Source: Polaromonas sp. | Lineage (GTDB): Bacteria > Pseudomonadota > Gammaproteobacteria > Burkholderiales > Burkholderiaceae_C | Direction of reading: 5' to 3' | Assembly: GCA_025352405.1 (NCBI GenBank) | Contig: JANXTM010000135.1 | Coordinates: 1 to 34,868, forward strand | Length of the DNA stretch: 34,868 nt | Shown: piece by piece, positions 1 through 34,868 of the stretch | Position numbering within the stretch: position 1 is the stretch's first letter | Layout: every line of letters begins with the position of its first letter | Program-made: the position numbers and the translations under genes | The notes under the pieces: model-generated | The model's database searches: none | Seen by the model: only the letters and a program-made list of their open reading frames with translations | Told to the model about the DNA's origin: nothing

Positions 1-85
1 GTCTGCGCCCAGACGCTACCAGCTCTATCATTTGCTGGCGAAATTGCGCCGGATACGCCGGCTTAGGGTTGTACTTTCTTGGCAT
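1..85 (-). CDS. IS3-family transposase OrfA, N-terminal fragment (cut by window edge)
   Basis: Only the first 28 codons are visible, from an ATG at 85..83 to the window edge. The protein begins MPRKYNPKPAYPAQFRQQMI and continues IELVASGRR. The pattern 'PAQFRQQMIELVASGR' resembles the opening helix of the helix-turn-helix domain of IS3/IS911 OrfA proteins, which bind the element's ends and are normally joined to the OrfB integrase domain by programmed frameshifting. An AAGGAG ribosome binding site sits about 8 bases upstream of the ATG, which supports this start. The remainder is off the window, so whether the gene is intact cannot be judged. Confidence 0.65.
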   Translation of the reverse strand, partial: MPRKYNPKPAYPAQFRQQMIELVASGRR

Positions 86-134
86 CTTCGACTCCTTCTT
101 GACTTAACGATAAGGTGTCCGTCAAATCGGGTCA
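1..134 (-). mobile_element. IS3-like insertion sequence, one end only
   Basis: The left edge of the window holds the 5' end of an insertion sequence read on the minus strand. It consists of the start of an OrfA-type transposase gene, a ribosome binding site, and a putative terminal inverted repeat. Read on the minus strand the repeat begins TGACCCGATTTGACGGACAC at base 134, a TG-initial terminus of the kind seen in IS3-family elements. The rest of the element and its other end lie outside the window. The family call rests on the transposase N-terminus; the exact terminus at 134 is inferred because the matching repeat cannot be seen. Confidence 0.6.
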
Positions 135-180
135 ACTCCAACTCCAACTCCAACTCCAACTCCAACTCCAACTCCAACTC
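133..180. repeat. Hexanucleotide tandem repeat (CAACTC)x8
   Basis: Eight perfect head-to-tail copies of CAACTC fill these 48 bases. They start within one or two bases of the inferred insertion-sequence terminus. On the minus strand they read as alternating Glu-Leu codons inside an open frame that has no other protein-like features, so the frame is probably not a gene. Perfect short repeats of this length are prone to slippage and may vary between strains. Confidence 0.9.
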
Positions 181-510
181 CATCTGACGCAAGAGCCTTA
201 AACAAGAGGCTGCTTCCAATGCTGGTAAGGGGCTATCGCATGATGCCTTGGAGGTTTGCTGCGCCGTACGAGTACCCCTATGTCCCGCATTTTTCGCACG
301 GACCGTCAACAATCCAGGCTGAACCCCAAAGACGTAATGCGACCTGCTGTCCTTATCGCAATCAGCGAAGCTTACGACGAAAAAGCTTGGAAAATCGGTC
401 TGAATTGATACACTACTTGTCACACAGCGCTGTGTAGCAACCTCTCGAAACCCGCATGAATATTGGGTGTGGGAAATGGCCAGTGGCTCCCCATCAGCCA
501 CCCCACCACT
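181..510. other. Gene-poor stretch, no recognisable gene
   Basis: Between the tandem repeat and the terminator at 513 there are open frames on both strands, for example 219-437 plus and the body of 28-501 minus. Neither has a recognisable domain, a good ribosome binding site or a composition like the neighbouring genes. A short perfect palindrome (ACACAGCGCTGTGT, about 421-435) is the only structured element noticed. It may be decayed sequence flanking the insertion sequence. Confidence 0.5.
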
Positions 511-512
511 TA

Positions 513-548
513 AAACGCCGGATCAACTTCAATGTTGACCCGGCGTTT
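513..548 (-). terminator. Rho-independent terminator of the quinone oxidoreductase gene
   Basis: A long hairpin has outer arms AAACGCCGG and CCGGCGTTT and an inner TCAAC/GTTGA pairing. Read on the minus strand it ends in TTTT and lies 26 bases past the stop codon of the oxidoreductase gene. Confidence 0.8.
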
Positions 549-573
549 GCATTTGCGGCGTGCTCGCCCGCAG

Positions 574-1548
574 TTAATTGACCATCACCAGCTTTCCCTT
601 GACTCCGCGTGAGCCCATGTGTGCATAGGCGGCTTTTAACTTTGCCATGGGCATGGTGCTGTCAATCACTGGTTTGATCTTGCCCTGGGCATACCAGCTG
701 GCCAGTTCGACCATCATGGCGGCGTTGGCTTTAGGTTCTGCCTTCGCGAAGCCGCCCCAAAACACGCCGACGATGGACGCGCCTTTGAGTAGTGGCAAAT
801 TGAGCGGCAGCGATGGTGTGGGGCCTGAAGCGAAACCAACCACCAGGTAGCGGCCACGCCAGGCAATCGAGCGAAACGCGGGTTCTGTGAAGTCGCCGCC
901 GACCGGGTCGTAGACCACGTTGGGACCTTTGCCGTCGGTCAATGCCTTGATGGCATCACGCAAATTTTCGGTGCTGTAGTTGATCGTGGCATCTGCACCT
1001 ATCGAGGTGCACAGCGCGCATTTCTCGTCGGTGGATGCGGCGGCAATCACACGCGCACCGGCCGCCTTGGCGATCTGGATGGCCGAAGTGCCCACGCCAC
1101 CCGCTGCGCCCAGCACCAGTACGGTTTCACCGGCTTTGAGCTGCGCGCGGTCCAGCAACGCGTGGTGTGAGGTGGCGTAAATCATGATGAAAGCAGCCGC
1201 GTCTACAAACGGAAAGCCTGGCGGCAAGGGCATGCACAGCGCGGCTGGTGCGATGGTGTGGGTGGCAAAACCGCCGGTGCCTGACAAGCACGCCACATGC
1301 TGGCCGACCTGCAGGTTCTTCACGCCTTCGCCCACAGCCCGTATCACACCGGCGTACTCGGAGCCTGGCACAAAGGGCAGGGGCGGTTTCATCTGGTATT
1401 TGTTCTGCACAATCAGCAGGTCGGGAAAGTTAAGGGATGCCGCCTTGATTTCAATCAGCACTTCACCTGCTTTGGGCACAGGCGTGGGCAGCTCTTTCCA
1501 GCTCAGGGCATCGACGCCGGTAGGGTTTTCACAAAGCCAGGCATGCAT
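574..1548 (-). CDS. NAD(P)H:quinone oxidoreductase, zinc-independent MDR family
   Basis: This 324-residue protein belongs to the medium-chain dehydrogenase/reductase superfamily, quinone oxidoreductase branch. The N-terminal half is a GroES-like fold (KAASLNFPDLLIVQNKY, then PFVPGSEYAGVI). The Rossmann half carries the nucleotide-binding motif LGAAGGVGTSAIQIAKAAGA around residues 145-165. The Cys/His zinc ligands of alcohol dehydrogenases are not apparent. Members reduce quinones or activated enones with NAD(P)H in the cytoplasm; the substrate here is unknown. The ATG at 1548 is preceded by AGGAAAA at suitable spacing. The gene stands alone, divergent from surE, with its own terminator. Confidence 0.85.
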   Translation of the reverse strand: MHAWLCENPTGVDALSWKELPTPVPKAGEVLIEIKAASLNFPDLLIVQNKYQMKPPLPFVPGSEYAGVIRAVGEGVKNLQVGQHVACLSGTGGFATHTIAPAALCMPLPPGFPFVDAAAFIMIYATSHHALLDRAQLKAGETVLVLGAAGGVGTSAIQIAKAAGARVIAAASTDEKCALCTSIGADATINYSTENLRDAIKALTDGKGPNVVYDPVGGDFTEPAFRSIAWRGRYLVVGFASGPTPSLPLNLPLLKGASIVGVFWGGFAKAEPKANAAMMVELASWYAQGKIKPVIDSTMPMAKLKAAYAHMGSRGVKGKLVMVN

Positions 1549-1675
1549 AGTTGATTTTCCTAAATGAGGTTGGTGTGGGGTCCACCCCGCATCATAGGCA
1601 GGCTGACGAGAAAAATGCGGTCACCCAGAATCCTTTGACATCCCTTGTGTCACGCCTGTGACCTAAAATCAAACC

Positions 1676-2455
1676 ATGAAAATTCTTATTTGCAATGACG
1701 ATGGCTACCAGGCAACGGGTATCGTGGCCCTTTACGAGGCCTTGAAAGACATTGCCGATGTCGAAGTTGTCGCGCCAGAGGTTAACAACAGCGCCAAGTC
1801 CAACGCCTTGACACTGCATTCGCCCATGTACGTGCAAACAGCAGCAAACGGCTTTCGCTATGTCAACGGCACACCCGCAGATTGCGTGCACATCGCGTTG
1901 ACGGGCTTGCTGGGTTATCGGCCAGATCTGGTGGTGTCGGGCATCAACAACGGCGCCAACATGGGCGATGACACCATTTATTCGGGCACCGTGGGCGCGG
2001 CGATGGAAGGCTATTTGTTTGGTATTCCGGCGATTGCTTTTTCGCAGACTGAAAAAGGCTGGGCGCACATCGACGCCGCTGCCCAGCGCGCGCGCGCCAT
2101 GGTGCTGCAGCTCATGCCCTCGCTTGAGGTCATGGCCGAAGGCGCGGCGCCGACGGTAGCGCCCTGGCTGCTCAATGTGAATATTCCTAATGTGCCGGAC
2201 GATCAGATTCGCGGCATCAAGGTGGCCCGGCTGGGCCGGCGCCATGCCGCTGAACGCGTGATCACCCAAAGCAGTCCGCGCGGTGAAACCATGTACTGGA
2301 TTGGGGGCGCAGGCCCGGCCAAAGACGAAGGTGACGGTACGGATTTTCATGCGACCAAACAGCAGTTTGTGTCAGTTACGCCGCTGCAGGTGGATCTGAC
2401 GGACCACGAGCACCTGTCATATTGGGCCAACAATCTGGCGCAGACTGGCCCATGA
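1676..2455 (+). CDS. surE: 5'/3'-nucleotidase SurE
   Basis: SurE is a metal-dependent phosphatase that dephosphorylates nucleoside monophosphates and is linked to stationary-phase survival. The protein has 259 residues, close to the usual 250. It opens MKILICNDDG, with the metal-binding Asp pair at positions 8-9. Ser39 falls in NNSAKSNALT, and a SGINNGANMGDDT motif near residues 88-100 is followed by YSGTVGAAMEG. The start is fixed by the family's N-terminal beta-strand, since no strong ribosome binding site is seen. Its stop codon overlaps the start of pcm by an ATGA junction, which implies translational coupling. Confidence 0.97.
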   Translation: MKILICNDDGYQATGIVALYEALKDIADVEVVAPEVNNSAKSNALTLHSPMYVQTAANGFRYVNGTPADCVHIALTGLLGYRPDLVVSGINNGANMGDDTIYSGTVGAAMEGYLFGIPAIAFSQTEKGWAHIDAAAQRARAMVLQLMPSLEVMAEGAAPTVAPWLLNVNIPNVPDDQIRGIKVARLGRRHAAERVITQSSPRGETMYWIGGAGPAKDEGDGTDFHATKQQFVSVTPLQVDLTDHEHLSYWANNLAQTGP

Positions 2456-3264
2456 AGACACCAGAAGCGGCTCGCCGCCCGGGCTTCCCGCTACGTTTGA
2501 AGCCAGATACGGGCATGTTGTCTGCTGGTAAAAACATGGCGGATGGTGGCGGCTTTACTAGTCCGAAAAGCCTGAATGGTGACAGAAATAAGCTGCAAAA
2601 ACCTCCCCTTACCGGTTTGGGTCAGGACTCCCATGCCATACGCGCCCGCATGGTGGATAAGCTTGCGGCGCAGGGCTTGGCCGATCCACAAGTGCTGGCC
2701 GCCATGGGCTTGGTAGAGCGCCACCGCTTTGTCGACACAGGCCTTGGCAATCAGGCTTACGAGGACACCAGCCTGCCCATCGGGCTGGGGCAAACCATCT
2801 CCAAACCCAACGTGGTGGCGCGCATGTTAGAGCTACTGATGCGTGGCCAATCCGGCAAGCTTGGGCGCGTGCTGGAAATCGGTACCGGCTGCGGCTACCA
2901 GGCAGCATTGCTGGGACAGCTTGCCACTGAGGTTTACAGCATCGAGCGGCTGCGCGGGCTGCACGACAAAGCAAGAGAAAACCTCAGACCTTTCCGCCTG
3001 CCCAACGTGCATTTGCTATTTTGCGACGGAATGCTCGGCTACGCCAAGGGTGCGCCTTATGCAGCGATTATTTCTGCGGCTGGCGGTGAGAGCATTCCTG
3101 CCGCCTGGGTTGACCAGCTGGCCATTGGTGGGCGGCTGGTAGCACCCACGCAATTGGCAGGCGGTGCGCAGCTGCTGGTGGTGGTGGACAAAACCGCGCA
3201 AGGCGTTCGCCAGACTGTGCTGGAGGCCGTTCATTTTGTACCCCTAAAATCAGGCACAAACTGA
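2452..3264 (+). CDS. pcm: Protein-L-isoaspartate O-methyltransferase
   Basis: Pcm methylates L-isoaspartyl residues in damaged proteins using S-adenosylmethionine, starting their repair. The SAM-binding motif EIGTGCGYQAALLGQLA lies at about residues 142-158. The upstream TSLPIGLGQTISKPNVVARM segment matches the substrate-binding region of the family. I chose the ATG at 2452 (270 residues) because it overlaps the surE stop as ATGA; an earlier ATG at 2422 lies inside surE. The protein carries about 60 extra residues at the N-terminus compared with E. coli Pcm (208), and they look low in conservation; translation might start further in. It lies between surE and nlpD as in many proteobacteria. 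Confidence 0.95.
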   Translation: MKTPEAARRPGFPLRLKPDTGMLSAGKNMADGGGFTSPKSLNGDRNKLQKPPLTGLGQDSHAIRARMVDKLAAQGLADPQVLAAMGLVERHRFVDTGLGNQAYEDTSLPIGLGQTISKPNVVARMLELLMRGQSGKLGRVLEIGTGCGYQAALLGQLATEVYSIERLRGLHDKARENLRPFRLPNVHLLFCDGMLGYAKGAPYAAIISAAGGESIPAAWVDQLAIGGRLVAPTQLAGGAQLLVVVDKTAQGVRQTVLEAVHFVPLKSGTN

Positions 3265-3356
3265 GGCTGGCCCATTCCTGCGGTTGGCGCGGTGTAACAA
3301 TCCCCCGGCCCGGGTTGACGACGAAAGAATCAATGAACCAAACGATAGGGTGCACC

Positions 3357-4232
3357 ATGGCAAACCTCTGTACTGACTCCGGCAAGAACCTGGTTTTGAA
3401 AAAAATTGCCAGTTGCACGGCTTGGTCCTGCCTGCTTGTTGGCACGCTGCTGGCGGCGGGGTGCTCGTCGCGCTCGCTGACCAATGTGCCGGTGGAAGAC
3501 CGTGGCACGGGTTTATCCCGTCCCACGGCAGTGGCTGCAGCCAGCGTCAAACCCGCCATGCCCGGCGCTGAAAATGCTGGCAAGCCCGGTTATTACACTG
3601 TCAAGCCCGGTGACATGGTGATTCGCATTGGTCTGGAAACCGGCCAGAACTGGCGTGATATCGTTCGCTGGAACAACCTCACGTCGCCGTACACGATTGA
3701 AATCGGTCAAGTGTTGCGCGTGGCACCCCCGATTAATACTGACCCGCTGCTGGTGTCGCGTCCGGTTGTACCTGGCGCAGCCGTTGCAGCAGCCAGCGCC
3801 GTACGGCCAGCTTCTGCGCCTGCAGCCAGCACGCCTGCGGCGCCGGCGGTTGTTACCAGTGAAGACGAGATTGCCTGGATCTGGCCCGCACAAGGCACGT
3901 TGGTGGCAGGTTTTGATGAGGCCAAGAACAAGGGCTTTGACATTGCAGGCAAAGCAGGGGACGCCGTGATTGCGGCTGCAGACGGGCGCGTGGTGTACGC
4001 CGGCGCGGGGCTGCGTGGCTACGGCAACCTGATCATTCTCAAGCACAACAACACCTTTCTAACGGCCTACGCCCACAACCAGGCCCTGATGATCAAGGAA
4101 GACCAAACCGTCAAAAAAGGCCAGAAGATCGCCGAGATGGGTAACAGTGACGCTGACCGCGTCAAGCTGCATTTTGAAATCCGCCGCCAGGGCAAGCCGG
4201 TCGATCCAGCCAGGTACCTGCCTGCTCGATAA
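3357..4232 (+). CDS. nlpD: NlpD-like lipoprotein, amidase activator (LysM plus degenerate LytM/M23)
   Basis: This protein resembles E. coli NlpD, an outer-membrane lipoprotein that activates the peptidoglycan amidase AmiC at division. A hydrophobic signal ends in LLAAGC (lipobox, lipidated Cys). A LysM domain follows (YYTVKPGDMVIRIGLETGQN through IEIGQVLRV), then an Ala/Pro/Ser-rich linker, then a C-terminal M23 domain. The M23 zinc ligands are missing: NKGFDIAG replaces HxGxD, and KLHFEIR replaces HxH. This is the same degeneracy as in E. coli NlpD, so it is an activator rather than an endopeptidase. I chose the ATG at 3357 (291 residues) because AGGG lies 6 bases upstream; ATG 3333 and TTG 3315 are alternatives. 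Confidence 0.93.
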   Translation: MANLCTDSGKNLVLKKIASCTAWSCLLVGTLLAAGCSSRSLTNVPVEDRGTGLSRPTAVAAASVKPAMPGAENAGKPGYYTVKPGDMVIRIGLETGQNWRDIVRWNNLTSPYTIEIGQVLRVAPPINTDPLLVSRPVVPGAAVAAASAVRPASAPAASTPAAPAVVTSEDEIAWIWPAQGTLVAGFDEAKNKGFDIAGKAGDAVIAAADGRVVYAGAGLRGYGNLIILKHNNTFLTAYAHNQALMIKEDQTVKKGQKIAEMGNSDADRVKLHFEIRRQGKPVDPARYLPAR

Positions 4233-4252
4233 GCCTGGACTTGAAAACTCCA

Positions 4253-4284
4253 AAAGGGTTCTGCGCCGCAGAGCCTTTTTTTTT
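4253..4284 (+). terminator. Rho-independent terminator after nlpD
   Basis: A GC-rich hairpin (arms AAGGGTTCTGCG and CGCAGAGCCTT, one bulge) is followed by nine T residues, 21 bases after the nlpD stop codon. Confidence 0.88.
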
Positions 4285-4315
4285 GACCAAAATTGCCTTT
4301 ATGAGCAGAAAAATA

Positions 4316-4344
4316 GGGCGCTAAACGCTATCTTTTTTATAGTG
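4316..4344. repeat. Dispersed intergenic repeat, copy A
   Basis: This 29-base element begins GGGCGCTAAACGCTAT and ends TTTATAGTG. It closely matches copy B at 16837-16865, differing at about five positions. It lies between the nlpD terminator and rlmD. Within it, CTAT and ATAG arms can pair around a T-rich loop. Confidence 0.7.
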
Positions 4345-4417
4345 TAAGTTGTTTCAGCCAAAATTAGTGAAACTGGCGCATGGACAATACGGCTGCAACA
4401 CCTGAGACAATTCACGC

Positions 4418-5887
4418 ATGCCCCACGATTACCAGAACATACCGACCCCCCCCGTCAAAGAATACCCCGCCGACCTGCTCACCATTGAATCGCTTGACAT
4501 CGAAGCCCAGGGCATCGCCCACCGGGCCGACGGCAAAGTCGTGTTTATCGAGGGTGCGCTGCCTTTTGAAGTCGTCACTGCTAACGTGTACCGCAAAAAA
4601 AGCAGTTTTGAAAAAGCCACGCTCATGGCGATTCACCGTGAGTCATCGCAGCGGGTGCGCCCGGGTTGCCCGCACTTTGGCATGCACACTGGCGCGTGTG
4701 GTGGCTGCAAGATGCAGCACCTGCACGTCAGTGCGCAGGTAGCCGTCAAACAGCGTGTGCTGGAAGACAACCTGCAGCACATCGGCAAGCTCAAGGCCGA
4801 CAACCTGCTCAGACCCATTGAAGGTCCAGCCTGGGGCTACCGTTACCGGGCGCGGCTGTCGGTGCGTTACGTGCGTAAAAAAGGTGCTGTGCTGGTCGGT
4901 TTTCACGAGCGCAAGAGCGCTTATGTGACCGATATGCGCGAATGCCCAGTGTTGCCGCCGCATGTGAGCAAACTGCTGTTGCCGCTGCGCGCGCTGATTG
5001 GCAGCATGGATGCCAAAGAGACTATTCCCCAGATTGAGCTGGCCTGTGGCGACACCGTCACAGCCCTGGTACTGCGCCATATGGAGCCGCTCAGCAGCGG
5101 CGATCTGGTGCGTTTGCGGGCCTTTGCAGCGGTAAACTCCGGCTTGCAGTGGTGGCTGCAATCCGGTGGGCTGGACACCGTCAAACTGCTCGATGAGGGC
5201 AACGAAGGCAGCGTGGAGCTGAACTACGGTCTGCCAGAGTACGGCGTGGTGATGCCGTTCAAGCCCACAGACTTCACCCAAGTCAACCCGCACATCAACC
5301 AAGTGCTGGTGTCGCGTGCGCTGCGCCTGCTTGACGTGCAGCGCGACGAGCGGGTGATCGACTGGTTTTGCGGCCTGGGTAACTTCACACTGCCGCTGGC
5401 GACCCTGGCACGGGAAGTGCTGGGCATTGAGGGCAGTGAGGTACTGGTTGCCCGGTCACGTGAAAATTATGAACGAAACAAGCCTTCTGGGCAGCAAATA
5501 CGAGGACTATGTGCTACCAATTTTTTAGCAAGAAACCTTTTTGAAATGACACCGGCATTGCTGGCCAAAGACGGAAGCGCCGACAAGTGGCTGGTCGACC
5601 CCCCGCGTGAAGGGGCGTTCGAGCTGTTCAAGTCACTGGCTGCGCTGCATCAGCAGATTATCACCGGTGTGCCGTGCGACGACGGCAAGCACCAGCAAAG
5701 CCTGGTGCTCGGTGACTGGGCGCTGCCCCGGCGCATCGTGTACGTCAGCTGTAACCCGGCGACTTTGGCGCGCGATGCTGGCGTGTTGGTCGAAAGCGGC
5801 GCTTACCGCTGCTCAGCCGCAGGCGTTGTCAACATGTTCCCCCACACGGCACATGTGGAATCGATTGCGGTTTTTGATTTAATCTAA
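4418..5887 (+). CDS. rlmD: 23S rRNA (uracil(1939)-C(5))-methyltransferase RlmD
   Basis: RlmD (RumA) methylates U1939 of 23S rRNA with S-adenosylmethionine and carries a [4Fe-4S] cluster. An N-terminal TRAM domain covers roughly residues 15-75. The cluster ligands are Cys84, Cys94, Cys97 ([14 protein letters not shown]) and Cys176 (RECPVL). The first two ligands are nine residues apart, against five in E. coli. The SAM motif is [14 protein letters not shown], followed by VDPPREGA and the catalytic-cysteine signature [10 protein letters not shown]. Length is 489 residues against 433 in E. coli. Part of the excess is an AT-rich segment around 5480-5535 with atypical codons that resembles the dispersed repeat of this region. 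The ATG at 4418 begins just before the TRAM domain. Confidence 0.95.
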
Positions 5888-5923
5888 GCTTCGCAGCTGA
5901 TCGCGATGTGCAGTGAAGGCTGC

Positions 5924-5961
5924 AAAAAAAAGGGCCTGACTTCACGTCAGACCCTTTTTTT
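5924..5961. terminator. Bidirectional terminator between rlmD and the BI-1 gene
   Basis: A symmetrical hairpin has arms AAAAAAAGGGCCTGAC and GTCAGACCCTTTTTTT around TTCAC. It lies between two convergent genes and offers a T-tract in both directions. Confidence 0.92.
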
Positions 5962-5994
5962 CCAATGCACAAAATGCGAGCTCGCTGGCAACGC

Positions 5995-6681
5995 TTAATC
6001 GCGCTCACCGCCAAAAATGCCCAACAGCGCCAGCAGGCTCTGGAAAATATTGAACAGGTCGAGGTAGATCACCAGTGTGGCGCTGATGTAGTTGGTCTCG
6101 CCGCCGTCCATCACCTGTTTCAGGTCATACAGCAGGTAGGCACTGAAAATCGCAATCGCCAGTGTGCTGATCACGGCCATGCCCATGGTCGAGCCCACAA
6201 ACACGTTGACGATGCTGGCAACTATCAACACCAGAACGCCTGCAAACAGCCATTTGCTCATACCGCTCAGATCGCGCTTGATAACGGTGGCCAGGCTGGC
6301 CATAACAAACATCACGCCAGCGGTACCGCCAAACGCTGTCATCACCAGCGATGCACCGTTGCTGAAGCCCAGCACCATGGCGATCATGCGTGAAAGCATG
6401 AGGCCCATGAAGAAGGTAAAGCCCAGCAATACTGGCACACCCATGGCCGAGTTTTTGGTTTTCTCGATGGCGTAAACAAAACCAAATGCACCACCCAGAA
6501 AAACCACCATGCCAAGCATGCCAGTGAGCGATTTGGTGATGCCGGTGGCTACGCCGAGCCAAGCGCCCAATACGGTCGGCAACAAGCTCAGCGCCAGCAG
6601 CCAATAGGTATTGCGCAAAACCTTATTGCGCTGCTCGGCTGAGGCAACGCCGTAGTCGAGGGTTTGAACATTTTCATTCAT
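5995..6681 (-). CDS. Bax inhibitor-1 (YbhL/YccA-like) family membrane protein
   Basis: The protein has 228 residues and about seven hydrophobic segments, matching the bacterial Bax inhibitor-1 family (TMBIM-related inner-membrane proteins; some members conduct calcium, others bind FtsH). Typical family segments include YWLLALSLLPTVLGAW at the first helix and the C-terminal YDLKQVMDGGETNYISATL followed by LDLFNIFQSLLALLG. I chose the ATG at 6681 because GGAG lies 9 bases upstream; a frame extending to 6717 adds residues without family character. It is monocistronic and converges on rlmD. The function in this organism is not known. Confidence 0.92.
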   Translation of the reverse strand: MNENVQTLDYGVASAEQRNKVLRNTYWLLALSLLPTVLGAWLGVATGITKSLTGMLGMVVFLGGAFGFVYAIEKTKNSAMGVPVLLGFTFFMGLMLSRMIAMVLGFSNGASLVMTAFGGTAGVMFVMASLATVIKRDLSGMSKWLFAGVLVLIVASIVNVFVGSTMGMAVISTLAIAIFSAYLLYDLKQVMDGGETNYISATLVIYLDLFNIFQSLLALLGIFGGERD

Positions 6682-6901
6682 GACATTAATCTCCAGACAG
6701 CCAGCATATGCAGGCACCTACATTTTAAGGGTTGACGCCATTTTTTCAATGCTTTTAAAGCATCGACTACCTACTTTTTGTAAGGGTTCTTTAAGCCAGC
6801 ACAGCGGTAATAGGCACGTGATTTGTCAGTGAAAGCGGCCGAAACTTGCGTATGCTTGCGACATCTGTCTCCTATTTATTTTCAACATTTTCCGGAAAAC
6901 C

Positions 6902-7309
6902 ATGAAATCCAAAGCCGTGCTTGAATCTGCCGACATTAAAGCCATTGCCGCCGCTGCCGAAGCCGAGGCGCTTAAAAACAACTGGGCGGTAACCATCGCC
7001 ATCGTCGACGACGGCGGGCATTTGCTGCACCTGCAACGCCTTGACGGTGCGCCCCCCATTTCAAGCCATATTGCCCCAGCCAAGGCCAATACAGCCGCCA
7101 TGGGGCGCCGCGACAGCAAGGTTTACGAGGACGTCATCAATGGCGGCCGAGCATCATTTTTAAGCGCGCCTTACGTTCACGGCATGCTTGAAGGTGGTGT
7201 GCCCATCATGAAAGACGGGCAGTGCATTGGCGCTGTGGGCGTCAGCGGTGTGAAGTCCAACGAAGACGCGCAGGTTGCACGCGCTGGCATGGCAGCCATC
7301 GGTTTGTAA
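6902..7309 (+). CDS. HbpS/GlcG (DUF336) family protein
   Basis: This 135-residue protein matches the GlcG/HbpS family: a helix-rich N-terminus, then VTIAIVDDGGHLLHLQRLDGA, a short helix with AKANTAAMGRRDSKVYED, and a C-terminal sheet ending GAVGVSGVKSNEDAQVARAG. Streptomyces HbpS, a member, binds haem and iron and works with a sensor kinase; other members lie in glycolate or diol operons and have no defined role. No signal peptide is seen, so it is probably cytoplasmic. It lies beside hemP and the tonB genes, which makes a haem or iron role plausible but unproven. The stop codon is embedded in a small tandem duplication (7297-7330). Confidence 0.85.
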   Translation: MKSKAVLESADIKAIAAAAEAEALKNNWAVTIAIVDDGGHLLHLQRLDGAPPISSHIAPAKANTAAMGRRDSKVYEDVINGGRASFLSAPYVHGMLEGGVPIMKDGQCIGAVGVSGVKSNEDAQVARAGMAAIGL

Positions 7310-7330
7310 GCATCGGCTTGTAGGCATCGG
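7297..7330. repeat. 14-base tandem duplication across the hbpS-like stop codon
   Basis: The segment CATCGGTTTGTAAG is followed immediately by CATCGGCTTGTAGG and then a partial third copy, CATCGG. The first copy contains the stop codon of the HbpS-like gene, and the second contains an in-register TAG. Confidence 0.8.
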
Positions 7331-7362
7331 GTACATCCCGGCGCTTCACGGGGCCTCAATGC

Positions 7363-7397
7363 AAAAAGCCGACCTGGCATGTCAGGTCGGCTTTTTT
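7363..7397. terminator. Terminator after the HbpS-like gene
   Basis: A strong hairpin has arms AAAAAGCCGACCTG and CAGGTCGGCTTTTTT around a short GCATGT loop. It has A and T tracts on both sides, so it can stop the HbpS-like gene (plus) and probably also transcripts from hemP (minus). Confidence 0.92.
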
Positions 7398-7550
7398 GTG
7401 AGTGCTGCATCAACAGTGCAGGAGTGGGGGTAGAAAAAAAGCCTGGCTAAACGACCGATGAAGGTCAGTGGCTGGCAAAAACGACCTTGGAGGCTGGTTA
7501 AAGCCCCGGATCGCCCCACGATGAAAAAGTTGTCAAATCACCTGACCGGG

Positions 7551-7787
7551 TTATTTTGTCAAAATCAGTTTGCCCAGACGCGTGGCTTGCAAGCGGTAAG
7601 TCAAGCCGTTGTGCACGATTTCTACTGCTTTTCGTCCACGCAGCAGGTCTGTGCTGTTGACACCGGCGAAACCCATGCCCACTGCATGATTTTCATCGCT
7701 GGAACCTTCAGACGCGTGATTCCAAGCTGGCACATCCGAACGCGCGCGCAGGGTAGGTGTTTGTAAATTCAAGAGTGCCAGAGACAT
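7551..7787 (-). CDS. hemP: Hemin uptake protein HemP
   Basis: The 78-residue product ends with the HemP family signature: LLRGRKAVEIVHNGLTYRLQ followed by ATRLGKLILTK. HemP proteins are small Fur-repressed cytoplasmic proteins found with haem-uptake loci. In Burkholderia-type bacteria HemP/HmuP acts as an activator of haem-receptor genes. Here no haem receptor is adjacent; the neighbours are exbD, exbB and tonB. The ATG at 7787 has only a weak AAAGG upstream. A Fur-box-like palindrome overlapping promoter elements lies about 40-70 bases upstream, consistent with iron control. Confidence 0.9.
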   Translation of the reverse strand: MSLALLNLQTPTLRARSDVPAWNHASEGSSDENHAVGMGFAGVNSTDLLRGRKAVEIVHNGLTYRLQATRLGKLILTK

Positions 7788-7825
7788 GATGGGTAAACCT
7801 TTGTAAAACTATTTGATTTTAATAA

Positions 7826-7857
7826 GTTAATGATAACCATTCGTATTTAAAAATCAA
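7826..7857 (-). promoter_or_regulatory. hemP promoter with Fur box
   Basis: The plus-strand bases 7826-7844 (GTTAATGATAACCATTCGT) match the 19-base Fur consensus at 14 positions. On the minus strand a TTGATT -35 (7857..7852) and a TATCAT -10 (7835..7830) are 16 bases apart, and the box covers the -10 element. This is the standard geometry for iron-dependent repression of hemP. Confidence 0.75.
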
Positions 7858-7890
7858 ATTTTTCGTGGATTTATTTGTATCAAATGTTTT

Positions 7891-7915
7891 TCAAGCACCA
7901 GTTGTCGGTGCTTGA
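7891..7915. other. Perfect 9-bp hairpin after exbD
   Basis: TCAAGCACC and GGTGCTTGA flank a 7-base loop 31 bases beyond the exbD stop codon. No T-tract follows on the minus strand, so it is not a classical intrinsic terminator. It could protect the exbD 3' end or act as a protein-binding palindrome. Confidence 0.6.
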
Positions 7916-7946
7916 CATACCGTTATCCGCCGATATCCGCTCAGAT

Positions 7947-8369
7947 TCAGTTTTTGGGCTCGGTGACGAATCCGATTTTGCGCAGCCCCGCCTGCTGGGC
8001 TGCCGCCATGGCTTGCGCCACGCGTTCATAGCGCACATTTTTATCGCCACGTATGTGCAACTCCGGCTGCGGATTTTGGGTTGCTGCCAGCTTGAGCCGC
8101 GGCGCGAGGTCAGCGTCGGCCACCTGCGTTTCGTTGAGGAAATAAGCACCCTGTGCATTCACACTCAGGCGTATGGTTTCTGGCTTGATGTTTTGCGCCT
8201 CGTTGCTGGCACGCGGCAAATCAATGTTGACCGAGTGCTTCATCACAGGTATGGTGATGATAAATATAATGAGCAGCACCAGCATGATGTCGACCATCGG
8301 TGTCATGTTGATTTCGTTCATCACGTCGTCGTCTGTACCGACATTGAAGTCTCGGTTTCCAAAGGCCAT
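7947..8369 (-). CDS. exbD: Biopolymer transport protein ExbD
   Basis: ExbD forms the proton-driven motor with ExbB that energises TonB. The 140-residue protein has a short cytoplasmic N-terminus (DDDVMNEINMTPMVDIMLVL), a single transmembrane helix containing the conserved Asp of MVDIMLVLLIIFIIT, and a periplasmic domain ending RKIGFVTEPKN. The ATG at 8369 is preceded by AAAGGA. It follows exbB by 34 bases, so tonB-exbB-exbD look like one transcript. Confidence 0.96.
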   Translation of the reverse strand: MAFGNRDFNVGTDDDVMNEINMTPMVDIMLVLLIIFIITIPVMKHSVNIDLPRASNEAQNIKPETIRLSVNAQGAYFLNETQVADADLAPRLKLAATQNPQPELHIRGDKNVRYERVAQAMAAAQQAGLRKIGFVTEPKN

Positions 8370-8403
8370 GGCTAATCCTTTTTGATGTCGATGGTGTTCA
8401 AAC

Positions 8404-9117
8404 TCAGGCTTTTTTCACCGGCAGGACATTGGCCAAGCCACCTGTCTTGACGCGTGCGCCGGTCACAAAGTAGGCGTGCAGGTCATGTGCAAAACGGCTG
8501 AGTTTTTGCAGCATACCCTTGTTGCCACGTACCAGCGCGTTGTAGCCCAACACCGCTGGAATCGCCACCGCCAGGCCGAGCGCGGTCATGATCAGCGATT
8601 CGCCAATCGGCCCGGCCACCTTGTCGATGGTGGCTTGGCCCGCAACGCCAATAGACAGCAATGCGTGGTAGATGCCCCAGACGGTACCAAACAAGCCCAC
8701 AAACGGCGCGGTAGAGCCCACAGAAGCCAGGATGGCCAAGCCTGACTGCAGCTTTGACGTGAACTCGTCCATTGCGTTGCGCAGCGTGCGGGTGACCCAG
8801 TCGCTGATGTCAAGCGCGTCGTGCAGCTGCGCCTTGGTGCTCTGGTGGTGCAGCGTGGCTTCACGGCCTTCGAGGGCCAGCTGGCGAAACGGATTGACCG
8901 GGTCGCTGCCAAGTTTGGTGAGGCCAGCGGCAAAGTCCTCGCTGTGCCAGAAGTCTTCAGCGCTTTTGGCGATGTTTTTGTATTTGATCAGATCCAGCGC
9001 TTTGATGATGATGACCATCCACGAGGCGAGTGACATCAGCAGCAGCAGCAGCGCAACGGATTTGGTGACGATGTCGCCCTGGCTCCAGACATTGGCAAGA
9101 CCAAATTGGGAATTCAT
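8404..9117 (-). CDS. exbB: Biopolymer transport protein ExbB (MotA/TolQ/ExbB family)
   Basis: ExbB is the pentameric inner-membrane scaffold of the TonB motor. The protein has 237 residues. It has an N-terminal helix (SVALLLLLMSLASWMVIIIK), a cytoplasmic helical region, and the proton-channel helices containing GSTAPFVGLFGTVWGIYHAL and GESLIMTALGLAVAIPAVLG. These are the most conserved motifs of the MotA/TolQ/ExbB family. The ATG at 9117 has GGAG upstream at good spacing. It lies 61 bases downstream of tonB and 34 upstream of exbD. Confidence 0.96.
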   Translation of the reverse strand: MNSQFGLANVWSQGDIVTKSVALLLLLMSLASWMVIIIKALDLIKYKNIAKSAEDFWHSEDFAAGLTKLGSDPVNPFRQLALEGREATLHHQSTKAQLHDALDISDWVTRTLRNAMDEFTSKLQSGLAILASVGSTAPFVGLFGTVWGIYHALLSIGVAGQATIDKVAGPIGESLIMTALGLAVAIPAVLGYNALVRGNKGMLQKLSRFAHDLHAYFVTGARVKTGGLANVLPVKKA

Positions 9118-9178
9118 GAATTTTTACTCCACAGTACAAAAAATAACTCAAACAGGTAGCTCAAAAAAACTCCACTGT

Positions 9179-9943
9179 TTACTCAAGCACCCAATTGATG
9201 GGCACGTTAAACCACATCGCTTCTGGCACGCCACCACGTTTTCCAGGCACATAGCGCCAGCGCATCACGGTTGTCATGGCCGCCTGGTCAAGCCGTTCAA
9301 AGCCGCTGGACCTGGCGATTTCCGAGCGTTGCGGCAACCCGTCTGGCCCAATCAGCACGCGAACAGTGGTTTTGCCTTGTTCGTTGAGGCGTCGGCTGAT
9401 GGGCGGGTAGGGCGGCCTTGGATTTTGCAGGTAATCCGCGTCGCTCGATGGCAGCTGCACAGCCGGCGCTGCGGCAGACGCAACAGCAGCATTGACCCCA
9501 ACAGCTACCGGAGCGGTCACCGGTGCGAGTGGCGGTTGTGGCGTGGTGACGCCGACTGGTGCATTGGGCGAAGGTGTCGGGTCAGCAATTGCCAAAGGCT
9601 GGGTGGCCGGCTGCATCACGGGCTTGGCGACGATTTTTTTGACCGGTTTGGGCAACACCTGCGGTTTGGGCAATGGTGGGGTCAAGGGCTCGACTTTGGG
9701 TGTTGGTGGCTCTATGAATTGCGTCAACATTTCGGCCGGCACGACCAACTCTGCCGCGCGCATCAGCAGCCCGCTTTGCAGTGCCCATAGAAAAGCGACA
9801 TGCAGTACGACAACGGCGATGGCGATAAGGGCATTGCGGCTCAAAGGTTTTTGTCGAAGGGGGCGTTGACCCGCTGCGATGGTCCCGACAGGCATCGCAA
9901 GGGATGGCAGGCGTGGGGAAGTGGGCTCTGCTGTGGCGTTCAT
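9179..9943 (-). CDS. tonB: Energy transducer TonB
   Basis: TonB spans the periplasm and couples the ExbBD motor to outer-membrane receptors. The 254-residue protein has a cytoplasmic N-terminus, one transmembrane helix (ALIAIAVVVLHVAFLWALQ) that contains the conserved His in its second half, and a Pro/Lys-rich spacer (EPLTPPLPKPQVLPKPVKK). A C-terminal TonB domain follows (RPPYPPISRRLNEQGKTTVR through RWRYVPGKRGG). I chose the ATG at 9943; a TTG start at 9982 would add 13 residues, and neither has a clear ribosome binding site. It sits 131 bases downstream of bfd and may share its Fur-controlled promoter. Confidence 0.95.
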   Translation of the reverse strand: MNATAEPTSPRLPSLAMPVGTIAAGQRPLRQKPLSRNALIAIAVVVLHVAFLWALQSGLLMRAAELVVPAEMLTQFIEPPTPKVEPLTPPLPKPQVLPKPVKKIVAKPVMQPATQPLAIADPTPSPNAPVGVTTPQPPLAPVTAPVAVGVNAAVASAAAPAVQLPSSDADYLQNPRPPYPPISRRLNEQGKTTVRVLIGPDGLPQRSEIARSSGFERLDQAAMTTVMRWRYVPGKRGGVPEAMWFNVPINWVLE

Positions 9944-10074
9944 GGTGCTTGAGGTGATAGAAGTTGAGCGCCGGAATCGCAATCTGCAGCGTAGCGCAAA
10001 TAAGCCAGGCCGTGGCTAGCGGCGAAATACCCACCATGCGGAGCCAACCACCAGGATCAGGCTCATGCAGAATG

Positions 10075-10332
10075 CTACAAATGCTGCAGGGGAAGTTGTG
10101 AAACAGAGTGAGAGGTTTGCCATGCGCTGCCTTCCAGAAGGTTGCTGGCGAGCTTGATGTTGGCCGTAGGGCAGGTGCCGCATTGCGCCACGACATCCCG
10201 GACACAACCTTCGCATTGACCGCACTGGGTGGCTACACCGAGTTCAAACTGAATATCTTCAAAGCCCATGCCAGCACGTGCATGGCGGGCAATTTCGCGG
10301 TCAGAGACTCGGCGGCAGACGCAGACGATCAT
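10075..10332 (-). CDS. bfd: Bacterioferritin-associated ferredoxin Bfd ([2Fe-2S])
   Basis: Bfd is a small [2Fe-2S] protein that docks on bacterioferritin and reduces its stored iron so that it can be released. The 85-residue product opens MIVCVCRRVSD and continues QCGQCEGC. Cys4, Cys6, Cys37 and Cys40 match the cluster ligands of E. coli Bfd (4, 6, 38, 41), and an extra Cys43 is present. It is about 20 residues longer than E. coli Bfd at the C-terminus. The partner bacterioferritin gene is about 3.4 kb away in the same strand block. Its promoter contains a Fur-box-like palindrome between -35 and -10, matching the known induction of bfd in iron starvation. Confidence 0.94.
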   Translation of the reverse strand: MIVCVCRRVSDREIARHARAGMGFEDIQFELGVATQCGQCEGCVRDVVAQCGTCPTANIKLASNLLEGSAWQTSHSVSQLPLQHL

Positions 10333-10372
10333 GGATTGGCTTGCTGGTTTAATGATTTAATTCAATAGATCA

Positions 10373-10402
10373 ATTATAAATACGAATCTATCGCATTTGC
10401 AA
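10373..10402 (-). promoter_or_regulatory. bfd promoter with Fur box in the spacer
   Basis: On the minus strand a TTGCAA -35 (10402..10397) and a perfect TATAAT -10 (10378..10373) are 18 bases apart. The spacer is filled by a near-palindrome, AAATACGAAT-CT-ATCGCATTT on the plus strand (10378-10398), of the AATRCGAAT type used by betaproteobacterial Fur. Repression by occlusion of RNA polymerase is expected. Confidence 0.75.
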
Positions 10403-10495
10403 TCAGTTTATAGCATCGTTTTGCATTAATGGGGCCCAGTTCGGTTTTGGGCATTGGAAATGTAGAAGAAAGTAGCGCTGCGGCAGAATTAACGG

Positions 10496-10522
10496 GGGCG
10501 TGAAGCTATACTTTTTATAGCA
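10496..10522. repeat. Dispersed intergenic repeat, copy C (diverged)
   Basis: The sequence has GGGCG followed by GCTATACTTTTTATAGCA. It matches the second half of copies A and B well and the first half poorly. GCTATA and TATAGC form a short hairpin. It lies 30-56 bases beyond the stop codon of the PiuC-like gene. Confidence 0.5.
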
Positions 10523-10551
10523 GCATCATTTTTCGGCTGTCCACGTTAGCT

Positions 10552-11274
10552 TCAAACATCCGCCCACATGCGCAGCAGGTTGTGATAGCAGCCGGTCAGG
10601 CGCACCACCTCCGGGCTTTCGGGCCGGTTGGCACCATCAGGCTCGCCTTGTCGGTTGTCCCAGTCTTTTTGCCGCAGTGCCGTGATGGACATGTCCATGT
10701 CGTAGAGCAGTCGCCTTTGCGCATCAAGCCGGACCATGCTTTCGATCCAGAAAAAACAGGCCAGCCGCTCACCCCGGGTGACAGGCTCCACACGGTGCAC
10801 CGAAGTACCGGGATACATCACCAGGTCGCCCGCGTCAAACTTGATCCGCTGCTCGCCGTAAGTGTCCTGCACCACCAGCTCGCCACCGTCATAGCTGGCC
10901 AAGTCACTTAAAAACAGCGTGCATGAAATGTCTGTTCTGACGTGCTTGGCCGTGGCGGCATGCGTACGCACAGCGTTGTCAACGTGCATGCCAAACGCGT
11001 TGGTCTGACCAACATAGCGGTTGAACAGGGGCGGGTAGACCGATTTGGGCAAGGCCCCGGTGATGAACATCGGGTTACGTGCCAGGGCGACCGACACAAT
11101 GTGCCGCGCTTGCTGGGCTACCGGCAGGTCTTCCGGCAATTGCAGGTTGTTTTTGACCGTGCCACTCTGGCTGCCGGCGGTGACCCGGCCATCGGTCCAG
11201 TCTGCCGACAGGACCAATTGACGGACCTGCGCCAGTTCTTCGGGCGTGAGCGCTTGAGGAATGCGAAGTAGCAT
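10552..11274 (-). CDS. piuC: PiuC/YbiX-type Fe(II)/2-oxoglutarate-dependent hydroxylase
   Basis: This 240-residue protein matches the PKHD-type hydroxylase family (PiuC in Pseudomonas, YbiX in E. coli), which lies next to catecholate-type siderophore receptors. The double-stranded beta-helix iron ligands are visible as HVDNAVR (His and Asp) and [14 protein letters not shown] (second His plus the 2-oxoglutarate-binding Arg). The C-terminus [16 protein letters not shown] is typical. The physiological substrate is not established; a role in processing siderophores or in iron-linked regulation has been proposed. The start codon at 11274 lies 28 bases after the receptor stop, so the two genes are probably cotranscribed under the receptor's Fur box. 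Confidence 0.92.
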
Positions 11275-11302
11275 GCGTATTTTTTTAGGGGGGTGTCAGG
11301 CT

Positions 11303-13492
11303 TTAAAACTTGCTCGTGAGTGTCACACGCACACTGCGCTCTTGCCCAGGAGCTGCAAAGCCGCGGTACAGCGAGTTGAAATAGACCTTGTTGAGCGCGT
11401 TGTCGATGTTGAGCTTGACGGTGTTGCCCTGGTTGATGGCGTACTCCAGCAAGGCGTCTACTTTGGCATAACCCGGTGCGCGGTTGGTGGAAGTCACGCT
11501 GTTGGCGGGCTTGTTCTGGCTCACGGCTGTCAGGCCGCCGCCAATGCGCCATTTGTCGCCCATGCGGTAGGTCGTGAACAGCGTGGCCTGGCGGGTTGGG
11601 CTCAGGCCGGGGTTTTGGCCGACTTCAGCTTGGCCGGCAGCGTTGGAGCCCGATTTATCAATGACAGCACGCAAAAATCCCAGGCCTGCAAACACGTCCC
11701 ACTGCGGGTTGATACGCCCGGCGACTTCAAACTCCAGTGCATCGGTGTGGCGCTGGCCTGACAGCAGAAACGAATTGTTGGCGGTGTCAATGTCGGTGTT
11801 GCGCTCGTTGTATTTGTCGGTACGGGCCAGAGCTGTGCGCAGCGACAAGTCACCGTCATACAGCTCCCACTTGGCACCGATTTCCATGTTGCGGCTGCTC
11901 TCGGGCGGTGTATTGGCTGTTTGTGGGTCAAACTGGTACAAATCGCCAGACGTGTTGAACGATGTGCCGTACGCCGCGTAATAGCTGACCTCTTGCGTTG
12001 GCTGGTACATCAGGCCCAGCCGCTTGCTGAGCAGGTTGTCCGAGCGCGACAACGGCGTGTTGTTCGGCAGGGCGTTACCGCTGCGGTCATAGTCGCCCGA
12101 GAAGCGGTCTACGCGCAGGCCACCGACGAGTTTCCAGTGCGGTGTCAGGTCAATCGTGTCCTGCATATACAGACCCAATGTGGTGGCCTTGAAGCGGGTG
12201 GCAAAGCGGTCTACCAGATTGCTCGACAGCCCGGCACTGTTGGGGTTGCCCACGGTAGTGGAAGCCTTGGTCGCCGTGATGTTCGGGTAGGTGAAGCGGC
12301 TTGAGTTTTCTACCGCGTATTCACCGCCAACCAGAATGCTGTTTTTCAGGCCAAACCACTGCGCCCTGGTGATGTAGTCTGTCTGGAAGAAGCTGTGGTG
12401 CTCTTCACCGGATTTCGCATTGGTGCGGCGGGTGACCACCGTGTTCGGGTTCAGGTTGAAAATCGTCGTACCGGCTGCAAAACTCGACTGGGTTGCCCAC
12501 ATGGCGCGTGAGTAGTAACCATCCCGAACCGCCGTTTTCAGGCTGCTGCCGTCGGCCCATCGATGGGTGTGGCTCAGCGTCAGTGCGTCAGCATTGTCGT
12601 TCTGGAAATCGCTGTCCAGACCGTACCAGTATTTGTTAGTAGGCGACGGTGCAGGGCGGTCGTTCAGCCATGCAAAGCCCCAATCTGGCCGATCGTTGTA
12701 ATGAAGATGCGAATAGCTCACCTGAAACTCGTCAGCCGTGCCAATGCCCCAGCGGTAGTCAAGTGCAAGGCCTCGGCGATGCGTTTGTGCGCTGGCAATG
12801 TCGCCACGGCTGCGGCTGTCGGTGGTCATGGCGTTGATGCGCAAGGCTGCGTCGTCTGCTAACTTGAAGTTGAAGTCACCCTGCAACCGCTGGTAGCCCT
12901 GCGTGCCAATGGTCGCATTGACTTCATGCTCGGTAATCAAGCGCGGCTGCTTGCTGACCTGGTTGATGACGCCGCCAGTAGAACCCCGCCCAAACAGCAT
13001 GGAGGCCGCGCCGCGCAAGACTTCGACCCTGTCAATGTTGAATGTGTCGCGGTTGTACTGGGCAATGTCACGCATACCATCAAGGTAAATGTCACCGGCT
13101 GCGCTGAAACCACGTAAACGGACGTTGTCGCCCACGCGTCCACCTTCTGCCGCCTCAAAAGTTATACCCACGACGTTTTCAAGCGCGCTTTTCAAGCTGT
13201 CTTTGCCTTGGTCATGGAGCAGTTTTTCGTTGACGATGGTCAAAGACTGGGGAATGTCTTTGGCAGCCAGGGGCATTTTGCCCACGCTGGTAACACCGCT
13301 TTGGTAGGTTTGCGCCGCCCGGTCCCGCGTGCCTGTGACTGTGACCGGTGCGAGCGTTTTACTATCAGGCGTTTCTGTGGGTAGGCTTTGTGCCCAGGCA
13401 GACACAGAAGCAGCGAGCATGAGCGCGCCCAGGGGAAGCAAGGCGTTTTCTGAAGCGGGAGTCGGGGAAGAGTATGTCAAGGTGGCCTCCAT
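11303..13492 (-). CDS. TonB-dependent siderophore receptor (Fiu/PiuA-like)
   Basis: This 729-residue outer-membrane receptor has a signal sequence ending near VSAWAQ, a TonB box-like APVTVTG, and a plug domain (AAKDIPQSLTIVNEKLLHDQ, then DNVRLRGFSAAGDIYLDGMR and VEVLRGAASMLFGRGSTGG). A 22-strand type barrel follows, ending in the expected terminal Phe (VRVTLTSKF). The neighbouring PiuC-type hydroxylase suggests a Fiu/PiuA-like receptor for catecholate siderophores or their breakdown products; the ligand is not shown by sequence alone. The signal peptide is unusual in lacking Lys or Arg in its n-region from the ATG at 13492, and no in-frame upstream start was found. A Fur box lies about 120 bases upstream. 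Confidence 0.93.
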   Translation of the reverse strand: MEATLTYSSPTPASENALLPLGALMLAASVSAWAQSLPTETPDSKTLAPVTVTGTRDRAAQTYQSGVTSVGKMPLAAKDIPQSLTIVNEKLLHDQGKDSLKSALENVVGITFEAAEGGRVGDNVRLRGFSAAGDIYLDGMRDIAQYNRDTFNIDRVEVLRGAASMLFGRGSTGGVINQVSKQPRLITEHEVNATIGTQGYQRLQGDFNFKLADDAALRINAMTTDSRSRGDIASAQTHRRGLALDYRWGIGTADEFQVSYSHLHYNDRPDWGFAWLNDRPAPSPTNKYWYGLDSDFQNDNADALTLSHTHRWADGSSLKTAVRDGYYSRAMWATQSSFAAGTTIFNLNPNTVVTRRTNAKSGEEHHSFFQTDYITRAQWFGLKNSILVGGEYAVENSSRFTYPNITATKASTTVGNPNSAGLSSNLVDRFATRFKATTLGLYMQDTIDLTPHWKLVGGLRVDRFSGDYDRSGNALPNNTPLSRSDNLLSKRLGLMYQPTQEVSYYAAYGTSFNTSGDLYQFDPQTANTPPESSRNMEIGAKWELYDGDLSLRTALARTDKYNERNTDIDTANNSFLLSGQRHTDALEFEVAGRINPQWDVFAGLGFLRAVIDKSGSNAAGQAEVGQNPGLSPTRQATLFTTYRMGDKWRIGGGLTAVSQNKPANSVTSTNRAPGYAKVDALLEYAINQGNTVKLNIDNALNKVYFNSLYRGFAAPGQERSVRVTLTSKF

Positions 13493-13599
13493 GCGGGGTT
13501 CTGCCCATGATGGCGAGAACCGGATTTCAGGAAATAGCTTGGCTTTGCTCGAAGCAATTCTTGAAAACGCGAGTTGGCTGGCTGTGTAAATTCGATACT

Positions 13600-13630
13600 A
13601 TTGTATATTAAATAAGAATGATTCGCATTG
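13600..13630 (-). promoter_or_regulatory. Receptor promoter region with Fur box
   Basis: Bases 13611-13630 (AATAAGAATGATTCGCATTG) form a Fur-type palindrome, AATAAGAAT-G-ATTCGCATT. On the minus strand a TACAAT -10 element (13605..13600) follows immediately, so the box occupies the spacer and -35 region. A good -35 hexamer was not identified. Confidence 0.7.
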
Positions 13631-13682
13631 CATAAATTTAACACTATGCAATGTTTTAGTCTAAAAAAAGCAAGAATAAAAA

Positions 13683-13707
13683 CAAAAACGGGACCTTCTT
13701 GGTCCCG
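13683..13707 (-). terminator. Terminator after bacterioferritin gene
   Basis: Read on the minus strand, CGGGACC-AAGAA-GGTCCCG is followed by TTTTTGTTTTT, 23 bases past the bfr stop codon. Confidence 0.9.
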
Positions 13708-13729
13708 CGTGTAGTGGCTTCAGGCTAAA

Positions 13730-14206
13730 TTAACTGAGTTCGCCCATCTGGCTTTGCAAGTAGTTTTGTAGCCCGACTTTGTCAATCAGGTCAATCTGGG
13801 TCTCGAGAAAATCGATGTGCTCTTCGGTGTCGTCCAAAATGCCCTGTAACAGCTCGCGTGAAACGTAGTCACGAACGCTTTCGCAGTGCGCCATGCCTGC
13901 CTTGATGGTGGCTTGAGCGCCCATTTCCATTTTCAAGTCACAGCCCAGCGCCTCCGGTACGTTCTCGCCAATCATTAACTTGCCCAAGTCCTGCAGATTG
14001 GGCAGACCATCGAGCATGAAGATGCGGTCCATCAGCTTGTCCGCATGCTTCATCTCGCCAATGGATTCTTCGTATTCCTTCTTGGCGAGCTTGTCCAGGC
14101 CCCAGTGTTTATACATGCGGTAATGCAGAAAATACTGGTTAATGGCCGTCAGCTCGTTTTTAAGTTGAGCCTGCAGATGGGTAATGACTTGGGCGTCGCC
14201 TTTCAT
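13730..14206 (-). CDS. bfr: Bacterioferritin
   Basis: Bfr is a 24-subunit iron-storage shell with a di-iron ferroxidase centre and haem bound between subunits. The 158-residue protein begins MKGDAQVITHLQAQLKNELT. Ferroxidase ligands Glu18, Glu51 and His54 and the haem ligand Met52 (ESIGEMKHAD) fall at the same positions as in E. coli Bfr. ATG 14206 has AAGGA upstream; the frame extends to 14251 but the extension is not family-like. It is followed by a terminator. The gene is about 3.4 kb from bfd. No Fur box was seen upstream, which fits the common pattern of bfr being expressed when iron is plentiful. Confidence 0.97.
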   Translation of the reverse strand: MKGDAQVITHLQAQLKNELTAINQYFLHYRMYKHWGLDKLAKKEYEESIGEMKHADKLMDRIFMLDGLPNLQDLGKLMIGENVPEALGCDLKMEMGAQATIKAGMAHCESVRDYVSRELLQGILDDTEEHIDFLETQIDLIDKVGLQNYLQSQMGELS

Positions 14207-14231
14207 GGCAAATCCTTTTAGGTTTTCAGAA

Positions 14232-14261
14232 TCTATATTGTGTGCGGCCAAAATATATCAA
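14232..14261 (-). promoter_or_regulatory. Candidate bfr promoter
   Basis: On the minus strand TTGATA (14261..14256) and TATAGA (14237..14232) are separated by 18 bases and end 26 bases before the bfr start codon. This is a plausible sigma-70 promoter by eye only. Confidence 0.45.
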
Positions 14262-14329
14262 GCAAGAAAAAACCGCCATAACCCCACTCTGCTCTTCTGA
14301 GCGCGAATGGAATTGATAGCCATTTATGG

Positions 14330-15901
14330 TTAGGCTGCAGGGGCTGACGTGCGCATCAGGTGGTCAAACGCGCCCAGTGCCGCCTTGGCACCGTCACCTG
14401 CTGCAATGATGATTTGCTTGAAAGGCACGGTCGTTGCGTCACCCGCGGCAAAAACGCCTGGTACCGAGGTTTGCCCTTTGGCATCCACCACGATCTCACC
14501 GTGCCTGGACAATTCGACCACGCCTTTGAGCCAGTCGGTGTTGGGAATCAGACCGATCTGGATAAACACACCTTCGAGGGCCACGGTGCGTAGCTCGCTG
14601 CTTGCCCGGTCTTTATAAATTAGGCCATTGACTTTCTGATCACCGGTGATTTCGGTGGTTTGTGCGTTGGTCAACACAGTCACATTTTTCAGGCTGTGCA
14701 GCTTGCGCACCAGCACCGCATCGGCACGCAGCGCGGTGTCGTACTCAATCAGAGTCACATGACCGACCAAGCCTGCAAGGTCAATCGCCGCTTCGACGCC
14801 CGAATTGCCGCCGCCAATCACCGCCACATGCTTACCCTTGAACAGCGGGCCATCGCAATGGGGGCAGTAGGCCACGCCTTTGTTCTTGAATTCGGCTTCG
14901 CCGGGCACGTTTATGTTGCGCCAGCGCGCACCGGTTGAAATGACGACCGATTTGCTGCGCAGCGATGCACCGCTTTCAAGCTGAACTTCAATCAGGTCTT
15001 TGTTTAATCCCGTATTTAGCACCAGGGCCTTGGCGCGTTGCATGTTCATGATGTCCACGTCATAGCTGCGCACATGCTGCTCCAGTGCCAGTGCAAATTT
15101 GGGACCGTCGGTTTCTTTTACCGAGATGAAATTTTCAATACCCAACGTGTCAAGTGTCTGGCCGCCAAAGCGTTCGGAGGCAACTCCAGTACGGATGCCC
15201 TTGCGTGCTGCGTACACCGCAGCGGCTGCGCCTGCTGGCCCACCGCCGACGATCAGCATGTCGAAGGCTTCCTTACCTTCAATCTTCTTGGCTTCACGCG
15301 CAACACCGCCGGTGTCGATTTTGGCCAGGATTTCTTCCAGGCTCATGCGGCCTTGGCTGAACTCGGTGCCGTTCAAAAATACGGTTGGCACCGCCATGAT
15401 CTGGCGTGCCTTGACCTCGTCCTGAAACAGAGAACCATCAATCATTGTGGTGCGGATACGCGGGTTTTGCACCGCCATCAAATTCAATGCCTGCACCACG
15501 TCAGGGCAGCTGTGGCAGCTCAGCGAAATGTAGATCTCGAACTCAAAATCACCATCCAGCGCGCGAATCTGCTGAAGCACATCTTCTTCAACCTTGGGCG
15601 GGTACCCGCCAACCTGCAGCAGTGCCAGGATCAACGATGTGAACTCGTGGCCCATAGGCAAACCGGCAAAACGCGGACCGTGGTTTTCACTTGGGCGGTT
15701 GATCGAAAACGAGGGCTTGCGCAGGTTGTCGCCCCGGCTCTCGGTAACCGTAACCAGAGGCGATGAATCCGTGATGTCTTTAAGCAGCGACTGCAGCTCA
15801 CCCGAGGCCGCGCTGTCGTCCAGCGACGCGACGATTTCTATCGGCTGCGTAGCGCGTTCGAGATAACTTTTCAGTTGGGCTTTGGTGGCTGCGTCGAGCA
15901 T
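14330..15901 (-). CDS. ahpF: Alkyl hydroperoxide reductase subunit F
   Basis: AhpF transfers electrons from NADH through FAD and two disulfide centres to AhpC. The 523-residue protein has the N-terminal double thioredoxin-like domain with Cys129/Cys132 (SCHSCPD). It has the FAD motif [20 protein letters not shown] near 215-234, the reductase disulfide Cys346/Cys349 ([12 protein letters not shown]), and an NAD(P) motif [17 protein letters not shown] near 361-377. A C-terminal [13 protein letters not shown] signature completes it. All redox cysteines are present and their numbering matches E. coli. The ATG at 15901 has GTGAG upstream. It follows ahpC across a 75-base gap that contains a terminator, so read-through or its own promoter must supply expression. 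Confidence 0.97.
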
Positions 15902-15931
15902 GATGGACTCACTTTAAAAATGGGGAGAAAT

Positions 15932-15959
15932 AAAAAAGCCCGGACGCGAACGCCCGGGC
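15932..15959 (-). terminator. Intergenic terminator between ahpC and ahpF
   Basis: On the minus strand GCCCGG and CCGGGC arms enclose a 10-base loop and are followed by TTTTTTA, 18 bases past the ahpC stop. It would make ahpC more abundant than ahpF, as the peroxiredoxin usually is. Confidence 0.85.
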
Positions 15960-15976
15960 CAGGGCGTACAAGCCGC

Positions 15977-16540
15977 TTAGATCTTGCCGACCAGGTCGAA
16001 CGAAGGCGCGAGGGTCTTAGCACCTTCGTTCCACTTGGCTGGGCAGACTTCACCTGGATGGGCCGCGGTGTACTGGGCGGCCTTGAGCTTGCGCAGGGTT
16101 TCCTTGACGTCGCGGGCGATTTCGTTGGAATGCACTTCAGCGGTCTTGATGATGCCTTCAGGATTGATCACAAAGGTGCCGCGCAGTGCCAGACCCTCTT
16201 CAGGAATGTGTACGCCAAATGCGTTGGTCAGGGTGTGGGTAGGGTCGCCGACCAACGGGAATTTGGCCTTGCCGACAGCCGGGGAGGTGTCATGCCACAC
16301 CTTGTGGGAGAAGTGTGTATCTGTGGTCACGATGTAGACCTCCGCGCCCATCTTCTGGAATTCTGGGTAGTTGTCGGCTGCATCTTCGACTTCGGTCGGG
16401 CAGTTGAAGGTAAATGCAGCCGGCATGAAAATCAGGACCGACCATTTGCCCTTGAGCGATTCATTTGAAACCTCGATGAACTTGCCGTTGAGATAGGCCT
16501 GGGTCTTGAATGGCTGAACTTGGGTGTTGATCAATGACAT
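15977..16540 (-). CDS. ahpC: Alkyl hydroperoxide reductase subunit C (2-Cys peroxiredoxin)
   Basis: AhpC reduces hydrogen peroxide and organic peroxides in the cytoplasm. The 187-residue protein carries the peroxidatic Cys47 in PAAFTFNCPTE, where the catalytic Pro, Thr and Cys are present, and the resolving Cys166 in GEVCPAKW. Length and cysteine positions match E. coli AhpC. The PAAF segment has Ala where many AhpC proteins have Asp (PADF). The ATG at 16540 is preceded by AAAGGA. Upstream DNA has a TATACT -10 and an OxyR-like half-site, consistent with peroxide induction. Confidence 0.97.
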   Translation of the reverse strand: MSLINTQVQPFKTQAYLNGKFIEVSNESLKGKWSVLIFMPAAFTFNCPTEVEDAADNYPEFQKMGAEVYIVTTDTHFSHKVWHDTSPAVGKAKFPLVGDPTHTLTNAFGVHIPEEGLALRGTFVINPEGIIKTAEVHSNEIARDVKETLRKLKAAQYTAAHPGEVCPAKWNEGAKTLAPSFDLVGKI

Positions 16541-16590
16541 GTGTATTTCCTTTAAGTTGTAGAAGTAGTCAAAACTACGAATCGATATAT

Positions 16591-16634
16591 AGTATAAGTC
16601 TAATTAATATTATATTTTGATAGCCATTTACTAT
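16591..16634 (-). promoter_or_regulatory. ahpC promoter with OxyR-like half-site
   Basis: On the minus strand ATAG-N7-CTAT (16634..16620) lies upstream of a TATACT -10 (16596..16591), and the -35 position has no good hexamer, as expected for an activated promoter. The OxyR consensus needs two such pairs in tandem; the second pair here is weak (TAAT and AGAC). OxyR control is therefore likely from family knowledge but only half supported by sequence. Confidence 0.5.
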
Positions 16635-16836
16635 TTATAAAAACGCAACCGACTATTGGCTGGCCGTCTTGCAGCCGCTGGCCGTATGCCGCTCGCAGCA
16701 GATTAGGGTGAGAAGCCGATGCCAGCGGCCCATTTTTTATTCAGTCTTTCTGAGGAAGACGGGCCAACGCTTTCTTATTTTAAGAATTTTTAGCCCGTCA
16801 TTTCACATCAAATGAGCCTTCTCAAGCAGCAACTGC

Positions 16837-16865
16837 GGGCGCTACACGCTATTTAATTTATAGCA
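16837..16865. repeat. Dispersed intergenic repeat, copy B
   Basis: This 29-base element begins GGGCGCTACACGCTAT and ends TTTATAGCA. It matches copy A at 4316-4344 over its whole length with few differences. It lies 26 bases past the stop codon of the Bug-family gene. Confidence 0.7.
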
Positions 16866-16890
16866 ATCGTGGCGCGCGTTCTGGCTGAGG

Positions 16891-17886
16891 TCACTGCGCC
16901 TGAAACCCGCTGGCCTTGATGATGCGGGCCCAGGTTTGGGCGTAAGCCTGCTCGCGGCTGGCCAGTTGCTGTGGCGGCATGTAAGCCACACTCAAACCCA
17001 TGGCGGTCAGGCGGCTTTGCACGTCCGGCATAGCGATCACTTTAGAGACGGCTTCTGCAAAGCGGTCAATGGTGGCTTTGGGTGTACCGCTGGGCGCAAA
17101 AATGCCGTAGTAAGGCACATCTTCAAAACCGGTCAACCCCAACTCGGCAAAGGTGGGCACATCGGGCAGGGCGGCTTGGCGTACGCTGCCCAGCACTGCC
17201 ACAACGCGAATTTTGCCAGCCTTGTGGTTTTCAATAAAGTCTGGCACCGAACCCACGCCGGCACCAATCTGGTTGCCCAGCATGTCGGCCATCATGGGGG
17301 CGCTGCCCCGGTAGGGCGCGGCCTGCAAGTCGATTTTGTACTTTTCGCCAATCAGCTTGACTAGAAATTCAGGTACTGAAGCCGGTGCGGGCACCCCGAC
17401 ATTGCCTTTGCCGCCCTGCGTATTGCGTACCCAGGTCACATACTCGGTCATGGATTTTGCGGGCGTGCCGCCAGACACCGCCAGTGCGTTGACAAAAGTG
17501 GCAAATCCAGCCACGGCGACAAAATCTTTTGCGGGCTCGAAGCCCGGGTTTTTGACCACCAGCGGCAAGATCGACACGGTGTGGTCATGCGTCAGGAAAA
17601 AAGTGGTGCCATCGGCTGGCGCTGTCTTCAGGACCTGCGCGGCAATTTGCCCGCCCGCGCCGGCACGGTTGTCCACCACTACGTTGACACCAAGCTGGTC
17701 TTTGAGTTTTTCGGCCAGCGTGCGGGCGATTACGTCAGTACCGCCCCCGGCCGGAAAGCCGACCAGCAGGCGTATGGTGCCGTTTTGGGCCTGTACCGGT
17801 CCGGCCAGTCCGACCAGCACAACAGCGCAGAAGGTGAGGGCGAGGCGCAGTGTGTAAGACATGCCTGGAAATTTTGGGCGAGCCAT
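16891..17886 (-). CDS. Bug/TctC-family tripartite tricarboxylate-type periplasmic binding protein
   Basis: Bug proteins are periplasmic solute receptors, hugely expanded in Burkholderiales, that bind small carboxylates. The 331-residue product has a signal peptide (hydrophobic stretch ending GPVQAQ). The mature start IRLLVGFPAGGGTDVIARTL is followed by VVVDNRAGAGGQIAAQVL, both hallmark ligand-site loops. The C-terminal half includes PDVPTFAELGLTGFEDVPYY. I chose ATG 17886 with GGA upstream; ATG 17862 is an alternative that also leaves a signal peptide. No TctA/TctB membrane genes are adjacent, which is usual for orphan Bug genes. The ligand is unknown. Confidence 0.93.
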   Translation of the reverse strand: MARPKFPGMSYTLRLALTFCAVVLVGLAGPVQAQNGTIRLLVGFPAGGGTDVIARTLAEKLKDQLGVNVVVDNRAGAGGQIAAQVLKTAPADGTTFFLTHDHTVSILPLVVKNPGFEPAKDFVAVAGFATFVNALAVSGGTPAKSMTEYVTWVRNTQGGKGNVGVPAPASVPEFLVKLIGEKYKIDLQAAPYRGSAPMMADMLGNQIGAGVGSVPDFIENHKAGKIRVVAVLGSVRQAALPDVPTFAELGLTGFEDVPYYGIFAPSGTPKATIDRFAEAVSKVIAMPDVQSRLTAMGLSVAYMPPQQLASREQAYAQTWARIIKASGFQAQ

Positions 17887-18466
17887 GTGGAGTTCCGATT
17901 TCGAAAAATGTGTAAATTGAGATATTCGGGCAGGATCGGTAGGATAGTTTAAATTGCCGCAGGGAAGCCTCGTACTCAATTGTTGCGGATTCAAAAATGG
18001 AGTGCAACGTTCAGAAAGAAGACAGGTCAACAACCAGAGTGGACCATGCCAATTCGCGAAGGGAAGGCCGCCTTTGATCGATTTACCACTTAGTTTGACG
18101 ATCGCATGCCGCGCGTCTAAGTCAACCGCCGTTCATGCAAAATTTGGGTCACTCACGTGACCATTCAGCACGGTTGCCCACGCCCACTCCGGCGTTTCTT
18201 CTGATGACTGAATGTTTGCGCGCTGAGCAGGCCCCTTCAATTAAGACGTGAAGCGGCGTTCGCACCATGTCGGCGCCTCGCACCGGTTCATCTGGGCAAC
18301 GGGATCGCCCTTGATATCTTCTTTAACGGCCAGCGTGGGATTGCGGAAATTTATAGTTGCGCCCAATTTTGCTTGTAAGTTTTCTAATAACCCATGGTTT
18401 TCGATGATTGAGGCGGCCAGAGACTAATGGCCAACCGGGAACACGCTGGCTCCTACAATCATTGGC
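17887..18466. other. 580-base stretch without a convincing gene
   Basis: Open frames here are short, lack ribosome binding sites and show no recognisable motif. A perfect palindrome GGTCAC-TCAC-GTGACC occurs at 18147-18162. The region separates the divergent Bug gene and DUF1624 gene and probably holds both promoters. It could also contain a decayed gene. Confidence 0.5.
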
Positions 18467-19207
18467 ATGCCTAGCAAACGCCTTGATACCCTGGACACCT
18501 TGCGCGGTTTTGCCGTCGTCTGGATGACGCTGTTTCATTTCAGCTTTGACTTGAACCAATTCAGTTATACCCAACAGAATTTTTATAGCGACGGGTTCTG
18601 GACCGGGCAACGCTCTGCCATCGTGAGCCTGTTTTTGTTTTGTGCGGGGCTGGGACAGGCGGTGGCGGTACAGCAGGCGCAGAGCCTACAGCGCTTCTGG
18701 CGGCGCTGGCTGCAGGTTGCAGGTTGTGCGGTGCTGGTGACGGTGGGGTCTTACCTTATGTACCCCAAAAGCTTTATCTATTTTGGCGTCCTGCATGGCA
18801 TTGCCGTCATGCTTCTGGTGACGCGCTTAACCTCTGGCTGGGGTCGCTGGTTGTGGCTGACGGGCGGCCTGATGTTTGCTATTAGCGCTATAGCGCCATA
18901 TACACACGAACACTGGCGCAGCATTGATTTTCTTAATGCACCCGCTTTGAATTGGTTGGGTTTTATCAGCCGTAAACCCATTACTGAAGATTACGTGCCG
19001 CTGTTGCCGTGGCTGGGAGTGATGTGGTGGGGAATGGCCGCTGGGCAGTGGCTGCTTGCGCAGCGACCGCAGTGGCTCGGGCATACGGTGCCGACAGTGG
19101 CCGCGCCACTGGCATGGCTGGGGCGCTGGAGCCTGAGCTGGTACATGCTACACCAGCCCGTCCTGATCGGCGCTTTGATAGCACTGGCCGCGCTTAAAGC
19201 GTTGTAA
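18467..19207 (+). CDS. DUF1624 / heparan-alpha-glucosaminide N-acetyltransferase-like membrane protein
   Basis: The 246-residue integral membrane protein opens with RLDTLDTLRGFAVVWMTLFH, the signature of the DUF1624/HGSNAT catalytic domain, followed by FDLNQFSY. It has about seven hydrophobic helices and a conserved DYVPLLPWLGVMWWGMAAGQ segment, ending with RWSLSWYMLHQPVLIG. The human member transfers acetyl groups across the lysosomal membrane; the bacterial substrate is not known. The ATG at 18467 has no strong ribosome binding site but lies just before the family motif. It is monocistronic with its own terminator. Confidence 0.88.
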   Translation: MPSKRLDTLDTLRGFAVVWMTLFHFSFDLNQFSYTQQNFYSDGFWTGQRSAIVSLFLFCAGLGQAVAVQQAQSLQRFWRRWLQVAGCAVLVTVGSYLMYPKSFIYFGVLHGIAVMLLVTRLTSGWGRWLWLTGGLMFAISAIAPYTHEHWRSIDFLNAPALNWLGFISRKPITEDYVPLLPWLGVMWWGMAAGQWLLAQRPQWLGHTVPTVAAPLAWLGRWSLSWYMLHQPVLIGALIALAALKAL

Positions 19208-19224
19208 AGCATCAAGTAGAAAGC

Positions 19225-19250
19225 AAAAAACGCGGTCAAGCCGCGTTTTT
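19225..19250. terminator. Terminator after the DUF1624 gene
   Basis: AAAAAACGCGG-TCAAG-CCGCGTTTTT forms a compact hairpin with A and T tracts, 18 bases after the stop codon. Confidence 0.92.
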
Positions 19251-19325
19251 CAAGGAGTAAGGATTTATCTTATTCTGATTCGGATTAAAAGCGATAACAA
19301 GGCGTGAAGTCGCAGACAGTGCTCT

Positions 19326-19355
19326 GGCAAGGCAAGGCAAGGCAAGGCAAGGCAA
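19326..19355. repeat. Pentanucleotide tandem repeat (GGCAA)x6
   Basis: Six perfect copies of GGCAA are followed by decayed copies (AGCGA, GACGA, AGCAA). It lies in the 3' intergenic space between the convergent DUF1624 and isomerase genes. It is a likely slippage site. Confidence 0.92.
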
Positions 19356-19400
19356 AGCGAGACGAAGCAACCCAGTTATCGTTTTTAATGGCGGTTGGAA

Positions 19401-20186
19401 TTATTCGACTTTGGCCTTGTCGCGCAGGCCCTGCTGGAACGCCGCCAACCGCTGTTGCTCCATCTGCTGGGTGATTTGCGGCTTCAACTGTTCAAACTCA
19501 GGCAGTTGCGCGGTACGGATGTCGTCAACGCGAATGATGTGGTAGCCGAACTGCGACTTGACAGGCGTATCTGTCAACTGGCCCTTGCTCAGCTTGAGCA
19601 GCGCTTCGCTGAACTCGGGCACGTAGCTGCTGGGATTGGCCCAGTCAAGGTCACCACCATTGGCACCAGAGCCCGCATCTTTGGACTGCTTTTTGGCAAT
19701 GTCTTCAAATTTGCCACCTTTTTTCAGGCTGGCAATGATGGCTTTGGCATCCGCTTCTTTTTCAACCAAAATATGACGCGCCTTGTATTCCTTGCCGCCA
19801 TTGGATGCTGCAAATTTGGCGTACTCGGCTTTCAATTCTTCGTCTGTGACCGGATTCTTTTTCTGATAATCGGCAAACAGTGCGCGAATCAAAATGGTCT
19901 GGCGGGCCAGTTCCATTTGCACTTTGTAGTCTTCACTGCTGGACAAGCCCTGTTTTTCGGCTTCCTGCATGAACACTTCGCGGGCAATGACTTCTTCGCG
20001 CAGTTGGGCTTGCATTTCCGGCGTCACCGGGCGCCCCGATTTGGCGACTTGCTGCGCCAGCGAGTCAAGACGGGTTTTAGGAACCGCTTTACCGTTGACG
20101 ATAGCAATGTTCTGAGCCCATACGCCCTGGGCGCCGAGTGACAGCAGGCTTGCGACAGCCGTCGCCAGTAAAAGTTGTTTTTTCAT
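19401..20186 (-). CDS. Periplasmic peptidyl-prolyl cis-trans isomerase, parvulin (PpiC/SurA-like)
   Basis: The 261-residue protein has a signal peptide (MKKQLLLATAVASLLSLGAQ, then GVWAQ). A SurA_N-like helical region follows, then a parvulin domain at roughly residues 115-225 (YKARHILVEKEADAKAII, then GGDLDWANPSSYVPEFSEAL and SQFGYHIIRVDDIR). Such proteins assist folding of outer-membrane proteins in the periplasm. I chose ATG 20186 because the signal peptide begins there. It is the last gene of a yciB-bolA-isomerase run and lies 65 bases after bolA. Confidence 0.94.
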   Translation of the reverse strand: MKKQLLLATAVASLLSLGAQGVWAQNIAIVNGKAVPKTRLDSLAQQVAKSGRPVTPEMQAQLREEVIAREVFMQEAEKQGLSSSEDYKVQMELARQTILIRALFADYQKKNPVTDEELKAEYAKFAASNGGKEYKARHILVEKEADAKAIIASLKKGGKFEDIAKKQSKDAGSGANGGDLDWANPSSYVPEFSEALLKLSKGQLTDTPVKSQFGYHIIRVDDIRTAQLPEFEQLKPQITQQMEQQRLAAFQQGLRDKAKVE

Positions 20187-20251
20187 AAATGTCCTGTCGT
20201 CCTGTTGGATTTGAAATGTTGGAGAGGTATTAAAAAGCCGTAAAAACCGGC

Positions 20252-20536
20252 TCAATGAGGTTGTTCAATGATCTCTATGGCCAGCGCGTGCAAGCCCTGG
20301 TCAATGAAATTTTGCAATGCATCATACACAAGCCTATGGCGTGCCACGCGGCTCTTGCCTGTAAAGACGGGGCTGGCAATGCGTATCCGGAAGTGGGTGC
20401 CGAAACCTTCCGCGTTGGCACCCATATGGCCGGTATGGGCCGCGCTTTCGTCGAGTACCTCCAGGTGGGTGGGGACTAGCCGGTTCTTGAGCTGTTCCTC
20501 AAGCGCCTGCACGTGTATGGGCAGCGCGGCGCTCAC
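20252..20536 (-). CDS. bolA: BolA family protein
   Basis: BolA proteins partner monothiol glutaredoxins in iron-sulfur and iron handling, and E. coli BolA also affects cell shape. The 94-residue protein has the family core HLEVLDESAAHTGHMGANAE, then THFRIRIASPVFTGKSRVAR, HRLVYDAL and LHALAIEII. The start is a GTG at 20536 whose GTGA overlaps the yciB stop codon, which gives the correct family N-terminus and implies translational coupling. Its glutaredoxin partner is not in the window. Confidence 0.93.
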   Translation of the reverse strand: MSAALPIHVQALEEQLKNRLVPTHLEVLDESAAHTGHMGANAEGFGTHFRIRIASPVFTGKSRVARHRLVYDALQNFIDQGLHALAIEIIEQPH

Positions 20537-21159
20537 GGGGTGGTGCCCGGCTTGATGTGTTTGTTCAGATAGACCGCCTGTAACAGCACAAACACCACCA
20601 TCAGGCCCAGCCCGCCAAACAGCTTGAAGTTGACCCACGTGGCGGTCGAGAAGTTGAACGCGACCCACAAATTAAGGCAACCCATCACGGCAAAAAAACC
20701 GACCCAGCTGAGATTGACCACGCGCCACACCGAATCGGGCAGACTCATTTGCGCACCCATCAGGGACTTGATACCGTTCTTTTTAAGCACCAGCTGGCCG
20801 AACAGCAATGCACCGCCCATCACCCAGTACAGCACGGTTGGCTTCCATTTGATGAAGCTTTCGCTGTGAAAGTAAATCGTGGCGCTGCCCAGAACTGTGA
20901 CCAGCCCGAGACTGATCCACAGCATGGCATCGACTTTCTGACCTCGCGTTTTGAGCCAAAGAATCTGTGCCAGCGTGGCCACAATCACGACGACAGTGGC
21001 CAGCAGAACCGGCGCTTCGGCCGGGCCGACCACACCGCCAGACACCATAAAACCCAGCCAGTCGGTGGCTGTTGTAGCAGCCCAGTCCTTGTTGCCCTCG
21101 GCATACTTGAACATGCCGAAAAACAGCGCGATGGGCAAAAAGTCAAAAAGAATTTTCAT
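20533..21159 (-). CDS. yciB: Inner-membrane protein YciB (septation protein A family)
   Basis: YciB/IspA-type proteins are small polytopic membrane proteins linked to septation and envelope synthesis. The 208-residue product begins MKILFDFLPIALFFGMFKYA, the conserved N-terminus, and has five or so hydrophobic helices, with KWKPTVLYWVMGGALLFGQL and NLSWVGFFAVMGCLNLWVAF typical. The frame extends to 21189, but ATG 21159 matches the family start. It is coupled to bolA by a GTGA overlap and lies 162 bases downstream of msrB. Confidence 0.94.
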   Translation of the reverse strand: MKILFDFLPIALFFGMFKYAEGNKDWAATTATDWLGFMVSGGVVGPAEAPVLLATVVVIVATLAQILWLKTRGQKVDAMLWISLGLVTVLGSATIYFHSESFIKWKPTVLYWVMGGALLFGQLVLKKNGIKSLMGAQMSLPDSVWRVVNLSWVGFFAVMGCLNLWVAFNFSTATWVNFKLFGGLGLMVVFVLLQAVYLNKHIKPGTTP

Positions 21160-21321
21160 GGGGCGATTATCACTGTGCAAAAAAAGCAAGAAAAGGTGCC
21201 CAGGGTAGGCTGTAATTCTTTACAAGCAGGGGTCGCAGGACTGGCTTTGCCAAACCGCAGCCGAAGCGGCCCCCTCGGACAGGCAGGGAGCTCGCGCGTT
21301 GTGAGCGACCGTGGGGGCTCA

Positions 21322-21732
21322 TCAGACCGGTTTGAAGTCGAGAGAGGCTGAATTCATGCAGTAACGCAGCCCAGTCTCGCTGGGCCCGTCGTTGAACACA
21401 TGGCCCAGGTGAGCGCCGCAGTTGGTGCAAACCGTCTCCGTGCGGCGCATGCCGTATTTGTGGTCAACAAGCTCGGTAATTGCATCGGGTGTAGCCGCTT
21501 TTGAAAAACTGGGCCAACCGCAGCCTGCGTCAAATTTGGTTTCTGATTCAAACAATTTTTCCCCGCAGCACATGCAGTGGTAGCTTCCGTCTGCCCACAC
21601 GGTTTCGTATTTGCCGGTGAACGCGCGCTCTGTGCCCGCGTGGCGGGTGACCTCAAAGGCCACGGGCTCAGCGCCCTTTTCTGCCAACAGGGCTTTCCAC
21701 TCGGCGTCGGTTTTTTCAATCTTTGTGGTCAT
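21322..21732 (-). CDS. msrB: Peptide-methionine (R)-S-oxide reductase MsrB
   Basis: MsrB reduces the R-epimer of methionine sulfoxide in proteins, with thioredoxin as electron donor. The 136-residue protein has zinc-binding CxxC pairs in [11 protein letters not shown] and [12 protein letters not shown], the CGWPSF motif, and the catalytic Cys in [12 protein letters not shown]. The ATG at 21732 has AAGGAG upstream. It starts 45 bases after the selO stop on the same strand, so the two are probably cotranscribed. Confidence 0.96.
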
Positions 21733-21777
21733 GTGGGGAAGCTCCTTGAAAAATTTTTTGGAAAAAGGTTTAACAAC

Positions 21778-23262
21778 TCAGGAGCTGCAGCTGATTTCAA
21801 TTGAAGCAGCCCAGTCAGGCGGAAAATCGGCCTGAGCCTCGTGCCCTGCGTGCTCATCAAATGGGGCCTGGAGCAGCGTCAGCAAGGTGTTGACACCGGA
21901 AAAGTCTTTTAGTTTCGCGGCCCGTATGGCTTCCTCGCCCAGATGGTTTCGCAGTACGAATTTGGGGTTATTTTTAAGCATTAAATCGGCCCGTGCGGCA
22001 GCATTTACATGGGCTAGGCGATCTGAATAATGCAGCGCCCAGGCATTGAAAGACTCACGGTCAAAAAACAAGTCGCGCACCGCCTCATGCCCACTTTGGG
22101 GCGTGAACTCGCCCAGGCGTCGCCAGAACATGGTGTAGTCCACCTTGTTGCTGGCGAGTAGTTTAAAGGCGCTTTCTACCAGGGCCTTGTCATCTGGCTG
22201 GGCATCGCTGAGGCCCAGTTTGGTGCGCATTTTGGCCTCCAGTGCATCAGGAAATACGGTTTTATATGACTCCAGCGCGGCCAGGGCCTGTTCCTGGTCG
22301 TCTATTAGCGGCAACATAGCCTGGCCGAGGCAAAACAGATTCCAGTAAGCCATGTTCGGCTGCTTGTTGTAGGCATACCGGCCCTGGGTGTCTGAATGGT
22401 TGCAGACATGGCCCGGGTCAAACGCATCGAGAAACTGGAAGGGGCCGTAGTCAATCGTCAAGCCCAGAATACTCATGTTGTCTGTGTTCATAACGCCGTG
22501 GCAAAAGCCGACGGCCTGCCAAGCGGCCATCAGGTGCGCTGTGCGTTCGCTGACCGCCTGCAGCAAGGCCGCATATGGCTGCGCGGCGTCCCTGCAGGCA
22601 GGGTAAAAATTATCAATGACGTAGTCGGCCAGGGTTTTCAGTTCAGCGTGCTGGTCGGTGTAACTGAAGTGCTCGAAGTGACCAAAGCGGATAAAGCTGG
22701 GCGCTGTGCGGGTCACCACGGCGGCGGTTTCTAACTCTTCCCGGCGCACGATGGCGTCCGAGCCCGTCAGGCAAAGCGCTCGCGTGGTCGGTATGCCCAA
22801 GGCGTGCATGGCTTCAGAGCACAGATATTCACGGATCGAGCTGCGCAGCACCGCGCGGCCATCGCCCATGCGAGAGTAGGGCGTGCGGCCTGCGCCTTTG
22901 AGCTGTATCTCCATGCCGCCATTGGGAGTTTTCAATTCACCCAGCAACAGGGCACGGCCATCGCCCAGCTGCCCGGCCCATTGACCAAACTGGTGGCCGC
23001 TGTAGACGCCCGCCAGGGGTTCTGAGCCCGGCAAGATCTGGTTACCCGAGAAGGCGTTAAGCGCCTCGCGCGATTCAAACCAGGCCGACTCCAGGCCCAG
23101 CTCACGTGCCACCGCTTCGTTGCGGCTGATCCAGTAAGGGTCTGGCAGCGCCTGCGGTTGCACGCGCGTATAAAAACTTTCGCCGAGTTGCACAAAGCGG
23201 TTGTTCCAGCGCATTAAGCGGTCGGAGTTTGTGAGAGGGTTTGTGGGTACGTCAATGGTCAT
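21778..23262 (-). CDS. selO: Protein adenylyltransferase SelO (YdiU)
   Basis: SelO is a pseudokinase-fold enzyme that transfers AMP to Ser, Thr or Tyr residues of proteins in redox homeostasis. The 494-residue product has the signature [40 protein letters not shown] (nucleotide-binding Lys), and [20 protein letters not shown] (metal and catalytic residues). The C-terminus is ISCSS: bacterial Cys stands where the human protein has selenocysteine in U-S-S. The Cys is TGC and the TGA that follows is an ordinary stop. I chose ATG 23262 ([10 protein letters not shown]); the frame continues to 23400 without family similarity. It precedes msrB by 45 bases. Confidence 0.95.
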
Positions 23263-23417
23263 AGCCAAATTGTCTCCTACCTGGTTAAAGCCGTTGGCGG
23301 CCAGTGGATTCACGGGGATTCCCGCATGACGATGCGTCGATGTTGCGGCATGATGCGCCAACTGCTTTAAATTGATATTTAGAGACCAGACCAACACCAT
23401 TCAAGGGAGACTTTTAG

Positions 23418-25046
23418 ATGCTTGGGTTAATGCAAAGCCAGCCACTGCTGATTTCAGGTTTGATTGAGTTCGCGGAGCGCCACCACGGAGACGCAGAAAT
23501 AGTCTCGCGCCGGGTGGAGGGTGACATTCATCGCTACACCTACAAGGATTCCGCTGGACGCGCGCGCCAGGTTGCCAATGCGCTGGATAGCCTGAAGCTG
23601 GTTTTCAGCGACCGCGTGGCCACGCTGGCCTGGAACGGCTACCGCCACTTCGAGTTGTACTACGGCGTGAGTGGTTCGGGCCGCGTTCTCCACACCATCA
23701 ACCCGCGCCTGCACCCTGACCAGATCGCCTGGATAGCCAACCACGCTGAAGACCAGGTGCTGTGCTTTGACCTGAGCTTTTTGCCGCTGGTGCAAGCCGT
23801 GCACAGCCGCTGCGCCACCATCAAGCACTACATCGCCCTGTGCGATCAGGACAAGCTGCCAAAAGATTCCGGTGTGCCTAATCTCATCAGCTATGAAAGC
23901 TGGATTGGTACGCAACCGGGCACCTACACCTGGCCGACGTTTGATGAAAATACGGCGTCGAGCATGTGCTACACCAGCGGCACCACCGGAAACCCGAAGG
24001 CAGCGCTGTACAGCCACCGTTCCAGTACGCTGCACGCTTACGCTGCGGCGCTGCCGGATGTCATGGGCATGTCGGCACGCGACGCCATTTTGCCGGTGGT
24101 GCCGATGTTTCACGTCAATGCCTGGGGCATTCCGTATTCGGCAGCGCTGACCGGTGCCAAGCTGGTCTTTCCCGGACCGGCCATGGACGGCAAGTCAATT
24201 TATGAACTGATGGAGGCCGAAAAAGTCACCTACGCTGCGGGCGTGCCCACGGTATGGCAAATGTTGCTTGGTCACCTGACCGCCAACAATTTGAAGTTTT
24301 CAACCCTCAAGCGCACTGTGATTGGCGGCTCGGCTTGCCCGCCCGCCATGATCAAGGCATTCAACGACGACTACGGCGTCGAGGTGCTGCACGCCTGGGG
24401 CATGACCGAAATGAGCCCGCTGGGCACGCTGTGCACGCTTAAAAACAAGCACGACGCATTGCCCGACGACGAAAAAATGAAGATTCGCCTCAAACAGGGG
24501 CGGGCCATTTACGGCGTCGACATGAAAATCGTGGATGAAGCTGGCAAGGAATTGCCTTGGGACGGCAAAACCTATGGCGACCTGTACGTCAAGGGCCCGT
24601 GGATTGTGCGCGCGTATTTTAAAGGCGAAGGCGGTGACCCGTTGGTCGACGGCTGGTTCCCGACCGGTGACGTCGGCACGATTGACGCTGATGGCTACCT
24701 GCAAATCACTGACCGCAGCAAGGACGTCATCAAGTCGGGCGGGGAATGGATCAGCTCGATTGACATCGAAAACATTGCTGTCGCGCACCCGGCCGTGGCC
24801 ATGGCGGCCTGCATCGGCGTGCTGCACCCTAAATGGGACGAGCGGCCCATCATTGCGGTGGTTAAAAAGCCTGGCATGGACGTCTCGCGCGAGGCGCTCA
24901 TCGCGTTTTTTGAAGGCAAGACGGCCAAGTGGCAAATCCCCGATGACGTGGTGTTTGTCGACGCCATACCGTTGGGTGCCACCGGCAAGATGCTCAAAAC
25001 CCGGCTGCGCGAAATCCTCAAGGATTACAAGTTGCCGGGTACCTAA
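23418..25046 (+). CDS. Acyl-CoA synthetase (AMP-forming, medium/long-chain type)
   Basis: This 542-residue ANL-superfamily enzyme activates a carboxylic acid to its CoA thioester through an acyl-adenylate. Motifs in order: YTSGTTGNPKAALYSHRSS (ATP loop), the GWFPTGDVGTIDADGYLQIT adenylation core with its Asp, DRSKDVIKSGGEWISS (hinge), and the C-terminal catalytic Lys in GATGKMLKTRLREI. Overall length and motif wording resemble the fatty-acid or methylmercaptopropionate-CoA ligase branch; chain length cannot be read from sequence. The ATG at 23418 follows AAGGGAGA. It leads the plus-strand catabolic block. Confidence 0.93.
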   Translation: MLGLMQSQPLLISGLIEFAERHHGDAEIVSRRVEGDIHRYTYKDSAGRARQVANALDSLKLVFSDRVATLAWNGYRHFELYYGVSGSGRVLHTINPRLHPDQIAWIANHAEDQVLCFDLSFLPLVQAVHSRCATIKHYIALCDQDKLPKDSGVPNLISYESWIGTQPGTYTWPTFDENTASSMCYTSGTTGNPKAALYSHRSSTLHAYAAALPDVMGMSARDAILPVVPMFHVNAWGIPYSAALTGAKLVFPGPAMDGKSIYELMEAEKVTYAAGVPTVWQMLLGHLTANNLKFSTLKRTVIGGSACPPAMIKAFNDDYGVEVLHAWGMTEMSPLGTLCTLKNKHDALPDDEKMKIRLKQGRAIYGVDMKIVDEAGKELPWDGKTYGDLYVKGPWIVRAYFKGEGGDPLVDGWFPTGDVGTIDADGYLQITDRSKDVIKSGGEWISSIDIENIAVAHPAVAMAACIGVLHPKWDERPIIAVVKKPGMDVSREALIAFFEGKTAKWQIPDDVVFVDAIPLGATGKMLKTRLREILKDYKLPGT

Positions 25047-25199
25047 GGTGCCGGCGGCATGCTGCCGAGGTGGGGCATAGGATGAAGCGCTGTCACTTGG
25101 GTGATACGTTGGCGGGGGGGCTGAGGGCATTCCCTAGCGTGTTGTAGCTCAAATACTTGTACGCTGCGAAGTTGGTGAATTAAACACGGAGTTTGTTTT

Positions 25200-26435
25200 A
25201 TGAAATACGCTGTCAGGTTTGTTGCATTGGGTGTCGCGCTGGCTTGTTCCGGTGCAGTGTGGGCTCAAAAAGGTGAGACCGTCAAAATTGCCATGATCGA
25301 AGGGCTGTCCGGCCCGTTCGGCAATGTTGGACAGAACCAACTTAAAAGCTGGCAGTTCGTGGCCGAGAGCATGAACGGTGCCAAAAACCCGGCAGGTGTG
25401 AAATTTGAAATCGTCGGCATGGACAGCAAAGGCTCGCCGCAGGAAGCGCTCAACACCTTCAAAGCGGCGGTTGATCAGGGCTTTCGCTACATCGCTCAGG
25501 GCAACGGATCTGGCGCTGCATTGGCTTTGAGCGACGCCGTTGCAAAGCACAATGAACGCAACCCCGGCAAGGAAGTGGTTTACCTGAACTATGCCGCTGT
25601 TGATCCGGCGCTGACCAACGAGAAATGCAATTACTGGCATTTCCGCCTTGACGCAGACACATCCCAAAAAATGGAAGCCTTGACCAGCTTCATGAAAGAC
25701 CAGCCCAAGGTTAAAAAAGTCTACCTACTGAACCAGAACTATTCGCATGGCCAGCAAGTCGCCAAGTACTTCAAGGACGGCATGGCTCGCAAGCGCCCGG
25801 ACGCGTCAATTGTTGGCGATGATCTGGTGCCGCTCGGTCAGGTCAAAGACTTTGCACCATATGTCGCCAAAATCAAGCAGTCTGGTGCCGACACCATCGT
25901 CACCGGTAACTGGGGTGCCGATTTGACCCTGTTTGTCAAGGCACTCAATGACGCCGGTCTCAAGCTGCCGCTGTACACCTACTACGCGGCTGTCTCGGGC
26001 ACACCGACCGTGCTGGCATCTGGCGGTGAAGGTGAGGTTTATCAAATTTCATACGCGCATTCCAACTACACCGGCGTCATGGGGCAGTTGGCCAACGACT
26101 TTCAGAAGAAGTTCGGCGACGACTTTTACACCTTCTCCATCTACAACGGTCTGGTGCTCATGGCCGACGCCATGGCCAAGGCCAAGTCCACGGACTCCGT
26201 CAAGGTCGCTGCTGCCATGAATGGCATGCGCTTCAAGGGTTTTAACGGCGATTCCGAGATGCGTAAATCGGACAACCAGATGCAGCAGGGGCTTTACATC
26301 TCTAAGTGGCAAAAGGTCGATAAAAAGAACCCGTACAGCGTTGAAAAAACTGGCTATACCTTTGCACCTGTCAAATACATCGAGGCTTATGTCGCCAGCA
26401 CGCCGACCAGTTGCCAGATGAAGGCACCGACTTAA
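25200..26435 (+). CDS. Liv-type ABC transporter periplasmic substrate-binding protein
   Basis: The 411-residue protein has a signal peptide ending GAVWAQ and a type-1 periplasmic binding fold (VKIAMIEGLSGPFGNVGQNQ at the start, IAQGNGSGAALALSDAVAKH for the ligand-site loop, VKKVYLLNQNYSHGQQVAKY). It belongs to the leucine/amide-type (HAAT) family, whose members bind branched-chain amino acids, amides, urea or aromatic and aliphatic acids. Its place between an acyl-CoA synthetase and beta-oxidation genes favours a carboxylate ligand; that is inference. The ATG at 25200 has ACGGAG upstream. A terminator-like hairpin follows before the permease genes. Confidence 0.93.
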   Translation: MKYAVRFVALGVALACSGAVWAQKGETVKIAMIEGLSGPFGNVGQNQLKSWQFVAESMNGAKNPAGVKFEIVGMDSKGSPQEALNTFKAAVDQGFRYIAQGNGSGAALALSDAVAKHNERNPGKEVVYLNYAAVDPALTNEKCNYWHFRLDADTSQKMEALTSFMKDQPKVKKVYLLNQNYSHGQQVAKYFKDGMARKRPDASIVGDDLVPLGQVKDFAPYVAKIKQSGADTIVTGNWGADLTLFVKALNDAGLKLPLYTYYAAVSGTPTVLASGGEGEVYQISYAHSNYTGVMGQLANDFQKKFGDDFYTFSIYNGLVLMADAMAKAKSTDSVKVAAAMNGMRFKGFNGDSEMRKSDNQMQQGLYISKWQKVDKKNPYSVEKTGYTFAPVKYIEAYVASTPTSCQMKAPT

Positions 26436-26467
26436 AGAGCGCCCGATCCGAAAGCGCTTTGACCCCG

Positions 26468-26507
26468 GACGCCAGGTGACTCCAAGGCCACGCTGGCGTC
26501 TCTTTTT
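26468..26507 (+). terminator. Attenuating terminator between binding protein and permease genes
   Basis: GACGCCAG-GTG and CAC-G-CTGGCGTC arms with a one-base bulge are followed by TCTTTTT. It lies 32 bases after the binding-protein stop and 24 before the permease start. Partial read-through would give the usual excess of binding protein over membrane components. Confidence 0.85.
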
Positions 26508-26531
26508 GCCCGTTCCCTTTTGCAGTGACAC

Positions 26532-27521
26532 ATGCTTGATTTTTTGACATCTTTAGGTTTAAGCCCCGGATTCATCGAGTTCTTCACGATCTCGCTGCTC
26601 AACGGCATGAGCTACGGCTTGCTGCTGTTCATGCTCAGCTCCGGCCTGACGCTGATTTTCAGCATGATGGGCGTGCTCAATTTTGCGCATGCCAGCTTTT
26701 ATATGTTGGGTGCATACGTTGCCTACAGCGTGACTGCGCTGGTTGGTTTTTGGTGGGCTTTGCTGTTTGCGCCCTTGTTGGTGGGCTTGCTGGGGGCCGG
26801 ATTTGAGCGCTATTGCCTGCGCCGGGTACACCAGTTCGGGCATGTGCCCGAGCTGTTGATTACCTTCGGCCTGAGCTACATCCTGCTGGAGCTGGTGCAA
26901 TTGGTCTGGGGCCGCAGTTCGGTCGACTACCGAGTCCCTGCAGCGCTTGATGGGCCGTTGTTCACGCTGTTTGGCACGCAGTTTCCGCTGTACCGCGGTT
27001 TCATGATGCTGGTGGCCGTGCTGATGTTGATTGCGGTTTGGCTGCTGCTCACGCGGACCCGTATTGGGCTGGTGATTCAGGCTGCGCTCACACACCCTGA
27101 GATGGCGCAGTCGCTGGGGCACAACGTGCCGCGGGTGTTCATGCTAGTGTTCGGCGGTGGTGCGGCGCTGGCGGGTCTGGCGGGCGTGATTGGCGGCAAC
27201 GCCTTTGTAACCGAACCCGGCATGGCAGCTACAGTCGGATCGGTCATTTTTGTAGTCGTCGTGGTGGGCGGCATGGGCTCGCTGGCCGGCGCGTTTTTGG
27301 CGTCATTGTTGATTGGCATTCTGCAGACTTTTGCCGTGGCCATGGACGGCTCGCTCATGTCGGGCGTCAGGATGCTGGGTATGCTGGTAACGCCTGAGAC
27401 TTTTGGCTATGCGGTACTCAAGCTCAAGATCAGCCAGGTTGCACCTATTCTTCCCTACCTGTTTTTAGTGCTGATGCTGATATTCCGGCCTAAAGGCTTG
27501 CTTGGCACGCGTGAGGGTTGA
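26532..27521 (+). CDS. livH: Liv-type ABC transporter permease, LivH family
   Basis: The 329-residue inner-membrane permease has about eight hydrophobic helices. Family segments include NGMSYGLLLFMLSSGLTLIF, SMMGVLNFAHASFYMLGAY, and the C-terminal VVVVGGMGSLAGAFLASLLI with QVAPILPYLFLVLMLIFRPKG. LivH and LivM form the heterodimeric channel. The ATG at 26532 begins 24 bases after the intergenic hairpin. It is separated from livM by three bases. Confidence 0.94.
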   Translation: MLDFLTSLGLSPGFIEFFTISLLNGMSYGLLLFMLSSGLTLIFSMMGVLNFAHASFYMLGAYVAYSVTALVGFWWALLFAPLLVGLLGAGFERYCLRRVHQFGHVPELLITFGLSYILLELVQLVWGRSSVDYRVPAALDGPLFTLFGTQFPLYRGFMMLVAVLMLIAVWLLLTRTRIGLVIQAALTHPEMAQSLGHNVPRVFMLVFGGGAALAGLAGVIGGNAFVTEPGMAATVGSVIFVVVVVGGMGSLAGAFLASLLIGILQTFAVAMDGSLMSGVRMLGMLVTPETFGYAVLKLKISQVAPILPYLFLVLMLIFRPKGLLGTREG

Positions 27522-27524
27522 TTC

Positions 27525-28817
27525 ATGACGAAACAGTTTTATCAATTCAAGCCGCTGAATATTGGGCGTTTTTTGGTGTGGTCTGCGTTTGCACTGGTGC
27601 TTGCCATAGCACCTTTGATATTTACCACCAGCCTGAGTCACACCATCCTCAGCCAAATGGGTATCGCGATTATTGTTTGCCTCAGCTACAACATTTTGCT
27701 GGGGCAGGGCGGCATGCTCAGCTTCGGTCATGCGGTGTATTCCGGTATGGGCTCTTTTTTGGCGATACACACGCTGAACCTTGCCAGCAAGGGGACGCTG
27801 GCCATCCCTGTCAGCCTGATTCCCATCGTCGGAGGTGTTGCAAGCATGCTGGTGGCTGTTGTGATGGGTTGGGTCACTACCAAAAAATCAGGCACCACCT
27901 TTGCAATGATCACATTGGGTGTGGGCGAACTCATCTGGGCCATGTCGCTGATGTTCCCGGAATTTTTTGGCGGCGAAGGTGGAGTTTCGGGCAACCGCGT
28001 CACTGGCTCCAAGCTGTGGGGCATCACCTACGGCCCCCAAATCCAGCTTTACTACCTGATTGCAATCTACACACTGGTCTGCACGGCGCTGATGTTCGCC
28101 TTCACGCGCACGCCGCTGGGACGCATGCTCAACGCCGTGCGGGACAACCCCGAGCGGGTGGAGTTTGTCGGCTACGACACGCAAAAAGTACGCTATTTTT
28201 CATTTATCGTGGCTGCGTTTTTTGCAGGTATTTCGGGTGGTCTGGCCGCGCTAAATTTTGAAATCGTGACCTCTGAGGTGGTCAGTGGTTATCGCTCCGG
28301 GGCCTACCTGCTGTTTACCTTTCTGGGCGGCGCAACCTTCTTTTTTGGACCCATTTTGGGGGCCATCCTGATGGTGCTGGCTTTTGTTCTGCTCAGCGAA
28401 TTCACCAAAGCCTGGTTGTTGTACCTTGGCCTAATATTTTTATTCATGGTGATGTACGCACCTGGGGGCGTGGCCAGTCTGATCATGATGAACCTGCGCG
28501 TGGCCATGTACGGTCACTTGCGAAAGCTTTGGGTTGGCTACCTTGCCCTTGCACTCACGGCGCTGGTCGTGCTGTTCGGTGCTGCGGCGATGATCGAGAT
28601 GGTCTACCACCTGCAACTGAATTCTGCACTGGGTTCGGAGCTGACCTTCATGGGTGCCAAACTCGATTCAAAGGGCTTGAACAGCTGGTTTGGCTCCGCC
28701 TTTGTCATGCTCACCGGGCTGGGCCTGTTTGAGGTCTGCCGGCGGCAATACCTGCGCGAATGGGGCCAGATTCAGGAAGATATTGAAAAAGAAATCAAAC
28801 GAAGGGAAGCGCTGTGA
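27525..28817 (+). CDS. livM: Liv-type ABC transporter permease, LivM family, with C-terminal extension
   Basis: The 430-residue permease carries the LivM core (YNILLGQGGMLSFGHAVYSG, LNAVRDNPERVEFVGYDTQK as the ATPase-coupling loop, FLGGATFFFGPILGAILMVL). After the usual end of the core near MYAPGGVASLIMMNLR (about residue 325) come roughly 100 further residues. These hold two predicted transmembrane helices (YLALALTALVVLFGAAAMIE and FGSAFVMLTGLGLFEV) and a charged tail (QIQEDIEKEIKRREAL). The role of this tail is unknown. The gene overlaps livG by GTGA. Confidence 0.93.
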   Translation: MTKQFYQFKPLNIGRFLVWSAFALVLAIAPLIFTTSLSHTILSQMGIAIIVCLSYNILLGQGGMLSFGHAVYSGMGSFLAIHTLNLASKGTLAIPVSLIPIVGGVASMLVAVVMGWVTTKKSGTTFAMITLGVGELIWAMSLMFPEFFGGEGGVSGNRVTGSKLWGITYGPQIQLYYLIAIYTLVCTALMFAFTRTPLGRMLNAVRDNPERVEFVGYDTQKVRYFSFIVAAFFAGISGGLAALNFEIVTSEVVSGYRSGAYLLFTFLGGATFFFGPILGAILMVLAFVLLSEFTKAWLLYLGLIFLFMVMYAPGGVASLIMMNLRVAMYGHLRKLWVGYLALALTALVVLFGAAAMIEMVYHLQLNSALGSELTFMGAKLDSKGLNSWFGSAFVMLTGLGLFEVCRRQYLREWGQIQEDIEKEIKRREAL

Positions 28818-29608
28818 CTGTTGTTCCCCATTCAGCTGGGGGTTACGCTCTTGAGCTCAAAGACTTACGCAAGAGTTTTGGAAAATCTGAAATTATTCGC
28901 GGCATTAATATGGCTATTCCCAGCGGGGAGCGGGTTGGAATTATTGGTCCCAACGGTGCTGGCAAGTCCACATTGTTCAACCTCATCAGTGGCAGGTTTG
29001 AACCTACCAGCGGGCAGGTTTTGCTCAACGGGCAGCGCATTGATGGAAAAAAACCGTTTGAAATCAACCGCATGGGTTTGAGCCGCAGTTTTCAGATCAC
29101 CAACATCTTCCCCAAACTCAGCGTGTTTGAAAACCTGCGCTGCGGCGTGCTGTGGAGTCTGGGTTACAAGTACACTTTTTTGAAGTTTCTGGCCGATCTG
29201 GACGATGCCAACGAGCGGGCTGAAGAACTTATGCGCATGATCAAGCTAGATAAAAAGCGCGACATACTAGCCATAAACCTGACTTATGCTGAACAACGCG
29301 CGCTTGAAATCGGCATCACCATTGCGGGCGGTGCCAATGTCATCTTGCTGGACGAACCCACGGCTGGAATGAGCCGCTCGGAGACCAGCCGTTTTATCAG
29401 CCTGATAAAAGAGGTCACCATCGGTAAAACCCTGTTGACGGTGGAGCATGACATGGGCGTAGTGTTCGGCCTTGCGGACAAGATTGCCGTGGTGGTTTAC
29501 GGCGAGGTCATTGCTTACGACAAACCAGAAGCCGTGCGTGCAGATCAACGGGTGCAGGAAGCCTATTTGGGGTCGTCTGTGGCCGACCAACAGGCAGGAG
29601 GCCATTGA
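28814..29608 (+). CDS. livG: Liv-type ABC transporter ATPase, LivG family
   Basis: This 264-residue ATPase powers the importer. The Walker A motif GPNGAGKST is intact with Lys51. Walker B (VILLDEPTAGM) and the switch His (TVEHDMG) are present. The signature motif reads LTYAEQ at residues 156-161, where Ala159 replaces the Gly that is normally kept even in LivG proteins (LAYGDQ in E. coli as I recall it). The start is GTG 28814, overlapping the livM stop as GTGA. Several codons near 28880-28960 are AT-rich compared with neighbours. Confidence 0.93.
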   Translation: MTVVPHSAGGYALELKDLRKSFGKSEIIRGINMAIPSGERVGIIGPNGAGKSTLFNLISGRFEPTSGQVLLNGQRIDGKKPFEINRMGLSRSFQITNIFPKLSVFENLRCGVLWSLGYKYTFLKFLADLDDANERAEELMRMIKLDKKRDILAINLTYAEQRALEIGITIAGGANVILLDEPTAGMSRSETSRFISLIKEVTIGKTLLTVEHDMGVVFGLADKIAVVVYGEVIAYDKPEAVRADQRVQEAYLGSSVADQQAGGH

Positions 29609-29610
29609 CC

Positions 29611-30306
29611 GTGTTGACTGTTAAAAACCTACATGCCTTCTATGGCAAGAGCCACGTACTGCACGGTGTCTCGTTCGACGTGCAGCCCGGTGAGATCGTT
29701 GCGCTGCTGGGCCGTAACGGATCGGGCCGCTCCACCACTGCCAAAGCCATCATGGGTCTGGTGGATTGCCAAGGCGCCGTCACATGGAAAGGCGGTGAAA
29801 TTGTCGGCAAAGAGGCCTATCAGATTGCCCACCTCGGCATCGGCTATGTGCCTGAAAATCGCGAAATTTTTCCTAAACTGACAGTGCATCAAAACCTGTT
29901 GCTGGGTCAAAAGGGCTCTGGCAAGGCTTCACGCTGGTCTTTCAACGACATGTACACCATGTTCCCGCGCTTGCTGGAGCGCCAACACACAGAAGCTGGC
30001 GTTTTGTCAGGCGGCGAGCAGCAGATGCTGACCCTGTGCCGTACCCTTATGGGCGATCCGGACCTGATAATCATTGACGAGCCTACCGAGGGTCTTGCCC
30101 CAAAAATTGTGGAACTGGTGGGCCAGTATCTGCAAACGCTCAAAGCCAAAGGTATTTCGGTTTTATTGATAGAGCAAAAACTGACTATCGCCATGGCGAT
30201 CTCTGATCGTGCCCTGGTCATGGGCCATGGCAGCATCGTGTTCCAGGGTACGCCGGACAGCTTGCGTGCAGACGCGTACACCCGAAAAGAGTGGCTTGAG
30301 GTCTAG
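29611..30306 (+). CDS. livF: Liv-type ABC transporter ATPase, LivF family, Walker A Lys to Arg
   Basis: The 231-residue partner ATPase has the Q-loop (VPENREIFPKLTVHQNL), an intact signature LSGGEQQML, and Walker B LIIIDEPTEGLAP. The Walker A motif reads GRNGSGRSTT: Arg40 stands where ATPases have the catalytic Lys (codon CGC at 29728-29730). The switch His is Gln (LLIEQKLT), as in LivF proteins generally. I chose GTG 29611 because AGGAGG ends 9 bases upstream; TTG 29605 overlaps the livG stop but is too close to that site. Confidence 0.92.
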   Translation: MLTVKNLHAFYGKSHVLHGVSFDVQPGEIVALLGRNGSGRSTTAKAIMGLVDCQGAVTWKGGEIVGKEAYQIAHLGIGYVPENREIFPKLTVHQNLLLGQKGSGKASRWSFNDMYTMFPRLLERQHTEAGVLSGGEQQMLTLCRTLMGDPDLIIIDEPTEGLAPKIVELVGQYLQTLKAKGISVLLIEQKLTIAMAISDRALVMGHGSIVFQGTPDSLRADAYTRKEWLEV

Positions 30307-30391
30307 ACTTCATGCACGCGCTACACCAATGCTTTGTCGCGACAGGGACAAACCAGACCAAGCTTGTACTGATGCAGTCTTGAAGCTCTTC

Positions 30392-30416
30392 TACAATAAA
30401 AAAGAACGATCGTACT
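30392..30416 (+). promoter_or_regulatory. Candidate promoter and palindromic operator ahead of the beta-oxidation genes
   Basis: A TACAAT -10-like hexamer (30392-30397) is followed by the 14-base palindrome AGAACGATCGTACT (30403-30416, 12 of 14 symmetric), where the transcription start would fall. An ACGATCGT core is the kind of site bound by TetR-family repressors. No clear -35 was found. This is the only structured element in the 193-base gap before the fused dehydrogenase gene. Confidence 0.45.
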
Positions 30417-30499
30417 ATTTCCAACCATCCGAGCGGTTCAAGTGATTTCAACATCGCAAAAGCCGAGGCAATCCAACCCCATCAAGGAAACCAGTTCCC

Positions 30500-32599
30500 A
30501 TGACAACTCTTTATGAAGTACACGGCAGCGTGGCTGTGATCGCCCTGAGCAATCCACCCGTCAACGGTCTTGGACACGCCACCCGTCTCAGTATCACTGA
30601 CAATTTGCAGAAAGCCAATTTAGATCCGGCCATCAAATCAATTGTGATCACCGGCGCGGGCAAAGCTTTTTCAGGCGGCGCAGACATCAAGGAATTTGGC
30701 AGCCCAAAGGCCCTGGCTGAGCCCAATTTGCTGAGCGTGATTCTCGCAGTCGAAAATTCTCCCAAGCCCGTGGTTGCGGCTATTCATTCAGTGTGCATGG
30801 GCGGTGGTCTGGAGCTGGCGCTTGGTTGCCATTACCGCATTGCGGCGCCCGGTTGCAGCGTGGCCTTGCCTGAAGTCAAGCTTGGCCTGTTGCCCGGTGC
30901 TGGTGGTACGCAGCGCCTGCCGCGCGCTTTGGGCGTCGAGCCTGCGCTGAACATAATTGTGAGTGGCGAGCCGGTGAAAAGCGAGTTGCTGGCCCAGATT
31001 CCAGGCCAAAAACTGTTTGACAAAATGGCGTCGTCACCTGAATCACTGGCGCAGGAGGCGCTGGCGTTTGCCCAAGCCATTGCTGACACACGCCCGCTGC
31101 CGCTGGTACGCACTCTGCCGTGTAAGCACCGCAATAGCGACGCTTACTTCCAGTTTGCGCGGAATATGGTCAAGGGAATGTCCAAAAACTTCCCGGCTCC
31201 GCTGAAATGTGTTGATGCGGTTGAGGCGGCTACCAAGCGCAAATTTGACGATGGCCTGGCGTTTGAGCGCGAATTGTTTGTCAACCTCATGTGGACGCCG
31301 GAAAGCCGCGCGTTGCGCCATATTTTCATGGCTAATCGCGCGGCAGCCAAAATTCCGGATGTACCGGCCGACACGCCAAAACGCGAGATCAAATCCATCG
31401 CCGTGATTGGTGCGGGCACCATGGGCGGCGGAATCTCAATGAACTTTTTGAACGCCGGTATTCCCGTCAAGATGCTTGAAATGAAGCAAGAAGCGCTTGA
31501 CCGCGGCTTGGCCACAATTCGCAAAAACTACGAAGCGCAGGTCAAAAAAGGCAAGCTCAAACAGGCCAAGTACGAAGAACGTATGGCCATGCTCACCACC
31601 ACGCTGAGCTATGACGACCTGAAAGATGCCGACATGGTGATCGAGGCCGTGTTTGAAGAGATGGGCGTGAAAGAAAAAGTTTTTACCGAGCTTGACCGCG
31701 TGATGAAGCCAGGCGCTATTTTGGCGTCCAACACGTCGACGCTGGACATGAACCAGATCGCTGCATTCACCAAGCGCCCGCAAGACGTAATCGGCACGCA
31801 CTTTTTCAGTCCAGCCAACATCATGAAGCTGCTCGAAGTGGTGCGCGGCGAAAAAACTGGCAAAGACGTGTTGGCCACCGTGATGGCTTTGGGCAAAAAA
31901 ATCCGCAAAACTTCTGTTGTGTCAGGTGTCTGTGACGGCTTTATCGGCAACCGCATGATTGAGCAGTACGGCCGTCAGGGCGGCTTTTTGCTAGATGAAG
32001 GCTGCACACCGGCCCAGGTCGACAAGGCCATCGAGAAGTTTGGTTTTGCCATGGGCCCGTTTCGCATGGGTGATCTGGCGGGCAACGACATTGGTTTTGC
32101 CATTCGTAAGCGCCGGTACCTTGAAAAACCAGACATGAAGTACAGCAAAACGGCTGATTTGCTCTGCGAAAAAGGTCGTTTTGGTCAAAAAACCGGCGCC
32201 GGCTGGTATGACTATGTTGCTGGCAAACGTGACGCCATTCCGAACGCGGAAGTGGTGCAGATGGTGGAGGCGCACCGCGCGTCGCTCGGCATCACCCCGC
32301 GCAAAATTTCTGACGAAGAAATCGTTCAACGCCTGGTGTATTCGCTGGTCAACGAGGCTGCGCACATCCTTGAAGAAGGTATTGCCTCCAAAGCAAGTGA
32401 CATCGACATGGTCTACCTGATGGGATACGGCTTCCCGATCTACCGGGGTGGTCCCATGAACTATGCCGATGAGGTGGGCTTGTTTAACGTGGTGCAGGCC
32501 ATGAACCGTTTCGCACAGAACCCGCTGGACGACGCCAGTTTCTGGAAGCCTGCGCCACTGCTTGCCCGCTTGGCCGCCGAAGGCAAGACCTTTAATTAA
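30500..32599 (+). CDS. Fused enoyl-CoA hydratase / 3-hydroxyacyl-CoA dehydrogenase
   Basis: This 699-residue bifunctional enzyme catalyses the hydration and NAD-dependent oxidation steps of beta-oxidation. The N-terminal crotonase domain (about 1-190) has the oxyanion-hole motifs AFSGGADIKEFG and MGGGLELALGCHYRIA and both catalytic Glu residues (GGGLELALG, LPEVKLGLLPGAGGTQRLPR). The dehydrogenase half starts near residue 298 with IAVIGAGTMGGGISMNFLNA and has the catalytic His in IGTHFFSPANIMKLLEVVRG. A C-terminal domain follows (GYGFPIYRGGPMNYADEVGL). Domain order is as in FadB and FadJ. The ATG at 30500 follows AAGGAAA. The thiolase gene starts 15 bases after the stop. Confidence 0.96.
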   Translation: MTTLYEVHGSVAVIALSNPPVNGLGHATRLSITDNLQKANLDPAIKSIVITGAGKAFSGGADIKEFGSPKALAEPNLLSVILAVENSPKPVVAAIHSVCMGGGLELALGCHYRIAAPGCSVALPEVKLGLLPGAGGTQRLPRALGVEPALNIIVSGEPVKSELLAQIPGQKLFDKMASSPESLAQEALAFAQAIADTRPLPLVRTLPCKHRNSDAYFQFARNMVKGMSKNFPAPLKCVDAVEAATKRKFDDGLAFERELFVNLMWTPESRALRHIFMANRAAAKIPDVPADTPKREIKSIAVIGAGTMGGGISMNFLNAGIPVKMLEMKQEALDRGLATIRKNYEAQVKKGKLKQAKYEERMAMLTTTLSYDDLKDADMVIEAVFEEMGVKEKVFTELDRVMKPGAILASNTSTLDMNQIAAFTKRPQDVIGTHFFSPANIMKLLEVVRGEKTGKDVLATVMALGKKIRKTSVVSGVCDGFIGNRMIEQYGRQGGFLLDEGCTPAQVDKAIEKFGFAMGPFRMGDLAGNDIGFAIRKRRYLEKPDMKYSKTADLLCEKGRFGQKTGAGWYDYVAGKRDAIPNAEVVQMVEAHRASLGITPRKISDEEIVQRLVYSLVNEAAHILEEGIASKASDIDMVYLMGYGFPIYRGGPMNYADEVGLFNVVQAMNRFAQNPLDDASFWKPAPLLARLAAEGKTFN

Positions 32600-32614
32600 T
32601 TCCGGAGAACCCTC

Positions 32615-33790
32615 ATGACTTCAGCTGTAATCGTTTCTACCGCACGTACCCCCCTGGCCAAAAGCTGGAAGGGCTCTTTCAACATGACGCACGGCGCCAC
32701 CCTCGGTGGCCATGCCGTGCAGCACGCTATCCAGCGCGCTGGCATTGATGCCGCCGAGGTTGATGACGTGATCATTGGCTGCGCCACCCCCGAGGGCGCC
32801 ACGGGTGCCAACATTGCGCGCCAGATTGCTCTGCGCGCTGGTTGCCCAGTCACGGTTTCGGGTTACACGCTCAACCGTTTTTGCTCATCCGGCTTGCAGG
32901 CCATCGCCACGGCTGCGCAACGTGTGGTTGCCGGGGAAGCAGACATTTATGTCGCTGGCGGGGTTGAAAGTATTTCATGCGTGCAGCAAGAAATGAATAC
33001 CCACATGCTGCGCGAAGACTGGCTCGCCAAAAACAAGCCCGAGATTTACTGGAACATGCTGCAAACCGCCGAGCAGGTGGCCAAGCGCTACAGCATTGCA
33101 CGCGAGCGCATGGACGAGTACGGTGCCATGAGCCAGCAAAAGGCCACCGCCGCATTGGCCGCTGGCCTGTATGAGGCTGAAATCGCCCCGATTACCGTGA
33201 CGATGGGCATTGCCGACCCGGTGATGGGCCTGAGCACAAAACAGGTCACCGTCAGCAATGACGAAGGCATTCGTGCAGGTACCACCAAAGAAGGTATCAG
33301 CGGCATCAAGCCCGCCATTCCTGGCGGCGTGATTGCAGCCGGCAATGCCAGCCAGTTTTCAGATGGCGGCGGTGCCGTGGTGGTCATGGACGAGACAGTT
33401 GCCGAGCGCAAAGGCCTGAAGCCACTTGGTCGCTTCCTGGGTTTTGCCGTGGCTGGTTGCGAGCCAGATGAAATGGGCATTGGCCCGGTGTTTGCCATTC
33501 CCAAAGTACTGGCCAAGCTGGGCCTGCAGATCAGCGACATTGATTTGTGGGAGCTGAATGAAGCGTTTGCCGTGCAGGTGCTGTACTGCGCCGATAAACT
33601 CGGTATCCCGATGGACAAACTCAACGTCAACGGCGGCGCTATTGCTGTGGGCCACCCTTACGGCGTCACTGGGCAGCGCCTGACGGGTCACGCCCTGATT
33701 GAAGGCAAACGCCGCCGTGCCAAGCGCGTGTGCGTGACGATGTGCATTGGAGGCGGTATGGGTGCTGCGGGGATTTTCGAGGTGCTATAA
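32615..33790 (+). CDS. Acetyl-CoA acyltransferase (3-ketoacyl-CoA thiolase)
   Basis: The 391-residue thiolase cleaves 3-ketoacyl-CoA with CoA to release acetyl-CoA. The acyl-accepting Cys90 is in [12 protein letters not shown]. His347 lies in [20 protein letters not shown] and the general-base Cys377 in [18 protein letters not shown]. The catalytic histidine motif is GHPYG rather than the more common GHPLG or GHPFG. A GGAGAA site precedes the ATG. With the upstream fused enzyme it forms a compact beta-oxidation pair followed by a terminator. Confidence 0.96.
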
Positions 33791-33817
33791 CTGACACTGG
33801 TTTCTTTTGTTTAAACC

Positions 33818-33857
33818 AAAAGGCCAAGCCTGCAAACAACGAGCAGTCTGGCCTTTT
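33818..33857 (+). terminator. Terminator after the thiolase gene
   Basis: AAAAGGCCA...CTGC and GCAG...TGGCCTTTT arms enclose a nine-base loop and end in TTTT, 27 bases past the thiolase stop. Confidence 0.8.
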
Positions 33858-33884
33858 CCATTTTCAGTTTTACAGCAACCGACC

Positions 33885-34868
33885 ATGAACTTGCGCCCTA
33901 CGATAGACTTTCTGCTTTACCAGTGGCTGTGCGCCGAATCGTTGAACCAGCGTCCCCGTTTTGCCGACCATTCACGCGAAACCTTTGATGCAGTGCTCGA
34001 CACCTGCGAGCGCATTGCACGTGAAAGATATGCGCCGTTCAATCGTTTGGTAGACACGCAAGAGCCACATTTTGATGGCGAAAAAGTCATCTTGCCGCAG
34101 GCCACGCATGATGCCTGCCGCGCGTACGCCGAATCAGGCATGTTGAGCGCTGCGCAAGACTACGACCTGGGCGGCATGCAGCTGCCCTACACGGTTGAGG
34201 CTGCGGCAAACGCTTTTTTTGCGATGGCGTCGGTCAGCATTGGCTCTGGCATGCTCACTACAGGTAACGCCAATTTGCTCATGGTGCATGGCAACGCGCT
34301 ACAAAAAGAGGTGTTCGCTAAAAACGAATTTTCAGGCCGCTTCTCGGGCACGATGTGTCTGAGCGAACCACAAGCGGGTTCGTCGCTCAGTGACGTGACC
34401 ACTCGGGCGGTGCCCGACGGTGATGATTTTGAAGCCGAACCGCTGGGTGCGCGCTACCGCCTCAAGGGCAACAAGATGTGGATTTCATCTGGCGAGCATG
34501 AGCTGACAGAAAACATCATTCATTTGGTACTGGCCAAAATCCCCGGTCCCGATGGCAAATTGATTGCGGGAACACGCGGCATTTCGCTTTTCATTGTTCC
34601 CAAGAAGCTGGTGAATGCAAAGGGTGAATTGACAGGCGTGCGCAACGATGTCGCCCTGGCCGGGCTAAACCACAAGCTTGGTTGGCGCGGTACCACCAAC
34701 ACATTATTGAACTTTGGTGAAGGCAAATACCCGGTCCCTTCGACAAGCTCAGGACAGTCGGCAGATGGCGCCGTGGGCTACCTGGTTGGCAAGCCACATG
34801 AGGGCTTGCGCTGCATGTTTCATATGATGAACGAGGCGCGTATCGGTGTGGGCATGGCGGCCACCATG
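33885..34868 (+). CDS. Acyl-CoA dehydrogenase (cut by window edge)
   Basis: The frame runs from ATG 33885 to the window end, 328 codons with no stop. Acyl-CoA dehydrogenases make the first oxidation of beta-oxidation with FAD, passing electrons to ETF. Visible family motifs are ESGMLSAAQDYDLGGMQLPY, GTMCLSEPQAGSSLSDV, the KMWISSGEHELTENIIHLVL flavin-contact segment, and MMNEARIGVGMAAT. The N-terminal extension (TIDFLLYQWLCAESL) suggests the roughly 600-residue branch with an extra C-terminal domain, so the catalytic Glu region is off the window. Residues around YPVPSTSSGQSADG are encoded by a REP-like element (34736-34757) read in frame. Confidence 0.94.
   Translation, partial: MNLRPTIDFLLYQWLCAESLNQRPRFADHSRETFDAVLDTCERIARERYAPFNRLVDTQEPHFDGEKVILPQATHDACRAYAESGMLSAAQDYDLGGMQLPYTVEAAANAFFAMASVSIGSGMLTTGNANLLMVHGNALQKEVFAKNEFSGRFSGTMCLSEPQAGSSLSDVTTRAVPDGDDFEAEPLGARYRLKGNKMWISSGEHELTENIIHLVLAKIPGPDGKLIAGTRGISLFIVPKKLVNAKGELTGVRNDVALAGLNHKLGWRGTTNTLLNFGEGKYPVPSTSSGQSADGAVGYLVGKPHEGLRCMFHMMNEARIGVGMAATM
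34736..34757. repeat. REP-like element inside the acyl-CoA dehydrogenase gene
   Basis: The core CCTTCGACAAGCTCAGGAC matches, from memory, a short repeat scattered through many proteobacterial genomes. Such repeats give spurious peptides like LSLSKG on the opposite strand, and that peptide is encoded here on the minus strand. It lies in frame, in a loop between LLNFGEGK and GAVGYLVG. Confidence 0.6.

Follow-up and report, generated by a model that had tools for sequence, protein, structure and literature searches.

The LivF/LivG pair encoded in the window, i.e. the whole stretch of 34,868 nucleotides of Polaromonas sp. DNA that was analysed, probably powers a Liv-type ABC importer with two permanently unequal ATP sites, one of which would hydrolyse ATP and the other would mainly bind it. 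As judged from the motifs, all Liv importers that were read are asymmetric, their LivF lacking the switch His, and the clade of the window adds to this an Arg in the LivF Walker A motif, the loss of the LivG signature Gly, a Lys or Arg beside the switch Gln and a C-terminal extension of the permease subunit LivM. The asymmetry of this clade is best read as the extreme of an asymmetry that runs through the Liv family. The variant is real and conserved and, as far as the open-access literature was searched, it is undescribed; no description of a degenerate site in a Liv importer was found in open-access titles and abstract openings, among the matches listed.

In the LivF–LivG heterodimer, which we assume from the pairing of the genes and from the E. 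coli system, one composite site is built from the P-loop of LivG and the signature of LivF, and the other site from the P-loop of LivF and the signature of LivG (Table 1). On the first of these, LivG contributes its own Lys51, Gln94, Glu181 and His212. On the second, the Arg in the LivF Walker A motif and the Ala in the LivG signature are both present as described in the earlier note. The third change named there, the Gln at the switch-His position of LivF, is also present, but it is not a special change, as His is absent from this position in all LivF that were compared (0/300); the assignment of the changes to one composite site is sound in its logic, and the Gln drops out of it as generic for LivF. 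The Glu at the Q-loop Gln position of LivF had gone unmentioned. The LivF reading frame starts with a GTG, 9 bases behind an AGGAGG (29596-29601), and the alternative TTG at 29605 is only 3 bases behind the same motif. The fold of LivF is intact in the AF2 model (pLDDT 91.2), and its top PDB match is 1ji0 (TM 0.95), a LivF-like structure from Thermotoga, which shows VPEGR and VEQ at the aligned sites.

Table 1. Genes and motifs of the importer cluster in the window.
Feature	Position	Strand	Remarks
Acyl-CoA ligase, first gene of the conserved cluster; 3-(methylthio)propionyl-CoA ligase	23418..25046	+	NCBIfam equivalog, 1027 bits vs cut-off 822
Periplasmic binding protein	25200..26435	+	Peripla_BP_6
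LivH-type permease	26532..27521	+	BPD_transp_2
LivM-type permease, 430 aa	27525..28817	+	BPD_transp_2
LivM residues 313-430, clade-specific C-terminal extension	28461..28814	+	AF2 helix 332-365, beta-hairpin 372-381, 45-residue helix 385-429
LivG ATPase subunit, consensus P-loop half-site	28814..29608	+	
LivG Walker A GPNGAGKST (Lys51), consensus	28946..28972	+	
LivG signature LTYAEQ	29279..29296	+	Ala159 (GCT, 29288-29290) in place of the fourth-position Gly
LivG switch His212, consensus	29447..29449	+	
LivF ATPase subunit, degenerate P-loop half-site	29611..30306	+	
LivF Walker A GRNGSGRST	29710..29736	+	Arg40 codon CGC at 29728-29730
LivF Glu82 at the Q-loop Gln position	29854..29856	+	Glu in 285/300 LivF
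LivF signature LSGGEQ, consensus	30004..30021	+	SGG in 300/300
LivF Walker B Asp156-Glu157, kept	30076..30081	+	
LivF Gln189 and Lys190	30175..30180	+	Gln189 at the switch-His position, general in LivF; Lys190 clade-specific
Enoyl-CoA hydratase/3-hydroxyacyl-CoA dehydrogenase (FadB-like)	30500..32599	+	
Thiolase	32615..33790	+	

The comparison covers 300 distinct complete LivF/LivG pairs, 15 from plasmids and the rest (76 + 209) from genome contigs; 35 of the 335 LivF-like loci were left out as duplicates or for an absent or short LivG. The Walker A, Q-loop, signature, Walker B and switch motifs were tabulated, leaving aside the A-, D- and X-loops. The Walker A Lys, Walker B Asp-Glu, Q-loop Gln and switch His of LivG are each found in 300/300 pairs, as is the SGG of the LivF signature, and the site that the earlier note had called intact is thus of the consensus type throughout. 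All deviations among the tabulated motifs fall on the opposite composite site, where the switch position of LivF is Gln in 292 pairs and Lys in eight, and where the Q-loop position, besides the prevailing Glu, is Gln in 14 pairs and Asp in one. The same switch Gln (LVEQN) and Q-loop Glu are seen in LivF of E. coli K-12, which stands outside the 300. The switch Gln is thus a trait of the LivF family, and a single non-consensus site is general among the Liv importers that were read. Arg in the LivF Walker A motif occurs in 200/300 pairs and a residue other than Gly at the fourth LivG signature position in 193/300, both figures being inflated by the sampling around the clade of the window. The 100 Lys-type pairs are a convenience sample of best hits, own-genome paralogues and regions hand-picked from the listed matches, mostly from Pseudomonadota, in which one genome can supply several pairs; 99 of them have Gly at LivG position 4, and one (L006) has Ser.

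Within the clade of the window, Arg is present in the LivF Walker A motif of all 192 distinct pairs, and position 4 of the LivG signature is Ala (175 pairs), Ser (16) or Pro (1) and never Gly. The switch Gln is followed by Lys in 189 pairs and by Arg in three, the LivF Q-loop position is Glu and the LivF Walker B Asp-Glu is kept in 192/192, and the non-consensus residues are confined to one composite site in every pair, which is the arrangement of a single degenerate site. The asymmetry that had been proposed for the window importer is thus matched by a site pattern fixed in the whole clade, and the family-wide asymmetry is broader than had been claimed. LivF identity within the clade reaches down to 49%. 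Its members belong to the Comamonadaceae, other Burkholderiales, Alphaproteobacteria and further families and orders of the phylum, among others, and it is also found on plasmids of Burkholderiales, Rhodobacterales, Rhizobium and Thalassospira. The named relatives that match the window LivF best come from Polaromonas and other Comamonadaceae. Among 399 genomes of the window's family, LivF matches at E 1e-75 or better occur in 315, part of which were read. Codons were compared for 188 clade LivF, a set that overlaps the 192 pairs and is not identical with them, four with a missing or cut LivG having been dropped and plasmid loci added. Arg40 is encoded by CGC (126), CGT (34), CGA (17), CGG (9) and AGG (2); the AGG codon is one base away from Lys, and no Lys is found among the 188. 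At LivG position 4, read in 186 of these loci, eight codons (for Ala or Ser) are used, never one for Gly. The use of five Arg codons without a single Lys points to selection on Arg. No relative of the same branch that was read departs from the pattern, which is probably built in, as expected of a one-sided engine rather than of an error.

The tree of 161 representatives, calculated with the trait columns excluded, gives the clade a support of 100 and places one Walker A change and one Gly loss on its stem. Over the whole tree, the Walker A residue changes twice, and Gly is replaced by another residue twice. The second Walker A Arg belongs to a neighbouring lineage of 8 pairs, of which 7 are in the tree (support 97), including L002 from the same genome as the window, in which the LivG Gly is kept and the residue after the switch position is Asn, both in 8/8. 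The second non-Gly event is L006, where Ser in LivG is combined with Lys in LivF. A second tree of 62 rows, which comprises the whole second Arg lineage, its neighbours and further rows drawn at random from the 161, supports the clade at 100/100. A single Arg clade is rejected by the AU test (p 7e-5, for a group named after the first tree had been seen). An independent-pairs test of Arg versus non-Gly finds only 2 pairs on the tree, too few to give it power. Since both losses lie on one stem branch, their perfect co-occurrence is a single event, and the clade pattern alone does not show that the Arg and the Gly loss depend on each other. The co-occurrence expected in the earlier note is therefore present within the clade (192/192, one event) and breaks down outside it (8/8 keep Gly); the very case named there as refuting, an Arg with an unaltered LivG signature, exists in the second Arg lineage. 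The Arg can occur with only one of the two faces altered, and a general rule that leads from LivF Arg to LivG Ala is rejected.

The clade also differs in LivM, which was found at 189/192 clade loci and 82/100 Lys-type loci. The conserved LivM core is followed by a median of 118 residues in the clade (189 loci), compared with a median of 23 residues, and never more than 54, for the Lys type (82 loci). The tail is at least 81 residues long in 186/189 clade LivM, the short ones being L166 (frameshift) and L241 and L266 (shorter tails). When fuller sequences are used, 104/106 clade frames have at least 90 residues after the core; of the two exceptions, L349 has an apparent frameshift that divides LivM but leaves the tail coding sequence in place, and L356 has 55 residues. 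For the second Arg lineage, LivM was found for 0/8 loci in the first stretches and for 7/8 in wider ones, and its tails have at most 29 residues (7/7), those of its Lys neighbours at most 27 (5/5). Seven other plasmid LivM were compared: in the five whose C-terminal end is complete, the tail is 24 to 37 residues long, L336 is incomplete, and L341 continues in a single 878-aa frame, being probably a permease-ATPase fusion. Outside the clade, the extension was not seen in the LivM of the loci read. Two hydrophobic stretches are present in 104/104 clade tails. In the AF2 model (20 rows, pLDDT 87.1), the second half of the last helix is charged, and this end would lie in the cytoplasm. The tail matches no Pfam family. 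A sequence search with LivM gave no PDB match at E 0.01 or better, and the fold search gave none at E 0.001 or better; the best among the plausible fold matches are weak and concern the ABC permeases of PsaBC (TM 0.38) and BhuUV (TM 0.34). We speculate that the extension may lie against the NBDs, and that Lys190 and the LivM tail could be candidate compensating parts.

The window corresponds to contig 117 in a draft genome of 3.78 Mb. It holds the complete Liv/HAAT-type gene set in one cluster, with a binding protein, two BPD_transp_2 permeases and two ATPases, in the order ligase-SBP-LivH-LivM-LivG-LivF-FadB-like-thiolase, and the window LivG has a BCA_ABC_TP_C domain (PF12399; 35 bits vs cut-off 25.5). 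Where the flanks are complete, H-M-G-F is present in 60/60 loci, as is the FadB-like gene, the ligase and the binding protein in 59/60 each and the thiolase in 57/60, and the gene order is that of the window among the orders listed. The ligase likewise adjoins the importer on a Paracoccus plasmid, and on other clade plasmids dehydrogenases and other catabolic genes take this place. Window LivF and LivG score far below the NCBIfam equivalog cut-offs for LivF (166.5 vs 441 bits) and LivG (165 vs 362 bits), and those for UrtE (221.6/285.8) and UrtD (195.2/304.1) are not reached either. The neighbouring genes point to the catabolism of carboxylic acids and acyl-CoA rather than to branched-chain amino acids as the substrate. 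The substrate near the window is likely a carboxylic acid, which after import is probably CoA-activated and beta-oxidised.

In the proposed cycle, the site formed by the LivG P-loop and the LivF signature, having the complete motif set, would bind and hydrolyse ATP. The site formed by the LivF P-loop, with Arg40, Glu82 and Gln189, and the LivG signature would bind nucleotide and retain it, with poor hydrolysis or none, and in that case roughly one ATP would be spent per import cycle. What speaks most against a completely dead LivF site is the invariance of Glu157, which would be needless there. It is possible, as a tentative extension of this mechanism, that the LivF site was switched off for good when LivM gained its two helices, and that the extension reads or clamps the ATP-loaded side in a one-ATP cycle.

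A rather doubtful alternative is that the clade adds nothing special, the LivF site being non-catalytic in Liv importers generally and Arg40 and Ala159 being nearly neutral residues passed on from one founder. The switch Gln or Lys of all 300 LivF would agree with this, as would the exchange of Ala, Ser and Pro at LivG position 4 within the clade, the second origin of Arg with Gly kept and the Lys-type pair with Ser at this position. Nearly neutral residues are, however, difficult to reconcile with 192 pairs in which Arg40, seen with five codons, never reverts, and in which position 4 never returns to Gly, although three residues occur there. That both sites hydrolyse ATP, with Arg tolerated for Lys, Ala or Ser tolerated for Gly and Lys190 partly taking over the catalytic role, is unlikely. 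Such a two-site engine would account for the invariant Walker B Glu157 (192/192) and for the Lys or Arg at position 190, where the other Arg lineage has Asn, but LivF lacks the switch His, a Walker A Lys-to-Arg change usually abolishes hydrolysis in ABC proteins, and the CFTR mutation G551D hits precisely the fourth signature Gly. It is very unlikely that the degenerate site is free of nucleotide and merely holds the dimer together, perhaps aided by the LivM extension; the changes on both faces and the restriction of the extension to the clade are in line with this, whereas each of the 11 alignment rows retains the LivF P-loop glycines, Ser41, Thr42 and Walker B Asp-Glu. Sequencing error or a decaying gene can be dismissed almost entirely, since the same residues recur in all 192 pairs from independent assemblies and plasmids, the frames are open, and three base changes would be needed to turn the CGC of codon 40 into a Lys codon.

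The importer with unequal sites, which we prefer, resembles E. coli LivFGHM with LivJ/LivK in its SBP-H-M-G-F set, its BPD_transp_2 permeases and the BCA_ABC_TP_C domain of its LivG, and its LivF shares the switch Gln and Q-loop Glu with E. coli LivF. In E. coli, by contrast, the LivF Walker A residue is Lys, the LivG signature is LAYGDQ, and the LivM tail is short (24 residues). Exporters provide the best-known cases of degenerate ATP sites, and asymmetric ATP use with one degenerate site is a property of MRP1 and TM287/288. This property is shared by TAP (ABCB2/B3), in which changes affect the Walker B Glu and the H-loop, according to the excerpted text of PMC7756269. The Walker B Glu is kept in 192/192 clade pairs, and TAP and MRP, the parallel drawn in the earlier note, are, as far as that excerpt goes, rejected as the closest one. 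By our comparison, the closest documented pattern is that of ABCG5/G8, in which the Walker A Lys is changed to Arg in one subunit (GSSGCGRAS) and the partner signature is altered (ISTGE), the composite site with both changes being stated to be inactive for hydrolysis in the excerpts of PMC7756502 and PMC7756269. A pattern like the one given in these excerpts, a Walker A Lys-to-Arg change with an altered partner signature, occurs in the clade. Unlike the clade importer, ABCG5/ABCG8 is a sterol exporter of another fold, and its signature is changed at position 3 in ABCG5, that of the window LivG at position 4; the likeness is one of pattern and not of kinship, and it is presumably convergent. 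The B. subtilis proteins RbsA and NupO are likewise importers, for which the excerpt of PMC11466899 gives one degenerate ATP site with a second Walker A motif without Lys; they differ in their fused NBDs, their sugar or nucleoside substrates and a degeneracy that is predicted only. In the E. coli importer DppBCDF, ATP analogues occupy one of the two subunits when DppA is absent; unlike in the clade, both Dpp subunits are described with functional motifs, and the hydrolysis of two ATP is proposed, according to the excerpts of PMC12136057.

Natural graded states (Lys with Gly, Arg with Gly, and Arg with Ala, Ser or Pro) thus occur in a widely spread importer family, and they form a comparison series that serves the question of whether one or two hydrolysis events are needed per substrate in an ABC importer. 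These motifs point to an asymmetry of the Liv family as a whole, and the permease extension accompanies the strongest asymmetry. If it is true that the LivM extension clamps the ATP-loaded side, the clade would represent an evolutionary conversion of a two-stroke ABC motor into a one-stroke motor.

Among the LivM proteins compared, the two-helix C-terminal extension is confined to the window's own clade, in which Arg at the LivF Walker A Lys position is paired with Ala, Ser or Pro at the fourth position of the LivG signature. The extension reaches at least 90 residues in 104 of the 106 clade LivM frames, and outside the clade the tail is 54 residues or shorter in the LivM proteins with a separate, whole end. 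In genome G300 (loci L349/L166), an apparent frameshift splits the LivM reading frame close to the start of the extension, through either a sequencing error or decay.

The residue directly after the LivF switch Gln is Lys or Arg in all clade LivF proteins (192/192), and Asn occupies this position in 95 of the 108 non-clade LivF proteins. In 8 of the 300 LivF/LivG pairs, the switch position itself is Lys (VDKN or VDKD) rather than Gln or His.

Features of the importer region and LivF loci with a switch Lys
Feature	Position or loci	Strand	Remark
SelO protein adenylyltransferase gene	21778-23400	-	adjoins importer cluster, divergently read
LivM two-helix C-terminal extension	28461-28814		residues 313-430
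LivF Lys190	30178-30180		directly after switch Gln
LivF with switch Lys	L023, L172, L186, L191, L305, L308, L320, L324

The window's genome carries a second Walker A Arg LivF (L002, G000:C82:2298-2978), which has DEISEGLAP after Walker B and belongs to a lineage separate from the clade, with the LivG signature Gly intact. A further LivF-like match (L015, G000:C31:313-933), interrupted by two internal stop codons and adjoined by a LivG with LPGGVR, is perhaps a decaying copy. At L006 (G000:C159:2332-3027), a LivF retaining the Walker A Lys is paired with a LivG whose signature, MTISEQ, has Ser for Gly, and at L328 (Rhizobium sp. ACO-34A plasmid) the fourth signature position is Pro (LTYPEQ).

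Three further positions mark the clade among the 161 representative pairs of the tree, being LivF Gly205 (59/59 inside versus 0/102 outside), LivF Trp228 (58/59 versus 1/102) and LivG Arg40 (56/59 versus 10/102).
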